This document shows, one piece after another, positions 1 to 64,000 of a stretch of 64,000 nt of DNA. The DNA is taken from contig NZ_BMKD01000001.1 in NCBI RefSeq assembly GCF_014643835.1, positions 1,426,001-1,490,000 of the forward strand. The letters run 5' to 3'. Source of the stretch: Mucilaginibacter rubeus. GTDB lineage: Bacteria > Bacteroidota > Bacteroidia > Sphingobacteriales > Sphingobacteriaceae. Below the pieces are notes generated by a model. The model ran no database searches, was not told where the DNA came from, and was given only the letters and a program-made list of their open reading frames with translations. A program made the translations under genes and the position numbers. Numbering within the stretch: position 1 is the first letter of the stretch; every line of letters starts with the position of its first letter.

Positions 1-614
1 AGCCAGGAAAGCGCCTTGGTAATGAGGTATGGAACCCTGCGCTTATCTAACAGGTGGTAAATGTAAAGGCTGAAATAAGGTTTGCGCCATTTGCTGCTTA
101 GTTTTAATAATATGGATCGATCACTGCCGTCAACAAGCCTGTTAACTTGCTTTGTATAAACAACTGCACTTAAATAAGTTAAGGCGATTAAATATAGTAA
201 AATGCAAACCGGAAATAAATAATAATGATTGGAAAAACCCACACCCACAGCAATAAGTGCGTACAATATTACCGGCGATGATATAGCAGCCTGTACGCAA
301 AACCAGCTTTTTATTTGCTCCCCTTTGCTCAGGGCATTGCTGCTATAAAATAAAAAATGTTGGCCGGAGGCAAAGATTTGCCCGGATACGTAATGCCAGC
401 TTTTAACTGCATAAATAAACCAGCTTATAAACACCAGGATCATTACAACCGAACTGCTGTCCATAGCCAGCATCAGTGCTTTATGATAGCCTATTAAATA
501 TTGGGGAGGCACTACGCCAACCATTGCCAAAAATATAAATAACAAAATCCCGGCATGCACCCGGAAAAAACCGTTTGCAAAAATCTTTAACAATACCTTG
601 GTTAGCGATTTCAT
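1..614 (-). CDS. Membrane protein, probable ABC exporter permease (partial, runs off left edge)
   Basis: An open frame starts at an ATG at 614 on the minus strand and continues past the window edge, so only the first ~204 residues are visible. They are strongly hydrophobic, with segments at about residues 16-40 and 55-75 and a further pair around 115-160, and contain no soluble domain. The start codon shares one base with the stop of the ATPase gene upstream (TGATG), which implies translational coupling. I infer that it is the permease partner of that ATPase. The family cannot be named from the visible part, and the substrate is unknown. Confidence 0.7.
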   Translation of the reverse strand, partial: MKSLTKVLLKIFANGFFRVHAGILLFIFLAMVGVVPPQYLIGYHKALMLAMDSSSVVMILVFISWFIYAVKSWHYVSGQIFASGQHFLFYSSNALSKGEQIKSWFCVQAAISSPVILYALIAVGVGFSNHYYLFPVCILLYLIALTYLSAVVYTKQVNRLVDGSDRSILLKLSSKWRKPYFSLYIYHLLDKRRVPYLITKALSW

Positions 615-1249
615 CAGCTGATAAACTTTAAAGCTTGATCTTCGACGAGAAGTTCACCTGATACGGGTAATGAGCCATCCTCAAGTATTTGGTGCGATGA
701 CAGTAAAAAGCCAGTTCCCTCCTGCTCATACCTTTCCCTTATCCAACTATTTAATGTTGCCAACGAAGCCGTATCAATAGTGATCAAAGGCTCATCAAGC
801 AGGATTAATTTGGGCTTGCCCAAAAAGGCAAGTAGCAGGGAAAGCTTTTTCATCATGCCACTGCTGTAAGTGCCAACCGGGCGGTCAATGAAGCTTTGCA
901 TGCCCATGCTTTTAATATACTGCTCCTCCTGTCGCGCCGGCGCGCTTTTAGCAGCGATAAACAGGGCGATCATTTCTGAACCTGTTAAAAAATCGGGAAA
1001 TACGGGTTCGGCCTCGGCAAAGTTTACCAGCTTGCGGTAGGCCACCGGTTGCTTTTTTATGCTGATGCTTTCATCAAGCAAGATATCGCCATGAAACGCT
1101 AATATCCCGGCAATAGATTTTAGCAGGGTGCTTTTACCGGAACCATTTACCCCTTTTATCCAGTAAATACCGTGCTTCAATTGCAGGTTCTCAATTTTTA
1201 AGGCCGGATAATTACCGTATGATTTTGTAAAGTTTTGAAATTGCAACAT
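614..1249 (-). CDS. ABC transporter ATP-binding protein
   Basis: A 211-residue single nucleotide-binding domain. It has a Walker A (GVNGSGKST, about residues 34-42), a degenerate signature (YSSGMMKKLSL, around 128), a Walker B (LILLDEP, around 148) and a switch histidine in SSHQ. The length is that of a compact ATPase subunit of a two-gene exporter. Its stop overlaps the start of the downstream membrane protein by one base, so the two very likely form one transporter. The signature reads SSGM instead of SGGQ, as in several heme-exporter/CcmA-like and antibiotic-type ATPases, but this does not fix the substrate. Confidence 0.88.
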   Translation of the reverse strand: MLQFQNFTKSYGNYPALKIENLQLKHGIYWIKGVNGSGKSTLLKSIAGILAFHGDILLDESISIKKQPVAYRKLVNFAEAEPVFPDFLTGSEMIALFIAAKSAPARQEEQYIKSMGMQSFIDRPVGTYSSGMMKKLSLLLAFLGKPKLILLDEPLITIDTASLATLNSWIRERYEQEGTGFLLSSHQILEDGSLPVSGELLVEDQALKFIS

Positions 1250-1282
1250 CGTTGGTTTGATAACAAAATGAACCTGTTGTTA

Positions 1283-1314
1283 CACAAAAAAGAGAGGCCT
1301 GAATGTGCCTCTCT
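1283..1314 (-). terminator. Rho-independent terminator of ddl
   Basis: AGAGAGGC (1291-1298) and GCCTCTCT (1307-1314) form an 8-bp stem with an 8-base loop. Read on the minus strand it is followed by a run of T (plus-strand A-run 1284-1290). It lies just past the ddl stop and separates ddl from the ABC ATPase gene. Confidence 0.8.
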
Positions 1315-1362
1315 CACAATAAAATTAAAATAAATCCGAAACCGAAAATCTCAATTCCGAAA

Positions 1363-2352
1363 TTATAGCGCTGCTCCTTCAATTAGGGCGCTGTAAAACT
1401 CACCTACATCCATACCTGCCGCACGTACCTGTTGCGGAATCAAACTGGCGGCAGACTGACCTGGTGTGGTGTTGATCTCAATAAAATAAAAATCATTACT
1501 GCCTTCAAGCAAAATAAAGTCGATCCTGGCCATGCCGCGGCAGTTGAGGCGGGTATACACCTCGGTAACTATGCCGGCAATTTCTTTAACCTTTTCAGCC
1601 GAAAGGTCGGCGGGAGTTATTTCTTGTGTTACACCAGAAGTATATTTCGCCTCGTAATCAAAAAAATCTTTTGAGGTTATAATTTCTGTAGCAGGCAATA
1701 CCTTTATTTTACCGTGCAGGCGTGCTATACCAATGCTGAACTCGCGGCCTTTAATAAATTCTTCTACTAACACCTGGGCATCTTCCTGAAATGCCCTGTT
1801 CAATGCTTCCGGCAGGCCGGCTATGTTTTGAACCTTGCTCATACCCACGCTGCTGCCACCATTATTAGGTTTAACAAACAACGGAAATTTCAAATTAGCT
1901 GCTATTGTGGCAACGTCATGCACATCGCGCTCAAATAAACGCATGGAATGTGCGGTATGCAAGCCATGGATCCCGTGCACGATAGCTTTGGTATAAGCCT
2001 TGTTCATGGTAATGGCCGATGTTGTAGCGTCGCAGGTATTATAAGGGATGCCAAGCATATCAAAATAGCCCTGCAGCTTTCCATCCTCGCCGGGGCTGCC
2101 ATGAATGGTGATGAAGGCAAAGTCGAACTTTATTTTTTCCTGGTTAAGGGTGATGGTAAAATCATTCTTGTCAACATCGACTGTCGCGTCATCTGCTTCA
2201 AAAAACCACCTGTCGCGGGTAATTAATATAGTATAAACTTTATAGTTGCTGTTTGACGCCAGGTTAGCTGCGATATTTTTTGCGCTGTTAAGGGATACTT
2301 CATATTCGCCGGTAAAACCTCCGGCCAAAAGGGCAATATTTTTAAGACTCAT
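1363..2352 (-). CDS. ddl: D-alanine--D-alanine ligase
   Basis: A 329-residue ATP-grasp enzyme that joins two D-alanines for the peptidoglycan stem peptide in the cytoplasm. The N-terminus LLAGGFTGEYEVS is the Ddl glycine-rich motif. The central part holds the ATP-grasp fold (PLFVKPNNGGSSVGMSKV, around residues 156-173), and the C-terminal EINTTPGQS is the metal/substrate signature. The length is normal for Ddl. It is transcribed away from the PASTA/mltG run, so two divergent units of envelope function share the 2353-2606 spacer, and it ends at its own terminator. Confidence 0.95.
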   Translation of the reverse strand: MSLKNIALLAGGFTGEYEVSLNSAKNIAANLASNSNYKVYTILITRDRWFFEADDATVDVDKNDFTITLNQEKIKFDFAFITIHGSPGEDGKLQGYFDMLGIPYNTCDATTSAITMNKAYTKAIVHGIHGLHTAHSMRLFERDVHDVATIAANLKFPLFVKPNNGGSSVGMSKVQNIAGLPEALNRAFQEDAQVLVEEFIKGREFSIGIARLHGKIKVLPATEIITSKDFFDYEAKYTSGVTQEITPADLSAEKVKEIAGIVTEVYTRLNCRGMARIDFILLEGSNDFYFIEINTTPGQSAASLIPQQVRAAGMDVGEFYSALIEGAAL

Positions 2353-2360
2353 TTTATTTC

Positions 2361-2531
2361 GGATTTCGGATGTTCGATTTCGAATTTATTTCCAGGAGCA
2401 ACGAAAGCGACCTGATTTCGAAGTCGAAATTAGAATAAATATCATTGCAAATAATACTAAAGTTTAAATTTTGAGTTTAAAACTCCCAAAATTCTGCAAT
2501 AATTAATTCCGAAATCGAACATCCGAAATCC
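2361..2531. repeat. Perfect 22-bp inverted repeat flanking the ddl upstream region
   Basis: The arms 2361-2382 and 2510-2531 are exact reverse complements, made of short TTTCGGAT/TTCGATTTCG units, separated by about 127 bases of AT-rich sequence. Similar TCCGAAAT words lie just past the ddl stop near 1335-1360. It sits between ddl and the PASTA gene, so it may be a mobile palindromic repeat or affect mRNA structure; the role is unknown. Confidence 0.75.
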
Positions 2532-2563
2532 GACATCCTAACACCCATATCCAAAATAATTCC

Positions 2564-2571
2564 TATGTTTG
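2564..2571 (+). promoter_or_regulatory. Bacteroidota -7 box for the PASTA gene
   Basis: TATGTTTG matches TAnnTTTG and lies 35 bases before the ATG at 2607. No clear TTTG -33 box is found at the standard distance, so only the -7 element is supported. Confidence 0.4.
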
Positions 2572-2606
2572 ATACTTAATTAAAAGGTTTACCCTTACGT
2601 ATACTG

Positions 2607-3401
2607 ATGAGCAAATTTGGGGCTTACTTAAAATCAAAATCATTCCGGAATAACTTATTAATGGCTATTGTAACCGTGATAGCCGTTGTTTTAATAGCTT
2701 TTTTTAGCCTTGGTTATTATACCCGTCATGGTTCGGGCATACCCGTACCAAAGCTTAAAGGCCTTTCCATTGATAAAGCTATGGATATTTTAAAAGAGCA
2801 GGGATTCGGCTATAAAATAGATTCTGTGTATGTACAGGACGTGGCCCCCGGTACTATCGTTGAACAAGACCCAGATCCCGGGACCAACGTTAAAGAAAGC
2901 CGGGTAATTTACCTTACCATGGTAACCCTGCAGGCGCCAAACGTAGCCTTGCCCGATCTTGAACAAAGCAATTATCGCGAAGCGATAGCTACCATATCAA
3001 ATTATGGCTTAAAACTGGGCGATACAACGTACCGTTCGGATATTGCCCGCGACCGGATCCTGGAGGTACGTTTTGGCGGACAAGTGATAAAACCAGGTAC
3101 CAAGATCCCCAAAGGCTCAAGGATAGATTTGGTTTTGGGCGATGGTGAGGGTGCAAGCGAAGTGGAAATACCCGAACTGGTAAATCTTGACCTTGATGCC
3201 GCCCGATTTGCTATAAAAGGCGCCGGCTTAACTGTTGGGATCATTACTTACCAGGGTACTATTACCGATTCGACTAATGTTGTTGTTGTTTCGCAATACC
3301 CGATGAAGACCGATTCATTAAGCAAAACAAGTATTGGCACGCGTATAAATCTTACTGTTTCACAAGGTACCAAAACCGATGCAGCTCCACCGGCAAATTA
3401 A
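2607..3401 (+). CDS. PASTA domain-containing membrane-anchored protein
   Basis: 264 residues. A short cytoplasmic N-terminus is followed by one membrane segment (about residues 17-38) and three consecutive PASTA modules (about 46-106, 112-180, 186-256), each opening with a P-x-(L/V) strand and ending in an ILT/INLTV-like strand. PASTA modules bind muropeptides or beta-lactam-like ligands in the periplasm. Here there is no kinase or transpeptidase domain, so it is a stand-alone PASTA protein. Its neighbours ddl (divergent) and mltG support a peptidoglycan role. The 3' end overlaps the rhodanese gene by 23 bases. Confidence 0.88.
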   Translation: MSKFGAYLKSKSFRNNLLMAIVTVIAVVLIAFFSLGYYTRHGSGIPVPKLKGLSIDKAMDILKEQGFGYKIDSVYVQDVAPGTIVEQDPDPGTNVKESRVIYLTMVTLQAPNVALPDLEQSNYREAIATISNYGLKLGDTTYRSDIARDRILEVRFGGQVIKPGTKIPKGSRIDLVLGDGEGASEVEIPELVNLDLDAARFAIKGAGLTVGIITYQGTITDSTNVVVVSQYPMKTDSLSKTSIGTRINLTVSQGTKTDAAPPAN

Positions 3402-3687
3402 AGCTTCCGAACTGATTGAGCGTTTAAGCAAAGGTGAAAGCCTTAACCTGCTCGACGTGCGCGAGGTTATTGAATTCCATACTTATAATATAGGCGGTGA
3501 TAATATCCCCCTTTCAAATTTGGAGAATGCGCTTAACAGTTTACCCTACAACAAAACAGATGAGATAATCGTTATGTGCAAAATTGGTTTAAGGAGCGAA
3601 ACTGCACAAAACATATTGAAGCGGTATGGCTATAACAACGTTCGTAACTTGAGCGGCGGATTAGTTGCCATTCAAAGATTAAAATAA
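3379..3687 (+). CDS. Rhodanese-like domain protein
   Basis: 102 residues, a single rhodanese fold. LLDVRE (about residues 25-30) is the CH2A-type motif and MCKIGLRS carries the putative persulfide cysteine at residue 67, so the active loop is C-K-I-G-L-R. Small single-domain rhodaneses act as sulfur carriers in the cytoplasm; the partner is unknown. The start at 3379 lies inside the end of the PASTA gene (23-base overlap in another frame). That fits the family N-terminus and implies coupled translation. Confidence 0.85.
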   Translation: MQLHRQIKASELIERLSKGESLNLLDVREVIEFHTYNIGGDNIPLSNLENALNSLPYNKTDEIIVMCKIGLRSETAQNILKRYGYNNVRNLSGGLVAIQRLK

Positions 3688-3715
3688 ATACAACAAACAC
3701 CATCTATTCAATATC

Positions 3716-4768
3716 ATGACCGCGGAAAAACAAGGATCAGGCATACTGAAAAAATTTATCATAGCGCTGGTAATCATTATCGTTGTGCTTTTAGGCTTTA
3801 CAGGTTTCAATTATTACCTCAAATACTTTGGACCTAACGTTACGGATAAACAGGAGTACTTATACATTCACACCGGCGCAACATTTGGCGATGTTTTTAA
3901 AACAATACAAGATGAGGGCATTGTGAAAGATACTGCTTCATTTGGCTGGGCTGCCCGTAATATGAATTATATTACCCGTGTAAAACCAGGTAAATATCGC
4001 CTGCATGAAGGCATGGGGAACCGCAAGCTCATCAATATGCTGGCCTCAGGTACACAAGAGCCTGTTAAAGTTGAATTTCACGGATTGCGACTTAAAGAAC
4101 AGTTTGCGGGATTTATCTCGAAAAAGATTGAACCGGATTCAATGGCGATTATTCGGCTGCTTGATTCGGCGAGTTTTGTAAGTAAATATGGTTTTACTAC
4201 CGATAACGTTTATACCGTGATCATGCCCGACTCATACCAGATGTACTGGAATACGAGCCCGGAAAAGTTCTTTAAACGAATGTACGACCACTATCAGGCT
4301 TTTTGGACACCTGAACGTAAACAACTGGCTGCTGCAATAAACTTAACCCCTCAGGAAGTATCTGTCCTGGCATCAATAGTTGATGCTGAAGCGCTGCATG
4401 ATGATGAAATGCCCGCCGTAGCAGGTTTATACCTTAATCGTCTTAAAAAAGGAATGAAACTGGAGGCCGACCCTACCGTGATCTTCGCGCTGAACGATTT
4501 TACTATAAAACGTGTGCTTACCCGCTACCTTTCATATAACTCGCCATATAATACTTACCTGCATACAGGTTTACCTCCGGGGCCTATCATGATGCCATCG
4601 GTTAATGCGGTGAAAGCAGTGTTAAACTATCAAAAGAGCGACTATATTTATATGTGCGCCAAAGCTGATTTTTCCGGCTACCATGCCTTTGCCACCAACG
4701 TGGCGGACCATTTGGTTAATGCGCATAAATTTCAGCAAGCCCTTAATGATCGTAACATCCGAAGGTAA
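3716..4768 (+). CDS. mltG: Endolytic murein transglycosylase MltG
   Basis: 350 residues of YceG/MltG type. There is one N-terminal membrane anchor (about residues 12-33), a LysM-like region, and the catalytic domain with ASIVDAEA, GLYLNRLKKGMKLEADPTVIFAL and SPYNTYLHTGLPPGPI. The enzyme cleaves nascent glycan strands at the inner membrane and so sets chain length. In the usual ExxE-like motif the first acidic residue is Asp223 and Glu225 is kept. The stop overlaps the thioesterase start (TAATG), so the two are translationally coupled. Confidence 0.94.
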   Translation: MTAEKQGSGILKKFIIALVIIIVVLLGFTGFNYYLKYFGPNVTDKQEYLYIHTGATFGDVFKTIQDEGIVKDTASFGWAARNMNYITRVKPGKYRLHEGMGNRKLINMLASGTQEPVKVEFHGLRLKEQFAGFISKKIEPDSMAIIRLLDSASFVSKYGFTTDNVYTVIMPDSYQMYWNTSPEKFFKRMYDHYQAFWTPERKQLAAAINLTPQEVSVLASIVDAEALHDDEMPAVAGLYLNRLKKGMKLEADPTVIFALNDFTIKRVLTRYLSYNSPYNTYLHTGLPPGPIMMPSVNAVKAVLNYQKSDYIYMCAKADFSGYHAFATNVADHLVNAHKFQQALNDRNIRR

Positions 4769-5175
4769 TGTTTGAGCACACTACTAAAATACGGGTGCGC
4801 TATGGCGAAACCGACCAGATGGGCTATATGTATTACGGTAACTACGCCGAATTTTATGAAGTAGGCCGCGTGGAGATGCTTCGCAGTCTTGGCCTTACTT
4901 ATAAAGGCATGGAAGAATCGGGCATTATGATGCCTGTGCTCGAGCTTCATTGCAAATACCTGAAGCCGGCTTTATATGACGAGGAAATCAGCATCAGGGT
5001 GATCATGGATAAGCTGCCAGGCATCCGCATCCATTTCAGGTACGAACTTACAAACCCAAAAGGTGAACTTATTAATACCGGCGAAACGCTGCTCGTATTC
5101 ATTAACATGAAAAACAGTCGCCCATGCCTGCCACCGCAGGATTTTACCGATAGATTAATGCCCTTTTTTAAGTAA
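4768..5175 (+). CDS. Acyl-CoA thioesterase, 4HBT/YbgC type
   Basis: 135 residues, one hotdog fold. The N-terminal RVRYGETDQMGYMYYGNYAEFYE holds the YbgC-type active motif with the catalytic aspartate in TDQMG. It would hydrolyse short acyl-CoA or acyl-ACP thioesters in the cytoplasm. The start shares one base with the mltG stop, and YihY follows 11 bases later, so it belongs to the envelope run. The substrate cannot be read from sequence. Confidence 0.9.
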   Translation: MFEHTTKIRVRYGETDQMGYMYYGNYAEFYEVGRVEMLRSLGLTYKGMEESGIMMPVLELHCKYLKPALYDEEISIRVIMDKLPGIRIHFRYELTNPKGELINTGETLLVFINMKNSRPCLPPQDFTDRLMPFFK

Positions 5176-5186
5176 ATTTGGTGTAA

Positions 5187-6167
5187 ATGAAATGGCTGCA
5201 CCGCTTTTTAATCCGGTTTACGTTTTACAGGTACATCATCGAGTGGACGAAGTCTGTCATTATTCCGGGTTTCAGGCCATTGCCTCTTTATACAGTTATA
5301 GACTTTTTTGTAAAAGAGATCACCAATAACTCGCTTATTAACCGGGCATATGCTTTAGCCTATAGCTTTATGCTCGCCGTTTTTCCGGCTACTATTTTTT
5401 TGTTCACGCTTATCCCCTACGTGCCCATAAAACATTTTAAAGGCAACCTTATGATGGTGCTGGCCTCTGTAATGCCTACAAATGCCTATATGGCGTTCAG
5501 AGAAACCCTTTTCGATATCGTAAGTAATCAAAACGGCAAGCTCCTTTCCTTCGGTTTCCTGACAACCTTGTATTTTGCTACGAATGGCGTTATCAATCTC
5601 ATGAAAGCCTTTAATAAATCCTCATTAATTGAGGATAAACGGAGCTGGCTTAAAAGGCGCCTGGTAGCCACAGGAATTACTGTAGCTATAAGCTTCGCGT
5701 TATTACTGGCCATTTCCATACTCATCCTTGGTCAATCCATTATCCGGTTCATCCAATCGCATGTGGCGTCTGAAAATCATTTTTGGGTTTACCCTGTGAT
5801 GCTGTTCAGATGGGTGATTATTGTGGTGATCATTTTTGTAACCATAGGGTGCTTATACCGTTACGCTCCTGCACATAAAAAGAAATGGAATTTTATTAAT
5901 CCTGGCTCCATACTGGCTACAGCACTGGCAGTTTTAACCTCACTGGGCTTTTCCTATTATATCAACAATTTCTCGTCGTACAATAAAGTTTACGGCTCGA
6001 TAGGTACGCTCATCGTTGTGATGATCTGGATGTATATAAACTCATTAATTTTGATAATCGGGTTCGAATTAAACGCGTCCGTAGAGCTTTCCAAGCGTAC
6101 AATTCGCATTGTAAAACCCAGATTTAACACTTTTCGGGCAAAAAAAACCGACCAGTCAAAAAATTAA
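5187..6167 (+). CDS. YihY/BrkB family inner membrane protein
   Basis: 326 residues with about six membrane segments and the typical YihY features: ITNNSLINRAYALAYSFMLAVFPATIFLFTL near residues 45-75, and a C-terminal GSIGTLIVVMIWMYINSLILIIGFELNA. This family is widespread and its function is not settled (once misnamed ribonuclease BN). It is the last gene of the run that starts with the PASTA gene, and AT-rich sequence follows before the tRNA-Ser promoter. Confidence 0.9.
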   Translation: MKWLHRFLIRFTFYRYIIEWTKSVIIPGFRPLPLYTVIDFFVKEITNNSLINRAYALAYSFMLAVFPATIFLFTLIPYVPIKHFKGNLMMVLASVMPTNAYMAFRETLFDIVSNQNGKLLSFGFLTTLYFATNGVINLMKAFNKSSLIEDKRSWLKRRLVATGITVAISFALLLAISILILGQSIIRFIQSHVASENHFWVYPVMLFRWVIIVVIIFVTIGCLYRYAPAHKKKWNFINPGSILATALAVLTSLGFSYYINNFSSYNKVYGSIGTLIVVMIWMYINSLILIIGFELNASVELSKRTIRIVKPRFNTFRAKKTDQSKN

Positions 6168-6229
6168 CTTATTATTAATCAATAGTTTATATAGATTATT
6201 TAATTAAATAAAAAAAAGTGAAATTCAAA

Positions 6230-6260
6230 TTTGGCAATTCGCCCCGGATTTGTACTTTTG
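6230..6260 (+). promoter_or_regulatory. Consensus Bacteroidota promoter of tRNA-Ser
   Basis: TTTG (6230-6233), 19 bases, then TACTTTTG (6253-6260) matches the Bacteroidota primary sigma consensus TTTG-N19-TAnnTTTG exactly. The mature tRNA begins 6 bases after the -7 box. Confidence 0.85.
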
Positions 6261-6265
6261 TCCCC

Positions 6266-6355
6266 GGAGAGTTGGCAGAGTGGTCGATTGCGGCAGTCTT
6301 GAAAACTGTTGAACTGTGAAAGGTTCCTGGGGTTCGAATCCCTAACTCTCCGCCA
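6266..6355 (+). tRNA. tRNA-Ser(UGA)
   Basis: A 90-base class II tRNA with a long variable arm. The acceptor GGAGAGT pairs with ACTCTCC (6345-6351), followed by discriminator G and encoded CCA (6353-6355). The anticodon loop CTTGAAA gives TGA at 6300-6302. The T-arm has GGTTCGAATCC. Confidence 0.96.
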
Positions 6356-6362
6356 AGTATCT

Positions 6363-6395
6363 AAGCCCTGAAATAGCTGATTTCGGGGCTTTTTC
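6363..6395 (+). terminator. Terminator of tRNA-Ser
   Basis: AAGCCCTGAAAT and ATTTCGGGGCTT form a stem with one G-T pair around a short loop, followed by TTTTT. It begins 8 bases after the tRNA CCA. Confidence 0.88.
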
Positions 6396-6503
6396 TTATA
6401 CTAGAATAGCCACTCTTACCTGAACAAAATGGTTGATGTGACCAAAGTAAGTGCATCCGTTTGGGTTTGAAAAGACAGCCAATGCATTTGGAAAGCTTCC
6501 TGT

Positions 6504-7293
6504 TTACCGCACCGCTATAATCACACGTTGATAGCTGGTAAGAGACAGTGTGCCGTTATCCGTTGCCTGAAAAACAATGTGAATTGTTTGGCCAGAAACA
6601 GCGTCTTTAGGTACCCTGATTTGTGTTTGCCTGGCTTCGGGGTTTAATATCGACACTTTTCCCTGATAAGTTCCTTGTTGAAATTGCACCAGCTAACAGA
6701 AACCAGATTTCCGTCAGGATCAGAAACGGCTCCGTACAGTCTGATCGTTTCGCCGGCTGTTGCCCTGACATTTAATGGACCTTCTATTTTGGCAACTGGC
6801 TCGTGATTTGCCAGTGCATATATTGGCGTTACCGACCGTTTAATCCGGGCAGCAAAATCCCGCTGAGCGGCAGGAAAAAAGTCAGGGTACGTATTATTTC
6901 GATCTTTCGGCACAGCGAGTGAAGCTGCCATAGCCTGGGATGACGTATCACTATTCTGGAAGAAGGCGTTTTTACCTTTAGGATCAATAAATCCGGTGCC
7001 GCCCCAGCCTCCATAAGTACCTTTTTCTTATGCACGTAATCCATTGTCAAGCATGTTCATAAACGTTGGGTCGTCGCCCTCCCCTAACCATGAACCTTTT
7101 TCCTGAACAGGCATCCATACAATATAACCCATTTTCTTCAACTCGTCGTTAGTATGTCCGCTGAGACCAAAATAGTCCATGATGTCGCCTTTTACCATTT
7201 ATTTTCCATCGCCCATACTCTGTACAGGGCTCCCAATGGCCCCCTGTCTGATATATTTTCCTTCATCCAGGATACTGTCATATAAACGGAATC
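6504..7293 (-). pseudogene. Decayed DUF1593 (nucleoside hydrolase-like/Sde182-type) gene remnant
   Basis: Pieces of one protein lie in order on the minus strand but in different frames. From 7293 leftwards there is a piece with GPLGALYRVW, then MVKGDIMDYFGLSG, then GSWLGEGDDPTFMNMLDNGLRA (7045-7110), then a glycine-rich stretch leading to QAMAASLAVPKD, and finally the C-terminal beta domain (SDPDGN, VPKDAVSGQTIHIVFQ, LTSYQRVIIAVR) ending at 6504. These are hallmarks of DUF1593 proteins, which are secreted nucleoside hydrolase-like, sugar-binding enzymes. A TAA interrupts the reading near 7199-7201, and several single-base shifts are needed, including one near 6690. The N-terminal half of the family is missing, so it is a dead fragment. 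Confidence 0.75.
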
Positions 7294-7581
7294 CTATGAA
7301 GTCGCATTTAGCTGAGCGCCATATCCATAGTTCGGTCCGCCTTTAAACTCACGGTATTCAAAAACCCTTCGCTGTAACAACGCCATTTTGAACGGTGATC
7401 TCGGTTTCGGAGCCATAACCAAAAACTGAACCGTTATTAGCGGTATAGTATATGAATTTTTACTTTCAGTCTTAAAGTTTTGCCATACTTTATAGCTTTT
7501 GTCATAAGCGGTATCATTGGCATCTTTTTTACAGGCAGATAGCCCAATAATAACAAACAGGAAGATAAAGCACGTTTTCAT
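7294..7581 (-). pseudogene. Frameshifted lipoprotein remnant
   Basis: The ORF starts with a good lipoprotein signal (lipobox LSAC, Cys17, followed by KKD). After about residue 46 the reading frame looks shifted. An alternative frame between about 7380 and 7440 reads GSVFGYGSETEITVQNGVV, a plausible beta-rich sequence like small DUF6174-type lipoproteins, before the first frame resumes with VFEYREFKGG. The simplest reading is two compensating frameshifts in an old lipoprotein gene, now abutting the DUF1593 fragment. The family name is tentative. Confidence 0.5.
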
Positions 7582-7680
7582 GCGGTTTGGTTTTTAAACC
7601 TATTCGGCAAAAAATATAAAAACGCTACAGCTAATAACAAATATTCTTGTTTATTTTGGGCGATATCATAATACAATACC

Positions 7681-8796
7681 ATGAAAACTGAAACTATAGC
7701 GATACATGCCGGCAACCATGTTGATGAAGCAACAAGGGCCGTTATACAACCCATTATTATGTCAACCACTTTTGAGCGCGGTGAGGACGGCGGTTTTCCG
7801 GCAGGTTATATTTACAGTCGCTCATCGAACCCCAATCGTCACGCACTGGAGCATGTGCTGGCAAAGTTAGAGGGAGGTGTTGAAGCAGCTTGCTTTTCAT
7901 CAGGTAATGCGGCCGGGATGTCGGTATTTCAATCATTGGAGCCGGGCACCCATATAATTGCGCCGGATGATATGTATCATGGCTTACGTAATCAGCTTAA
8001 AACCCTTTTTGCCGGGATCCTTACCTTCGATTTTATTGATGTAAACGATACCGGGGTTTTACAACAGCACATCAAGCCCGAAACAGGTTTGATCTGGATT
8101 GAAACACCTTCAAACCCCCTGCTTAAAATAACCGATATTAAAAAGGTGGTTGCTATTGCCAAAGCAAAGGGCATTAAAGTTTTGTGCGATAATACATTTG
8201 CCACCCCTATGTGCCAGCGACCACTTGAGCTGGGCGCGGATATGGTTATGCACTCAGCCACCAAATATTTTGGCGGACATAGCGACCTGATGGGCGGCGT
8301 GTTGATCACGGCCGAAAAGAATGATTGGTGGACAAAAATCCGCCAGGTGCAGGAAATGGGTGGCGCAATCCCCTCGCCTATGGATTGTTATTACTTGGTA
8401 CGCAGTATTAAAACTTTACCATACCGTGTAAAAGGCCACGTACAAAACGCGCAAATGCTTGCCGAATATCTTGAACAGCACCCTCATGTTGAACAGGTAA
8501 TGTACCCCGGTTTGCCCTCGCACCCGCAGCATGAGATAGCTAAAGATCAGATGCTGGCTTTTGGTGGCATGTTATCTTTTACTATTAAGGGCGATGAGAA
8601 CGACACGCATAACATCATCAATAAACTTAAACTATTTATCAAAGCTACCAGCCTTGGTGGTGTTGAAAGCCTAATAGAACACCGCGCTACTGTTGAAGGG
8701 CCGGATACCAAAACACCACGAAACCTGCTAAGGGTTTCGGTTGGGCTGGAACATATTGATGATTTGATTGCCGATATGAAGCAGGCTTTGGCTTAG
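7681..8796 (+). CDS. Trans-sulfuration PLP enzyme, cystathionine gamma-synthase-like
   Basis: 371 residues, Cys/Met metabolism PLP fold. The PLP lysine is Lys195 in HSATKYFGGHSD. YSRSSNPNRHALE supplies the phosphate-binding Tyr/Arg, and VSVGLEHIDDLIADMKQAL is the usual C-terminus. It would convert an activated homoserine plus cysteine to cystathionine, or cleave cystathionine; sequence alone does not separate MetB from MetC/gamma-lyase. It lies just upstream of the SAM-controlled metY operon but outside it, separated by an inverted repeat and a separate promoter region. Confidence 0.88.
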   Translation: MKTETIAIHAGNHVDEATRAVIQPIIMSTTFERGEDGGFPAGYIYSRSSNPNRHALEHVLAKLEGGVEAACFSSGNAAGMSVFQSLEPGTHIIAPDDMYHGLRNQLKTLFAGILTFDFIDVNDTGVLQQHIKPETGLIWIETPSNPLLKITDIKKVVAIAKAKGIKVLCDNTFATPMCQRPLELGADMVMHSATKYFGGHSDLMGGVLITAEKNDWWTKIRQVQEMGGAIPSPMDCYYLVRSIKTLPYRVKGHVQNAQMLAEYLEQHPHVEQVMYPGLPSHPQHEIAKDQMLAFGGMLSFTIKGDENDTHNIINKLKLFIKATSLGGVESLIEHRATVEGPDTKTPRNLLRVSVGLEHIDDLIADMKQALA

Positions 8797-8801
8797 GCCT
8801 T

Positions 8802-8908
8802 TTAAGGTAAAAGGATAAAGGTTAAAGGCGAAAGGTAGCTGCATTTGTCTAAGCTTAAAATTGTTCTCGAATGAACCTTTTGCCTTTGGCCTTTTACCTT
8901 TAACCTTA
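8802..8908. repeat. Imperfect long inverted repeat (AAAGG-rich)
   Basis: A 5' arm of AAGG/AAAGG words at about 8802-8836 is mirrored by a CCTTT-rich arm at about 8875-8908 with few mismatches, around a 38-base loop. It begins 5 bases after the stop of the PLP enzyme and could act as its terminator or as a mobile palindromic repeat. Confidence 0.55.
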
Positions 8909-8921
8909 AAAAGAAATAAAA

Positions 8922-8954
8922 TTTGGTATATTACCTCACAATCCCTTATATTCG
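8922..8954 (+). promoter_or_regulatory. Probable promoter of the metY-metX-hom operon
   Basis: TTTG (8922-8925) is followed after 21 bases by TATATTCG (8947-8954), one mismatch from TAnnTTTG. Transcription would start near 8960, upstream of the SAM riboswitch. Confidence 0.4.
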
Positions 8955-9014
8955 CAACATTATTTGGTAGTGATACCAACGTCGATCAATCCTCCGCACA
9001 TAGTTCGGGTTTTG

Positions 9015-9123
9015 ATTTATAAAGAAGCGGCGAGAGATCAGGCTCAATGACCCGCTGGCAACCCTTCAATGTTGAAGAAGGTGCCAATTCCTGTCCCGGC
9101 AAATAACACCGGGGAATATAAAT
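9015..9123 (+). ncRNA. SAM riboswitch (S-box/SAM-I clan)
   Basis: The core words of the SAM-I aptamer are present in order: an AGAGATCAGGCTCAATGACCC block, the CTGGCAACC of P2/J, then a GGTGCCAATTCCTG block. Closing stem P1 is formed by ATTTATA (9015-9021) with TATAAAT (9117-9123). The small hairpin CTTCAATGTTGAAG (9064-9077) is P3-like and CCCGGcaaataacaCCGGG (9095-9113) is P4-like. It stands upstream of metY, as expected for a methionine-pathway operon. The exact subtype was judged by eye. Confidence 0.88.
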
Positions 9124-9131
9124 TTATAACC

Positions 9132-9242
9132 ATGAAAAGTTTAATTAAATTTACGCAACGCAACACTTTTTACACCTTAAACGGTAACGTACAACATATT
9201 AGCTCCCCTATTAGCTGTATTTGTATGTGTTGCTGCTGTTGA
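9132..9242 (+). CDS. 36-residue leader ORF ending in a cysteine run
   Basis: An ATG 8 bases after riboswitch stem P1 opens a 36-codon frame. It starts MKSLIKFTQRN, has a middle ending ISSPIS, and closes with Cys-Ile-Cys-Met-Cys-Cys-Cys-Cys then TGA. Six of the last eight codons are TGT/TGC and a seventh is Met. Two hairpins follow at once (9250-9282 and 9290-9308). Position and composition suggest a leader peptide whose translation senses charged tRNA-Cys (and perhaps Met) ahead of a sulfur-assimilation operon. Function is inferred. It could be an already catalogued small-protein family, which I cannot check. Confidence 0.6.
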   Translation: MKSLIKFTQRNTFYTLNGNVQHISSPISCICMCCCC

Positions 9243-9249
9243 TGCTTAG

Positions 9250-9308
9250 CACGCTCCTATCTTTCATTTTCTGAAAAGCGTGTGTTAAACCGGTTGTTTT
9301 TAAACCGG
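9250..9308 (+). promoter_or_regulatory. Two hairpins after the leader ORF, possible attenuator
   Basis: CACGCT (9250-9255) pairs with AGCGTG (9277-9282), with inner TTTCA/TGAAA, starting 8 bases after the leader stop. A second hairpin, CCGGTT (9290-9295) with AACCGG (9303-9308), is followed by CTTTCC. The T-tract is weak, so it may be an anti-terminator/terminator pair or a stability element. Confidence 0.4.
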
Positions 9309-9355
9309 CTTTCCAAATTCATCTAAACATTCAAAATCTAAATTAAACACATTAA

Positions 9356-10687
<1,332 letters not shown>

Positions 10688-10727
10688 TAATGTATAGTTT
10701 TTTTAAGTGATATAGTAAACGTTATTG

Positions 10728-10759
10728 CAGGTTGCAGCCGGAAATACCGGTTGCACCTG
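10728..10759 (+). promoter_or_regulatory. Intercistronic hairpin between metY and metX
   Basis: CAGGT-GCAGCCGG pairs with CCGGTTGCACCTG across an AAATA loop, with one bulged T and one G-T pair (about 12 bp). No T-run follows, so it is not a normal terminator. It could stabilise the metY end of the mRNA or tune metX-hom levels. Confidence 0.5.
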
Positions 10760-10777
10760 AAATAACAAAACAACAGA

Positions 10778-11833
10778 ATGAACGCAGAGATATTTAAATA
10801 CACTGATACTTTTGAATTTGAATCGGGCCGTACAATTGAAGGTTTAGAAATAGGTTTTCACACTTATGGCCGGTTAAATAAGGAAAAAAATAACATTGTT
10901 TGGGTTTGCCATGCGCTTACTGCCAACAGCGATGTATTTGACTGGTGGAAAGGGCTTATTGGCGAGGGGTATTTTTTTAACCCGGAAGAGCATTTTATAG
11001 TTTGCGCCAATATTTTGGGTTCTCCTTACGGCACTACAAGTCCGTTGAGCATTAACCCGGTTACCGGCCAGCCATATTATCTTTCATATCCCCAGTTTAC
11101 TACAAGGGATATGGTTAAAGCGCACCAGTTGCTTGCCCAGCATTTAAACATTAATAATATCAGTGTATTAATTGGAGGTTCATTAGGCGGCCAGCAGGCT
11201 ATGGAATGGGCTATTATTGAACCGGAGCGCATCAAAAATCTTATTCTGATAGCAACTAATGCCAAGCATTCACCATGGGGCATTGCCTTTAACGAGTCGC
11301 AACGTTTGGCTATCACTACCGACCGCACCTTTTACAGCAATACGCCCGAAGGCGGTCAGAAAGGCTTAAAAGCTGCGCGCAGTATCGCGCTTTTAAGTTA
11401 TCGTACTTATAAAACTTACGGCATTACCCAGCAGGAAGAAGCCGACGATGTGCAGGACAATTTCCGCTCTTCATCGTACCAAAATTACCAGGGGCAAAAG
11501 CTGGTGAACCGCTTTAACGCCTATAGTTATTGGTACCTGACCAAAGTGATGGACTCACACAATGTGGGCCGGGGCCGTCACGGTGTAGATAAAGCGTTGA
11601 GCCTCATCAAGGCAAAAACATTAGTTATCGGCATCTCGTCGGATGTTTTATTCCCTGTTGAAGAACAGCAATACCTGTTCAGGCATATCCCAAAAGCTGC
11701 CTTTTCCGAGCTGGATTCGTTTTATGGGCACGATGGATTTTTAATTGAAACAGAAGCATTAACAAAAATATTCACATCATTTTTTAAAACCGATGTGAAA
11801 GGAAAAATTATAGAACTGCAACGTACAGCGTAA
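10778..11833 (+). CDS. metX: Homoserine O-acetyltransferase
   Basis: 351 residues, alpha/beta-hydrolase fold of the MetX family. The nucleophile elbow GGSLGGQQAMEW places Ser135. The Asp is in GISSDVLFPVEEQ and the His in FYGHDGFLIE, completing the triad. It transfers acetyl from acetyl-CoA to homoserine, giving the MetY substrate. The stop shares one base with the hom start (TAATG), so the two are coupled. A succinyltransferase activity cannot be excluded from sequence, but MetY next door favours acetyl. Confidence 0.94.
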   Translation: MNAEIFKYTDTFEFESGRTIEGLEIGFHTYGRLNKEKNNIVWVCHALTANSDVFDWWKGLIGEGYFFNPEEHFIVCANILGSPYGTTSPLSINPVTGQPYYLSYPQFTTRDMVKAHQLLAQHLNINNISVLIGGSLGGQQAMEWAIIEPERIKNLILIATNAKHSPWGIAFNESQRLAITTDRTFYSNTPEGGQKGLKAARSIALLSYRTYKTYGITQQEEADDVQDNFRSSSYQNYQGQKLVNRFNAYSYWYLTKVMDSHNVGRGRHGVDKALSLIKAKTLVIGISSDVLFPVEEQQYLFRHIPKAAFSELDSFYGHDGFLIETEALTKIFTSFFKTDVKGKIIELQRTA

Positions 11834-13068
11834 TGAGTAAAAAGTTAAATATCGGCCTCTTCGGATTTGGAGTTGTTGGCCAGGGGTTATATGATATCAT
11901 CAAAACAAAGCATTTAAATATCGAGATAGTAAAATTTGCTATTAAAGACCCTAATAAAAAACGTTCTTTACCGGCACATTTATTTACTACCGACAAAGAA
12001 GAACTGCTTAATAACCCGGAGATCAATACCATTGTTGAACTGATCAATGATACCGAAGCTGCTTTTGAAATTGTTTCAAGAGCATTAAAATCAGGCAAAA
12101 ATGTAGTATCTGCAAGTAAAAAAATGATCGCCCTGCATTTGGACGAACTGATCGAAATTCAGCATCAATACGGCACATCATTATTATATGAAGGCGCTGT
12201 TTGCGGTAGTATCCCTATTATCCGCAATTTGGAAGAATATTATGATAATGAACTACTGCATTCAATCAGCGGTATTTTCAATGGCTCATCAAACTATATC
12301 CTTTCAAAAGGCTTTATTGAAGGGCTCGATTATGATAGCGCATTGAAACAAGCCCAGGACCTGGGTTTTGCCGAAACCGACCCAACCAGTGATGTTGGTG
12401 GTTTTGACGCCAAATACAAGCTGGTTATTGCCGCAGCGCACGCTTATGGTGTAGTTGTACAGCCCGATGAGGTATTTAACCTGGGCATTCAGAACCTTGC
12501 AGCTGCCGATTTGCAATATGCCCGCGAAAAGAACCTCAAAATTAAACTGGTGCCGGTAGCCAAAGAACTTGACGACCGCAACGTTGCCCTGTTTGTATTA
12601 CCTAAGTTTGTAAACGACAAAGAGTTTTTATACAACGTTGAGTATGAATATAATGGCGTAACTGTACAAGCTGCCTTTGCCGATCAGCAATTCTTTTTCG
12701 GGAAAGGCGCGGGCGGCCATCCTACCGGTTCGGCTGTACTGTCGGATATTGCGGCGCTGCGCTATAACTACCAGTACGAATACAAAAAAGCTAAAGAGAA
12801 AACAGACCTTAATTTTACCAATAACATTGAATTAACCATTTACCTGCGTTATGATGACGAGGAACTGGTTGAAGCGCTGAACTTTGAGCATATCAATGAG
12901 CGCTACTATTCAGGTAATTATAAATTTGTGATAGGAAAAATCAATTTGCAAAATCTGATCGCTAATCAACATCGTATATCTGAGAGTAAGGCTTTCGTAG
13001 CCTTTGCCGATCAGCTTACGGGGGTCAGCTTAGCATCGGTAACTAAACAAGCGGCCGAAGTGTTTTAA
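11833..13068 (+). CDS. hom: Homoserine dehydrogenase
   Basis: 411 residues. The N-terminal Rossmann domain has LFGFGVVGQGLY (about residues 8-19). The catalytic domain has SGIFNGSSNYIL and LGFAETDPTSDVGGFDAKYKLVIAA, the conserved homoserine-dehydrogenase signature with its active-site aspartate and lysine. A divergent C-terminal part of ~80 residues follows in place of a clear ACT domain. It reduces aspartate semialdehyde to homoserine. Being in the SAM-controlled operon, it would supply homoserine for methionine, and there is no fused aspartokinase here. Confidence 0.95.
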   Translation: MSKKLNIGLFGFGVVGQGLYDIIKTKHLNIEIVKFAIKDPNKKRSLPAHLFTTDKEELLNNPEINTIVELINDTEAAFEIVSRALKSGKNVVSASKKMIALHLDELIEIQHQYGTSLLYEGAVCGSIPIIRNLEEYYDNELLHSISGIFNGSSNYILSKGFIEGLDYDSALKQAQDLGFAETDPTSDVGGFDAKYKLVIAAAHAYGVVVQPDEVFNLGIQNLAAADLQYAREKNLKIKLVPVAKELDDRNVALFVLPKFVNDKEFLYNVEYEYNGVTVQAAFADQQFFFGKGAGGHPTGSAVLSDIAALRYNYQYEYKKAKEKTDLNFTNNIELTIYLRYDDEELVEALNFEHINERYYSGNYKFVIGKINLQNLIANQHRISESKAFVAFADQLTGVSLASVTKQAAEVF

Positions 13069-13090
13069 TATACTCTCCGGTTGTTATTAA

Positions 13091-13127
13091 TAGAAAAAGG
13101 CTTCTCAAATTGGGAAGCCTTTTTCTA
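13091..13127. terminator. Bidirectional terminator between hom and clpB
   Basis: TAGAAAAAGGCTTC (13091-13104) and GAAGCCTTTTTCTA (13114-13127) form a 14-bp perfect stem whose A/T flanks give a T-run in both directions. It serves the convergent metY-metX-hom and clpB units. Confidence 0.93.
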
Positions 13128-13147
13128 TTTAATTATTTTTCTACAGC

Positions 13148-15775
13148 TTATTTAGCTGGTTCCGTAGCTTCTTTAGCCGAGTTCAGGAACACGAACTGGT
13201 TATCAAACATATCTATTTTAATAACGCTGTCTTTATCAACTGTACCCGCCAGGATCTGTTTACTCAACTCGTTCAGGATCTTTTTCTGGATAACGCGTTT
13301 TAACGGGCGTGCACCAAATTGAGGATCATAACCTAACTGGGCCAACCAATCTAAGGCTTCATCGGATGCTTCGATAGTTACACCCATTTCGGCAAGGGTT
13401 TGCTGTACCTGTTTAAACTGCAGCTTAACGATATCATGAATTTCATCGCGGTTAAGCGGGGTAAACATGATGATTTCATCTATCCTGTTCAAAAACTCCG
13501 GACGGATAGTTGCCCTTAACAAATTGAACAGCTCGTTTTTGGTTTTTGCCACCAGTTCATCGCGGTTTTCGTCCTCCAGGTTTTGGAAGTTTTCCTGGAT
13601 GATGTTTGAACCAATGTTGGAGGTCATGATGATGATAGTATTCTTAAAATTCACCACACGGCCTTTATTATCAGTTAAGCGGCCATCATCCAGCACCTGC
13701 AGCAGGATGTTAAATACATCAGGATGGGCTTTTTCAATTTCATCCAGCAGTACCACGCTGTAAGGCTTGCGACGAACAGCCTCGGTTAACTGTCCGCCTT
13801 CATCATACCCAACATAGCCCGGAGGCGCTCCTATCAGCCTTGAAACAGCATGGCGTTCCTGGTATTCACTCATATCTATCCTCACAAGCGCGCCTTCATC
13901 ATTAAACAGGTATTCGGCCAGGGCCTTAGCCAGCTCGGTTTTACCAACACCGGTTGTACCTAAAAATATGAACGACCCTATTGGCCTGCGTTTATCCTGC
14001 AAACCTGCGCGGCTGCGGCGGATAGCATCACTTATTGCCTCAATAGCTTCTTCCTGCCCGGCTACACGTTTGTGGAGCTCATCTTCAAGATTAAGCAGTT
14101 TTTCACGCTCGCTCTGGATCATCTTGCTTACCGGGATGCCTGTCCAGCGGCTTACTACACCGGCAATATCATCGGCGGTAACCTCTTCCTTCAGCATGCG
14201 GCTGTCGCTTTGATTTTCAAGCAGGGCAGCTTTCAGCTTTTCAACTTCGGCCTGGGCTTCAACTATAGTACCGTAGCGTAATTCGGCTACCTTACCATAA
14301 TCGCCCGCACGTTCAGCCTGTTCGGCTTCCAGTTTATAGTTTTCAATCAGCTCAACCTTAGTATTAATACCGTCAACAAGGTCTTTTTCGCCTTTCCATT
14401 TGGCACGTAATGAATCACGCTGTTGTGACAGATTGGCTATTTCCTCACTTAGTTCGGCAACCTTACGATCGTCTTTTTCACGTTTGATAGCTTCGCGCTC
14501 AATTTCAAGCTGCATGATGCGGCGTTCCAGTTCGTCAACCACTTCCGGTACCGAATCCATTTCAAGGCGAAGTTTTGAAGCGGCTTCATCCATCAGGTCG
14601 ATAGCTTTATCCGGTAAAAACCTGTCGGAAATATAGCGTTGTGACATTTCGACAGAGGCGATGATCGCTTCGTCTTTGATCCTCACTTTGTGGTGGGTTT
14701 CATAACGTTCTTTCAGTCCACGTAAAATAGAGATGGCATCAGCAGCATCAGGTTCTTCTACCATTACTTTCTGGAAACGGCGTTCCAAAGCTTTATCTTT
14801 TTCAAGGTACTTTTGGTATTCGTTAAGGGTTGTAGCACCAATTGAACGAAGCTCACCACGGGCCAGGGCCGGTTTCAGGATATTGGCCGCATCCATAGCG
14901 CCTTCTCCCCCGCCTGCACCTACCAGCGTATGGATCTCATCTATAAAAAGGATGATTTCCCCGTCGCTTTGGGTAACCTCCTTTACAACTGCTTTCAACC
15001 GTTCTTCAAACTCTCCCTTATATTTGGCGCCTGCAATGAGTGCACCCATATCCAACGAGTATACCACTTTGGTTTTCAGGCTCTCAGGTACATCACCTTT
15101 GATGATCCTGAAAGCTATTCCTTCGGCAATGGCAGTTTTACCAACGCCGGGCTCGCCAACCAAAATCGGGTTGTTTTTGGTACGGCGTGACAGAATCTGG
15201 ATAACCCGGCGAATTTCATCGTCGCGGCCAATAACCGGATCCAGCTTGCCCGAACCTGCATATTCGTTCAAATTGCGGGCATACTTGTTAAGGGCGTTAT
15301 AGGTAGCTTCAGCGTTTTGATCAGTTACTTTGCTATCGCCGCGGAGTTCAACAATGGCTTTTTTTAGGTCTTTTTCATTAACACCCGAATCTTTCAGGAT
15401 GCTGCTTACCGCACCACCGGCGGCTAAAATGCCTAACAGCACATGCTCAACAGATACAAATTCGTCTTTAAATTCTTTTAAATATCCCGACGCTTTTTGC
15501 AAAGCAGAATTTGCTTCGGACGAAAGGTATACGTTGCTGCCGCTTACCTTGGGGAACGATGCAATCTGCGCATCTAACGTATCATTTAACCTGTTCAGGT
15601 TAACATTTAATTTCTTTAATAAGTAGGTAATTACGTTTTCATCAACCAGCAATAAGCCTTTAAGCAGATGCGCGGTCTCAATTGCTTGCTGTTGGTTACC
15701 AACAGCAATTTCAGATGCCTTTTGTACGGCTTCCTGAGCTTTTATGGTAAAGTTGTTAAAATTCATAGTACTCAT
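13148..15775 (-). CDS. clpB: ATP-dependent disaggregase ClpB
   Basis: 875 residues with the full ClpB layout: a double Clp_N repeat (about 1-145), first AAA module (Walker A GEPGVGKT near 207, Walker B ILFIDEIH), the middle coiled coil (about 405-530), second AAA module ([16 protein letters not shown] near 605; [16 protein letters not shown]), and the C-terminal D2-small domain (about 765-860). It rescues aggregated proteins with DnaK in the cytoplasm. An alternative start two codons in (MNFNN) is possible. No CIRCE element is seen in the spacer upstream. Confidence 0.97.
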
Positions 15776-16127
15776 TGTTGATCAATTTATCGGCCATAGT
15801 ATCCATAGTGAAAAATTGTCATTTAAAATTAAATCGCAATGACACTTTGCCATAATTATTAGCAATTTAGGCATTACTATTAACAATAGCACGAGGCAAT
15901 TTGTCGTTTAATACGTTAAAACAATGATAAAAGTATGCGTCAATGGAGATGTTTAAGGACGCAAAATAGATCAGATTAGCTTAACAACACCTCACTAACA
16001 GACAGGCCTTGGCTTGCCTGTTAGTGAAATACTGTGTAACGGATAAAAACAATTGCGAGTATGCAATTCTTGTTGTCTGTAAATGGAGGGCTATAATGTG
16101 ATAAGGGTTTAGTAAGCCAGCCGCGGT
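15776..16127. other. Gene-free spacer upstream of clpB
   Basis: 352 bases with no coding frame I trust. It contains an inverted repeat, CACTAACAG (15993-16001) with CTGTTAGTG (16018-16026), an extended hairpin without a T-run, possibly a transcript end for the lipoprotein gene on the minus strand. I saw no heat-shock operator. Confidence 0.6.
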
Positions 16128-16565
16128 TTAATTATCCAATTTATCAACTTTAACTAAATTGCAGGTCCAGGCAAGTCCTTTTCCGCCATTTCTTCCATCA
16201 ACTACGCCACTTGTCTTCATCGTTTTTCTATCGCTGCTTAACGTATAATAATTGGCATACTGCCTTCCTTTGAGATCGTATGTAGCGTTGGGTCTCGCGT
16301 CTGTAATCGTTAATACATAAATACTGTCGGATAAGACTTTAAAAGTACCGCTGTGCGTAACGATCTGCACATTATTTTCTTTTGCAATATTATAAAAGCT
16401 GCCGTCTGACCTGAATACGACTTGAGATCCCGGATTGGTTGTATCCTTCCAGATGCCTACAAACGGTTTAATTTCTTTCTGATTAGCCCTTTCTACAGTT
16501 CTACAGGAAAAAGTTGTTAATACAGTAATAAGAATTGCGATAGATTTAAGAGATTTCAGTAACAT
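16128..16565 (-). CDS. Putative lipoprotein, lipocalin-like
   Basis: 145 residues. The N-terminal hydrophobic stretch ends in TTFSC, a lipobox with Cys21. The mature part is beta-rich: FVGIWKDTT...VVFRSDGSFY...HSGTFKVLSDSIYVLTI. That pattern (a G-x-W near the start and repeating strands with a display of alternating polar residues) is common in small DUF4488/lipocalin-like proteins of Bacteroidota. The function is unknown. It stands alone between clpB and a divergent histidine kinase gene. Confidence 0.65.
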   Translation of the reverse strand: MLLKSLKSIAILITVLTTFSCRTVERANQKEIKPFVGIWKDTTNPGSQVVFRSDGSFYNIAKENNVQIVTHSGTFKVLSDSIYVLTITDARPNATYDLKGRQYANYYTLSSDRKTMKTSGVVDGRNGGKGLAWTCNLVKVDKLDN

Positions 16566-16720
16566 GTGATTTTGGTTTTATGTGTAAATTAGATTTATTC
16601 CTTTTAAAAAACAATGAAGGTTCAACAAAATAGGCTTATAAGTCCTTTGACCGAATATTTAGTAAAAAGGGTTAACCATATACTGTCACATTTCTGTTAC
16701 AATTTTTATAAATATTTTCA

Positions 16721-16728
16721 TAATTTTG
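16721..16728 (+). promoter_or_regulatory. -7 box for the histidine kinase gene
   Basis: TAATTTTG matches TAnnTTTG and ends 19 bases before the TTG start at 16748. No good -33 TTTG is seen at 19 bases. Its closeness supports the TTG start. Confidence 0.4.
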
Positions 16729-16747
16729 TTTAATCCATAAAATATAA

Positions 16748-18088
16748 TTGAATACCCATTTCTTTTTTAACAGTCTCCCGGTAAAATACCGGTCGCAATA
16801 CCGTTTGCATTATACTTACCAAAACCTGGTAGCCATAAGGGGGGCCAGTATAGTATTTTTATTGCTTAATGTAATTATCCGGATCCTTTATCTTGTATTC
16901 CCCATTAGCTTAACTAAAGCTCAAAACTTTCCCGAGTTTAATTTCAGCAACTGGGTTTTCATTATTATAACTCCTGTTTTCCTGATAGCCAGTAACCTTT
17001 TTATCGTTAGTTTCAAAAGCCATAAAAAAGCTACAACAGGCATGTCATTGCTTGTATTTTTGTTTGCGCTTTATATTATTGTTTGCGGCATGTATTCCAG
17101 CTTTATAGCCACCTCTAATCCGAGTAATGCCCTCACCTTATATCTTGTTGCATTAAGCTTGATCAGCGTGATAATTGTTTTTGAATACTATGAAACCGTA
17201 TTGCTGCTTATTGCTATTGAGCTTTTTTTTACTTCCCTGCTATTTTACAGTGAAACGCCGGCTACGGATATGTTGTATAACCAGTTGATTTCAGCTATCT
17301 TACTTTCCGGCTTTTATTTTATCTCAAGGTACTTTTTTTCCTACAAGGCCAACTATTATTTTCAGGTGATCGAGATCCGCGAAAAAAATTCGGAAATTGA
17401 AAAAGCAAGCGAGTTTAAAAACCAGGTGTTGGGTATGGTTGCCCATGACCTGCGTAACCCGATAGCTGCTGTTGAATCAATTGCCATGATGATGGAACTT
17501 GATGAGGTAGATGAGGAGACACAAGACAACATCAATATGATGAAGGCATCCTGCGTAAAAGCGCGGAGTATTATTGATGACTTACTGGAGGCAGCCCGAA
17601 ACGAGAACATCGCGATTATTGAAACTCAAAACATCGAGCTTAACCAATGGCTTAACAACATAGTGGGCGAATGGAAATTACAGCTGGGCAATAAAGTTAA
17701 TGTGCTGTTCAGCAGTTCGATAAGTGTTGCCCATGCGCTCATAAACCATGAAAAATTTCATCGGGTTATTGATAACCTGATCAGTAACGCGGTGAAATTT
17801 TCAAAAGATCAGGATAATGTGGATGTGCGCCTGCTTAAACTAAATGATACGGTAGTTATTGAAGTTCAGGATTACGGCATGGGCATCCCTGCCAATATGC
17901 TGCCGGAAATTTTTAACCAATTTTCAAAAGCAGGCCGAGCCGGTTTACGCGGCGAAAAGTCGACCGGGCTTGGGTTGAGCATTGTACGCCAGATCATTGA
18001 AAAGCATAAAGGCACTATCAGCGTTACCAGCACCGAGGGACAGGGTTCAACGTTCAGGATCACCTTGCCGGCAGTTAATTCGTTTTAG
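16748..18088 (+). CDS. Membrane sensor histidine kinase
   Basis: 446 residues. Six or so membrane segments fill residues 28-205 with no periplasmic domain. A short coiled linker leads to the dimerisation helix with VAHDLRNPIAAVES (phospho-acceptor His near residue 232), then the ATPase domain with N box DNLISNAVKFS, G1 VQDYGMGIP and G2 GLGLSIVRQIIEKHKG. It starts at TTG, since the first in-frame ATG is deep inside the membrane region. No response regulator gene is adjacent, so it is an orphan kinase. The signal is unknown. Confidence 0.85.
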   Translation: MNTHFFFNSLPVKYRSQYRLHYTYQNLVAIRGASIVFLLLNVIIRILYLVFPISLTKAQNFPEFNFSNWVFIIITPVFLIASNLFIVSFKSHKKATTGMSLLVFLFALYIIVCGMYSSFIATSNPSNALTLYLVALSLISVIIVFEYYETVLLLIAIELFFTSLLFYSETPATDMLYNQLISAILLSGFYFISRYFFSYKANYYFQVIEIREKNSEIEKASEFKNQVLGMVAHDLRNPIAAVESIAMMMELDEVDEETQDNINMMKASCVKARSIIDDLLEAARNENIAIIETQNIELNQWLNNIVGEWKLQLGNKVNVLFSSSISVAHALINHEKFHRVIDNLISNAVKFSKDQDNVDVRLLKLNDTVVIEVQDYGMGIPANMLPEIFNQFSKAGRAGLRGEKSTGLGLSIVRQIIEKHKGTISVTSTEGQGSTFRITLPAVNSF

Positions 18089-18128
18089 GATATTAAACAA
18101 GTCTTTGTTTATCCAGGTAATCTTCTCA

Positions 18129-18412
18129 CATGACCACTTAAAATGGGGGTCATACTGAGCCCGTCGAAGTATGGCGGACAGGGCCTCTGCGCACGAGTCT
18201 TCGAAGGGCTCAGACTGACAGTCCCTCTTTGTCATCTAACCTTCATAGTCCATGGATTTTAATCACTACCCATGATAACTTAAAAAATGGGTGTCATACT
18301 GAGCCCGTCGAAGTATGGCGGGCTGGGCTCTGCACACGAGTCTTCGACAAGCTCAGACTGATAGTCCCTCTTTGTCATCTAACCTTCATAGTCCATGGAT
18401 TTTAATCACTCA
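18129..18412. repeat. Two tandem copies of a ~142-bp palindromic repeat
   Basis: Copy 1 (18129-18270) and copy 2 (18271-18412) share long identical blocks. Each contains CATACTGAGCCCGTCGAAG and the partly inverted CTTCGA..GCTCAGACTGA, then a shared tail ending in ATGGATTTTAATCACT. The inner inverted words allow a long hairpin. A fragment CAGCATGACGG starts again after copy 2. It looks like a REP/MITE-type interspersed repeat rather than a gene. Confidence 0.8.
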
Positions 18413-18465
18413 GCATGACGGCGTAGATGCGTCATTTCACCTTCAAGCATTTATAATTTGCTATA

Positions 18466-18903
18466 TTAAACAACCTCAATGGTCACGGTACCTCCTGCCT
18501 TAAGGGCCTCAAAAATCTTTGTATTGAGTTTAGCTGTAGCCATTGTACTATGCAGAACAGCATCAACGCCTTTATCTTCACCGGGGAGAAGGCAGCCGTC
18601 GGTGTCCTTGGCAAAATTCCCAACATGAATCTCAATCCCGGCGAAACCGGGTACATTCTCTAATAATGGCAGGTTTTCGTTGTGTTTGGGGCTGAAAAAT
18701 TTGACTACATTATAAGTTCCTGTAGGAATGGCTGTTTGCGTTTTAATTTTTATTGATGCAATTTGAGCAAGTGTCATTTTGCTATTCAGCCCTCTGTCAA
18801 CGTCCTCCAGTATAAAACATTCGAAGGCGCCATTTATTGATAGTTCGCCAATGGTTGATTGTTTGGTTTTGATTTTTCTTTCGAGTTTTAAGTTTAGGTT
18901 CAT
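18466..18903 (-). CDS. DUF5675 family protein
   Basis: 145 residues matching the pattern of DUF5675. There is an N-terminal strand region with TIGELSINGAFECFILED, then IPTGTYNVVKFFSPKH, then the hallmark IEIHVGNFAKDTDGCLLPG with conserved His, Asp and Cys, reminiscent of an L,D-transpeptidase-like or phage-derived peptidase-like active site. The role is not established. Relatives occur in phage and type VI-like neighbourhoods, but nothing of that sort is near here. Confidence 0.75.
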   Translation of the reverse strand: MNLNLKLERKIKTKQSTIGELSINGAFECFILEDVDRGLNSKMTLAQIASIKIKTQTAIPTGTYNVVKFFSPKHNENLPLLENVPGFAGIEIHVGNFAKDTDGCLLPGEDKGVDAVLHSTMATAKLNTKIFEALKAGGTVTIEVV

Positions 18904-18990
18904 GATACCGGTTTTTAATTGCTAATATTAGTAATTAAAAATCTAATTATCAATAGATTATATTGATAAAAGTAAATTTATCTTTGAAGG

Positions 18991-20412
18991 TTATTCTTCC
19001 TTTAATTTATAAAACCTGTTATCGAAATTAACCAAAAATAATTCGGTGGTAGCTCGGGTGAGCGCGGTATAAAACCATCGCAAAAAATCCATATTGATCA
19101 TCTCATCGGTTACATACCCCTGATCAACAAAAACTGCATCCCATTGTCCACCCTGTGCTTTATGGCAGGTAATTGCATAGGCAAATTTTATTTGCAAGGC
19201 ATTGTAATAAGGATTAAGCTTCAGCTCATTGTGCATGGCCCTTTTATTAGGTAAATGTTCATAATCCTTCATTACTTCCTGGTAAAACCGTTTCTGATCA
19301 TCCTGGCTTAACGCGGGCGAATCGGCATAAAGCGTATCAAGCAAAACCTTACAATCAAGGGTTGGATCTTCGGCATAGTCAATAAATTCCAGCTGCACAT
19401 CGGCAAAACGAAAACCATACATCTCTTCGGTGCGGCGTACTTTTACTATACGGGCAATATCGCCGTTGGCAATAAACGCGGTACTATTTTCATCTTTATC
19501 CTGCAGCCAAAAGTAATTATTCTTTACTATCATGATCTGATCGCCGCCGGTAAGCTCCTCCTCCCGGTATAAAATGCGGTTTCGAATTTGCCCGTTGTAC
19601 AAATTGGCATTTTTGTTTGAGCGGCAAATGATAAGTGTACGATCATAGCCGTATTTGCGATAGGCATATTCCAAACCTTCAGGCAATCGCTCGCCGGTCA
19701 TCCTGAAAACATCTTTAAACCCCTTGGTCACAATTTTAGGGATCTCTATGATCTCCTCACGGATCAGATCGCGGATATTGGTGGCATTATATAAGATACC
19801 CGAATTCTTTTGCTGGCGCAAAACCTCGGTAAGCTCATAACTGAATATCGACAGGCCAAATTTATCGCCCATAAGCTGCACGTCGAGCGCAGGGCTATCG
19901 TCGGCTCCTACAGGCGGTAACTGTGCGGTATCACCTACCAGTATCAGCTTGCAGTTTTTATCATTATAAACATATCTTAGTAAATCAAATAATAACGACA
20001 CGTGATTGCTGCCCATGGCCTCATCCGAGATCATGGAGGCCTCATCAACAATAAAAAGCGTATCGCTGGCCAGGTTATCGGCAAGGGCAAAACCATCATC
20101 GATCGTCAAGGCCGATTTTTTACGGTAAATGCGCTTATGAATTGTAAAAGCTTTTCGCCCGGAGTAATTGGTAATGACCTTGGCGGCACGTCCGGTTGGG
20201 GCAAGCAGCACGGCTTTATAGTTATAATGCTTCAGTGCCTTTACCAGCGCGCCCACGATAGTTGTTTTCCCGGTGCCGGCATAGCCTTTCAGAATAAAGC
20301 ATTCGTCGCCTTCGGTACTTTTTAAAAAGGCATGCAGCTTGCTAAAAAGTTCCGTTTGCTGGCCTGTTGGCTCATGCGGGAATGACTGGCGGATATGATC
20401 GGGACTTGACAC
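18991..20412 (-). CDS. RecD-like / Dda-type ATP-dependent DNA helicase
   Basis: 473 residues, superfamily 1B helicase. Walker A is GYAGTGKTT (about 43-51), Walker B TLFIVDEASM, motif III LVGDTAQLPPVG, and the C-terminal UvrD_C_2 part has AITCHKAQGGQWDAVFVD and FYTALTRATTELFL. There is no N-terminal RecD interaction domain, so it is a stand-alone 5'-3' helicase acting on DNA ends or stalled forks. The start used is GTG at 20412. The -7 box of the divergent gene lies 46 bases away. Confidence 0.88.
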   Translation of the reverse strand: MSSPDHIRQSFPHEPTGQQTELFSKLHAFLKSTEGDECFILKGYAGTGKTTIVGALVKALKHYNYKAVLLAPTGRAAKVITNYSGRKAFTIHKRIYRKKSALTIDDGFALADNLASDTLFIVDEASMISDEAMGSNHVSLLFDLLRYVYNDKNCKLILVGDTAQLPPVGADDSPALDVQLMGDKFGLSIFSYELTEVLRQQKNSGILYNATNIRDLIREEIIEIPKIVTKGFKDVFRMTGERLPEGLEYAYRKYGYDRTLIICRSNKNANLYNGQIRNRILYREEELTGGDQIMIVKNNYFWLQDKDENSTAFIANGDIARIVKVRRTEEMYGFRFADVQLEFIDYAEDPTLDCKVLLDTLYADSPALSQDDQKRFYQEVMKDYEHLPNKRAMHNELKLNPYYNALQIKFAYAITCHKAQGGQWDAVFVDQGYVTDEMINMDFLRWFYTALTRATTELFLVNFDNRFYKLKEE

Positions 20413-20457
20413 CCTGCAAAAATGATGATAAGTAATTTAATTCAGTAAGATTAGTTT

Positions 20458-20465
20458 TACATTTG
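20458..20465 (+). promoter_or_regulatory. -7 box immediately before a start codon
   Basis: TACATTTG matches TAnnTTTG and ends 5 bases before the ATG at 20470. Transcription would then begin at or within a few bases of the start codon, which suggests a leaderless or near-leaderless mRNA. Confidence 0.4.
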
Positions 20466-20469
20466 ACCC

Positions 20470-20943
20470 ATGGAATTTGACGAAAACAAAGAGGAAGAAA
20501 AATACAGCGAAGACGATTATGTAGATATTTACTCCAAAAGGGCGATATTTTGGTTTTCGTTTTTTAACCTGATATTTGGCGGTGTACTGCTGGTTATCAA
20601 TTTATACAATGCAGGTTACAGAAAGGCGGTTCCGGCGGTGCTGGCCTTTGTATTATTTTTTTCCTATCTCTCCTACTTTGTTATCATGCATTCGGGCGTT
20701 GACCTGCAACAGGTTGTTGACGCCATGAACGTAACGGCCAAAGGCGGCCAGCCAACACCAGCGCAGGTTACAGCAATGCTTTCGGTAGCAGGCCTTAACA
20801 TAGGTTTTGGGCTGATTGGTGCTTTGATTCTAAGCCAGTTTTTTTTCAGGAGATATTTTCCGGATAATGATTATTATCCTAAGCCTGTAGGGTTGCCAAT
20901 TTTGATCTTTATCATCCTGATGATATTAACCCGCATTTTATAA
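20470..20943 (+). CDS. Hypothetical four-helix membrane protein
   Basis: 157 residues. An acidic N-terminus (about residues 1-18) is followed by four hydrophobic segments near 27-47, 50-71, 100-124 and 139-157. The loop between helices 2 and 3 is predicted extracytoplasmic by length. I do not recognise a family. It lies between a divergent helicase gene and DUF3822-rsmD, with its own -7 box. The last helix runs to the C-terminus. Confidence 0.7.
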   Translation: MEFDENKEEEKYSEDDYVDIYSKRAIFWFSFFNLIFGGVLLVINLYNAGYRKAVPAVLAFVLFFSYLSYFVIMHSGVDLQQVVDAMNVTAKGGQPTPAQVTAMLSVAGLNIGFGLIGALILSQFFFRRYFPDNDYYPKPVGLPILIFIILMILTRIL

Positions 20944-20992
20944 CAGCATACCAATTTGGGCTGCGGTAATTACTGTATCTGCCAAAAAATAT

Positions 20993-21000
20993 TACTTTTG
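20993..21000 (+). promoter_or_regulatory. -7 box for DUF3822-rsmD
   Basis: TACTTTTG matches TAnnTTTG and ends 11 bases before the ATG at 21012, giving a very short leader. A -33 element at the normal distance is not apparent. Confidence 0.45.
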
Positions 21001-21011
21001 TTAAAACCGGT

Positions 21012-21824
21012 ATGAACGAACACAATTATACTTACCACGATGATAACTTTAGTTTAGATAAAACTGAGGATTATACTTTATTAATACAGGTTGAAGACAA
21101 ATCGTTTTCGTACGCCATAAGTAATAACGGCAAGCTAATAGCCTGGGCCGAAAATTACCCATTTGATGAGCTAAGCGATCCGCAGGAATTGCTTGACCTG
21201 CTGTCGGCCAAATACGGGCAAATGATTATCGGTTTACCAGCTCATAGCTTTACGCTGGTGCCGGCAGAATTGTTTAGCGGTGAGCGCCTGCCGAACCTGG
21301 CCCGTTTCCTGGATGTGAAAGCCGACAGCAAAGTTATAGCCCAGGTATTAGATAAGGAAAATATCATCGTATACAATACCAGCGAGGCCATTGTGAGTAC
21401 CGCGGAAGAATTTGGCATCCGTAATACCGTTTTTACATCAAAAGGCTGGTTAACTGCCATTGCCCAAAACAATCCCGGCACCGATTGCCTTTACCTCAAT
21501 ATTGAAAAAGAAAAGGTGGAGATAGCTCATTTTGCATCCGGCAAACTGCGTTTCTATAACTCTTTTGAATTTAATGGCGATGATGAACTGGTTTACTTTA
21601 CTGTGCTGGTTGCCAATGAACTTAACCTCGAAGCTAAATATACCAGCTTGTATGTAAGCGGTAACATTGATGCCGACAGTAAAGGACTAAGCCGCCTGGC
21701 CGAATTTTTCAAAGCGGCCGAAGTCAATAATTTACAGGTGTTACAATTACCCGCGGAGGTTGTAGCTCACAGGGTGTTATCAATAGCGGCTCTTTCATTA
21801 TGCGCATTATCGGAGGCAGTTTAA
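21012..21824 (+). CDS. DUF3822 family protein
   Basis: 270 residues. The sequence matches the DUF3822 style: an N-terminal strand pair (YTLLIQVEDKSFSYAI), IGLPAHSFTLVPAELF, and FFKAAEVNNLQVLQLP near the end. It is an ASKHA-like (actin-like) fold by appearance. DUF3822 genes sit directly upstream of rsmD across Bacteroidota, as here. The 3' end overlaps rsmD by 25 bases in another frame, so the two are co-translated. Molecular function is unknown. Confidence 0.85.
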   Translation: MNEHNYTYHDDNFSLDKTEDYTLLIQVEDKSFSYAISNNGKLIAWAENYPFDELSDPQELLDLLSAKYGQMIIGLPAHSFTLVPAELFSGERLPNLARFLDVKADSKVIAQVLDKENIIVYNTSEAIVSTAEEFGIRNTVFTSKGWLTAIAQNNPGTDCLYLNIEKEKVEIAHFASGKLRFYNSFEFNGDDELVYFTVLVANELNLEAKYTSLYVSGNIDADSKGLSRLAEFFKAAEVNNLQVLQLPAEVVAHRVLSIAALSLCALSEAV

Positions 21825-22336
21825 AAGGCTTAAGGCTTAATCCGCCAAAAAATCTTCCTGTTCGTCCTACAACCGATTTGGCAAAAGAAGCTTTATTTAA
21901 TATCCTGCTTAACCAAATAGAATTTGAAGGCATTAAAGTGCTTGACCTGTTTAGCGGCACCGGCAACATCTCGCTTGAATTTGCTTCACGCGGAGCTTCA
22001 GAAGTTATATCTGTCGACAGGAGTATTCATTGCGTTAATTATCTTAAAGATACCTCACGGCAGCATAAGCTTACGCAAATAAAAACTTACCGCGAAGATG
22101 TATTCAAATACCTGAATATTGAAACGGAACAATACGACCTGATATTTGCCGACCCGCCGTATGACCTGAACAGGATCCCCGATTTGCCAAAAGTTATTTT
22201 TGAAAAGAACCTGCTTAAACCTGATGGCCTCTTAATTGTTGAACACCAGTCCCTGCAAAATTTGAGCAATCATCCCTCTTTTGTTGAACAAAGAAAATAC
22301 GGGCATTCGTCATTTTCGTTTTTCAGACCGGTTTAG
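21800..22336 (+). CDS. rsmD: 16S rRNA (guanine(966)-N2)-methyltransferase
   Basis: 178 residues. The N-terminus MRIIGGSLKGLRL...VRPTTDLAKEALFNIL is the RsmD signature. VLDLFSGTGNISLEFASRGA is the SAM-binding motif I, and FADPPYDL (Asp118-Pro-Pro-Tyr) is the catalytic motif IV for N2-guanine methylation. It modifies G966 of 16S rRNA in the assembling 30S subunit. It overlaps DUF3822 at the start and by 4 bases a convergent DeoR gene at the stop. Confidence 0.95.
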   Translation: MRIIGGSLKGLRLNPPKNLPVRPTTDLAKEALFNILLNQIEFEGIKVLDLFSGTGNISLEFASRGASEVISVDRSIHCVNYLKDTSRQHKLTQIKTYREDVFKYLNIETEQYDLIFADPPYDLNRIPDLPKVIFEKNLLKPDGLLIVEHQSLQNLSNHPSFVEQRKYGHSSFSFFRPV

Positions 22337-23085
22337 ATATCTGCCTTTAAAATAACTATCCCGCTTTCTTTAAAGCCCTTTAACCGCTCAGGATCTGCAT
22401 TGGTAATGATCGCGTTGATGATATCTAAGCCTGCAAAATTAAGGTATGTTTCCTTGCTTATTTTGCTGATATCACACAGAATATAGGTAAATGCGCTGCT
22501 TGCAGCGAAAGCTGTTGTAATGGATGCTTCATGTTCACTATTGGCGAACAATCCTGCTTCCGAAATACCGTCAACACCCAAAAAAGCTTTGGTTGCCCTA
22601 TACTTTTGAATATGCTCAATAGCTGTAGTTCCATGTACAGCCTGTCGCTCTTTATCTAGCTCCCCTCCTATTATATTAACACTCACAGCGCTATCCTGAA
22701 GCTCATATACTACAGGCAATGAATTTGTTATAACCTTTATCTTCTTGTTTTTAATGAACTGGCATAACCTGAAAACAGTACTTCCGCAATCCATAAAAAT
22801 AATATCCCCGTCGCTGATTTGTGATGCGGCCCTGCGGCAAATGGCATCTTTAACAGCTGCGTTTTGAGCGCTTTTATTCACAAAGCTATGTGGCTTTTCG
22901 TGAGGATTAACTTTTGTTGCTCCTCCACGAGTACGGTAAAGCAATCCATCGGCTGCTAACTGGTTCAGGTCGCGGCGCGCTGTAATTTCCGAAATGTTCA
23001 GTTCGGCAGCCAATTGCTTTATATCAACCTCTCCGGTTTGACTGAGCTGCTCAATTATTTTTTGTTTTCTTTTTGGAAAGTTCAT
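22333..23085 (-). CDS. DeoR/GlpR family transcriptional regulator
   Basis: 250 residues. The N-terminal DeoR helix-turn-helix (KQLAAELNISEITARRDLNQLAADGLLYRTRGGAT, about 21-56) is followed by the DeoR sugar-phosphate sensor domain with GDIIFMDCGSTVF and ITNSLPVVYEL. Such proteins repress sugar catabolism genes and are released by a sugar phosphate. The gene ends 4 bases inside the rsmD end (convergent) and is divergent from nudK 60 bases away, so nudK is a possible target, though this is only context. Confidence 0.9.
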   Translation of the reverse strand: MNFPKRKQKIIEQLSQTGEVDIKQLAAELNISEITARRDLNQLAADGLLYRTRGGATKVNPHEKPHSFVNKSAQNAAVKDAICRRAASQISDGDIIFMDCGSTVFRLCQFIKNKKIKVITNSLPVVYELQDSAVSVNIIGGELDKERQAVHGTTAIEHIQKYRATKAFLGVDGISEAGLFANSEHEASITTAFAASSAFTYILCDISKISKETYLNFAGLDIINAIITNADPERLKGFKESGIVILKADI

Positions 23086-23145
23086 TTTATTAATCCTATT
23101 TTAGTTCAAAAATAATCATTATTAATCATAAACGATCAAAAAGAA

Positions 23146-23721
23146 ATGAATCAAATCAAAATACTTAATACCGATATTTTATCAGATAACTGGTACGTCC
23201 TTAAAAAAGTAACTTACGAGGTTACGGAAAAAGACGGTAATACCACTGTGCAAAGCCGCGAAGCTTATGACCGTGGCAACGGCGCAACCATTTTGCTTTA
23301 TAATAAAGCACAGTCATCTGTAATATTAACCAGGCAATTCAGGCTGCCAACCTATATCAACGGCAACCCCGACGGAATGCTGATTGAATGTTGTGCCGGC
23401 TTGCTTGATAAGGATAATCCGGAAGATTGCATCCGTAAGGAAACTGAGGAAGAAACCGGTTATAAAATAACGGATGTTAAAAAGATTTTCGAAGCTTATA
23501 TGTCGCCGGGTTCTGTTACCGAAATCGTTTACTTTTTTGTTGCCGAATATGCCAAAGAAATGAAAGTTAGCGATGGCGGTGGGCTCGCCCACGAAAATGA
23601 AAATATTGAAGTTTTAGAGCTGCCATTCAGCGAAGCCCTTCAAATGGTAAAAACCGGCGAAATAAAAGATGGCAAAACAATTATGCTTTTACAGTATGCT
23701 CAATTAGCTTCGATGGTTTAG
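23146..23721 (+). CDS. nudK: NUDIX hydrolase, GDP-mannose pyrophosphatase NudK-like
   Basis: 191 residues of NudK type. The N-terminal domain-swap region ([15 protein letters not shown]) and [12 protein letters not shown] precede the Nudix box [22 protein letters not shown] (about 85-107), and [20 protein letters not shown] follows. NudK proteins hydrolyse GDP-mannose to GMP and mannose-1-phosphate. Related ADP-ribose pyrophosphatases are similar, so the substrate is likely but not proven. Confidence 0.85.
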
Positions 23722-23850
23722 GTTGTTTTAGTGATCAAATGAATGGTTCAACTTGTCAGATATAAAGCTGCTCATTAAATAATGCCGATAAAAGGCAAAA
23801 AACAACCGTTCATTTAAGCAACCCAATCAACTATTCATTAATTTTACTGC

Positions 23851-24312
23851 ATGAAGATAGCCCTTTTTCCAGGTTCATTTGATCCGCTTACTAAAGCTCA
23901 TGTTGATATTGTGAAACGATCTGTTGAGCTTTTTGATAAGCTTTACATAGGTATCGGCGTGAACAGCAGCAAAAAGGGCTTGCTGAGTGTTGAACAGCGC
24001 GAACAAATGATCAGGGCAGTTTTCGCGCACGACGAACGGATCCATGTGATAGCCTATGAAGGCCTTACTGTCGATTTTTGCAAAAGCATAGGCGCCGCTT
24101 ACATGATCAGGGGGATCCGTACCGTATCAGACTTTGAGTATGAAAAAGCGATCGCCCAGATGAACCATTCGCTGGCACCCGACATCGAAAGCATATTTAT
24201 CGTAAGCAAACCAGGCTATTCATCCATCAGTTCAACCATTGTGCGCGAAATCATCCGCTATAATGGCGATGTAAGCCAGTTTATTCCGAAAGAGGCATTA
24301 CCTTATTTGTAA
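23851..24312 (+). CDS. coaD: Phosphopantetheine adenylyltransferase
   Basis: 153 residues. ALFPGSFDPLTKAHVDIVKRS contains the nucleotidyltransferase motif (here T-K-A-H in place of T-x-G-H). RGIRTVSDFEYE and the C-terminal SSISSTIVREI are CoaD-specific. It adenylates 4'-phosphopantetheine in CoA synthesis. Its last 32 bases overlap the end of a convergent NUDIX gene. Confidence 0.96.
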   Translation: MKIALFPGSFDPLTKAHVDIVKRSVELFDKLYIGIGVNSSKKGLLSVEQREQMIRAVFAHDERIHVIAYEGLTVDFCKSIGAAYMIRGIRTVSDFEYEKAIAQMNHSLAPDIESIFIVSKPGYSSISSTIVREIIRYNGDVSQFIPKEALPYL

Positions 24313-24919
24313 CCAGCTTTTCCTTGTGCAACACATCCATAATAGATGGAAAGGTGTTTTCAATTATCGGTTCAATATGGTGATGTTCAAACCAGCGCAC
24401 ATCGGTAATACCCTCTTCTTTTTGAGGTTTCAGCTTTTCTTTACCCTTACTTGTCATGGCAAACCAATGCGTTTTCTTAAGCACTACCTCGCCGCGGTTC
24501 ACATATACGTGGTATGTTTTACAAATTTTCTCTCCTAGTTCGCTTACTTTTATACCGCACTCCTCCTCTACTTCGCGCACCGCCGCTTCTTTTACCTTTT
24601 CGTCTTTTTCTATTTTGCCTTTGGGCAGGTCCCATTTATCATTACGATAAATGAATAAATATTGCCCCTTAGTGTTCATAACCAGGCCCCCTGCCGCTTC
24701 AATAAGTGTAATATTCTTTTTAACGGCTTTAAGATACACCTTAGCGTTGGCTGTTTTTATGTAGAACAGTTTGTTAGGATTAGCGAGGATCCAGGTATAT
24801 ATAATTTTAAGGTCAAAGGTCTCTGCATCAAGCCTTTCAAAATTATCTGCATGCTTTGGTTCAGATTCTGTGAGCAGGATAACCTTTTCGTTAATATAAA
24901 TTCTGTATTTTTGAGCCAT
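24281..24919 (-). CDS. NUDIX hydrolase
   Basis: 212 residues from the ATG at 24919 (MAQKYRIYINEKV). A longer frame to 24994 exists, but its extra N-terminus runs antisense into pyrE and is poor protein. A ~70-residue N-terminal part precedes the NUDIX fold with ITLIEAAGGLVMN, KWDLPKGKIEKDEKVKEAAVREVEEEC (Nudix box, about 115-138). The substrate is unknown. The start codon overlaps the pyrE start in a shared CATG, and the 3' end overlaps coaD. Confidence 0.88.
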   Translation of the reverse strand: MAQKYRIYINEKVILLTESEPKHADNFERLDAETFDLKIIYTWILANPNKLFYIKTANAKVYLKAVKKNITLIEAAGGLVMNTKGQYLFIYRNDKWDLPKGKIEKDEKVKEAAVREVEEECGIKVSELGEKICKTYHVYVNRGEVVLKKTHWFAMTSKGKEKLKPQKEEGITDVRWFEHHHIEPIIENTFPSIMDVLHKEKLVTNKVMPLSE

Positions 24920-25577
24920 GTTTACTAATAATGAGATCGAACAACAAGTAGCCGAATTCCTGCTGCAAATTAAAGCAATTAAATTACAACCCAATAATCC
25001 TTTTACATGGGCATCGGGCTGGAAATCTCCAATTTACTGCGATAACCGCGTTACACTTTCTCATCCAACTATCCGCACTTACATCAGGCAGCAATTAGTG
25101 GCAGCCATACAGGATAAATTCGGGGCGGTTGGCTGCATTGCAGGTGTGGCAACCGCAGGTATACCGCAAGGTGCATTAGTAGCCCAGGAATTAGGCCTTC
25201 CATTTATCTATGTACGTTCAAAACCTAAGGAGCATGGTACAGGCAGCATGATTGAAGGCGATGCCGCTACTACATCAGGCAAGCGGGTTGTAGTTATTGA
25301 AGATTTGCTTTCCACCGGTAAAAGCAGCCTGCAGGCCGTTGAAGCGTTGCGTGCCGCAGGTTATGACGTTGCGGGCCTGGCGGCGATATTTACTTATGGC
25401 TTTGATATTGCCGACGAAAACTTTAAACAGGCCAACTGCCCATACGTAACCCTGTCAAACTATAACGCGCTTGTTAAATACGCGGAAGAACATCAGTTTA
25501 TTAACGAAAAGGATGTAAACCTGCTCAAACAGTGGCGCGAAAACCCATCAACCTGGGGCGAAATGGCTGCAAGTTAA
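24918..25577 (+). CDS. pyrE: Orotate phosphoribosyltransferase
   Basis: 219 residues, type I phosphoribosyltransferase fold. FTWASGWKSPIYCDNR (about 29-44) is the PyrE N-terminal signature. VRSKPKEHGTGSMIEG and the PRPP loop VVVIEDLLSTGKSSLQ (about 120-136) are conserved. It makes OMP from orotate in pyrimidine synthesis. The ATG at 24918 sits in a CATG that also starts the divergent NUDIX gene, so any promoter must lie inside the NUDIX coding sequence. Confidence 0.96.
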   Translation: MFTNNEIEQQVAEFLLQIKAIKLQPNNPFTWASGWKSPIYCDNRVTLSHPTIRTYIRQQLVAAIQDKFGAVGCIAGVATAGIPQGALVAQELGLPFIYVRSKPKEHGTGSMIEGDAATTSGKRVVVIEDLLSTGKSSLQAVEALRAAGYDVAGLAAIFTYGFDIADENFKQANCPYVTLSNYNALVKYAEEHQFINEKDVNLLKQWRENPSTWGEMAAS

Positions 25578-25631
25578 GACCGTTGATTTTTTTGATTTCG
25601 ATGATTTTTAGATTGTTCGTCAGCGTAATTT

Positions 25632-25672
25632 GTCTCAAATCTCAAATCTCAAATCTAATATCTCAAATCTAT
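25632..25672. repeat. Short tandem repeat of a TCTCAAA unit
   Basis: Four to five heptad-like units (TCTCAAA / TCTAATA variants) lie just upstream of the SRPBCC start. Translated upstream of ATG 25675 they give low-complexity residues, which argues that the longer TTG-initiated frame is not the real start. Confidence 0.6.
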
Positions 25673-25674
25673 CC

Positions 25675-26070
25675 ATGAATACATTCACTAGTACGATAAG
25701 TATTAACAAGCCTTTAACGGAGGTTTACGATTTCCTGGCCGATTTCAATAATCACCGTCAGCTGATGCCTGATAATATCCAGGAATGGACATCCACCCGG
25801 GATGAAGCCCGTTTCAGTATCCAGAATATGGCCAAGCTTGCTTTGAAAATTGAGGAGCGTGTGCCCGGTCAGCTGATAAGGATCATACCGGCCGAGAAAC
25901 CACCATTTAACCTGGAACTAAAATGGTCGTTATCTTTCAATAACGACCATACTGATATTTTATTCACCATTGGCGCAGAGCTTAGCATGATGATGAAAAT
26001 GCTGGCATCAGGTCCGCTTCAAAAATTGGCCGACCATGAAACACAAAGCTTATTTAATATTTTAAACTAA
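25675..26070 (+). CDS. SRPBCC (START-like) family protein
   Basis: 131 residues from ATG 25675. The sequence has the helix-grip pattern: TSTISINKPLTEVYDFLADFNNHRQLMPD at the start, a core strand LALKIEERVPGQLIRIIPAE, and a long C-terminal helix ending LQKLADHETQSLFNILN. Such proteins bind hydrophobic ligands, but the ligand is unknown. It follows pyrE by 97 bases and may be co-transcribed. Confidence 0.8.
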   Translation: MNTFTSTISINKPLTEVYDFLADFNNHRQLMPDNIQEWTSTRDEARFSIQNMAKLALKIEERVPGQLIRIIPAEKPPFNLELKWSLSFNNDHTDILFTIGAELSMMMKMLASGPLQKLADHETQSLFNILN

Positions 26071-26109
26071 GCTTAGGGCGTTGCCCTAAATCTTATAATT
26101 AATATATTT

Positions 26110-26223
26110 TTAATATACTTTGCGCTTTTGTGTATTGTTGATGGCTATTACCACATTGATGATAATTAAACCTATAATTAATGCTCCCATGACCATTGTT
26201 AAATAATTTAAATAAATTTTCAT
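26110..26223 (-). CDS. Possible 37-residue single-helix membrane peptide
   Basis: An ATG at 26223 on the minus strand opens a 37-codon frame ending at TAA 26110. It encodes a short polar N-terminus, one hydrophobic helix (about residues 8-28, with GALIIGLIIINVVIAI), and a basic end NNTQKRKVY. This is the shape of small bacterial membrane proteins, with positive residues predicting an inside C-terminus. It lies in an otherwise empty 390-base spacer. Not verified by homology. Confidence 0.4.
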   Translation of the reverse strand: MKIYLNYLTMVMGALIIGLIIINVVIAINNTQKRKVY

Positions 26224-26432
26224 ACTGTATGTTAGTCAAAGGCTGTACCATTATATTATAACCGGTTAGATATAGCGATTAAACGTATTAAATATACTTT
26301 TAGTTTATACTCCATTATCATTTCTGTGTAATTGTGTACCCATGGATTTAATTTTATGGGGAAAAATTGCTGCTCAAAAAATCCCCATCCATAATATCAG
26401 CACCATATATCGTTAAAATGAAGATTTTACCG

Positions 26433-26440
26433 TACTTTTG
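26433..26440 (+). promoter_or_regulatory. -7 box for the ABC-F gene
   Basis: TACTTTTG matches TAnnTTTG and ends 20 bases before the ATG at 26461. No TTTG at the normal -33 position was found. Confidence 0.45.
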
Positions 26441-26451
26441 CGCCAAATTAG

Positions 26452-28089
<1,638 letters not shown>

Positions 28090-28109
28090 TAACCGGTAAG
28101 GAATATATG

Positions 28110-28145
28110 AGGCCTGGTAGTATAATACTACCGGGCCTTTATATT
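28110..28145 (+). terminator. Terminator after the ABC-F gene
   Basis: AGGCC-T-GGTAGTAT pairs with ATACTACC-G-GGCCT (28110-28138), followed by a T-rich stretch. It lies 20 bases past the stop and also before the end of the convergent small gene. Confidence 0.88.
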
Positions 28146-28151
28146 TTATAA

Positions 28152-28334
28152 CTATAATAAGTTAAACCCGGTGGCCTGCGTTTCGAGCTGATTAATAGTA
28201 GATTCGTCGCTAAACAAGTAAAAATGATCTTTAGTATACGAATATTGAACATTTAAGCCGTTTTGGGCAATGAAATCTTTAACAACGCTTTCATACAGCA
28301 GCTTGTTAATTTTGAGTAATTTTCTTTTTTTCAT
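28152..28334 (-). CDS. Hypothetical 60-residue protein
   Basis: A short basic N-terminus (MKKRKLLKINKLLYE) and a mixed alpha/beta remainder (FIAQNGLNVQYSYTKDHFYLFSDES) make a globular-looking small protein. It starts at a clear ATG and sits downstream of a terminator in the convergent orientation. No family recognised. Confidence 0.5.
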   Translation of the reverse strand: MKKRKLLKINKLLYESVVKDFIAQNGLNVQYSYTKDHFYLFSDESTINQLETQATGFNLL

Positions 28335-28602
28335 GAGAGATAGATATTAAGTTTTACAATTTAAGCAGCTTTTGTTAAAATTCCAACAAAAAAATTAACA
28401 TTTTGTTATGAAGTTGCTATAATTAACTTTTTTTTGGCCGAGCCGGGAATAAAATGAACACCAGGAAGATGAAAGCGGGTTATTACTCCAACCTTTAATT
28501 TTACAATAAGCAGATTAAAATAATTAATAACCATGAGTAATTCCGCCTGCTGAAAAAGAAAATAATTTGCATATTTGCAACCCAGCAAAAGCTGGCACAT
28601 AT

Positions 28603-28675
28603 GACTCCGTAGCTCAGCTGGTAGAGCAAATGACTCTTAATCATTGGGTCGAGAGTTCGAATCTCTCCGGGGTCA
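28603..28675 (+). tRNA. tRNA-Lys(CUU)
   Basis: 73 bases. The acceptor GACTCCG pairs with CGGGGTC (28668-28674), with discriminator A at 28675. The D arm is GCTCAGCTGGTAGAGC. Anticodon stem AATGA/TCATT holds loop CTCTTAA with CTT at 28636-28638. T arm GAGAGTTCGAATCTCTC. CCA is not encoded. A short hairpin CCAGC-AAAA-GCTGG precedes it by 7 bases. Confidence 0.96.
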
Positions 28676-28685
28676 CTTTTCAGGC

Positions 28686-28715
28686 AAGTTGTCAATTTTA
28701 TTGACAACTTTTTTT
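28686..28715 (+). terminator. Terminator of tRNA-Lys; copy A of a recurring hairpin
   Basis: AAGTTGTCAAT and ATTGACAACTT with a 3-base loop form an 11-bp stem followed by a T-run. Nearly the same hairpin occurs at 40146-40174 and, inverted, at 59492-59522. Confidence 0.92.
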
Positions 28716-28862
28716 ATGACTTCACAACCGATAAATAGGCCGTGTTTGGCATCGACAGATGTTTCTAATTAAAATGAGCCCTGGCTTTAATCAACCACCC
28801 GTTGAATTTGTATCAATATTTTCTTAGGTTTGAGAAAACTACAAACTACCTAAACTCAATTG

Positions 28863-31800
28863 ATGCCTTTTATATTCCATTTTACATTTTATGACATTGC
28901 GTTTTTAGGTGCCGTATTTATCAGCCTAACGCTATCATTATTTTTATGGATAGCTCCAAAGGAGAACCAGTTTGCAAACCGCTGGCTGGCAATATTAATG
29001 GTCGTTGTTGCTTTATGGATCATCCGGCTTTTGGTAGCGGATATTGACCTGGCAAAGAATAATCCATTACTCAACCTAATGCCATTGCAGTTTTCAATGG
29101 CATTAGGCCCTTTAATTTATTTTTACATACGGCAAATAACCCGGTCCGAGTATATCTTCCGTCGCAAAGACTTTCTGCACTTCGTACCTTTGCTGTATGA
29201 ATTAAGTATTCAGGAATTTGCTGCAATACAGAACATGAAGGCTGGCCAAACTATCTACCATACATTTAGTTTCGTAGTGCCGTTATTCGCATTCCTGTCA
29301 TTTATGATTTATTTGTACCTGTGCCGGCTGCAGATTAATCACTATTACCGGAAAAAAGAGTTTAACGGGGGCGACCGATACCGGAATGAGTTACTTTGGT
29401 TAGATCGCTCTGTTAACAAACTGGCTGTGTTATGGTTATTATGGATACCATTTACAGCTGTTGACTATTTTCATTATCATTATGAATTAAGCGTACAGCA
29501 TTACTATCCCCTGTATCTTCTTTTGATATCCATGATCATTTGGATCGCAGCCAGAATCCATTTAAAAACAGAAACTGTTATGACGGTTAATGTTGCCGTA
29601 AAACAATTATTACCGGCAGATCTGAAACAAAAAGGCTCATGGTTAAAAATGGAAGTTAAAGAGAAAGGATATTACCGTGACGCAGAATTAAGTCTGAGCT
29701 CGCTTGCTGAAAAGCTCGGTTTGCATACGCATGAATTATCCCGGATTATTAATACGGTCTTCAAAAAAAGCTTCAACGATTTTATTAATGAATACCGTGT
29801 CCGCGAGGTTGCGCTTAAAATGCAGGATTCCTCATATGACCATATCACCCTGCTCGGCCTCGCCTACGAATCGGGCTTTAATTCGCAAAGCAGTTTCCAT
29901 CGTGTTTTTAAGCAATTTACCGGTAAAACCCCTCTGGAATATAAAAATCACCTTCAAAAAGTTATGCCAACTTATAACTTGGGAGGTTTTGCTCGAACTA
30001 TGCCGCTAATATTGAACCACGTAAGCCCTTCGGGGTGGGCGCGTGAAACATTAACCGGCAGTCATATGATAAAAAATTATTTTAAAATAGCATTCCGCGG
30101 ATTTCGGAGACATAAGCTATTTACACTGATAAACATTATTGGTTTATCCATCGGTATAAGTGCTTTCCTGGCCATTTACTTTATTGTACACTACGATTTT
30201 ACGTTTGATAAATTTCACAAGGACAGCGACCGGATTTACCGCGTTGTTATGAACATGTCATTCCAGGGGCATAAAAATTATTCAAGTGGCCTATTTGGCC
30301 CGCTGGCTGGGGCAATTAAAAACGAGGCCACAGGAATAGAAGAAATTACGCCGGTGTATTCACTATGGCCTCGTTTTGTTTATATCGACAAAGATAAAAA
30401 GGCACAAAAGCGGTTTAAAGATCTGGACAGGATAACACTTGCCGACCAGCAATATTTTAAAATTTTTAATTATGTATGGCTTGCCGGCTCATCGCAACAC
30501 GCGCTTGATGCGCCCGGCCAGGTGGTATTAACTTCCCAACAAGCCAGGCTTTACTTCCCATCATTATCCTATCACGACATGATTGGTAAAGTAATTACCT
30601 ATGATACCCTTAAAACAACCGTTAGCGGGATAGTTGAGACGTTTACCCAAAATAGCGACTTTACCTTTCATGACTTTATTTCCTTTAGTACCGCAACAAC
30701 TAATAAACAATTGGCTGATGACCTGCACATAAACAATTGGAGCAGGATCTCTGGGGCGGCGGAGATTTTTATAAAGCTGGCACCTGGCGTTTCTGCTACC
30801 GGGGTTGTAAAACAGATCAATACCATTTTTAAAAAAAATAATCTGCCGCCTACCAATCAAAAAATGCCTGCGCCAACTATAAACATGGCCTTGCAACCAT
30901 TAGATGATATTCACTTCAATCCCGACTATAATATTTTTAATTTCTCATCGCCAGCCAGCAAAACAACACTTTACGGATTATTGGCCAGCGCTATTTTTTT
31001 GTTATTGCTGGCCAGTATCAATTATGTGAATTTAACTACCGCCCAGGCCGCCCAAAGGGCAAAAGAAATTGGGATCCGCAAAACTTTAGGTAGCAGCCGC
31101 ATGCAATTAGTAATTCAGTTTTTAGGCGAAACCTTTTTTATAACATTCTTCGCGGTTTGCATATCAGTGTTGCTTGCGCCAATTATTTTAAAAATGTTTG
31201 CCGATGTTATATCCCCGGATATTCACGCGAATATCTTGCAACCAGATGTCGTACTCTTCCTGCTGATTTTAACCATTGTAATAACTATTTTGTCGGGTTT
31301 TTATCCCGCAACGGTGTTATCAGGTTACAAGCCGGCAATGGTACTAAAAAACCAGGTGCAGGGCAATAGTAATAAAACGCGAAACGCATGGCTCCGTAAG
31401 TCGCTTACGGTCTCGCAGTTTGTTATAGCCCAATTTTTTATAATGGCTACCATTTTGGTAAGCCAACAAATTTATTACGCCTTACATAAAAACCTCGGGT
31501 TTAAAAAGGATGCTATCCTCATTATTAATACACCCTGGCAAACCAGTAAGGCCAGCACCAACCAGGTATTGCTGAACGAATTCAGGTCGATGCCGCAGGT
31601 TGCCCTTGTGGGTTTAGGTAATGATCCACCTTCGGCTGATGCATTTAACAGGACGCGAATTACTTATGACGATGGAAAAAAGCAAATTACAACAGAAGAA
31701 ATAATAGTTAAATCTGGCGATGAAAACTACATCAAAATATACCAGCTAAAATTGCTTGCCGGCAGAAACATAACCGAAGCAGACACCGGGAAAGCTATTA

Positions 31801-32540
31801 TCATTAACAATACTTACGCTACATTATTAGGATTTAATAACCCGAATGATGCTATCGGAAAGCAATTGAATTGGTTTGATGGCCGAAATATTAGTATCAT
31901 TGGCGTAGTTGCCGATTTTAATCAGCGGTCACTGCATTCTGCCATTTATCCATCAATCATAACATCAGGCAGTCCAATCCCCCGCCCAATGATGACGTTA
32001 CATATTAGTTTGAAACCTGAAACCGCCGGAGGTAACGAGTGGAAAACCGCCATTACAAATATGGGAAAAGCCTGGAAGAAAGCTTATCCCGATGATGATT
32101 TTGATTGCCATTTTTACGACGAAACGATAGCCCGGTTTTACGACGATGAACAACATACTTCAACACTGCTCAACTGGGCAACAGGTATCTCTATACTAAT
32201 CAGTTGCCTCGGGCTGTTAGGTCTTGCTGTTTACACCACCAACCAACGAACAAAAGAAATTGGCATACGCAAAGTATTTGGTGCCAGTGTTGCGCAAATA
32301 GTAATCCTCCTATCAACCGAACTGGTATCGCTTATTTTACTCGCTTTTATCGTCGTAACGCCGATTGCATGGTACGCAGTTAATAAATGGATGGAAGGCT
32401 TTGCCGACCATGTAGCTATCAGCTGGTGGGTATTTGTTATCAGCGGTGCTGGAATGCTGCTAATAGGATTATTTACCTTAAGTTTCCGAACCATTAGGGC
32501 TGGCATGGCGCCCCCGGTGAAGAGTTTGCGAAATGAATAA
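28863..32540 (+). CDS. Membrane AraC-type regulator fused to a MacB/FtsX-type permease (copy 1)
   Basis: 1225 residues in one frame; ATG 28863 is preferred over the preceding TTG. Residues 1-235 are seven or so membrane helices typical of membrane-bound AraC regulators. Residues about 270-365 carry the double helix-turn-helix (LSSLAEKLGLHTHELSRIINTVF and ITLLGLAYESGFNSQSSFHRVFKQFTGKTPLEYK). After a ~40-residue linker comes a complete permease from an internal Met (nt 30066) with the standard start MIKNYFKIAFRGFRRHKLFTLINIIGLSIG. It has two FtsX four-helix blocks and two periplasmic MacB-like domains. No ATPase gene is adjacent. It may sense and regulate, and need an ATPase in trans. It is paralogous to the gene at 40668. 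Confidence 0.85.
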   Translation: MPFIFHFTFYDIAFLGAVFISLTLSLFLWIAPKENQFANRWLAILMVVVALWIIRLLVADIDLAKNNPLLNLMPLQFSMALGPLIYFYIRQITRSEYIFRRKDFLHFVPLLYELSIQEFAAIQNMKAGQTIYHTFSFVVPLFAFLSFMIYLYLCRLQINHYYRKKEFNGGDRYRNELLWLDRSVNKLAVLWLLWIPFTAVDYFHYHYELSVQHYYPLYLLLISMIIWIAARIHLKTETVMTVNVAVKQLLPADLKQKGSWLKMEVKEKGYYRDAELSLSSLAEKLGLHTHELSRIINTVFKKSFNDFINEYRVREVALKMQDSSYDHITLLGLAYESGFNSQSSFHRVFKQFTGKTPLEYKNHLQKVMPTYNLGGFARTMPLILNHVSPSGWARETLTGSHMIKNYFKIAFRGFRRHKLFTLINIIGLSIGISAFLAIYFIVHYDFTFDKFHKDSDRIYRVVMNMSFQGHKNYSSGLFGPLAGAIKNEATGIEEITPVYSLWPRFVYIDKDKKAQKRFKDLDRITLADQQYFKIFNYVWLAGSSQHALDAPGQVVLTSQQARLYFPSLSYHDMIGKVITYDTLKTTVSGIVETFTQNSDFTFHDFISFSTATTNKQLADDLHINNWSRISGAAEIFIKLAPGVSATGVVKQINTIFKKNNLPPTNQKMPAPTINMALQPLDDIHFNPDYNIFNFSSPASKTTLYGLLASAIFLLLLASINYVNLTTAQAAQRAKEIGIRKTLGSSRMQLVIQFLGETFFITFFAVCISVLLAPIILKMFADVISPDIHANILQPDVVLFLLILTIVITILSGFYPATVLSGYKPAMVLKNQVQGNSNKTRNAWLRKSLTVSQFVIAQFFIMATILVSQQIYYALHKNLGFKKDAILIINTPWQTSKASTNQVLLNEFRSMPQVALVGLGNDPPSADAFNRTRITYDDGKKQITTEEIIVKSGDENYIKIYQLKLLAGRNITEADTGKAIIINNTYATLLGFNNPNDAIGKQLNWFDGRNISIIGVVADFNQRSLHSAIYPSIITSGSPIPRPMMTLHISLKPETAGGNEWKTAITNMGKAWKKAYPDDDFDCHFYDETIARFYDDEQHTSTLLNWATGISILISCLGLLGLAVYTTNQRTKEIGIRKVFGASVAQIVILLSTELVSLILLAFIVVTPIAWYAVNKWMEGFADHVAISWWVFVISGAGMLLIGLFTLSFRTIRAGMAPPVKSLRNE

Positions 32541-32918
32541 CAGCATATCGCTGCTTTCATTTAACAAGTTGCAAAAAAACCATACATACTATCTGGCGAA
32601 GGTGCCCGAATATTATAAGTTCATATAGCTACTTTTGGCATAGGTTATAAGTCTAAATCCGCTATTAAACTTAGATCAGATAGGCAATAGTTCGAGATTT
32701 ACACAAAACAGCCACTTAATAGTCAAGTAGTTAGCCTCACTAAATTTAGTGAGGCTTTTTTATCTCACACATTCCTCACTCAATTTGATGATTATAGCAT
32801 AATGTGGAAAAGTTTTTGGCATTACGATAGTAGTGATATATCTTCAAATAGATCACTTATGCTGTTTTTAAGATTCGTTGTTCCATTCCTACAAACTCTT
32901 GATATTTTTCCGTTTCTG
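32541..32918. other. Gene-free spacer between fusion gene and RND operon
   Basis: 378 bases without a supported gene. The only clear element is the terminator at 32733-32761. The remainder is AT-rich with no recognisable RNA. Confidence 0.6.
32733..32761 (+). terminator. Perfect palindromic terminator downstream of the fusion gene
   Basis: AGCCTCACTAAATTTAGTGAGGCT is a 24-base perfect palindrome, followed by TTTTT on the plus strand. It lies about 190 bases after the stop at 32540. Confidence 0.85.
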
Positions 32919-35900
32919 TCAATTACTTTTTAGATGTGTGTCGCTTTCCAAATGTGGCGGGATCAATTTATACATTACGGGGGTTACTATACGCGACAGT
33001 ATAGTTGAACTGATCAGCCCGCCGATCAGTACAATAGCTAACGGTGCGATCAAAGGATTGGGGTTCAAGGCAATTGGAAGCAAACCGCAGATTGCCGTAA
33101 TGGAAGTAAGCACAACGGGTAGAAATCGGGTTTCGCCTGCCATCGCTATTGCTTCATCAATGCTATGGCCTTCCTCACGCAGGTGGTTGGTAAAATCGAC
33201 CAGCAGCAGCGAGTTTTTAACCTGTATGCCTGACAGACCTATAAAACCGATGATAGAAACCAGTGACATCGGGTTACCCGTGAAAAGCAGGAATACCACA
33301 CCGCCCAATATACCCAGGGGAATGATCGATAGTACGATAATGATCCCTTTAAATGTCTTGAACTGCAACAGCAGCACGCCAACGAAAAGAAACGTGCTCA
33401 GGATGATCACCGACAGAAAGTTGCCGCCTAAGGCATCACCTTCCGATTCCGCTTCTCCGGATAACTTGTAATAATAGCCCGGCGGCATTTTTAATTTATT
33501 CAGTTCAGGAACAACCTCTTTCAGGATATCATTGGCCAAGACGTGCTCTTTGGTTAAGGAAGTAACTTTTACAAAGCGCGATTTATTGAAATGGTTGATC
33601 GCCGTAGGCGATGTTTCAAACGAAATAGTAGCAATCTGGTTAACCAGTACGGGCGTGCCCTGGATATTATTTACGTACAGGTTCTTCAAGGCATCCAGAT
33701 TCGAGAACTTATTCCTGGGCAGGGTGATCACCACATTTCGCGAATCGCCCCTGTCGTCGATATAGTCACCCACGTTTAATCCCGCCACGGCCATCCTTAC
33801 CACTTTATCCACATCACTGGTTAACACGCCTAAGGTACGGGCCTTCTCTTTGTCAATTTTTATTTTGACGTCTGACTTATAGGTATTCAATTCGTTGTTG
33901 ATATAAAAAGTGCCCGGATTTTTTTTCAGGACCTCCTCCACTTTAAAGGAAAGCTTCCGTAAGGTGTCCTGATCCTCACCAAAAACCCTCACCACAATAT
34001 TGGCTTCAATCGGAGTACCTTGTTCAAAATCTTTAACTTCTATCCTTGCATAAGGAAAATCGTTGAATTTTTTTCGCAGTTGTTTGATCAGATCTGTTTT
34101 CGATTTTGGACTTGCCTCTTCGTCCAGTTGAACGAATACCTGGGCAAAATCAGGCTTTACATCCTGCTGGTGCACGTTGTAATAGATCTGTGGATTGCCT
34201 TTGCCCACGTTAGATGTGTAATAAACGATCTCTTTGTGTTTCTTCAGTTCACTTTCTACCAGCCTGGTCACCCGGTCACTTTCGGGAATATCAGCTTGCA
34301 GAGGCAGTTTGATATTGATCAGGAACATCGGCTTTTCAGAGGTCGGGAAAAGCTTAAACCCGGTTTGTGTAAATAAGAAAAAAGCAAGCCCGCTTAAGGC
34401 CAACGAGATCCCGATAGTAGTTTTGGGCCACTTTAAGGCAAGCGGCATTACCCGGGCATATGATCGGGTGAGGAAACGTTGCAGGTGCTTTAAAAAGAAG
34501 TTACCCTCGCCATGGGTATGTGTCTTTAACATTCTGCTGCCCAGGAAGGGAACAAGCGTTAAGGCCACGATCATAGAAGCCAGTACACTGGTCATCACGG
34601 CCATCGGCAGACTGCGGATAAACTCACCAGCCATATCGGGCAAAAAGGCAAGTGGCAGAAAGGCGATAACCAATGTAGCCGTACAGCCTATAACCGCTAT
34701 CCCGATCTGTTGCGTACCTTTCAGGATAGCATCTTTCCGGGAATGCCCCTCGCGAAGCCAGCGCTCGATGTTCTCAACCACCACGATACTATCGTCTACC
34801 AGCAGCCCCAATGCCACCACAAGCCCTACGATACTAAGCTGATTTAAGGAATATCCCAATAAATTCATGGCAATGAGCCCCAGGGCCAAAGAAAGCGGGA
34901 TAGAGATCATCACGATAAGCGATGCCCTAAATCCTAATGGCAGCAAGGTAATGATCACTAAAACGATGGCTAATCCAAAATCAAAACCCAGATGGCCCAA
35001 GCGCTCGGAAACCATGTTAGCCTGGTCAAAGTTTTTAACAAGCCGGACATTCCCGGGCAGGCTTTTGCCGAATTCATCCAGTACCGGTAAAAACTCTTGC
35101 TGTACGCTGGCGATATTCACATTGTCTTTCATCCCCGCTGTAACCAGCACACAACGGTGCCCGTTCAGCCGGGTGATATGATCGGCAATGCCATCCTTGT
35201 AGCTCACATCGGCCACATCTTTCAGATATATGATCTTGCCATTGGCATTATAAATAACAGTATTGGCCACATCATCAACGGTCTTGAACTTGCCGCTGGT
35301 CTTTACGTTGAATATCTTGCTGTCCAGGTTGATGCTACCGCCAGGGATATCCGCTGCCTCGCTTTGTAAACTGCCTATGACCACATTGAGCGGTATTTTT
35401 AATTGAGCCAGTTTATCCAGCTGCATGTCGATCCGGATCTCTTGCTCGGGCATTCCAAAATACTTAACATCCTTCAGGTTGGTGATCTTCTCCAGGCGCG
35501 TTTTCAGAATATCCGCTTTATCCCTCAATAATTTCCCGGAAGCATTGTCAGAAACCAATGCCACTTGCAGTACCTTTACATCAGAGGATGAGATCTTTTC
35601 TGTTTTGATCATGTAAATATCCTTTGGAAGTTCACTGTTTTTCAAGGCATTGATCTCCGTAGATATTTCCTGGTACTTATTATCTACATCTACGCCATAT
35701 TTAAATTTCGGCTGGATAACCGCAACACCGTCTTCCACAGTGGTCAGGATCTTTTCGATGTTTTCCAGTCCGTAAATTTTGTTCTCAATGGGTTTTACTA
35801 CCTGCTCTTCCATATCTTTCGGACTGGTGCCCGGATAGATCACCGTGATCAGGTATTGCGGCGGATGGGTGGTCGGATCTTCCGACCGCGGCATGGTAAA

Positions 35901-35987
35901 CAACGTTAACACGCCTACTACTGCGACAAGCAAAAATATGATCAGTGTGAACTGGTAGTTCTTAACTGCGAAATTTGTAATTTTCAT
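32919..35987 (-). CDS. RND efflux pump inner-membrane transporter (HAE1/AcrB type)
   Basis: 1022 residues with the RND plan: one N-terminal helix (about 11-30), a large periplasmic loop, five helices (about 335-490), a helix near 520, a second periplasmic loop, and the C-terminal helix group. VGLVVALGLLVDDSIVVVENIER contains the paired proton-relay Asp residues in helix 4. It exports organic compounds by proton antiport, with the adaptor and TolC genes upstream, so a complete tripartite pump. The substrate is unknown. Confidence 0.93.
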   Translation of the reverse strand: MKITNFAVKNYQFTLIIFLLVAVVGVLTLFTMPRSEDPTTHPPQYLITVIYPGTSPKDMEEQVVKPIENKIYGLENIEKILTTVEDGVAVIQPKFKYGVDVDNKYQEISTEINALKNSELPKDIYMIKTEKISSSDVKVLQVALVSDNASGKLLRDKADILKTRLEKITNLKDVKYFGMPEQEIRIDMQLDKLAQLKIPLNVVIGSLQSEAADIPGGSINLDSKIFNVKTSGKFKTVDDVANTVIYNANGKIIYLKDVADVSYKDGIADHITRLNGHRCVLVTAGMKDNVNIASVQQEFLPVLDEFGKSLPGNVRLVKNFDQANMVSERLGHLGFDFGLAIVLVIITLLPLGFRASLIVMISIPLSLALGLIAMNLLGYSLNQLSIVGLVVALGLLVDDSIVVVENIERWLREGHSRKDAILKGTQQIGIAVIGCTATLVIAFLPLAFLPDMAGEFIRSLPMAVMTSVLASMIVALTLVPFLGSRMLKTHTHGEGNFFLKHLQRFLTRSYARVMPLALKWPKTTIGISLALSGLAFFLFTQTGFKLFPTSEKPMFLINIKLPLQADIPESDRVTRLVESELKKHKEIVYYTSNVGKGNPQIYYNVHQQDVKPDFAQVFVQLDEEASPKSKTDLIKQLRKKFNDFPYARIEVKDFEQGTPIEANIVVRVFGEDQDTLRKLSFKVEEVLKKNPGTFYINNELNTYKSDVKIKIDKEKARTLGVLTSDVDKVVRMAVAGLNVGDYIDDRGDSRNVVITLPRNKFSNLDALKNLYVNNIQGTPVLVNQIATISFETSPTAINHFNKSRFVKVTSLTKEHVLANDILKEVVPELNKLKMPPGYYYKLSGEAESEGDALGGNFLSVIILSTFLFVGVLLLQFKTFKGIIIVLSIIPLGILGGVVFLLFTGNPMSLVSIIGFIGLSGIQVKNSLLLVDFTNHLREEGHSIDEAIAMAGETRFLPVVLTSITAICGLLPIALNPNPLIAPLAIVLIGGLISSTILSRIVTPVMYKLIPPHLESDTHLKSN

Positions 35988-35997
35988 AACTGTAGCC

Positions 35998-37050
35998 TTA
36001 CTTGATGATTTTAATAATGGACTGTTCGTTGAGGTAGGCGCTGTTGGAAACTACGATCTGGTCTATACCTTCCAGTTTATCCTTGAGATAGACATTGTCG
36101 TTATCGAACTTCAGGATGGTAACCGGCACTCTTTTTACACGGGTCGCGCTAACAGTGGTAAACACAAAACCTTTATTGCCGTCAGCCTCCACCAGCGATC
36201 CATAGGGGATCACCATCACACTTTCATCCTGGTGAGTGGCTATCTCCGCCTTGCCAAACATGCCAACCGCAGGTTTGAGGCCATTTAAGTTCAGCTTAAG
36301 CTCTACCTGGAACGATCCAAGGGCCTGATCTGCAGCCTGCGACTTGCGAAATACCACCGCCTCAAATTGCCTGCCTGCGTATCCATCGAGCGCGACTTTG
36401 GCTGTCTGCCCCGGCTTAATGATGGCCCACTCGCGGTCGGTTACCCCAACTTTTAGCGAATAACTGTTGTGCTGTTCGGTGGAATTGATGAGCAGCACCG
36501 GCATGCCTTCGGCGATAACCTCACCTTCATTAGCTATTTTCTTGCTTACGAAGCCATCGGATGCAGCGTATATTTTGGAATAGCGATCATTAAAGGCTAC
36601 AGCTTCCCGGGCTTTTTGCACAACGTCCAGTGCGGTTTTGGTGTTTTGCAATTGCTCCAGGGTATATACGCTGTCTTTGTAAAGATTGACAGCACGACTA
36701 TAATCGCGCTGTGCCTTTTCCACACCCAGGCTGGATTGCGCCAGACCGGCTGAAATTTCGGTAGAATTGAGGGTTGCCAGTAATTGTCCTTTTTTGAAGA
36801 ACTGGCCTTCCTGCACCAGGATACGGTTGATTACGCCGCCTATCTTGAAGGCATATTTAGCTTCATCTTCGGTGCTCACCAGGCCGGTTGCACTAATGTG
36901 GTCGGGAACTCCTAATATGGAAACCGATGCTGTTTTAACGGGGATGATATCCGGTTCACCCATTGCGTTTTGTTCCTGATGTTTTTGTTTGCAGGCAGTC
37001 AGCAGGAATATGGCTACTATTATTATGCTGAGTAATTGAAGTTTTTTCAT
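35998..37050 (-). CDS. Efflux RND periplasmic adaptor (MFP), lipoprotein
   Basis: 350 residues from ATG 37050. The longer frame to 37089 overlaps the TolC gene and adds a poor N-terminus before the true lipoprotein signal MKKLQLLSIII...LLTAC (Cys20). It has the usual MFP order: barrel-sandwich half, short coiled-coil hairpin (about residues 95-140), second half, and beta barrel with a C-terminal region. It links the RND pump to TolC. It is 10 bases upstream of the pump gene and 16 after TolC, so one operon. Confidence 0.92.
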   Translation of the reverse strand: MKKLQLLSIIIVAIFLLTACKQKHQEQNAMGEPDIIPVKTASVSILGVPDHISATGLVSTEDEAKYAFKIGGVINRILVQEGQFFKKGQLLATLNSTEISAGLAQSSLGVEKAQRDYSRAVNLYKDSVYTLEQLQNTKTALDVVQKAREAVAFNDRYSKIYAASDGFVSKKIANEGEVIAEGMPVLLINSTEQHNSYSLKVGVTDREWAIIKPGQTAKVALDGYAGRQFEAVVFRKSQAADQALGSFQVELKLNLNGLKPAVGMFGKAEIATHQDESVMVIPYGSLVEADGNKGFVFTTVSATRVKRVPVTILKFDNDNVYLKDKLEGIDQIVVSNSAYLNEQSIIKIIK

Positions 37051-37066
37051 TGTTGTAGTGTTTTTA

Positions 37067-38428
37067 TTATTGAATTGTGAAACTGGCATTAGCTCGTTCG
37101 ATGGCCGTATAGGCTATCCAGGTGTCGTAAAGGGCGATGTTGGCGTTGAGCTGCGCATCTATCCACTGGTTTTGGGCATCCAGCAGTTCGATGTAAATGG
37201 CCATTCCTTGCTTATATAGCTTGACCATATCGTTGTAGTACGTCTGGCTGGTCTTCAACTGGGATTGTGCCGCCTTATATTGTGCAATGGCGCTTTGCAT
37301 GGCGGCCTGGCGTACTTTAAGCTCGGTAAGGAGTTGCTGCTGTACATAGTCGGTCTGTGATGCCAGGGCCTCGCGGTCTGCAATCGTTTGTTTTACCCGG
37401 TAACTATTTTTCCCGGAGGAAAACAGGTTCCATTCCAGGGAAACGCCTAATAAGTAATAGCGACTTTGGCTATTGAACTTCCAGTCGAACGCCTGCGATC
37501 CCAGGTCGATAAAGGTGCCCAGCTTGGGGATGATATAAGATTTGGCCAGCCCATTCAGGTTGCCGTTAATGTCTTTTGCTATCCGGAGTTTGGCTAATTC
37601 CTCCCGGCCAGTGATGTTGTTAGCCAAGCTTTGGCCAAGGGCCGGAAGCGTGGTAATATCATCTAAAAGGATGCTATCCGTTAGCGGCCGATTGATCAGG
37701 AAATTAAAATAATAACGGGCCGATTCCGCGGTTTTCTTTGCCCCGGTGAGTGAAGCGTTGATCCGGGAAACTTCATTTTGGCTTCTGAGTACAACCGTCC
37801 GATTTACCTTGCTGTTATCATATAGCCTGGTATTGATCCTTTGGCCTTCTTGCACCAGCCTGAGCGAGGACTCATAGATCCCGGTAGCATAAACGGCTTT
37901 GAGATAATTATAATAAGCCGTTTTGATCTCTTTGACCAGTTCGCGTTTATAAAGCTGGACTTCGGTTTTTTGCAGATCCACCTGCTGCGCCTTGATGCGC
38001 TTATTATAGATCAGTTCCGCATTCAAAATTGGAAGGGTAGTGCGAAACTTGGCGTCATAAAAATTATCCGGGTTGAGCAGAATGTGCTGGTTTTGTAACT
38101 GCGGAAAAGCATTGCTGCCGGTCAGTTTATTCAGCGTGGAATAAACCCCGTTAAACAGGTCGCCCGTCGGAAAATCTATCGTCCGTCCGCCGTCGGCTTT
38201 AGTATAAGTTGTTGAAAAGGTAACCTCGGGCCCGAACATGCTTTTTGCTTCCTTCAATGCATATACATTTTTTTCGAGTACAAAGTCTTGTTGCTTAATG
38301 CTCTGATTAGAGTTGAGCCCCTCGCGGATGTATTCATCCAGCCGGCTTTGAGCTTTTGCCGGGGTAGCGGCTATCAGGGCTCCCGCCACCAGGACAAAAC
38401 CATATCGGATATGTGTTTTAGATTTCAT
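37067..38428 (-). CDS. TolC family outer-membrane efflux protein
   Basis: 453 residues from ATG 38428. A TTG two codons upstream is the alternative. The signal peptide ends at ATPAKA. The body is two outer-membrane efflux repeats with long coiled coils and the expected motifs (KEAKSMFGPEVTFSTTYT; QAAMQSAIAQYKAAQSQLKTSQTYYNDMVKLYKQG; LLDAQNQWIDAQ near the end). First gene of the pump operon after the TetR gene; it forms the outer-membrane channel. Confidence 0.92.
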   Translation of the reverse strand: MKSKTHIRYGFVLVAGALIAATPAKAQSRLDEYIREGLNSNQSIKQQDFVLEKNVYALKEAKSMFGPEVTFSTTYTKADGGRTIDFPTGDLFNGVYSTLNKLTGSNAFPQLQNQHILLNPDNFYDAKFRTTLPILNAELIYNKRIKAQQVDLQKTEVQLYKRELVKEIKTAYYNYLKAVYATGIYESSLRLVQEGQRINTRLYDNSKVNRTVVLRSQNEVSRINASLTGAKKTAESARYYFNFLINRPLTDSILLDDITTLPALGQSLANNITGREELAKLRIAKDINGNLNGLAKSYIIPKLGTFIDLGSQAFDWKFNSQSRYYLLGVSLEWNLFSSGKNSYRVKQTIADREALASQTDYVQQQLLTELKVRQAAMQSAIAQYKAAQSQLKTSQTYYNDMVKLYKQGMAIYIELLDAQNQWIDAQLNANIALYDTWIAYTAIERANASFTIQ

Positions 38429-38483
38429 TTTCAATCACTGTTATAATTTTAAACATTGTTCAATAAAGTGTCAAAAAAAAGCG

Positions 38484-39095
38484 TTAACTTTTTTCAAGGA
38501 GCGCGACAAAACACTCATAGCCGCTCTGCATCAGTTCCTCGTTCGTTCTGCCTATGAAACTTGTAGTGCGGTCTTTGCAGAAGAGGGCACAAATGCCGTG
38601 CATTGCAGAAAGGATCATAAAGGTTAGATCTTCTGTATCCAGATCCTTGAATCTTCCCTTTTTCTGGCAGTCCTTAATTACAGAAGCCAGGCGGTCGATC
38701 GCTTCCTGTGCTATCTTAAAACCACCATCATTTTCGGACATTTTTGCCGGTTCTTCCACCAGGAACATCAAATTATAATAATCCTTGTTTTCTTGTGCAA
38801 ATTGGATAAAGATGCGGCCCATTGCTTTCAGGCGCTCAAAAGGATCACCCACCTTGTCTAAAACTTTGAACTGGTTGAGCAGTAACCCGAACCCTTCCTT
38901 ATGCAGTTCCTGGAAGATCTCACTTTTATCTTTAAAGTAAAAATAAATAGAGCCTGGGCTGTAGTTGATCTCGTTGGCGATACTACGCATGCTGGCTTGT
39001 TCATAGCCTTTTTCAAGGAATACTTTACGTGCTCCGTTTAAAATGCGTTTATGCATTTCCTGTTTCTCTTCCAATTTTCGTTCTGCTATGCCCAT
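38484..39095 (-). CDS. TetR/AcrR family transcriptional regulator
   Basis: 203 residues. The N-terminal helix-turn-helix (RILNGARKVFLEKGYEQASMRSIANEINYSPGSIYFYFKDKSEIFQEL, about 16-64) is the TetR signature, followed by an all-helical ligand domain. It lies 55 bases upstream of the TolC gene in the same direction, so it most likely controls this pump, probably as a repressor released by a pump substrate. Confidence 0.92.
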   Translation of the reverse strand: MGIAERKLEEKQEMHKRILNGARKVFLEKGYEQASMRSIANEINYSPGSIYFYFKDKSEIFQELHKEGFGLLLNQFKVLDKVGDPFERLKAMGRIFIQFAQENKDYYNLMFLVEEPAKMSENDGGFKIAQEAIDRLASVIKDCQKKGRFKDLDTEDLTFMILSAMHGICALFCKDRTTSFIGRTNEELMQSGYECFVALLEKS

Positions 39096-39166
39096 TTTTA
39101 TTAATAATAAGATACAAATATAATAGTGCCGGCCGGGTGGCGAAATTTCGCACCACGATTCGGCGT

Positions 39167-39916
39167 TTAGTTTTTCATGCCGGGGCTAATTTGTCCCATA
39201 ATATTTACAGCGGATTTTCGGCTCAATAATTTGAATCCAAATAGCATGAACCTATTCTTCCAACCTTGTACCACTCTCGGCTTCCGCCTGTTTTCCAGGG
39301 CCCTTACCAGTTCTTCGGCGACATCCTCAACAGATGACATTACAAATTTTGGAAAATCACTGGTATGTCCACCTGCATGTGAATGAAAGTCTGAGGCTGC
39401 AGCACCGGGATTAAAACCCATCACAAAAATTCCTTTTTTCTTGAACTCATACCACAGTGATTCCGAGAAATTGGCGACAAAACCTTTGGTAGCTGCATAA
39501 ACTGAACCGCCCGGAAGGGAAGAATGCGCAAGCAGGGAACCAATATTTACCAAAGCATCACCCTGCCTGGCATTTTGCAAAAACGCATAAGATAAGGTTA
39601 CCAGGGCATTCATATTGAGCTGCATGGTTGCCAGTTGCTCATCCAATGGGATCTCAATAAACTTTCCGTAAATACCAGCACCCGCATTGTTGATCAGAAC
39701 ATCGTATTCCCCGGCTTTCAAATGATCCGCTACTTTTTGCAAGTCGTCTTTATCCGTCAGGTCTGCAATCAAAATGGTATGGCCGGTGCCATCCAGATCT
39801 TTTAGTGCCTTATTTAATTTTTCCTCGCTGCGGGCTACCAGTGTTAACTGGTAATTTTGAGCAGCCAGGCGTCTGGCTGTTTCCAGCCCTATGCCGCCGC
39901 TTGCGCCTGTGATCAA
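39167..39916 (-). CDS. Short-chain dehydrogenase/reductase (start disturbed)
   Basis: 249 residues from TTG 39916. The Rossmann motif ITGASGGIGLE, NNAGAGIYG and the catalytic pattern S...YAATKGF (Tyr-x-x-x-Lys) are intact, so a classical SDR of the DltE/YqjQ-like group. The N-terminus is unusual: the good ATG at 39927 reads MKK and then a stop after an A-run of six. One more A would give MKKILITGASGG. Either the gene uses TTG or the run marks a frameshift. Upstream of the TetR-pump operon. Confidence 0.85.
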   Translation of the reverse strand: MITGASGGIGLETARRLAAQNYQLTLVARSEEKLNKALKDLDGTGHTILIADLTDKDDLQKVADHLKAGEYDVLINNAGAGIYGKFIEIPLDEQLATMQLNMNALVTLSYAFLQNARQGDALVNIGSLLAHSSLPGGSVYAATKGFVANFSESLWYEFKKKGIFVMGFNPGAAASDFHSHAGGHTSDFPKFVMSSVEDVAEELVRALENRRKPRVVQGWKNRFMLFGFKLLSRKSAVNIMGQISPGMKN

Positions 39917-40145
39917 TATTTTTTCATGATTGTTTTGATTGATATTTTAAACACATCAAAATTATTGAACCGTGTTCAAAATAAAATATTAATTTTTTCA
40001 TTTGACACGAAAATGATATACACATTTAAAACGTTCAAGGCCTTAAATACGGCTGGCCTTGTAATTATCTGACAGCCGCGTCGGCAGCTACTAACAGAAA
40101 ACCAGTTATTTTCCAGCGATGCAATCTCCTTTTTACATTTTACGC

Positions 40146-40174
40146 AAGTAGTCAATTCTATTGACAACTTTTTT
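40146..40174 (+). terminator. Terminator-like hairpin; copy B of a recurring hairpin
   Basis: AAGTAGTCAAT and ATTGACAACTT with one mismatch and a 3-base loop, then a T-run. It resembles the hairpins at 28686 and 59492, but no plus-strand gene ends just before it. Confidence 0.7.
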
Positions 40175-40432
40175 ACGAAATTTTCATACGTCATATTGTC
40201 GTGATCAAGGCTTATTATATGGAACGATGTGCATACAGAATGATTGGATTAGATACGCACTTTTACTTACCGGAAAGAGCTGATCAGGAAAAGAATGGAT
40301 GCCGGTGATTATAGTCTGAAGCAGCTCCCAACTAAATCTGACCTGACCGGATGAAAGCCACGTCAGTAAAATCCTAAGATGATTTTTTATAGACGTTAGA
40401 AAAGGAATAATTATTTTTCGATCAATAACAGC

Positions 40433-40462
40433 TTTTTTAGATCGAAAGATTGATCTAAAAAA
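40433..40462. terminator. Bidirectional terminator-like hairpin
   Basis: TTTTTTAGATC (40433-40443) and GATCTAAAAAA (40452-40462) form an 11-bp perfect stem with an 8-base loop, A/T flanks on both sides. It lies in the spacer upstream of the second fusion gene. Confidence 0.6.
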
Positions 40463-40632
40463 TTTTATTTCAACCTAACCGCTTCGTGATGCGGCTTATC
40501 TAAGCAAAATTTGAGAGTACTTTTTGAAACGTCTCTCCCCTACCTCCTTCCAAAACCGTACGCCCATCCGTCCGCTTCCATTACACATCAAACACAAAAC
40601 CAAATCATAACGATCTTAATAAAAGCAAGTTG

Positions 40633-40658
40633 TAAATTTGGCTCGCCAATTGAGCCAA
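40633..40658 (+). promoter_or_regulatory. -7 box with overlapping hairpin before the second fusion gene
   Basis: TAAATTTG (40633-40640) matches TAnnTTTG. Overlapping it is TTGGCTC (40638-40644) and GAGCCAA (40652-40658), an inverted repeat ending 9 bases before the TTG start. It could be an operator for an autoregulatory HTH or a 5' mRNA hairpin. Confidence 0.4.
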
Positions 40659-40667
40659 GTTAACTAA

Positions 40668-43600
40668 TTGAAAACCTACATATTCCATATCAACCTTTAC
40701 CACCTAACATTCCTGGGAACGGTTTTCCTTGGCCTGGCCGCGGCTTTGCTTTTATGGTTCGGCAAAAAACTAAATCAAACGGCAAACCGTTTTTTGGCAG
40801 TGGCGTTGATGGTTATTGTTTTATACATAGCGCGCTTGCTTGCTGTAGATGTAGGGTTGGCGAGCTACATCCCCAATTGGGGCCGCTTGCCACTGCGGTT
40901 TTCGCTGGCCTTTGGACCGTTGGTTTATTTCTATGTACTTCAGACAACCCGGGCGGAATATAAATTCCGACTGAAGCATACGCTGCATTTTGTTCCTGTA
41001 TTGTTTGAGCTTAGTATTCAGTTGTTAGAAACCAGCCAGAGTATTCAAACAGGAGTGGCAGCTTATCAAGCTTCGGTTTTTCAGCAATTTAACCTTGTAT
41101 TGGAATTGCTGGCGTTCATCTCAGCCCTGAGCTACCTATATGCATCCCACCAACAAATAGAAAACTATTACCGTCTCCTTGAATTCAACAACGGCGACAG
41201 GTTCTGCTACCAAATGCGCTGGTTGCACAGCTTGCTGGCCGGTTTCTTCATTTTGTGTTGCTGCTGGTTGACGGTTGCGGGTATTGATTATACTTATTTC
41301 CACCAGGGTTTAGGCAACCAGGCTTATTATCCCTTGTATTTGGCTTTGGCTATCCTGGCCATCCGGTTCGCAGTTGTAGCTTTTTTACGGCCCGAGGCTG
41401 CTTTGGCTCCCGCGAGGATGCCTGTATTTAAACCCGCGCTGCCGGCCGAATCGAAACAAAAAGGCACCTGGCTGAAGCAGGCGTTGAAAGCCAACCGCTA
41501 TTACCAGGACCCGGAACTGAATTTACGCTCGCTGGCTGAAAAGCTCGACCTGCATCCTAATGATTTATCGCGCATCGTTAATACTGTACTCAAAAAAAGC
41601 TTTAACGATTTTATTAATGAGTACCGTGTTACCGAGGTTACCCGCAAAATGCAGGACCCAGCTTTTGATCACCTCACCCTGCTGGGCATCGCCTTCGAAT
41701 CGGGCTTTAATTCAAAAACTACCTTCAACCGCACTTTTAAACAACTAACCGGCAAAAGTCCGGTCGAATATAAACTTGAATTGAAAAAAGAGCGACCAAA
41801 TTATAATATGGAGCGCCAGCCCCGCTATGGCACGGTAATTTTAAACCAGCAAACGGCCAAAAACTGGTCGGTAAAAAAAACAAGTCCCTACGCTATGTTT
41901 AAAAATTACTTCAAAATAGCCTGGCGCAACCTGATGCGCAATAAAAGCTATGCCACTATCAATGTTACCGGGCTGGCCATAGGCATCGCGGCCTGCCTGC
42001 TCATTTTTTTGGTTGTGCAGTACCAAATCGGTTTCGATAATTATCATACCAATAAAGACCGCATTTACCGCATCCTGAATGTAAGTAGCGGCCCCGACGG
42101 TGTGCATGCCGGTTCGGGCACGCCCCTGCCGATGGTTGAAGGCCTCAAGCTCGACTTTCCGCAAATAAAGCAGGCGGCCAACATCATGAAAAACGACGGC
42201 TCGCACTATACCATCGGCGATGTGCACAATACCGGTACCTTCAAAAAATTTAAGGAAGACCTGGCCTATTACGCCGACCCCGAATTTTTTAGGATCTTCG
42301 ATTTTAAATGGCTTGCCGGCGATAAAAACACCGCCCTTGCCGAGCCTAAAACCGTGATCCTATCACGCGAAGAGGCCAACAAATTTTTCGGCGACTGGCA
42401 CAATGCCATGGGCAAAACAATCCGCTATGAAAACCGCCGCGACCTGAAAGTGACCGCCATTATTGAAGATACCCCGGTAAATACCGATTTTCCGATGAAG
42501 CTGGCCATCTCCTGGATCACCCTCATTGAGAAAGGCGGCGACCTGAACGGCAATGTCCAGGATTGGGTAAGCACCTTCGGCGACCGGAATAGTTTTATCA
42601 TTTTGCCCTCCGATATAAGCAAAAAACAGTTTAATACACAGCTTGCGGCTTTCGCAAAAAAGCATATTCCGCCACCTTACAATAAAAACCAGAGCTATCA
42701 ATTACAGGCCCTCAAGGATATGCATTTCAATACCGAGGTAGGTGTGTACAGCGGTCATCCGTTTAGTAAGCAGCTCATCAGCGTGATTAGTTTGATTGGT
42801 TTGTTCCTGCTCATCATTGCCTGCGTTAACTTTATTAACCTGGCTACCGCGCAGGCCGTGAACCGATCAAAAGAAGTGGGCATCCGCAAAGTATTGGGCA
42901 GCAATCGATACCAGCTGGTACTGCAATTTATCAGCGAAACACTCATCATCACTTTATTTGCCGTTGTACTGGCCGCGGTAATTGCATGGATAACGCTTCC
43001 CATGCTCAATCGTCTGCTCGAGATCCAGTTGAGTGGTGGTTTTCTTGCTAATGGAATTGTGATCTTATTTTTAGTGGGCATGGTGATCGGGGTTACTCTC
43101 CTGGCCGGCTTCTATCCGGCGCTGGTATTATCGGGTTATAAGCCGATAGAGGCTTTGAGAAATAAGATCAATGCGGGCCGCGCCAACGGCATCTCACTAC
43201 GCCGGATACTGGTGGTGGCGCAGTTTTGCATAGCGCAGTTTTTAGTGATAGGAACGCTGGTATTGATTTACCAGATGAACTACTTCCGGAACAAAGAACT
43301 CGGGTTTAATAAGGATGCCGTGATTACGGTTCCATTCCCGGGCGATAGCATAAGCAAATCGAGAGTGGGCGCTTTGAAAAATGAGCTTTTGGGACAGCCG
43401 GGGATTAAGGATGTGAGCCTGAGTTTGTATGGGCCCTCGGATAACAGCGGCTGGTTCAGTGATTTTAAATTCAATAACGCAGCCAAACAAGTGGATTTTG
43501 CCGCCTGCCTCAAATGGGCCGATGCTGATTATTTCAGGCTTTATGATATCCGGTTTGTTGCCGGAGGTCCGTATAAAAAAACGGATACGATAGCGGGCTA

Positions 43601-44324
43601 CGTGGTTAACGAAACCCTGATCCATAAACTCGGCATTACCGATCCGAAACAAGCCATAGGCAAATTCATTATGCTTTGGAATGATAAGAAACTGAACGCC
43701 CGCATTACCGGCGTGGTGAAGGATTATAATACAGGCTCGCTCCGCAGCGCTATCCCGCCGGTACTGATGGGAGCCTGGAAATCGCAATATGGCAAGCTCA
43801 ATATCAAGATTCAGTCGCAAAATGTTAAACAGACCCTCGCCGGTATCGACAACCTTTGGAATAAAACCTTCCCGGAGGGCGTGTACGAATACCAGTTTCT
43901 CGATAAAACGATCGAAAACTTTTACCGTAATGAGGACGAGTTATCCACCCTTTATAAGTTATTCGCAGGCATAGCCATCTTTATTTCTTGTTTGGGATTG
44001 TATGGAATGGTATCCTTCATGGCCTTGCAACGCACCAAAGAGGTTGGTATCCGCAAAACTTTAGGGGCATCGGTAGGTAATATCGTTTACCTGTTTTCGA
44101 GGGAGTTTACGGTGCTTATTGTTATCGCCTTTGCCATATCGGCCCCCGTAGGTTATTACTTTATGCACAAATGGCTGCAGGACTATACTTACCGAATTAC
44201 TATCGGCGCGGATATATTTATTTTGGCAATCCTGACTTCGGTGGCTATCGCCTGGATAAGTGTGGGTTATAAGGCCATAGTGGCCGCGCTGGCCAACCCG
44301 GTGAAGAGTTTGAGGAGTGAGTAG
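40668..44324 (+). CDS. Membrane AraC-type regulator fused to a MacB/FtsX-type permease (copy 2)
   Basis: 1218 residues from TTG 40668. Layout matches the gene at 28863: about seven N-terminal helices (1-240), double helix-turn-helix (about 275-372, with LRSLAEKLDLHPNDLSRIVNTVLKKSF and IAFESGFNSKTTFNRTFKQLTGKSPVEYK), a linker, then a whole permease from an internal Met at nt 41895 (residue 410; MFKNYFKIAWRNLMRNKSYATINVTG). The permease part has two FtsX blocks and two periplasmic domains. The linker shares P-x-YN...ILN...W with copy 1. The pair likely arose by duplication; no ATPase is adjacent. Regulator or transporter role is inferred. Confidence 0.85.
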   Translation: MKTYIFHINLYHLTFLGTVFLGLAAALLLWFGKKLNQTANRFLAVALMVIVLYIARLLAVDVGLASYIPNWGRLPLRFSLAFGPLVYFYVLQTTRAEYKFRLKHTLHFVPVLFELSIQLLETSQSIQTGVAAYQASVFQQFNLVLELLAFISALSYLYASHQQIENYYRLLEFNNGDRFCYQMRWLHSLLAGFFILCCCWLTVAGIDYTYFHQGLGNQAYYPLYLALAILAIRFAVVAFLRPEAALAPARMPVFKPALPAESKQKGTWLKQALKANRYYQDPELNLRSLAEKLDLHPNDLSRIVNTVLKKSFNDFINEYRVTEVTRKMQDPAFDHLTLLGIAFESGFNSKTTFNRTFKQLTGKSPVEYKLELKKERPNYNMERQPRYGTVILNQQTAKNWSVKKTSPYAMFKNYFKIAWRNLMRNKSYATINVTGLAIGIAACLLIFLVVQYQIGFDNYHTNKDRIYRILNVSSGPDGVHAGSGTPLPMVEGLKLDFPQIKQAANIMKNDGSHYTIGDVHNTGTFKKFKEDLAYYADPEFFRIFDFKWLAGDKNTALAEPKTVILSREEANKFFGDWHNAMGKTIRYENRRDLKVTAIIEDTPVNTDFPMKLAISWITLIEKGGDLNGNVQDWVSTFGDRNSFIILPSDISKKQFNTQLAAFAKKHIPPPYNKNQSYQLQALKDMHFNTEVGVYSGHPFSKQLISVISLIGLFLLIIACVNFINLATAQAVNRSKEVGIRKVLGSNRYQLVLQFISETLIITLFAVVLAAVIAWITLPMLNRLLEIQLSGGFLANGIVILFLVGMVIGVTLLAGFYPALVLSGYKPIEALRNKINAGRANGISLRRILVVAQFCIAQFLVIGTLVLIYQMNYFRNKELGFNKDAVITVPFPGDSISKSRVGALKNELLGQPGIKDVSLSLYGPSDNSGWFSDFKFNNAAKQVDFAACLKWADADYFRLYDIRFVAGGPYKKTDTIAGYVVNETLIHKLGITDPKQAIGKFIMLWNDKKLNARITGVVKDYNTGSLRSAIPPVLMGAWKSQYGKLNIKIQSQNVKQTLAGIDNLWNKTFPEGVYEYQFLDKTIENFYRNEDELSTLYKLFAGIAIFISCLGLYGMVSFMALQRTKEVGIRKTLGASVGNIVYLFSREFTVLIVIAFAISAPVGYYFMHKWLQDYTYRITIGADIFILAILTSVAIAWISVGYKAIVAALANPVKSLRSE

Positions 44325-44445
44325 AAAGACCTAAGGCGCTTTTATTGGTACGACAACAAAAACAGATGATTGACTCAATCGGTCCTTTAACAACACTTAG
44401 GAACTATTGCTCCATTAAAGCCTATCGGGCAAAACAAGCGTTATC

Positions 44446-45144
44446 CTACTTAACCCTAAACTGGAAAATATCCGAAGTACTTAAATTATTTTGCTTATCG
44501 CGGGTTACAATCTTCCAGTAATATATGCCGGCAGGTTTAACTTGTATATTGCTTAATGAAGTACTCGAAATATGAGATTGCAACAACGATGGGGAAGCAG
44601 CATTGGTACCAAAGTATATATCGTAGTCCATGATATCGTTATCAGCATCTGAACCTGTCCATGATAGGCTAATGAGGCTATTCACAGCCTGTAGTTGCCC
44701 ACCATCAACTGGTTGGTAAGCAGTTGCCGGGAATGGCGCGTAACTTACTACGCCTGGCCCTGAGCTATAAAATTTCCAGGTATCGCTTTGCGCCGTACCG
44801 GATGTATTTTTTAGTTTCGATATAACCTGCCACGAGTAGGGTGTATTTACCGGCAACTCTACCGAAACCTGGTTTACAGCTACAGTTTGACTAAGTGCGG
44901 TACCCGTTTGGAGGTTTTTTATAGTTATCTCGTATTCGTCGGTATTGGTGGCCGCATTCCAGCTAAAAAATATGCTGCTTTGTGATCCTGATTGCCCATT
45001 ACCGCTCACACACACCGAGTTTTGGGCGGGCAATATCAAAACGGGTTTCGATGGTGACTTTGTATCTGAACCGGCATCGCCTTTTTTTCCGCAGCTACAA
45101 AAAATAAAACCGGCACATATCGTCAACAATACTAATCTCTTCAT
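44446..45144 (-). CDS. Lipoprotein with two Fn3-like domains
   Basis: 232 residues. The signal ends at FCSC (Cys18), followed by a charged linker and two fibronectin-III/Ig-like beta domains (about 32-130: SIFFSWNAATNTDEYEITIKN...YSWQVIS; about 140-232: LISLSWTGSDADNDIMDYDIYFGT...YYWKIVTRD). It would be on the outer membrane. Its start overlaps the stop of the giant secreted protein by 4 bases (ATGA), so they are co-translated and probably act together at the surface. The ligand is unknown. Confidence 0.8.
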   Translation of the reverse strand: MKRLVLLTICAGFIFCSCGKKGDAGSDTKSPSKPVLILPAQNSVCVSGNGQSGSQSSIFFSWNAATNTDEYEITIKNLQTGTALSQTVAVNQVSVELPVNTPYSWQVISKLKNTSGTAQSDTWKFYSSGPGVVSYAPFPATAYQPVDGGQLQAVNSLISLSWTGSDADNDIMDYDIYFGTNAASPSLLQSHISSTSLSNIQVKPAGIYYWKIVTRDKQNNLSTSDIFQFRVK

Positions 45145-48100
45145 TTTTTAATTATCTTAAATACCTGTTTTGTACCATCCGTATCCAGCATTAAAGTATA
45201 GTTACCAGGAAGCTCAATTCCGCCCGTTTGTAATGTTACTGTGCTTGCAGGGTTACTTATCTGCTTACTAAGCACCAACAAGCCACTAACTGAATAAATA
45301 TCAATAATTGCCTTTTTAACCTGTTTATCACCAATAAACACATTGATAGATCCGTTGAAAGGGTTTGGGTATGGTGCCGGTTGGGCAGTAATATCAATGA
45401 TCTTCTCCACCACGCCCTGGCACAACTTATCCGTTGTTACGCTTAATTTATTTTTGCCCGCCGCTAATGGTAATACAATACTGCTATCCCTGGTGCTATG
45501 TAAAACCCCGTTCAACATTACGTGATACACTTCCCCCCCATTTAACGACAGACTGATGGTCTTGCTTGCCTCGTTTACGGTAGATAACAGGGCAAGGTCT
45601 GCCGGTTGCGATACTACTGCCGCATAACATTGTTGATAATTTTTATCTTCTTCTACTGTTATGCACACATTATAAGTCCCGGCTAAAAGCCCGCCAAAGT
45701 TGATGGTTTTAGTGAACGGAGCAGATTTATCCAAACCATTACCGGTTATGCGGGCGGTATATTTGTAGCTGTCATAAGTTGCATCGACTGTAATCTTTCC
45801 GTTGCCACTGCCTCTGCAGGTTAAACTTTGCGACGTTAGCAGGAAAGCATTTTGCGGCAGTATAAATTTAGATACGATAACTACAGGCAATGACACTTGG
45901 CTAAGCGAGTCGACACTTACTCGTACAGTGTATGATGCTGGCTCTTTAACTTCATAACTGGCATCTGTAGCACCGGCAATAGCCTGCCCATTTTTCATCC
46001 ATTGATATTGATATCCATCTGTCGCCGCAGTGCGTAAATAAGTGCTGCCATGCTGTTGGATTACGGTAGCATCAGCATCCACTTGCGGAACAATAAATAA
46101 TTGCAAGCCATCTGCGATACCGGAACCGTCTTTATTTTTAACAATAATTTGCCCCCCGGTTGTGCCTGGGGCAATAATTGCGTTGATTAACGTTGGCGAT
46201 ACTACTTTAAATTTAGCTGCGGCCGTGGTTCCGAACGAAACATCCGTAACATTCTTAAAATTTATACCGGTAATGGCTACTGTTGTACCTACCTGCGCCC
46301 GCGGCGGTGTGAATGAGTAAATAACCGGCGCAGTTGAGGTAACAAAAGTGTTTGATTCGGCCGTATAAGTGCCCGATGATGTAACCGCACTTATGGCATA
46401 AATATAAGTGGTGTTGGGTTTAAGATTTTTCAGTACCGCATTGTAGGTTGCCATACCCGAACCACCGCTTACCGTACTCACATTAACAGTTTTACCATCG
46501 CCAACTTTCGGTGCCTCCCAATACCTGAACAGTATCGTGGCATCATTGCCATTATCATCAGCCGAACCTGCAATTGTAGCCCCAGTAGTACTGACGTCAG
46601 CCGCATCCTTAGTTGATAGTATAGGTGTTGCAGTGTACGTTCTTACAAAACTTTGCGTACTTGCGGTATTATCGCTCCCCGCAAGCATCATGGCGCCGTT
46701 AGGGGTCATGCTTACTGAGGCACCAAGGCTCGTAGGGTTAACTTCTCTTAAATAAAGTTTATTAACCACATTCCAGGTATCGCCGGTACGTTTGTAGCAC
46801 CACATCGCTCCCTCGTAATAATCTGTTAAATAGCCACCCACCATCATTGTTGCACCGTCTGCAGACAGCATCAACGCCTCTCCGAATGCAGAATTATTAG
46901 CGCCGTCTTTGGGTATTATCATATTACCCTGCTGTTTCCAGGTATTATTGCTGCGTGTAAATACCCACACTCCGCTGTTTTGTGAACCATCATACCACGA
47001 TACGCTACCTATTGCCAGCACGTTACCGTCTGCGTTTAGGGAAAGCGCAACCCCTTGCGACTGCAAATGTTTGGCACCGGTGCCAATTAGTTTGGCACCC
47101 TGCTGACTCCATACGCCGTTGGCATTCCTTGTGAATACCCAGGTAGCACCGGTATAGTTGTCATCATTGTAACCGCCCAATGCTATGGTATTGCCATCGG
47201 CACTTATAGCTACTATAACACTTTGATCAATACCGCCTACGGCACCCTGGCAAACAAGTTTGGCACCCTGTGGGGTCCATACACCGCGATCACGTGTATA
47301 AACCCATGCCGCTCCGTTATTCATGTGGCTGGTAGATCCTAACACAAGGGTGTTGCCATCGGCACTCAGTGCTATATTGTACGGATAGGCGTCGTTTAAA
47401 GGATCAATTGCCTTAAAGTCGGCTTGTTTTGACCATATTTCACCATCACGTACATACACAGTTGCAACGCCGTCGTGTGTAAAAACAGCGGTGTTGCCAT
47501 CTGCACTTAGTGCGGTAAAAAATAAAAGACTTCCTGTTAATAAATTATCGGTTTGCTTTTCCCATGCATCTCCATTGCGTTTGTATATCCAAACACCACT
47601 TTGCCCGTGGTCAACATATGCAGCAAAAAGGGCGGTTTTACCGTCGGCGCTGATATTTACTTTAGTATTAGAGCGTCCGTAGCTGTCTGGCTCATCAAGA
47701 TACAACCTTTGCTGTTGCAGGAAATTTGGCTGCGAGGTATTGATAACTTTAAAGCTACCACTTGCATTCACGCTCCCCGCGGGTGTGTTGATAGTAAGCC
47801 CTCCTTTAGTTGTACCGGGCATAACCATAGCAATCATTTGTTTGCCGGTTGCAGATATTACCAGGGCAGGCACACCGCCTACAATAACACTTTGGGGGCT
47901 TATAAGGTTATCGCCGCTTATTGTAATCAGTGTACCAATCGCCCCTTTCGCAGGAGTAAAAGACGTAACAACAGGCAATCCCGGTATAGTTGTGAATTTT
48001 TTTGTTATGCCATTTACCGTACCTTGAGTACTTGATGCATTTATACGGTAGTAATAAGTTACGCCGGGTGCAAGGCCAGACAGTGCAACGCTGAAAGTCA

Positions 48101-50969
48101 CCGCTCCCTGATCTGCAGCTACGCTGCTTTTGCCATCAGCCGGTATAATTTTAGCCCCGCTCATATCGGAAGATGTGCTGTATTCAAAATTAACGGCAGC
48201 TGCAATACCTTTACCATTCACGGTACCATTCAATGAGGCGCCATTAAGAACAATATTTGATGCGCTTAAAGTATTGGCTTCGGGCAATAAAATTGCCTTG
48301 TAAACAGCCACCGAACCAACTCCCCCATTATCGAAATGGTTGCCCGCCGTCGCAATGCTGCCATCAGCGCTAATTGATAAGGCATCACCATAATAAGTTG
48401 CATTACTTGCAGCTTGTGATACAGGGTTTCCCTGTTGGATATATTTATCGTCGGTACGCTTAAAAAATCTAAGCTCATCCTTGCCTGTATTTCCTGCATC
48501 AGCCGCAACAATTGTTGAAGCATCGGCGCTGGCACCTACCAGGCGGCCAAACATACGCACGTTATTAGCAGCTGCAGGCAACGCTATTCTGGTGTTTTGC
48601 GTCCAGTTAATAGTTGATGGGAACTCACGTTTAAAAGCCCATACAGCACCTTGTCCGCTGTTAAAATTTGGCGCGCCTACTATCACATATTTTCCATCAG
48701 CACTTACCGATATCGAACTGCCGAACTGCGAACCATCAGCAACGCCGTCTGGCACAAGTTCAAAGGGCGGGGATAACCATCCGCTATCGCCTAATTTAGT
48801 ATAAACGCGCACCGTGCCTCTGCTGCTGCCATAAGTTGGCTGTCCAACAGCAATTACCTTCCCCTCAGCACTAATAGCCAAAGTATTACCCGGCTGAAAG
48901 CCGAACGGCAGCTGTAAATTTGTACCTGACCAAACATTGTTTGCACGGTTATACACCGTTATCATAGCATAATAATTATTCTGCGAAGATCCGCTTACTA
49001 CAACGGTCGATCCATCGGCGCTTACTGCTACGAGGCTGCCCTGCGCCTGTTGCCGGGGTAATGCTGCAGTAACAATTTTTTGTCCTTGCTGTGTCCATAT
49101 TTTGCTGCTTCGGGTGTATATCCAGGCTGCGCCTGTCGCATTATTATCGCCTTCGCCACCTACTACTACCATATTACCATCGGCCGTTATAGCAACCGAT
49201 GCTCCTTGCTTGGCCGCTCCTATTACATCAAGACCAGACAGCCGGGCTTCCATATTCCAGCTATCTCCATTTCGAGTATAAATATAAGCCGCGCCAGTAT
49301 TGTTATTATCACTATGGGCTCCCACTATTAAGGTATTACCGTCGGCACTCAAGGCGGTTGCCCATCCAAATTGTGCAAGCCCTTTCACGTCTGCCTGTGT
49401 TATCCTTGTTTGCGGAGTAAATGAACCATACGCTGGTGCCAGCTCAAAATTGCTGGACGCTGTGGCATAACCATTAGCGGTGTTAAGCGCTATTGCGCCG
49501 GTTGACGCCCCGGGCATAACCATTGCTACAATTTCGGTATTAGTGTTTGACAACACTACAGTATTTATTCCTCCTATTACCACGCCCTGCGTATTAACCA
49601 GGTTATTACCATGTATAGCAACCAAAGTACCCGCCGGGCCACTTAGTGGGTTAAACGATGAAATGGCCGGCTTACCAACATTGGCGACAGTTGCTATATT
49701 TAGAGTATAAGAACTGCTGCCGGCCGCATTAAAAGCAGTTACAACATAATCTGAAGCTGGAGTTATTTCTGTAGCAAAGCCGGTGATATTACCTGTAAGC
49801 TGATCAAATTTAAGGCCCGCAGGCAGCTGTTTATTAATAATGTAACCAGTAACTCGTATTTTCCGAACCAGGTAGTTCTGATATTCTACCAGGTAAATAT
49901 TCCCTTTCGTGTCATAAGTGAGCGCATTAGGACTTCTGAACTGGGCTATGGTGCCTATTCCATCTGTGTTGCCGCCTGCCGTATAACCATCGGCGGGAGT
50001 ACCGGCTACCCGGTTTATTATACCGGCAGGAGAAATAACGTTTATGATTTGATTGGCTGTATAATAAATATTGCCTGTAGCATCGGCCGCTACACTGGTT
50101 ACATAATTATTTGAGGGAATACCCAACATTTCGGCGGTGGCAACAGTTGTCACAACGCCCTGCGGAGTTATTTTCCTTATCCTGTCATAATCACCCGCGA
50201 TGATATTATCTTGTTTATCAACAGCTAAGCAATTGATACTGTTAAACCTGGCCGTTATTGCATTTCCATCATTTGATCCGGCATCGCCAAAGCTACCTGC
50301 AAATGTTGTAACAACACCTTGTGGTGTTACTTTACGGATGGCCTTGATATCATAGTCTGCAACATATAAATTACCCTTGCTATCCACAGCGATTGAAAGA
50401 GGATAACCAAAAGATGCATCGGCACCAATACCATTAACCGGGCCATAAGGGCCACCACCCGCTATTGTTGTCACTACAGTGTCGGGGGTTATTTTACGCA
50501 CACTCCTATCTGACATAACATACAGGTTACCGGCAGCATCAACTGTAATTGCGCGGGGATCAACGAAGCCCGCAGACCGGCCAACGCCATCTTTGTAAAT
50601 ATCATTACCTCCAGCAAACGTAGTCATAACACCGGCCGGCGTTATTTTGCGAATAACATGATTGACTTCATCGGCCATAAATATATTACCTTTTGCATCT
50701 ACGCATTGTGAACGTACAGCACCGAAGCTTGCGGTTGCAGCACTACCATCCTGGTAGCCCGGCCGGCCACTGCCACAAAGAGTGGTAACCTGTCCATAAT
50801 ATCCCTGAGGTATTGCGCCTCCGGTGTTTACAGGCACTAACGTTTGGATTGGAACTCCCAAAGTAAATATTTTAGCTCCGGCGGTGTAAGTGATTTTAGG
50901 GGCCTGGGCCTTAACCGCAGTTATTATGCACAACAAGCATAAAATTGCCAGTAAAAATTTCGACTTCAT
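45141..50969 (-). CDS. Giant T9SS-secreted protein with NHL, TIG and beta-propeller domains
   Basis: 1942 residues with an N-terminal signal peptide (ends VKAQ). In order: NHL-type propeller (about 55-370; repeats of ITVDAAGNLYV..IRKITP), an Ig-like region, IPT/TIG 1 (about 435-510), an FG-GAP-like propeller of LSADGN(T/V)LIVG-type repeats (about 515-890), Fn3, TIG 2 (about 990-1070), a second such propeller (about 1075-1440), Fn3, TIG 3 (about 1540-1620), Ig-like and SprB-like parts, and a C-terminal T9SS type A sorting domain (YPNPF near 1870, FKIIKK at the end). Probably a surface adhesin or carbohydrate-binding protein. Confidence 0.85.
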   Translation of the reverse strand: MKSKFLLAILCLLCIITAVKAQAPKITYTAGAKIFTLGVPIQTLVPVNTGGAIPQGYYGQVTTLCGSGRPGYQDGSAATASFGAVRSQCVDAKGNIFMADEVNHVIRKITPAGVMTTFAGGNDIYKDGVGRSAGFVDPRAITVDAAGNLYVMSDRSVRKITPDTVVTTIAGGGPYGPVNGIGADASFGYPLSIAVDSKGNLYVADYDIKAIRKVTPQGVVTTFAGSFGDAGSNDGNAITARFNSINCLAVDKQDNIIAGDYDRIRKITPQGVVTTVATAEMLGIPSNNYVTSVAADATGNIYYTANQIINVISPAGIINRVAGTPADGYTAGGNTDGIGTIAQFRSPNALTYDTKGNIYLVEYQNYLVRKIRVTGYIINKQLPAGLKFDQLTGNITGFATEITPASDYVVTAFNAAGSSSYTLNIATVANVGKPAISSFNPLSGPAGTLVAIHGNNLVNTQGVVIGGINTVVLSNTNTEIVAMVMPGASTGAIALNTANGYATASSNFELAPAYGSFTPQTRITQADVKGLAQFGWATALSADGNTLIVGAHSDNNNTGAAYIYTRNGDSWNMEARLSGLDVIGAAKQGASVAITADGNMVVVGGEGDNNATGAAWIYTRSSKIWTQQGQKIVTAALPRQQAQGSLVAVSADGSTVVVSGSSQNNYYAMITVYNRANNVWSGTNLQLPFGFQPGNTLAISAEGKVIAVGQPTYGSSRGTVRVYTKLGDSGWLSPPFELVPDGVADGSQFGSSISVSADGKYVIVGAPNFNSGQGAVWAFKREFPSTINWTQNTRIALPAAANNVRMFGRLVGASADASTIVAADAGNTGKDELRFFKRTDDKYIQQGNPVSQAASNATYYGDALSISADGSIATAGNHFDNGGVGSVAVYKAILLPEANTLSASNIVLNGASLNGTVNGKGIAAAVNFEYSTSSDMSGAKIIPADGKSSVAADQGAVTFSVALSGLAPGVTYYYRINASSTQGTVNGITKKFTTIPGLPVVTSFTPAKGAIGTLITISGDNLISPQSVIVGGVPALVISATGKQMIAMVMPGTTKGGLTINTPAGSVNASGSFKVINTSQPNFLQQQRLYLDEPDSYGRSNTKVNISADGKTALFAAYVDHGQSGVWIYKRNGDAWEKQTDNLLTGSLLFFTALSADGNTAVFTHDGVATVYVRDGEIWSKQADFKAIDPLNDAYPYNIALSADGNTLVLGSTSHMNNGAAWVYTRDRGVWTPQGAKLVCQGAVGGIDQSVIVAISADGNTIALGGYNDDNYTGATWVFTRNANGVWSQQGAKLIGTGAKHLQSQGVALSLNADGNVLAIGSVSWYDGSQNSGVWVFTRSNNTWKQQGNMIIPKDGANNSAFGEALMLSADGATMMVGGYLTDYYEGAMWCYKRTGDTWNVVNKLYLREVNPTSLGASVSMTPNGAMMLAGSDNTASTQSFVRTYTATPILSTKDAADVSTTGATIAGSADDNGNDATILFRYWEAPKVGDGKTVNVSTVSGGSGMATYNAVLKNLKPNTTYIYAISAVTSSGTYTAESNTFVTSTAPVIYSFTPPRAQVGTTVAITGINFKNVTDVSFGTTAAAKFKVVSPTLINAIIAPGTTGGQIIVKNKDGSGIADGLQLFIVPQVDADATVIQQHGSTYLRTAATDGYQYQWMKNGQAIAGATDASYEVKEPASYTVRVSVDSLSQVSLPVVIVSKFILPQNAFLLTSQSLTCRGSGNGKITVDATYDSYKYTARITGNGLDKSAPFTKTINFGGLLAGTYNVCITVEEDKNYQQCYAAVVSQPADLALLSTVNEASKTISLSLNGGEVYHVMLNGVLHSTRDSSIVLPLAAGKNKLSVTTDKLCQGVVEKIIDITAQPAPYPNPFNGSINVFIGDKQVKKAIIDIYSVSGLLVLSKQISNPASTVTLQTGGIELPGNYTLMLDTDGTKQVFKIIKK

Positions 50970-51479
50970 TAAATCAGTTACTGGCTTTAAAAAACTTTAG
51001 CGGATAATGAGTTACTGGGAGTAAAGGGGGGTATATATTTATTCATACATTACAGCGATAAGATTAGTAGCAGTAAATATAATATTTTTTAATGGGAAAT
51101 TGAGTGCCGGGTTTTTGGCGACATTTTTCATAAAACACTTTGACACAAGTGTTAGTTGATTCGTTCTTACAAAACGATCCGGTACACTATTTCTAAAATT
51201 CAACCAGGATCTTATATCTTCAATCTATTAAAATTAAACTTTTGTTCCTGGCCTTCTTTGATTTCTTTAGCGTTAACTGATCGCTTTTTACTATCCGCTA
51301 CCGTGTTTAATTTAATAGTCCCGTGATGAACTTTAATGGTTAATGATCTTACTTTGCTATTTGCGCCATCGTTGCACTACCCGACCGCGTAACCGTTCGA
51401 CCAGAAATAAGTTCCGGTTTGGATGTTATTGCAAACTGCCATCAACTGCTGAATACTGGAATTTGCTGATGGCAGGAAT
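50970..51479. other. Gene-free spacer
   Basis: 510 bases. Minus-strand frames around 51230-51460 read protein-like (GTYFWSNGYAVG, then KVRSLTIKVHHGTIKLN) but are broken by stops and I cannot name a family. The left part is upstream of the giant gene and should hold its promoter, but no clear -7 box was found. Confidence 0.4.
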
Positions 51480-51650
51480 AGCTGATTTCGGCAGACATCA
51501 CTTCAAGCCGGTAATCTTTGTCCACTATAAACTCGTCCGGATGCACCTTCAATGCATTCTGATGACATTCAAGACAGTTTGCTATTAGATTAAATCTATG
51601 GTATAACCTTCCGACTGAAGTTTTTGGATGACTTCAAAAGCCGTGGCCAT
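51480..51650 (-). pseudogene. Remnant of a small protein of the type often labelled phosphoribosylpyrophosphate synthetase
   Basis: ATG 51650 opens MATAFEVIQKLQSEGYTIDL, then a stop. In another frame just after it reads ECHQNALKVHPDEFIVDKDYRLEVMS. Together these match the order of a ~100-residue Bacteroidota family commonly labelled phosphoribosylpyrophosphate synthetase (C-x-x-C pair, HPDEF.VD..YR.E). The C-terminal half is lost. A frameshift lies between 51570 and 51590. It is recognised by memory of the family pattern, so it needs a search. Confidence 0.45.
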
Positions 51651-51692
51651 GATATTGTTGTTTTTTTTTATAAATCTCGGTATAGTTAATGC

Positions 51693-52100
51693 TTAGTCCC
51701 AGTTACCTGACAGCGTAACATCCATGTCTTTATTTTTGACATCCATCTCTAACGGAAAGATGATTTTATAACTATCCATATTCATTTTTTGCGAACTAAT
51801 CAAACCTGTAGAGTCGGCCCACAACTGCACTATACATGTTTGTTTATATAGCGCTTGTTTGAGGCTCGAAGTTATACCCAGCGTAACTGGCAATGGCAGG
51901 CTTGACGGATACGAAGCAGATTTACCGATAACTCGCTGATTATCTGCGGCGTCAACTACCTTGACGTAAATATGCTGTAATTCGGAGTTTTTGTTTGTGT
52001 AGGCATTTATGGTAACCGTTTTTAATTTAAAGTTTTGGTTATCTTTTTGGCATGCAGTTATACTGACGATGATAATAGCCAACAGGGTTATATATTTCAT
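51693..52100 (-). CDS. Small lipoprotein, unknown function
   Basis: 135 residues. Lipobox SITAC (Cys17) is followed by a beta-rich mature part with LKTVTINAYTNKNSELQHIYVKVVDA and TCIVQLWADSTG, likely one Ig-like domain. It is 26 bases downstream of the MFS gene and on the same strand, so it could be the last gene of the efflux operon. Function unknown. Confidence 0.65.
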   Translation of the reverse strand: MKYITLLAIIIVSITACQKDNQNFKLKTVTINAYTNKNSELQHIYVKVVDAADNQRVIGKSASYPSSLPLPVTLGITSSLKQALYKQTCIVQLWADSTGLISSQKMNMDSYKIIFPLEMDVKNKDMDVTLSGNWD

Positions 52101-52126
52101 TTGTTGTTTAATATTAAGTAATTAGA

Positions 52127-53716
52127 TTATGCAGGTACAAGCCGGCGCGAACGCAGGTAAACCGCTGTACGATTTAGATAAGGGAATAAAGCAATAAGCA
52201 GTAAGGTTGCGACCAGCATCATTGACATCATTTCGTAATAATCCATAGCGAACCTGATTTGGATTTGCTGATTAATGGCGCCAACCAGCTGCTTGTTTGC
52301 GCCTTTACTGGCTTGCTTTAACGAGAGCCCCTTTGACAACAGTTCGGTCCCACGCGTGGCCAGCGCATGCAATGCAAACCGGTCAACTTTTGTTAGATGG
52401 TCCTGAAATGCATTGTAATGCCGGCTTTTTTCGTAGAGCTCGCAAAAATTGATGATTGTAGCACTAACACAGAAGCCAACATACCCCATAGTTGAACATA
52501 TCGAAGTTGCTGACGGGCCAATTGTAACAGGCACTGCAGAGATGGCATACACAATGGTGGGCACCATGATCATCCCCACGCCTATCCCCTGCATAAAAAG
52601 CGGAGCGTAAAAGTTGTTTTCATTTGCCTCTGTAGCAAACAAAAAGAACATAATGACATGAAAAGCCAGCAATAATATAAAGCCCGGAAACCAGATAAAC
52701 CTGATATTTTTTTTCTGCAGGATCATAGCACCGGAAATTATAATACCAATTATGAGGCCGCCCAGGTTGCAACTGTTTATATAACTTACGTGAATAGGAT
52801 CAAGCTTAAGTACACCTGTAAAAAATGAATTGGTGATATTAACCGCAAACCGACATATATAAAGTATGAAGATTAGAAAGGCCGCGAACTTAAAATTGCG
52901 AAAGCGAAATATACCCAGATGCAGATATGGTCTTTTTAAACCTCTTTGGCGTACAATGTAAATCAGCGTGCTAACTATCATAGCGGCAACGCTATAGTAA
53001 ATGCGGGCATCATCCAACCAATAATATTCCTGCCCATAAATACTAATATACCCCAGCAAAGTGAGCATGATGCTCCAAAACACAAAACTCTGCCAGTCGA
53101 GTTTGTATAAGTGAAAGCGGGCGTTCAACCTTACGTTATTCATACACAGCATGATAAGGCACAAGCATGGCAGGTAAGAGAACAATGCGCCCTTGTAAAC
53201 CAGGTTAAAATTATAAGAGTCTATCAAATCGGCGGTAACCAAATTGGTAAAGGGCAGAATACATATCAGCATTCCGAAAAAAACCGAGAAGCTTATTTCG
53301 CGGGCCCTTTCGCTGTGCAGGCGGGTAAACATGAGGGATAAAGACAGGTTTACTGTACTGGAGAACAACATCCCCTGGAAAAAACGGATCGGGAATAATA
53401 TATAAAGATCATTGGTTAAATAACATACCAGTGTTGTCAGCAACTCCAACATGGTAAAAATGATAAAATATTCTTTTGCTGCCAAGAAGTTAAAGAATCG
53501 CCGTTCAAGGCTGTAAAAGGCTATATACCCGGCATAAAACAAAGCTACTGCAAATTGTATATCTGCCGGTTCGCTGCCATAATAGCCTGCTGCCGCATTG
53601 ATGTTTGCAAATGGCAGAAAAAAAAGCACCAGCGTGGGCAGGATAAGTGAAAACAGGATGATCTTAATAGCCCAGCCCGGAACCCAGCTTCTAAAAATTG
53701 GAATCCCCCTATCCAT
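52127..53716 (-). CDS. MFS drug-type transporter (DHA2/EmrB-like)
   Basis: 529 residues from ATG 53716 (MDRGIPIFRSW); the longer frame to 53752 lies inside the HlyD gene. About 14 membrane segments, as in DHA2 family exporters. Sequence conservation with EmrB is weak, and the MFS signature loop is poor (RQRGLKRPYLHLGIF). Context decides: HlyD and TolC genes precede it in one run. The start overlaps the HlyD stop by 8 bases. Substrate unknown. Confidence 0.78.
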   Translation of the reverse strand: MDRGIPIFRSWVPGWAIKIILFSLILPTLVLFFLPFANINAAAGYYGSEPADIQFAVALFYAGYIAFYSLERRFFNFLAAKEYFIIFTMLELLTTLVCYLTNDLYILFPIRFFQGMLFSSTVNLSLSLMFTRLHSERAREISFSVFFGMLICILPFTNLVTADLIDSYNFNLVYKGALFSYLPCLCLIMLCMNNVRLNARFHLYKLDWQSFVFWSIMLTLLGYISIYGQEYYWLDDARIYYSVAAMIVSTLIYIVRQRGLKRPYLHLGIFRFRNFKFAAFLIFILYICRFAVNITNSFFTGVLKLDPIHVSYINSCNLGGLIIGIIISGAMILQKKNIRFIWFPGFILLLAFHVIMFFLFATEANENNFYAPLFMQGIGVGMIMVPTIVYAISAVPVTIGPSATSICSTMGYVGFCVSATIINFCELYEKSRHYNAFQDHLTKVDRFALHALATRGTELLSKGLSLKQASKGANKQLVGAINQQIQIRFAMDYYEMMSMMLVATLLLIALFPYLNRTAVYLRSRRLVPA

Positions 53717-54776
53717 GGCGCTGCTGTTTTTTTGGAACGTAAACATTAACATTCATCCCCACTCTAAGCATGGCCAGCTGCTTTTTTTCAGCATCGACCC
53801 TGATACGTACCGGCACACGCTGAACAATTTTCACATAGTTACCGGTAGAGTTATCCGGAGGCAGCAACGAGAAGCTGGAACCGGTCGCGGGCGACAAGGA
53901 AATGATAGTGCCCTTAAACTCCTGGTCCGGAAATGCGTCGGCAACAAATTTTACGGTATCACCTATATGCATGCCGGCAATTTGGGTTTCTTTATAATTG
54001 GCTATCACCCATTTGTCAGTTTCGTTATCAACAATATAGGCCAACACTTCGCCAGCATTAATCATTTGACCGACCTCTACCGTACGACGGCCCATTCTTC
54101 CATCATATGAAGCCCTGATAACGGTATATTCAACGTCAAGCATGTTGCGGTCAAGCAAAGCTTTTAAACGTGCAATTTCTGCCCTTAATACCGTCTTTTC
54201 TGCTATAATATCTTCTATTTTTGATTCTGCGGCTCCGTAGTTTTCCTCTGCCGACTGGAAATCGCTATTGTTTACATCCAGGGTAGCCTGAACATTTTCA
54301 AGCTGTTGTTTAGTAGCTGACTCCTCTTTATAAAGGCGCAAATAACGTTCAAAGTCAAGCCGCTGTTTCCAAACTTTTGCAGCGCTTGCTTTAATTTGAG
54401 CTTTAGCAGAACCGGCAGTTTTTTGCGTGGTGTGTATGTTACTTTTTAATACCTCTAACTGTGCCTCGGCTTTTTGTATAGCTGCCCGGGTCTGCGCAAC
54501 TTGTAAAGTGTATTCCCGGTTGTCTATGATTAATAAGGTATCTCCCTTTTTTACCGGCTGGTTCTCTTCAAACTTTACAGCCACTATAAAACCTCCCGCA
54601 CGCGATATAACAGGGTTTACGTACTCCTGTACCTGTGCGTCATTAGTTTGCTCATACTCATGATACTCCCAAAGTGTAAATACGGCCCAAATAGCCAGGG
54701 CTATAATGGTAAGGCCGGCTATCCAACCGGTTATCTTGGTAATAATTCGATCTGTTACTATATGCTTTTTTTTCAT
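53709..54776 (-). CDS. HlyD/EmrA family membrane-fusion protein
   Basis: 355 residues from ATG 54776 (MKKKHIVTDRII). A longer frame to 54884 exists, but its N-terminus lies inside the TolC gene. One membrane helix (about 14-34), a barrel-sandwich with ISRAGGFIVAVKFEENQPVKKGDTLLIID, a long coiled-coil hairpin (about 75-190), then DGRMGRRTVEVGQMI and a beta barrel ending RVPVRIRV. It bridges the MFS pump to TolC. Start 2 bases after the TolC stop. Confidence 0.9.
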   Translation of the reverse strand: MKKKHIVTDRIITKITGWIAGLTIIALAIWAVFTLWEYHEYEQTNDAQVQEYVNPVISRAGGFIVAVKFEENQPVKKGDTLLIIDNREYTLQVAQTRAAIQKAEAQLEVLKSNIHTTQKTAGSAKAQIKASAAKVWKQRLDFERYLRLYKEESATKQQLENVQATLDVNNSDFQSAEENYGAAESKIEDIIAEKTVLRAEIARLKALLDRNMLDVEYTVIRASYDGRMGRRTVEVGQMINAGEVLAYIVDNETDKWVIANYKETQIAGMHIGDTVKFVADAFPDQEFKGTIISLSPATGSSFSLLPPDNSTGNYVKIVQRVPVRIRVDAEKKQLAMLRVGMNVNVYVPKKQQRHG

Positions 54777-54777
54777 G

Positions 54778-56097
54778 TTAAAGTACGCCGGTGATGTTTT
54801 GAAGTAGATAATATTTGTTTTGAGCCACAATACGTGCGGTTGCCAGCTCAAAGCGTGTTTGCAGCACCTGCACATCGGCATCAAGCAAGTCGGTAATTAA
54901 TGAAGTTTGATTGAAATAGGTATTTTTAATAATGCGGGCGTTTTCCTGTGCATGGGCCACATCAACCTCGGCCACACCAATTTGCACCAGCGATTCCTTA
55001 TATCGTAAGTAAGCCTCTTTAACCTGTTGCCGTACTTTGTCCTCAATGTCTTTATGAGTGGTTTCTTCTTTATCAAGCTCCAGTTTAGCCGAGTTCACTT
55101 TATGCCTGCTTTGATAAAGTTGCGATAGCGGCATAGTAACCCTGATACCGGCAACACCAAGCGAGTACCAGGCAGGATTGTAGGGAAATAGGAATATTTG
55201 CGGGTTAGCATATGAAAAATCGCTGTAAAGCCCAACCTTTGGTTGATAGTTGGCTTTTACCTGGCTAAGATGCAGTTTACTAACCTGCGTTTGCTTTTCA
55301 GAAATATGGTACGCAAAGGAATGTTCCATTGCGTCGGCGAGGTATTTTTCATAAGGCAATTCTGGCACGTCAACTGAATCGAACTCTGTGGGTATGATCA
55401 CACTTTCATCCGGTTCGCCCATAATGATGTTTAGTTTCTGCGTAGCGATAAGAATATCATTCTCAATTGTTACCAAAGCCATCTTACGCCTGGAAAGATC
55501 CAGTTCAACACGCAGCACATCGCTTTTTAAGACCACCCCATTTTTTTGAAGGGCTTTTATCTCCAACAATTGTTTTTCCTGATCGGCAATATCCTTAATG
55601 ATCAGTTTCCTGAAGACCAGGGCCTTTTGAAGATCAAGATACAGCGCAGCCGTTTTATACCTGATGACAGAGATCGCTTCGTTATTATGGATAACCGCAA
55701 TCTGGTACAATAGCTTATTCTCCTCAATTTTAAGGTTAAGCTTATTGCCATTATAAAGGTTCAGATAAAAATCGGCCCCTGCTTTGTATAAAGTGTGTAT
55801 AATTTCGTGTTCCTGCGTGTGCGAAGAAAAAAGGCCATTTTCATAAATGGGCATATTGGTTGCCTTTTCAATGCTGCCAAGCAAACTTACTTCGGGCAAC
55901 CGTTCCATTATTGCGTCCTTAATCTCCTCGTCGGCAATCAAATTGGCTTTTCTGGTAATCTCAACCTGCCTGCTGTTTTGTTCGGCTTTGCGCCAGGCGT
56001 CCGGCAATGTAAGGAAGGCAGTGTTTTTAGACTGGCTATATGCGCTATTGGCGGTTAACAAACCAGCAAATGCGATCAATATTTTACTGTAGTACAT
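54778..56097 (-). CDS. TolC family outer-membrane efflux protein
   Basis: 439 residues. Signal peptide ends at NSAYS-Q. Two outer-membrane-efflux halves with coiled-coil helices (LIADEEIKDAIMERLPEVSLLGS; LLDADVQVLQTRFELATARI near the end). First gene of a TolC-HlyD-MFS run, transcribed away from an AraC gene whose start at 56206 is 109 bases distant. It is the outer-membrane channel of an EmrAB-TolC-like pump. Confidence 0.9.
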   Translation of the reverse strand: MYYSKILIAFAGLLTANSAYSQSKNTAFLTLPDAWRKAEQNSRQVEITRKANLIADEEIKDAIMERLPEVSLLGSIEKATNMPIYENGLFSSHTQEHEIIHTLYKAGADFYLNLYNGNKLNLKIEENKLLYQIAVIHNNEAISVIRYKTAALYLDLQKALVFRKLIIKDIADQEKQLLEIKALQKNGVVLKSDVLRVELDLSRRKMALVTIENDILIATQKLNIIMGEPDESVIIPTEFDSVDVPELPYEKYLADAMEHSFAYHISEKQTQVSKLHLSQVKANYQPKVGLYSDFSYANPQIFLFPYNPAWYSLGVAGIRVTMPLSQLYQSRHKVNSAKLELDKEETTHKDIEDKVRQQVKEAYLRYKESLVQIGVAEVDVAHAQENARIIKNTYFNQTSLITDLLDADVQVLQTRFELATARIVAQNKYYLLQNITGVL

Positions 56098-56179
56098 ATT
56101 TGTGGCAAAAATATGCCTCTCACAACTGTTCGCTTTCGCCTAAGTTGCCAATATTTTCATCATTCCGGCCAATTTTTAT

Positions 56180-56187
56180 TAACTTTG
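56180..56187 (+). promoter_or_regulatory. -7 box for the AraC gene
   Basis: TAACTTTG matches TAnnTTTG and ends 18 bases before the ATG at 56206. This supports that ATG over the upstream in-frame start at 56113. Confidence 0.45.
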
Positions 56188-56205
56188 AATTGCGATGATA
56201 TTCTA

Positions 56206-57000
56206 ATGACGAAGATTGGATTAATAGCTTCCCTCCCCGAAATTGATAATAAGCCGGATTCGGTTTTTGTGATGCATGAAAGATCAGAGAAATTAATCCC
56301 TTTTCATACCCATACCAAGGGCCAGTTAAGCTACGTTGAGGGCGGCTTGGCTTACATCACTACACAAAACAAAACCTATGTAGTGCCTGCAAGGCATTAT
56401 TTCTGGATTCCGCAGGGCCTGATACATGAACTTCGGGTGGGTGTTTTCGCAACAGCTTTACGATCACTTTATTTTTATTCCACCAACGACGACGCGAATG
56501 AATTTTATGGCAAACTGGGTATTTATCCGGCTAGCGAGTTGCTGATCCAAATGATCAATTATACCGAGCGTTGGGACGAACTCCATATAGGCATTGGCGA
56601 TCGTAATTTCGATTTCCTGGTAGCGCTGAAGAATATGCTGCCCGACTTAAACAAAAGGTCGTTGCCTATTATGTTGCCCAAAACTGAACATGAGCTAATG
56701 CAAAAGATCATGAATTATTTAGAAAGCCATATAAGCGAAAAATTAGTTATAGCTGATGTAAGCGAACATTTTGCCATGAGCGAGCGGTCGTTATCGCGCC
56801 TGTTTCAGTCGCAATTACGTATTTCTTTTTTACAATATATTAAGAGCCTGCGTATGATAACGGCGATAGAGATGATTGTTAAAACACAAAAACCTATTGC
56901 TGATATTGCTTTTGAGGTGGGGTATGCCAGTGTTGCGTCATTTAGTGATACATTTTATGCTTTCACCTCATCACGTCCGTCTGACTTGCGGAGGCGTTGA
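56206..57000 (+). CDS. AraC family regulator of the adjacent efflux operon
   Basis: 264 residues from ATG 56206 (MTKIGLIASLPE). N-terminal cupin-like sensor (PFHTHTKGQLSYVEGGLAYITTQNKTYVVPARHYFWIPQG, about 30-70) and C-terminal double helix-turn-helix (VIADVSEHFAMSERSLSRLFQSQLRISFLQYIK; IADIAFEVGYASVASFSDTFYAFTSSRPSDLRRR). Divergent from TolC-HlyD-MFS, so it likely controls that operon. The ligand is unknown. Confidence 0.9.
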   Translation: MTKIGLIASLPEIDNKPDSVFVMHERSEKLIPFHTHTKGQLSYVEGGLAYITTQNKTYVVPARHYFWIPQGLIHELRVGVFATALRSLYFYSTNDDANEFYGKLGIYPASELLIQMINYTERWDELHIGIGDRNFDFLVALKNMLPDLNKRSLPIMLPKTEHELMQKIMNYLESHISEKLVIADVSEHFAMSERSLSRLFQSQLRISFLQYIKSLRMITAIEMIVKTQKPIADIAFEVGYASVASFSDTFYAFTSSRPSDLRRR

Positions 57001-57224
57001 TCTGAAAAGTCAGCCGAACGGTCAAGCTTTCCCAGTACCGCTTACCCACACACGTACGCTTTGCACATCTATAGTAGAATATCCAATCTCTGCCCTGGCT
57101 GTGGCTCTTGCCAGCTTTTAAGTCCGCCTGTGAAAAAATAGATGTCATTAAACCCTTGTCTTCATTTATTCCCATACAAAGGTCTTGGGCGCTGACCCCA
57201 TCCGCTAACAGAAAGTAAGTTTAA

Positions 57225-58142
57225 TCAATTCAATGAAGATTTGAATTGAGCAGGCGATAGCTGCGTTTTGATCTTAAAAAGGCGGCTAAACGATTGCGGA
57301 TGCCCGAATCCCAATCGATAAGCGACTTGGCTAATGCTCAATGTGGATGTGGCAAGTAATTCTTTAGATCTCTCGATCAGTTGCTCCTGGATGTGCTGTT
57401 GTGCGCTAAGCCCGGTGAGCGAGCGCAACATATCACTCAGGTAATTTGGTGTGTAGTTTAATCGATCCGCCAGGTGCTGAACGGTGGGCAGCCCTTTTTT
57501 TGTTGGCATTTCTTTTTGGAAATAATTGTTTAATGCCGCTTCGAACTGCTGAAGCAGGTCGCTGGTGGCGGCCTGTCTCGTAAGGAACTGACGTTTGTAA
57601 AAGCGTTTGGCGTACGTCAAAAGCAATTCTATCTGCGCAATGACCACCTCTTGGCTGAAATCGTCGATGCGGCTGTTCAACTCTTCCTCAATGATCTTAA
57701 AAATGGATGAAATGGTCTTTCTTTCCTGTTCAGAAAGGTGAAGCGCTTCGTTTGATGAATATGAAAAAAAACCATACTGCCTGATCTTGGCAGCTAAGGG
57801 AAAACCTTGCAAAAAATCCTGATGAAAGATCAACGAATAACCTTCATTTCCTTTATATACGGATGTGCTGCCAACCACCTGGTTAGGTGCGGTGAATACC
57901 ATACTGCCTTCGTCAAAATCATAATAACCCTGCCCGTATCTAAACTTGCCGCCCAGCTTTTCAATAAAGGATATCTTGTACAACGAGGTCACGTAACTGA
58001 CCGGTAAGCAGCTTAAATTGATCCGTTCGTCGCGTGTATCAAACAAGGTGATCAACGGATGCTTAGGCCCTGGGAGATCCAGCATACGGTGAACCTCTTT
58101 AATCGATTCTACCTTAGCGATTTTAGGCTTTTCTGTTTTCAT
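57225..58142 (-). CDS. AraC family transcriptional regulator
   Basis: 305 residues. N-terminal cupin-type sensor (about 30-170; GQGYYDFDEGSMVFTAPNQVV) and C-terminal HTH (TVQHLADRLNYTPNYLSDMLRSLTG; ISQVAYRLGFGHPQSFSRLFKIKTQLSPAQFK). It lies 78 bases downstream of an SDR gene on the same strand, so they may be co-transcribed, with the regulator controlling the SDR. Confidence 0.9.
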   Translation of the reverse strand: MKTEKPKIAKVESIKEVHRMLDLPGPKHPLITLFDTRDERINLSCLPVSYVTSLYKISFIEKLGGKFRYGQGYYDFDEGSMVFTAPNQVVGSTSVYKGNEGYSLIFHQDFLQGFPLAAKIRQYGFFSYSSNEALHLSEQERKTISSIFKIIEEELNSRIDDFSQEVVIAQIELLLTYAKRFYKRQFLTRQAATSDLLQQFEAALNNYFQKEMPTKKGLPTVQHLADRLNYTPNYLSDMLRSLTGLSAQQHIQEQLIERSKELLATSTLSISQVAYRLGFGHPQSFSRLFKIKTQLSPAQFKSSLN

Positions 58143-58220
58143 AGCTAAAATTACTTAATATGACCGGCAACTGCCTCAGCCGCCGGTCATTTAAGTGCCA
58201 GGTAATTGCGATTAATCGAA

Positions 58221-58982
58221 TTACCAGGGCAGTTTTCCTTCCGGGCCGGTAAATCCACCTGTCGGGCCATCTGTTTCGAGTGCGACGCGTACTGGCTCAC
58301 GCGAACCCATTTCCAGGCTATCTGTTCCCTGGAAATTATTGAGCGCAGTAGCTGTATAACCCGGGCTGGTCGCGTTTACCTTGATCCCTTCTTTCTCCAG
58401 CTCTAAGGCAAAAGCCAGGGTTACCGCATTTAAAGCAGTTTTAGATGCAGCATAGACGATGCCGAAATGCTCACGTGCCCAGCATTCCGGATCGGAAATC
58501 CATGTAAGGGAGCCAAGGCTGCTGGATACGTTAACGATGCGCGCTGCTGCCGATTTTCGCAGTAAGGGCAACGCCTTCTGGGTTACAGCGATCACACCGA
58601 AAACGTTGGTTTCCCAAACGGTGCGTACTTCATCCAGCGATACGTTAACGGCGCGACCGGTGGCCATTAACTCCTCCGGGGTTTTGGGAGCCGTTCCTGC
58701 GTGAGAGACACCCGCGTTATTCACCAGTAGGTCCAGGCGTCCATATTCACCGGTTATTTTAGCTACCGCCGCATTGATACTTTCCTGCTGTGTGACATCC
58801 AGCTGTACTGCTTTTGCATTATCGCCAATCTCGGCAGCTGCCTTTTTGCCGTTCTCCAGGTTACGGGAACCCAAATAAACAATATAGCCGTTAGCGGCTA
58901 GTGCTTTAGCAATTTCATTCCCTACACCCTGATTAGCACCGGTTACCAGCGCGATCAGTTGATTATGATCTTGACTTTCCAT
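58221..58982 (-). CDS. Short-chain dehydrogenase/reductase
   Basis: 253 residues. Classical SDR: TGANQGVGNEIAKAL cofactor loop (about 15-29), DVTQQ, NNAGVSH, catalytic Ser in VNVSSSLGSL and YAASKTALN (Tyr-x-x-x-Lys). The basic residue after the second strand (GSRN) suggests NADP(H). The C-terminus is rich in polar residues (TDGPTGGFTGPEGKLPW), as in plant-type carbonyl reductase relatives. Substrate unknown; AraC gene follows. Confidence 0.9.
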   Translation of the reverse strand: MESQDHNQLIALVTGANQGVGNEIAKALAANGYIVYLGSRNLENGKKAAAEIGDNAKAVQLDVTQQESINAAVAKITGEYGRLDLLVNNAGVSHAGTAPKTPEELMATGRAVNVSLDEVRTVWETNVFGVIAVTQKALPLLRKSAAARIVNVSSSLGSLTWISDPECWAREHFGIVYAASKTALNAVTLAFALELEKEGIKVNATSPGYTATALNNFQGTDSLEMGSREPVRVALETDGPTGGFTGPEGKLPW

Positions 58983-59150
58983 TTGCTTAATTTTTTTAGT
59001 AGCACAAAGGTCTGTATCACAAGTTGTACCGTTTTAACCAAATCAAGGATATTCCTAACCAAATTATTCTATTATTTAAAAGGGCTACCCAGCCTACGAT
59101 ATTGCCTGGACGCCATTAGTTGGCAGCCGGGCTCGTGAGTACAGTAGCAT

Positions 59151-59252
59151 TCAAATATTTGGTCGATTCGGCAGGACGATGTCCTGCCAGCTTTGGGCGA
59201 CGGTGATTTGTTTGAGAAGCGGTAAACAAAACAAGGTCGTGATTTTTTTCAT
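59151..59252 (-). pseudogene. Possible 5' remnant of a secreted-protein gene
   Basis: ATG 59252 starts a 33-codon frame with a signal-like N-terminus (MKKITTLFCLPLL, ending VAQS), then WQDIVLPNRPNI and stop. A shifted frame after this reads STKYLNATVLTSPAAN. It looks like the first exon-like stump of a lost exported protein, but chance is possible. Confidence 0.3.
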
Positions 59253-59491
59253 GGCCTATTATAGTTAGACGTTTGTGAGGCTCTAAATATTATTAGAAAT
59301 TTTTAGAGCTGATCTATAAAGCCATGTTTGCTCCACGGTAGGCCTGTTGTCATTAACATTCAGAATTAACGTTAATACTGTCCATCCCATGTGGATCAAT
59401 CATTGCGAACTAAACAGAGCCCCGGTTGAAAACAAACAGATTAAGTGATTATCCCACGAGGCAGGGTGGGCTATCCGCAATTAATAAAAGC

Positions 59492-59522
59492 ATAAAAAAA
59501 GTTGTCAATGAATTGACAACTT
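59492..59522 (-). terminator. Terminator hairpin; copy C (inverted) of a recurring hairpin
   Basis: On the minus strand AAGTTGTCAAT pairs with ATTGACAACTT with a 2-base loop, followed by a T-run. It matches the tRNA-Lys terminator including the flanking AGGC before and TATG-like bases after. It is about 160 bases past the GH31 stop. Confidence 0.75.
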
Positions 59523-59681
59523 GCCTAAAGTAGTACTCAAACCCGTCTGCTATACAAACGTTTTTTTCAGATGACCTAACACGGTTTGCCGCTTTATTTT
59601 AATAAATAAGATAAATTTGAAATATCTAAACCGTCATTAATCGAACCGCAGCTATATGTCAATATTCGTTAACTATTGAAC

Positions 59682-62264
59682 CTACGGGAGTAATTTTATG
59701 AGATCCTTCCTCTCCTGCTCACCAACCTGCTTAAGCAACCTAATTTCTTCTGGGATAAGTTTATAATAGCGCTCAAAATTCTCTAAATAGTTTGCGAAAT
59801 TCATTGGATGATAACTCAGTAAGCGATTAGTTTCCTCCGCAAAACCAAGATTTTTCGGAATATAAATACCATCATTACCATTGTCGCCATTTTTTAATAC
59901 AGATGTTATCATCGACAAGCGTTTGAACTTCTCTACAAGCCCTGCAGTTATCAAGGTTCCTGGTGCCTCGTTATAGGTTATGCGTAATTGCCTTGCAACC
60001 TTGCAGCTTTGATCAGGAAGCAATATATTTAAACATAGATTGTCGCCATCATAATTCCAGCAGCCATCCCGGCTATCAGGATTAAATTGCAGAGGTTTGC
60101 CGTTCACCGATACCTTTAACGGCGGCTGGGTACCAAATACCTTTATTTTAATTTTTTTCCGTTCGGCCATGTCTTGATAATTGCCCACAGTAGGCGCTAT
60201 ATTCACAATCAGCTCTTTGTCGTCGAGCTGTGATGCTATGTTAGTTTTGGCAAATTGGTTTTTATAATTTTTATTGTTTCCGTTATCCTCGTAAACCTGG
60301 AAATTACCGCTACCTCCCGGAAATATTCCCAGCGTTAGGTTATTCGGATTTTTGTCCAGATTTTGAATTTGATTATTGTACATGGGTATTACCGAGCCGG
60401 CTTTTACATATACCGGGTATTCGTTAATCGAAAATGAACGTTCAAGTATTTGCCCTCCCTTTAGCAAAGTTCCTGTAGACCACTCATACCAATCATTTCC
60501 TTTCGGCAACCAAACTTTAACTGTGGCGAAGCCATCCTTAGATGGTGTTGTAATTGGCCTGATAAGCATATTATCGCCAAACATGTACTCTTCTTTATAG
60601 CTGTAAGCTTCCGGCTGTTTCGCATAATCATAATACATTGGCCGGCAAAGCCCGATGCCGGTTTCAAACGTTTTCCTTGACATTGTATAAATGTAGGGCA
60701 CGAGCGCGTAACGCAGCCTGATGGCATCATGTTGTGCTGTAGCATACTCCGGAGCAAAATTCCATATCTCTTTTTTGATAGCTGCGTTTTTAGTAGAATG
60801 TGTTCGCATAATGGGGCTAAAGCAACCATATTGCAACCAACGTGTATAAAGTTCAGGCTCTACCCCTTTTTCGTTTCCCTTGAGGATGTGCCCGCCAATA
60901 TCATGGCTCCAATAACAATATAAAACGTTCGATGCAGTGCTTGTAAAATAGGGTTCATAAGCCAGTGATTCCCACGACATGAAAGTATCTCCCGAAAATC
61001 CAATCTGGTAACGGTGGTTGCCCAATCCTCCCCATCGATGGTACAACAGCGGCCTGTTTTGGCTATGCATTGCCTTATCGGTAAAGAATGTATAATTAAG
61101 CCACCATGTATTACTTAGTTGGGGGATCTTATTATCGTTTGGCCATTGTTGCCAGTCCAGCCACCAAAAATTAACGCCGGCTTTTTCTATTGGTCTTAAT
61201 ACGATATCAAATAAGCCACGCATAAACACTTTGTTTGATACTTCAAACGGGATAGCTTTCCTTTGGGAGGAATCGGTCTTTATATAGGCAGCAAAATCAT
61301 TATAACGTTGTTCTGTTGGTTGGATACCATCTGCCGGATGGAGATTCAATGTGGTTTTTAAATGGTTGTCCTTTGCCCATTTCAAAAAGTTGCCTGGATC
61401 GGGGAAAAGGTTTTTGTTCCAGGTGTAACCTGTCCAGCCCCTGGTATGCCAATCCATATCTATCACCAAAACATCAGTAGGTACATCAAATCGTTTCAGG
61501 TTTTGCACCAGTTCCCGAAGCTCGTTATCCGAGTAACTCCAATACCTCGACCACCAGTAACCAAATACATAGCGTGGTAACATAGGCACGTGACCTGCAA
61601 TTTTGCTAAAATCCAACAACGCGGATTTATAGTCATCACCATAGCCCAGAAAGTACCAATCCAATTTTGGGGCACCAGGAGTGGTTATCCAGGGCCAGTC
61701 AGAGTCATCTAATCTTAAGGATTGAGAATCGTCAAGAAAAAACCAGCCATCCCGCGAAAGGATACCATCTTCCAATTGGAGTTTTTGATTACTGTACAGG
61801 TTCATTTCACCGTCTTGCCCATCTAAGGTGCGGGAAGTTCCTTTTAAATTGAATTTTTGTTTTTGCCCCGGCTTCCACGATACCGTATCAGCATTCAAAA
61901 AACGGATCTTTAGGTTGGTGCTATCAAATACTCCTGAATTAATTTTGTAAGCAAGCTCAATCTTCTTGGTTTTTAGGTAAAACCATTCGTTTTCCGTCCG
62001 CGTGCTGAATTCAGGAACAGGCAGTTTTCGGTTAACCACAACCAGCGAGGCCCTGTTATCATAACTTGCGGGCTGCCCCCATTGTAATCTTATTAGTTGA
62101 TCTGTAAGAACGGTAAACCGCACGTTCCCGGATTGCACAACAGCTTTTGGGTCGGGCGTTAATTGATTATCATTTTGACCATATGAGTTACTTGCAAAAA
62201 AGATTAGGAAGCAGGCTAATAGTTTAAAAAATGTTATTGTTTTATGTTTGTAGGACATTAGCAT
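59682..62264 (-). CDS. Glycoside hydrolase family 31 (alpha-glucosidase/xylosidase type)
   Basis: 860 residues with a signal peptide (ending NSYGQ). N-terminal beta domain (about 30-220), GH31 (beta/alpha)8 barrel (about 225-580) and C-terminal beta domains (DUF5110-like, about 590-740). Proposed nucleophile is Asp370 in FWWLDWQQW, and acid/base Asp426 in GDTFMSWES (numbered from 62264). The usual W-x-D-x-x-E is altered here to WLDWQQ. The tail ~100 residues are unlike normal GH31. It would cleave alpha-linked sugars in the periplasm. Next to SusD, so part of a polysaccharide utilisation locus. A start at 62258 is also possible. Confidence 0.9.
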   Translation of the reverse strand: MLMSYKHKTITFFKLLACFLIFFASNSYGQNDNQLTPDPKAVVQSGNVRFTVLTDQLIRLQWGQPASYDNRASLVVVNRKLPVPEFSTRTENEWFYLKTKKIELAYKINSGVFDSTNLKIRFLNADTVSWKPGQKQKFNLKGTSRTLDGQDGEMNLYSNQKLQLEDGILSRDGWFFLDDSQSLRLDDSDWPWITTPGAPKLDWYFLGYGDDYKSALLDFSKIAGHVPMLPRYVFGYWWSRYWSYSDNELRELVQNLKRFDVPTDVLVIDMDWHTRGWTGYTWNKNLFPDPGNFLKWAKDNHLKTTLNLHPADGIQPTEQRYNDFAAYIKTDSSQRKAIPFEVSNKVFMRGLFDIVLRPIEKAGVNFWWLDWQQWPNDNKIPQLSNTWWLNYTFFTDKAMHSQNRPLLYHRWGGLGNHRYQIGFSGDTFMSWESLAYEPYFTSTASNVLYCYWSHDIGGHILKGNEKGVEPELYTRWLQYGCFSPIMRTHSTKNAAIKKEIWNFAPEYATAQHDAIRLRYALVPYIYTMSRKTFETGIGLCRPMYYDYAKQPEAYSYKEEYMFGDNMLIRPITTPSKDGFATVKVWLPKGNDWYEWSTGTLLKGGQILERSFSINEYPVYVKAGSVIPMYNNQIQNLDKNPNNLTLGIFPGGSGNFQVYEDNGNNKNYKNQFAKTNIASQLDDKELIVNIAPTVGNYQDMAERKKIKIKVFGTQPPLKVSVNGKPLQFNPDSRDGCWNYDGDNLCLNILLPDQSCKVARQLRITYNEAPGTLITAGLVEKFKRLSMITSVLKNGDNGNDGIYIPKNLGFAEETNRLLSYHPMNFANYLENFERYYKLIPEEIRLLKQVGEQERKDLIKLLP

Positions 62265-62602
62265 ATAAGTGAACTTTAAAACTGTGATCAGGAATAATCA
62301 TAAGAGCTGAACGGGGGCGTATCCGACCAGATAATGTATTTATTTAGCTGACGAGCAGTTGTGAACGGGCATACAATAGCTTTCCGGTTTAAAGAATCCG
62401 GTTTTGTTTGATATTAAAAAACAAGGGTGACTTAAAATTGATAACAGGTATCCTGCCGTTTACTTTTCGCTTATCAACGGCCAGGCTAAAGCGATTGTCT
62501 TATTCAAAACAACCGCTTTAGTTAGCCGTCCTGGCTTTATCTTTACACAGCGTTATTTGAAAACCGAAGGTAAGAGCAAGTCAGCCGATATAAGGGTTTA
62601 GG
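62265..62602. other. Spacer between SusD and GH31
   Basis: 338 bases with no supported gene. Some inverted words (AAAGCGATTGTC... and CAACCGCTTTAG near 62490-62520) could form a weak hairpin. I saw no clear promoter for GH31. Confidence 0.5.
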
Positions 62603-64000
62603 TTACCATCCATAATTTTGTACCAGTGCCGGGTCGATATTAATCTCGGTCTGAGGTATTGGCATCAGGTAATGCCTGTCGGCAAAAACACGGGTTTGAT
62701 CTACCACCGTTTTATAAAACACCGCAACACCTGCAGCTTCACTATTAGGATCTAAGCCGGTAGAGTTCAGCTCGCCAGGTGTAGGTCTCGCGTTCATGCC
62801 GTGCATATTGCCGTTGTCTACAGTTTTAGCTATCAACCAACGGCGAACATCCCAAAAACGCTGATTTTCAAAGGCAAACTCCACACGTCTTTCATTTTGG
62901 ATCCTTTTCCGCATACCTTCTTTTGTATTATCAGAAGCGATGATGGGTAAGCCCGGCATAGATACCCGGCTGCGTACGGCGTTTACAGCGTTATATACAT
63001 CGCTATTTGGCGCACCTAAATATTCATTCATAGCCTCAGCATAAATCAAATATATCTCGGCCAAACGGATAATCGGAAAGTTACGGTTTGCATCGCCGCC
63101 GCCTTTTAAATTAACATTAGGATCGGCCCATTTACGCCAGTTGTAACCTGTTTCGCAGTTGGTACCAGGTTTAGGCCAGCCGTCGCAACCACCGCCGTTA
63201 TTGCCAAACCAGGCAAATTTTAAAGGCCTCGCATTGTTGGTGTAATTCCAAACGTCGTACTGAAAAAATATAGTAGCGTAAAAACGGGGATCCCTGTTTT
63301 TATACATATTTGATATATTGGATACAGGCGTATTCCTTACACCGTCCCATAACTGGCCATTCCAAAAGCCCGTAGCTTGATAACCCGATTGAGGGTCTGT
63401 TATTGGCCTGCCATTATTCATTTCGTACGAATCAACTAATTCCTGGAATACACTCATTTTTCCGTTTCCGTTAACGGCATTGGCATCGCGGCCGTTAGGT
63501 AAATAATTACCTTCGAAATTTCTGTTGTTCCCCATAATATATGGCAATATGATCTCATCATAATTTCTGGTAAAAAACAACTGCGCATAGTTATCAACAG
63601 GGTTTGTTGGGTTGGGATTGGATAGTGAATAAGTATTCAGGTTTAGCACGGCTTTGGCTGCGTTGGCAGCCAGTAGCCATTTATTGTTGTCATAGGCCTG
63701 AGGAAATAACTGCGTTCCATCGGCATTTTTAATACCGGCATACATCGTGTTTCCGTTATATAACGGGCTGGCTGCATACAGTAGAGTACGGGCCTTTAAT
63801 GCTAACGCGGCGCCCTTGGTTATCCGCCCATAATCTGCTGAGCCACTGGCATAATTTACCGGTAAAATTTCCGCAATGGCGTCACATTCTGAGGTGATAA
63901 ATTTAACCACATCCTCAACGGTGTTTCTTGTTGTGGTGGTGGCAGCCGGATCTGTTGTGGCTAAAACTGTATTGATTAAAGGGACGGCACCGTACCTTCT
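62603..64000 (-). CDS. SusD/RagB family outer-membrane lipoprotein (partial, runs off right edge)
   Basis: The frame is open to the window edge (64000). The Met at 63910 is internal, since the preceding ~30 residues (VPLINTVLA..TTRNTVEDVV) are typical SusD sequence. SusD marks: KGAALALKARTLLYAASPLYNG, IRLAEIYLIYAEAMNEY, RIQNERRVEFAFENQRFWDVRRW, and the C-terminus YLMPIPQTEINIDPALVQNYGW. It binds glycan on the cell surface with a SusC porin, which should lie just beyond the right edge. GH31 is downstream. Confidence 0.95.
   Translation of the reverse strand, partial: RRYGAVPLINTVLATTDPAATTTTRNTVEDVVKFITSECDAIAEILPVNYASGSADYGRITKGAALALKARTLLYAASPLYNGNTMYAGIKNADGTQLFPQAYDNNKWLLAANAAKAVLNLNTYSLSNPNPTNPVDNYAQLFFTRNYDEIILPYIMGNNRNFEGNYLPNGRDANAVNGNGKMSVFQELVDSYEMNNGRPITDPQSGYQATGFWNGQLWDGVRNTPVSNISNMYKNRDPRFYATIFFQYDVWNYTNNARPLKFAWFGNNGGGCDGWPKPGTNCETGYNWRKWADPNVNLKGGGDANRNFPIIRLAEIYLIYAEAMNEYLGAPNSDVYNAVNAVRSRVSMPGLPIIASDNTKEGMRKRIQNERRVEFAFENQRFWDVRRWLIAKTVDNGNMHGMNARPTPGELNSTGLDPNSEAAGVAVFYKTVVDQTRVFADRHYLMPIPQTEINIDPALVQNYGW

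Follow-up and report, generated by a model that had tools for sequence, protein, structure and literature searches.

A SAM-I riboswitch and a cysteine-run upstream ORF ahead of metY: a predicted two-input leader in Bacteroidota

In the stretch of DNA analysed here (64,000 nucleotides, hereafter the window), the leader of metY holds a SAM riboswitch and, directly behind it, a short open reading frame whose last codons form a cysteine run. The question raised by this arrangement is whether the upstream ORF (uORF) is a leader peptide that senses cysteine and, if so, how it relates to the aptamer in front of it. A preliminary description of the window had placed a possible cysteine sensor in series with the SAM sensor, and had let this reading depend on whether relatives carrying that riboswitch conserve the ORF and its Cys run. 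Riboswitches and ribosome-read leader peptides tend to be regarded as alternatives. Here both stand in fixed geometry before the same gene, and this geometry recurs in many genera of a phylum without Shine-Dalgarno sites (PMC6847099).

Layout of the metY leader in the window

The MetY encoded in the window is 96% identical to that of M. endophyticus, and the window is close to Mucilaginibacter. The features of the locus are collected in Table 1. The aptamer matches the Rfam model over its full length (model positions 1–108) at 80.1 bits, where the gathering score is 44.4, and by this score it is a member of the SAM-I riboswitches. Seven bases separate its end from the start codon, so that the uORF begins at the eighth base past the aptamer; it ends with a TGA at 9240–9242 and would encode the peptide MKSLIKFTQRNTFYTLNGNVQHISSPISCICMCCCC. 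In the mechanical ORF list the same frame is also open from an earlier in-frame ATG at 9069, within the aptamer. Over both strands of the 64 kb, the uORF is the sole ATG-initiated ORF of 10–70 amino acids with at least four Cys in its last 10 codons. The order given in the preliminary description, with a riboswitch directly before a 36-codon ORF, a Cys-rich ORF end, two hairpins and metY–metX–hom on the same strand, is borne out in every element. The best NCBIfam match of the metX-like product scores 350.2, below the cut-off of 500. The fold downstream of the uORF has a z-score of −3.7 against dinucleotide shuffles. The distance from the uORF stop to the metY ATG at 9368 is 125 nt, and the part of it that follows hairpin 2 is, by eye, a G-poor stretch.

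Table 1. Features of the metY leader and the neighbouring genes, in window coordinates
Feature	Position	Strand	Basis
Cys/Met-metabolism PLP-enzyme gene	7681–8796		PF01053; upstream of the metY leader
Candidate Bacteroidota-type promoter	8922–8954	+	TTTG at 8922–8925, TATATTCG at 8947–8954; by eye
SAM-I riboswitch aptamer	9014–9124	+	Rfam RF00162; P1 strands 9014–9021 and 9117–9124
Predicted leader peptide uORF	9132–9242	+	36 codons, ATG 7 nt 3' of P1
Cys/Met codon cluster CICMCCCC	9216–9239	+	C-terminal end of uORF
Hairpin 1	9246–9288	+	Fold; begins 3 nt past uORF stop
Hairpin 2 (CCGGTT / AACCGG)	9290–9308	+	Fold; p 0.03 in the window against shuffles
metY, O-acetylhomoserine sulfhydrylase family	9368–10687	+	PF01053; TIGR01326 678.1 bits, cut-off 495.1
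metX-like, homoserine O-acetyltransferase	10778–11833	+	PF00561; TIGR01392 best NCBIfam match
hom, homoserine dehydrogenase	11833–13068	+	PF00742; NF004976 over cut-off

Upstream of the aptamer, the TTTG of the candidate promoter is presumably the −33 box of a Bacteroidota-type promoter. A promoter box of the form TAnnTTTG is quoted in PMC9723704. Between the PLP-enzyme gene and the metY leader lies an imperfect inverted repeat, AAGGTAAAAGG ... CCTTTTACCTTTAACCTT (8804–8907), which could be the terminator of the upstream gene or a dispersed palindrome; seven strings taken from it have no further copy within the window.

Start position and cysteine run in related leaders

The first sample comprised 80 metY loci from GTDB species, 70 of them with a SAM riboswitch in the leader. 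In the ten excluded loci a SAM riboswitch was either not found (L041, L077, L102, L103, L106) or found only more than 1 kb upstream (L073, L090), or there is little or no upstream DNA (L059, L064, L076). One further locus, with only 34 nt between aptamer and metY (L067), was dropped, which leaves 69 leaders, or 70 with that of the window. In all 70 an ATG lies 4–14 nt past the 3' end of P1, most commonly at 7 nt (19 leaders) or 9 nt (23 leaders), and the aptamer is thus placed where initiation of the uORF could be controlled. Of 14409 equally wide control windows taken elsewhere in these leaders, 2039 (14.2%) hold an ATG, and an ATG at this distance is present at 3 of 27 SAM riboswitches located away from metY. 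The ORF that starts from the P1-adjacent ATG has at least 18 codons in 69 of the 70 leaders, against 37 of 180 ORFs that start from other ATGs of the leaders. The P1-adjacent uORF start in SAM–metY leaders is not a product of chance. A at −3 is found in 45 of the 70 starts and A at −6 in 41. Initiation determinants matching A at these two positions are reported for Flavobacterium johnsoniae, where Shine-Dalgarno sites are absent and structure around the start codon reduces initiation (PMC6847099).

The peptide end is less uniform. At least four Cys occur among the last 10 codons in 40 of the 69 leaders (41 of 70 with the window) when the sense strand is read, and in none of the 69 in antisense; with the threshold lowered to three Cys, 50 leaders qualify in sense and 6 in antisense. 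In the 41 peptides Cys makes up 57.6% and Met 9.5% of the last 10 codons, against 2.8% and 1.5% of the remaining body. The length of these peptides ranges from 27 to 57 amino acids, the sequence of the body is not conserved, and searches of Pfam and NCBIfam gave no match to the uORF peptide. All 41 leaders have an ATG 5–14 nt past P1 that shares the frame of the Cys tail; in L065 the nearest ATG, 4 nt from P1, is out of frame with the tail and the in-frame ATG lies at 8 nt. The other 29 of the 70 leaders also have a uORF with a P1-adjacent ATG, with fewer than four Cys in its last 10 codons.

The 40 Cys-tail leaders include those of Pedobacter, Hymenobacter, Pontibacter, Chryseolinea and Rufibacter, and Sphingobacterium, Algoriphagus, Cyclobacterium and the one Spirosoma locus fall below the four-Cys threshold. 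Six of nine Sphingobacterium metY uORFs (L068, L072, L074, L075, L081, L107) have a P1-adjacent start and end in RMR, with no Cys run. On a MetY tree of 126 rows, which left out L059, L064, L076 and L251, there are at least 17 changes of the Cys-rich state, so the tail is not fixed but often lost or gained.

Within the window's genus the picture is more consistent. Among 37 genomes, 36 gave a metY match (G035 gave none at the cut-off used), and these 36 loci share at least five species with the 80 loci above. Upstream of metY, all 36 carry the ORF and a SAM core motif. The last 12 codons of the ORF include at least four Cys in 34 of them, and three (G034) or two (G015) in the others. Over 37 non-redundant leaders of the genus, including that of the window, the last codon encodes Cys in 36 (TGT in 23, TGC in 13), as does the penultimate codon (TGT in 16, TGC in 20), and TGT and TGC replace each other at aligned positions. 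Within the peptide it is the Cys tail that is best conserved across the genus, while the bodies vary widely. Because the bodies differ and the two codons interchange, the Cys codons themselves seem to be under selection, rather than a conserved protein or a conserved string of RNA. The conservation on which the earlier reading was made to depend is thus found throughout the genus as regards the ORF, and in nearly all of its loci as regards the Cys run, which also extends well beyond the genus.

A class-wide sample, obtained by a protein search over 119 genomes, yielded 22 metY loci, and the 20 outside the window's genus were examined; two of its genomes (G038, G051) also belong to the earlier sets, and its genera may overlap with those of the first sample. 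A SAM riboswitch is present at metY in 12 of the 20. In 10 of these 12 an ATG lies 7–15 nt past P1; in the remaining two it lies 2 nt past P1 (L238) or overlaps the annotated end of the aptamer (L241). At least four Cys near the stop are found in 9 of the 12, and the other three have three (L241), two (L232) and none (L231).

Not every SAM–metY leader is built in this way. In family f26, which we take to be Flavobacteriaceae, an ATG is present in the post-P1 interval in 1 of 20 SAM–metY leaders (20 of the 22 loci with the SAM core motif were used for this count), and a uORF with at least five Met plus Cys in 12 codons is found in none of the 22. Since SAM–metY leaders without the ORF exist in f26, the uORF is not a mere by-product of a SAM riboswitch standing before metY. 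SAM-II riboswitch matches occur at five f26 loci (L253, L254, L262, L263, L271), within about half a kilobase of the metY SAM-I riboswitch and on the other strand.

Leaders without the aptamer and Cys-run uORFs before other genes

Several metY loci lack the riboswitch and carry a uORF of related composition. In the class-wide sample, 6 of the 8 loci without a SAM riboswitch at metY have Met- and Cys-rich uORFs (L235, L237, L240, L242, L247, L248), and such a uORF is absent from the other two (L245, L246). The first sample contributes five riboswitch-less loci: the uORF is of the Cys-run kind in L106 and Met-rich in L103, and L041, L077 and L102 have neither kind. Of seven f26 loci without the SAM core motif, three (L249, L270, L277) have Met-rich uORFs and four have none. 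Behind the uORF of L247 lies a terminator-like stem of 12 bp followed by a T run (one found, against a mean of 0.1 in shuffles), a similar stem and T run were recognized by eye in L248, which is of the same genus, and a terminator-like stem also lies behind the Met-rich uORF of L270.

In the raw counts, Met codons are more frequent where the aptamer is missing. Given at least five Met plus Cys, the mean Met count is 4.25 without SAM (n = 8) and 1.5 with SAM (n = 52), and at least four Met in 12 codons occur in 10 of 21 rows without SAM as against 3 of 105 with SAM, the latter being a raw contrast; a Mann-Whitney comparison on a smaller set gives p 7e-6. When the exchange of aptamer and Met codons is examined with a tree-aware test on 10 independent pairs, the median p is 0.625, with 3.6 pairs in the opposite direction, 1.1 in the same direction and 5.2 with no difference. 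Neither a Met-rich nor a Cys-rich uORF is present in 10 of the 21 rows without SAM. Substitution of Met codons for the SAM aptamer is thus only a lead, and not significant once corrected for the tree. A broader proposal, which we regard as tentative, is that the expression platform of the SAM-I riboswitch could be the leader-peptide attenuator itself, with the methionine input supplied over evolution by either the aptamer or Met codons, and with the Cys codons often kept.

Cys-run uORFs also occur before genes other than metY. The pattern of four Cys codons and a stop was rejected as too loose, with many matches within larger ORFs. Cys-Met-Cys4-stop was found in 5 of 296 genomes of a phylum sample, three of them in the window's genus, and not in the reversed control. 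Met-Cys4-stop gave 22 matches in 20 of 151 genomes of an order sample, again with none in the reversed control, and 11 of the 22 are metY leaders. The exact Cys-Met-Cys4 string is a habit of the genus, and it is the looser architecture that is widespread. Another nine matches of the second pattern, every one from the window's genus, can plausibly be read as uORFs and have no SAM core motif; two (L206, L219) are frames of 5–6 codons that probably match by chance. A Peptidase_S10-like gene follows the uORF in L201, as assigned by Pfam, and in L207, L210 and L212, as assigned by likeness of the first residues; L204 is a presumed variant of this group. Other Cys-run uORFs without SAM precede TonB-receptor genes (L203, L218) and AhpC/TSA-family genes (L220, L221). 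Because such uORFs stand before other genes without a SAM input, a Cys-responsive role becomes more likely, and the examples at AhpC/TSA-family and TonB-receptor genes suggest that the Cys-responsive set is wider.

Some of these loci show further arrangements. The uORFs of L201, L207, L210 and L212 are nearly alike, end in VMCCCC and lie 61 nt before similar long ORFs. At two Mucilaginibacter-group loci (L141, L159) an AhpC/TSA-family gene is preceded by a tandem pair of Cys-ending uORFs, with no SAM core motif; the second uORF was read by eye, and the AhpC/TSA domain is shown for L159. At L027 an AhpC/TSA-family gene sits behind a SAM riboswitch. L005 has a SAM riboswitch and then, at a distance and with P1 not abutting it, a Cys-run uORF ending in MPAMCCCC before a TonB-receptor gene. 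Outside the window's family, L222 carries a SAM core motif and a Cys-run uORF before an OsmC-family gene ahead of metY.

Predicted regulation, rival explanations and precedents

Between the uORF and metY, structure is a general feature of the genus: the 88 nt past the uORF stop have a mean z of −2.4 against shuffles over 37 leaders, with 32 below −1. The outer stem of hairpin 1 is paired in 97.2% of cells over 29 sequences, a value reached in 1 of 500 shuffles. Seven cells show double changes (1 of 500 shuffles), located in 2 pairs (54 of 500), and the six further pair types are not above shuffles (473 of 500). The alignment used 29 of 38 sequences, and omission of the other nine, which are divergent in hairpin 1 or from outside the genus, biases the count in favour of hairpin 1. 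Hairpin 2 has 32 distinct left stems in the 37 leaders with pairing kept, and 10 of the 37 reach p 0.05 and 22 reach p 0.2 against shuffles. The compensatory changes that the preliminary description had looked to in the hairpins are therefore present to some extent in hairpin 1; in hairpin 2 pairing is maintained with changed sequence, and the support is weaker.

An intrinsic terminator was considered and rejected for the window leader, with no terminator-like site in 8850–9400, and no U-tract follows hairpin 1 or hairpin 2 in the window. Because the two hairpins do not overlap, a textbook exchange of antiterminator and terminator is not visible. The window leader is not an intrinsic-terminator attenuator; stems of that kind are present in the riboswitch-less L247 and L270. 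Single folds suggested that the Cys codons pair at long range with the start region of metY or with other RNA downstream; for the window this was rejected, at p 0.86 against dinucleotide shuffles. Over 72 leaders the mean z for such complementarity is −0.37 and 10 reach p 0.05, eight of them outside Mucilaginibacter; beyond the window's genus, certain leaders allow the Cys codons to pair with RNA lying about 20–70 nt past the stop. Rho-dependent termination in the window's genus is a guess.

The explanation that we favour, and consider fairly likely from comparison of sequences, is a two-input attenuator in which SAM gates the initiation of a leader peptide that senses Cys-tRNA. It draws on the position of the SAM-I P1 a few nucleotides 5' of the uORF start and on the run of Cys codons, often with Met, before the stop. 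In the window P1 spans about −8 to −15 relative to the uORF start, and because it covers this region SAM binding is expected to block initiation. At high SAM, P1 would form and cover the upstream part of the initiation region, the uORF would go untranslated and metY–metX–hom would be off. At low SAM the uORF would be translated, and the progress of the ribosome through the Cys codons would read the charging of Cys-tRNA, which would set the downstream state and hence expression of the operon. The window leader would then work like a Cys-codon leader attenuator placed under a SAM aptamer, and the tandem probably reads methionine and cysteine supply jointly. The two sensors that had been described as lying in series are indeed arranged in that order; since P1 abuts the start codon of the uORF, they are probably coupled and not merely serial. 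Stalling at the Cys codons raising expression is the likelier sign, by analogy with the riboswitch-less Met/Cys-codon leaders that precede intrinsic terminators. Several observations weigh against the two-input reading: the window leader has no intrinsic terminator and no visible antiterminator exchange, pairing of its Cys codons with downstream RNA does not exceed that of shuffles, 29 of the 70 leaders keep the uORF without the four-Cys tail, the Cys-rich state often changes on the tree, and the exchange of aptamer for Met codons loses significance there.

The same device with the opposite Cys sign is the strongest of the rival explanations, although we judge it unlikely. Completed translation of the uORF would here keep the operon on, and either stalling at the Cys codons or failure to initiate at high SAM would let hairpin 1 form and turn it off, so that methionine synthesis would require both low SAM and adequate cysteine. 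Hairpin 1 begins so close to the stop codon that a terminating ribosome would cover its 5' arm, whereas a ribosome stalled upstream, or none at all, would leave it free, and the untranslated state would match the SAM-bound off state. MetY and cysteine synthesis also both consume sulfide, which fits this logic. However, Met codons share the Cys cluster in riboswitch-less relatives, an arrangement that makes most sense if stalling means on, and the terminator-like stems of L247 and L270 point the same way.

It is less likely still, and in our estimate distinctly improbable, that the uORF is no more than a translational platform of the riboswitch, its translation being of consequence and its Cys codons no longer sensing. 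This would account for a start position kept in all 70 leaders when the Cys tail is kept in 41, and for the Sphingobacterium uORFs that end in RMR (six of nine). A similar case is the leader of M. tuberculosis ppe2, which is translated under riboswitch control and for which the main text of PMC11260477 makes no mention of cysteine. Against such a platform stand the Cys tail, better conserved within the genus than any other part of the peptide and with its two codons interchanging, and the Cys-run uORFs that precede other genes of that genus in the absence of the riboswitch.

Considerably weaker is the idea of a functional small Cys-rich protein, for instance one that binds metals or thiols. 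Poly-Cys tails could bind metals and the reading frame is conserved, but we consider this very unlikely given a body that is conserved neither in sequence nor in length, the lack of any match in Pfam or NCBIfam, and an ORF whose place is fixed relative to the riboswitch that precedes metY. That the UGY repeat is kept by chance or for base pairing, with the frame incidental, is the most improbable explanation of all: it would fit the downstream pairing of Cys codons possible in some non-genus leaders (the 10 of 72), but not the absence of antisense Cys tails, the P1-adjacent ATG in frame with every tail or the interchange of TGT and TGC.

The SAM-gated, cysteine-reading leader that we favour has precedents for each of its halves, and no description of a SAM-I riboswitch in tandem with a Cys-run leader was found in the CC-licensed PMC literature. 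Classical attenuation employs a short ORF with codons for the sensed amino acid ahead of biosynthesis genes (PMC9971707). The window differs in having a metabolite aptamer 5' of the start codon, and neither a U-tract terminator nor a visible antiterminator exchange. In mycobacteria, polycysteine leaderless short ORFs upstream of an operon are described as a cysteine-responsive attenuator (Canestrari et al. 2020, cited in PMC9094748 and PMC13236596). The window shares with these a short Cys-run ORF upstream of an operon, and is set apart by the SAM aptamer 5' of the ORF, the two hairpins after it and its origin in Bacteroidota; with an aptamer directly preceding the start codon, the uORF is predicted not to be leaderless and on that ground is not a member of that class. 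A conserved Cys-codon uORF before cysS in Rhodobacterales, uORFC-8-2, is a predicted ribosome-mediated attenuator (PMC8632094). Unlike the window leader, it has two tandem Cys codons and an intrinsic terminator, is without a riboswitch and belongs to alpha-proteobacteria. Within the same phylum, clues for leader-peptide attenuation before amino-acid operons are given for F. psychrophilum (PMC9723704), and short ORFs in 5' UTRs of B. thetaiotaomicron are likened to leader peptides (PMC7366714); the main-text passages concerned contain neither a SAM riboswitch combined with a leader peptide nor a Cys run.

The natural variants found ahead of metY, with aptamer and uORF, aptamer alone, or Met/Cys uORF alone, make the logic of the leader testable. 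Aptamer and uORF also stand together at metE and ppe2 of M. tuberculosis, where B12 riboswitches occur with uORFs and the ppe2 leader is reported to be riboswitch-controlled, its translation being essential for the gene (PMC11260477). Riboswitch and uORF are joined there in one leader as they are in the window, with translation reported in the one case and predicted in the other. The M. tuberculosis aptamers bind B12 and the ppe2 leader has an overlapping stop and start, whereas the window has a SAM-I aptamer and a Cys-run tail, and the gap between its uORF and metY sets it apart from termination-reinitiation of the ppe2 type.
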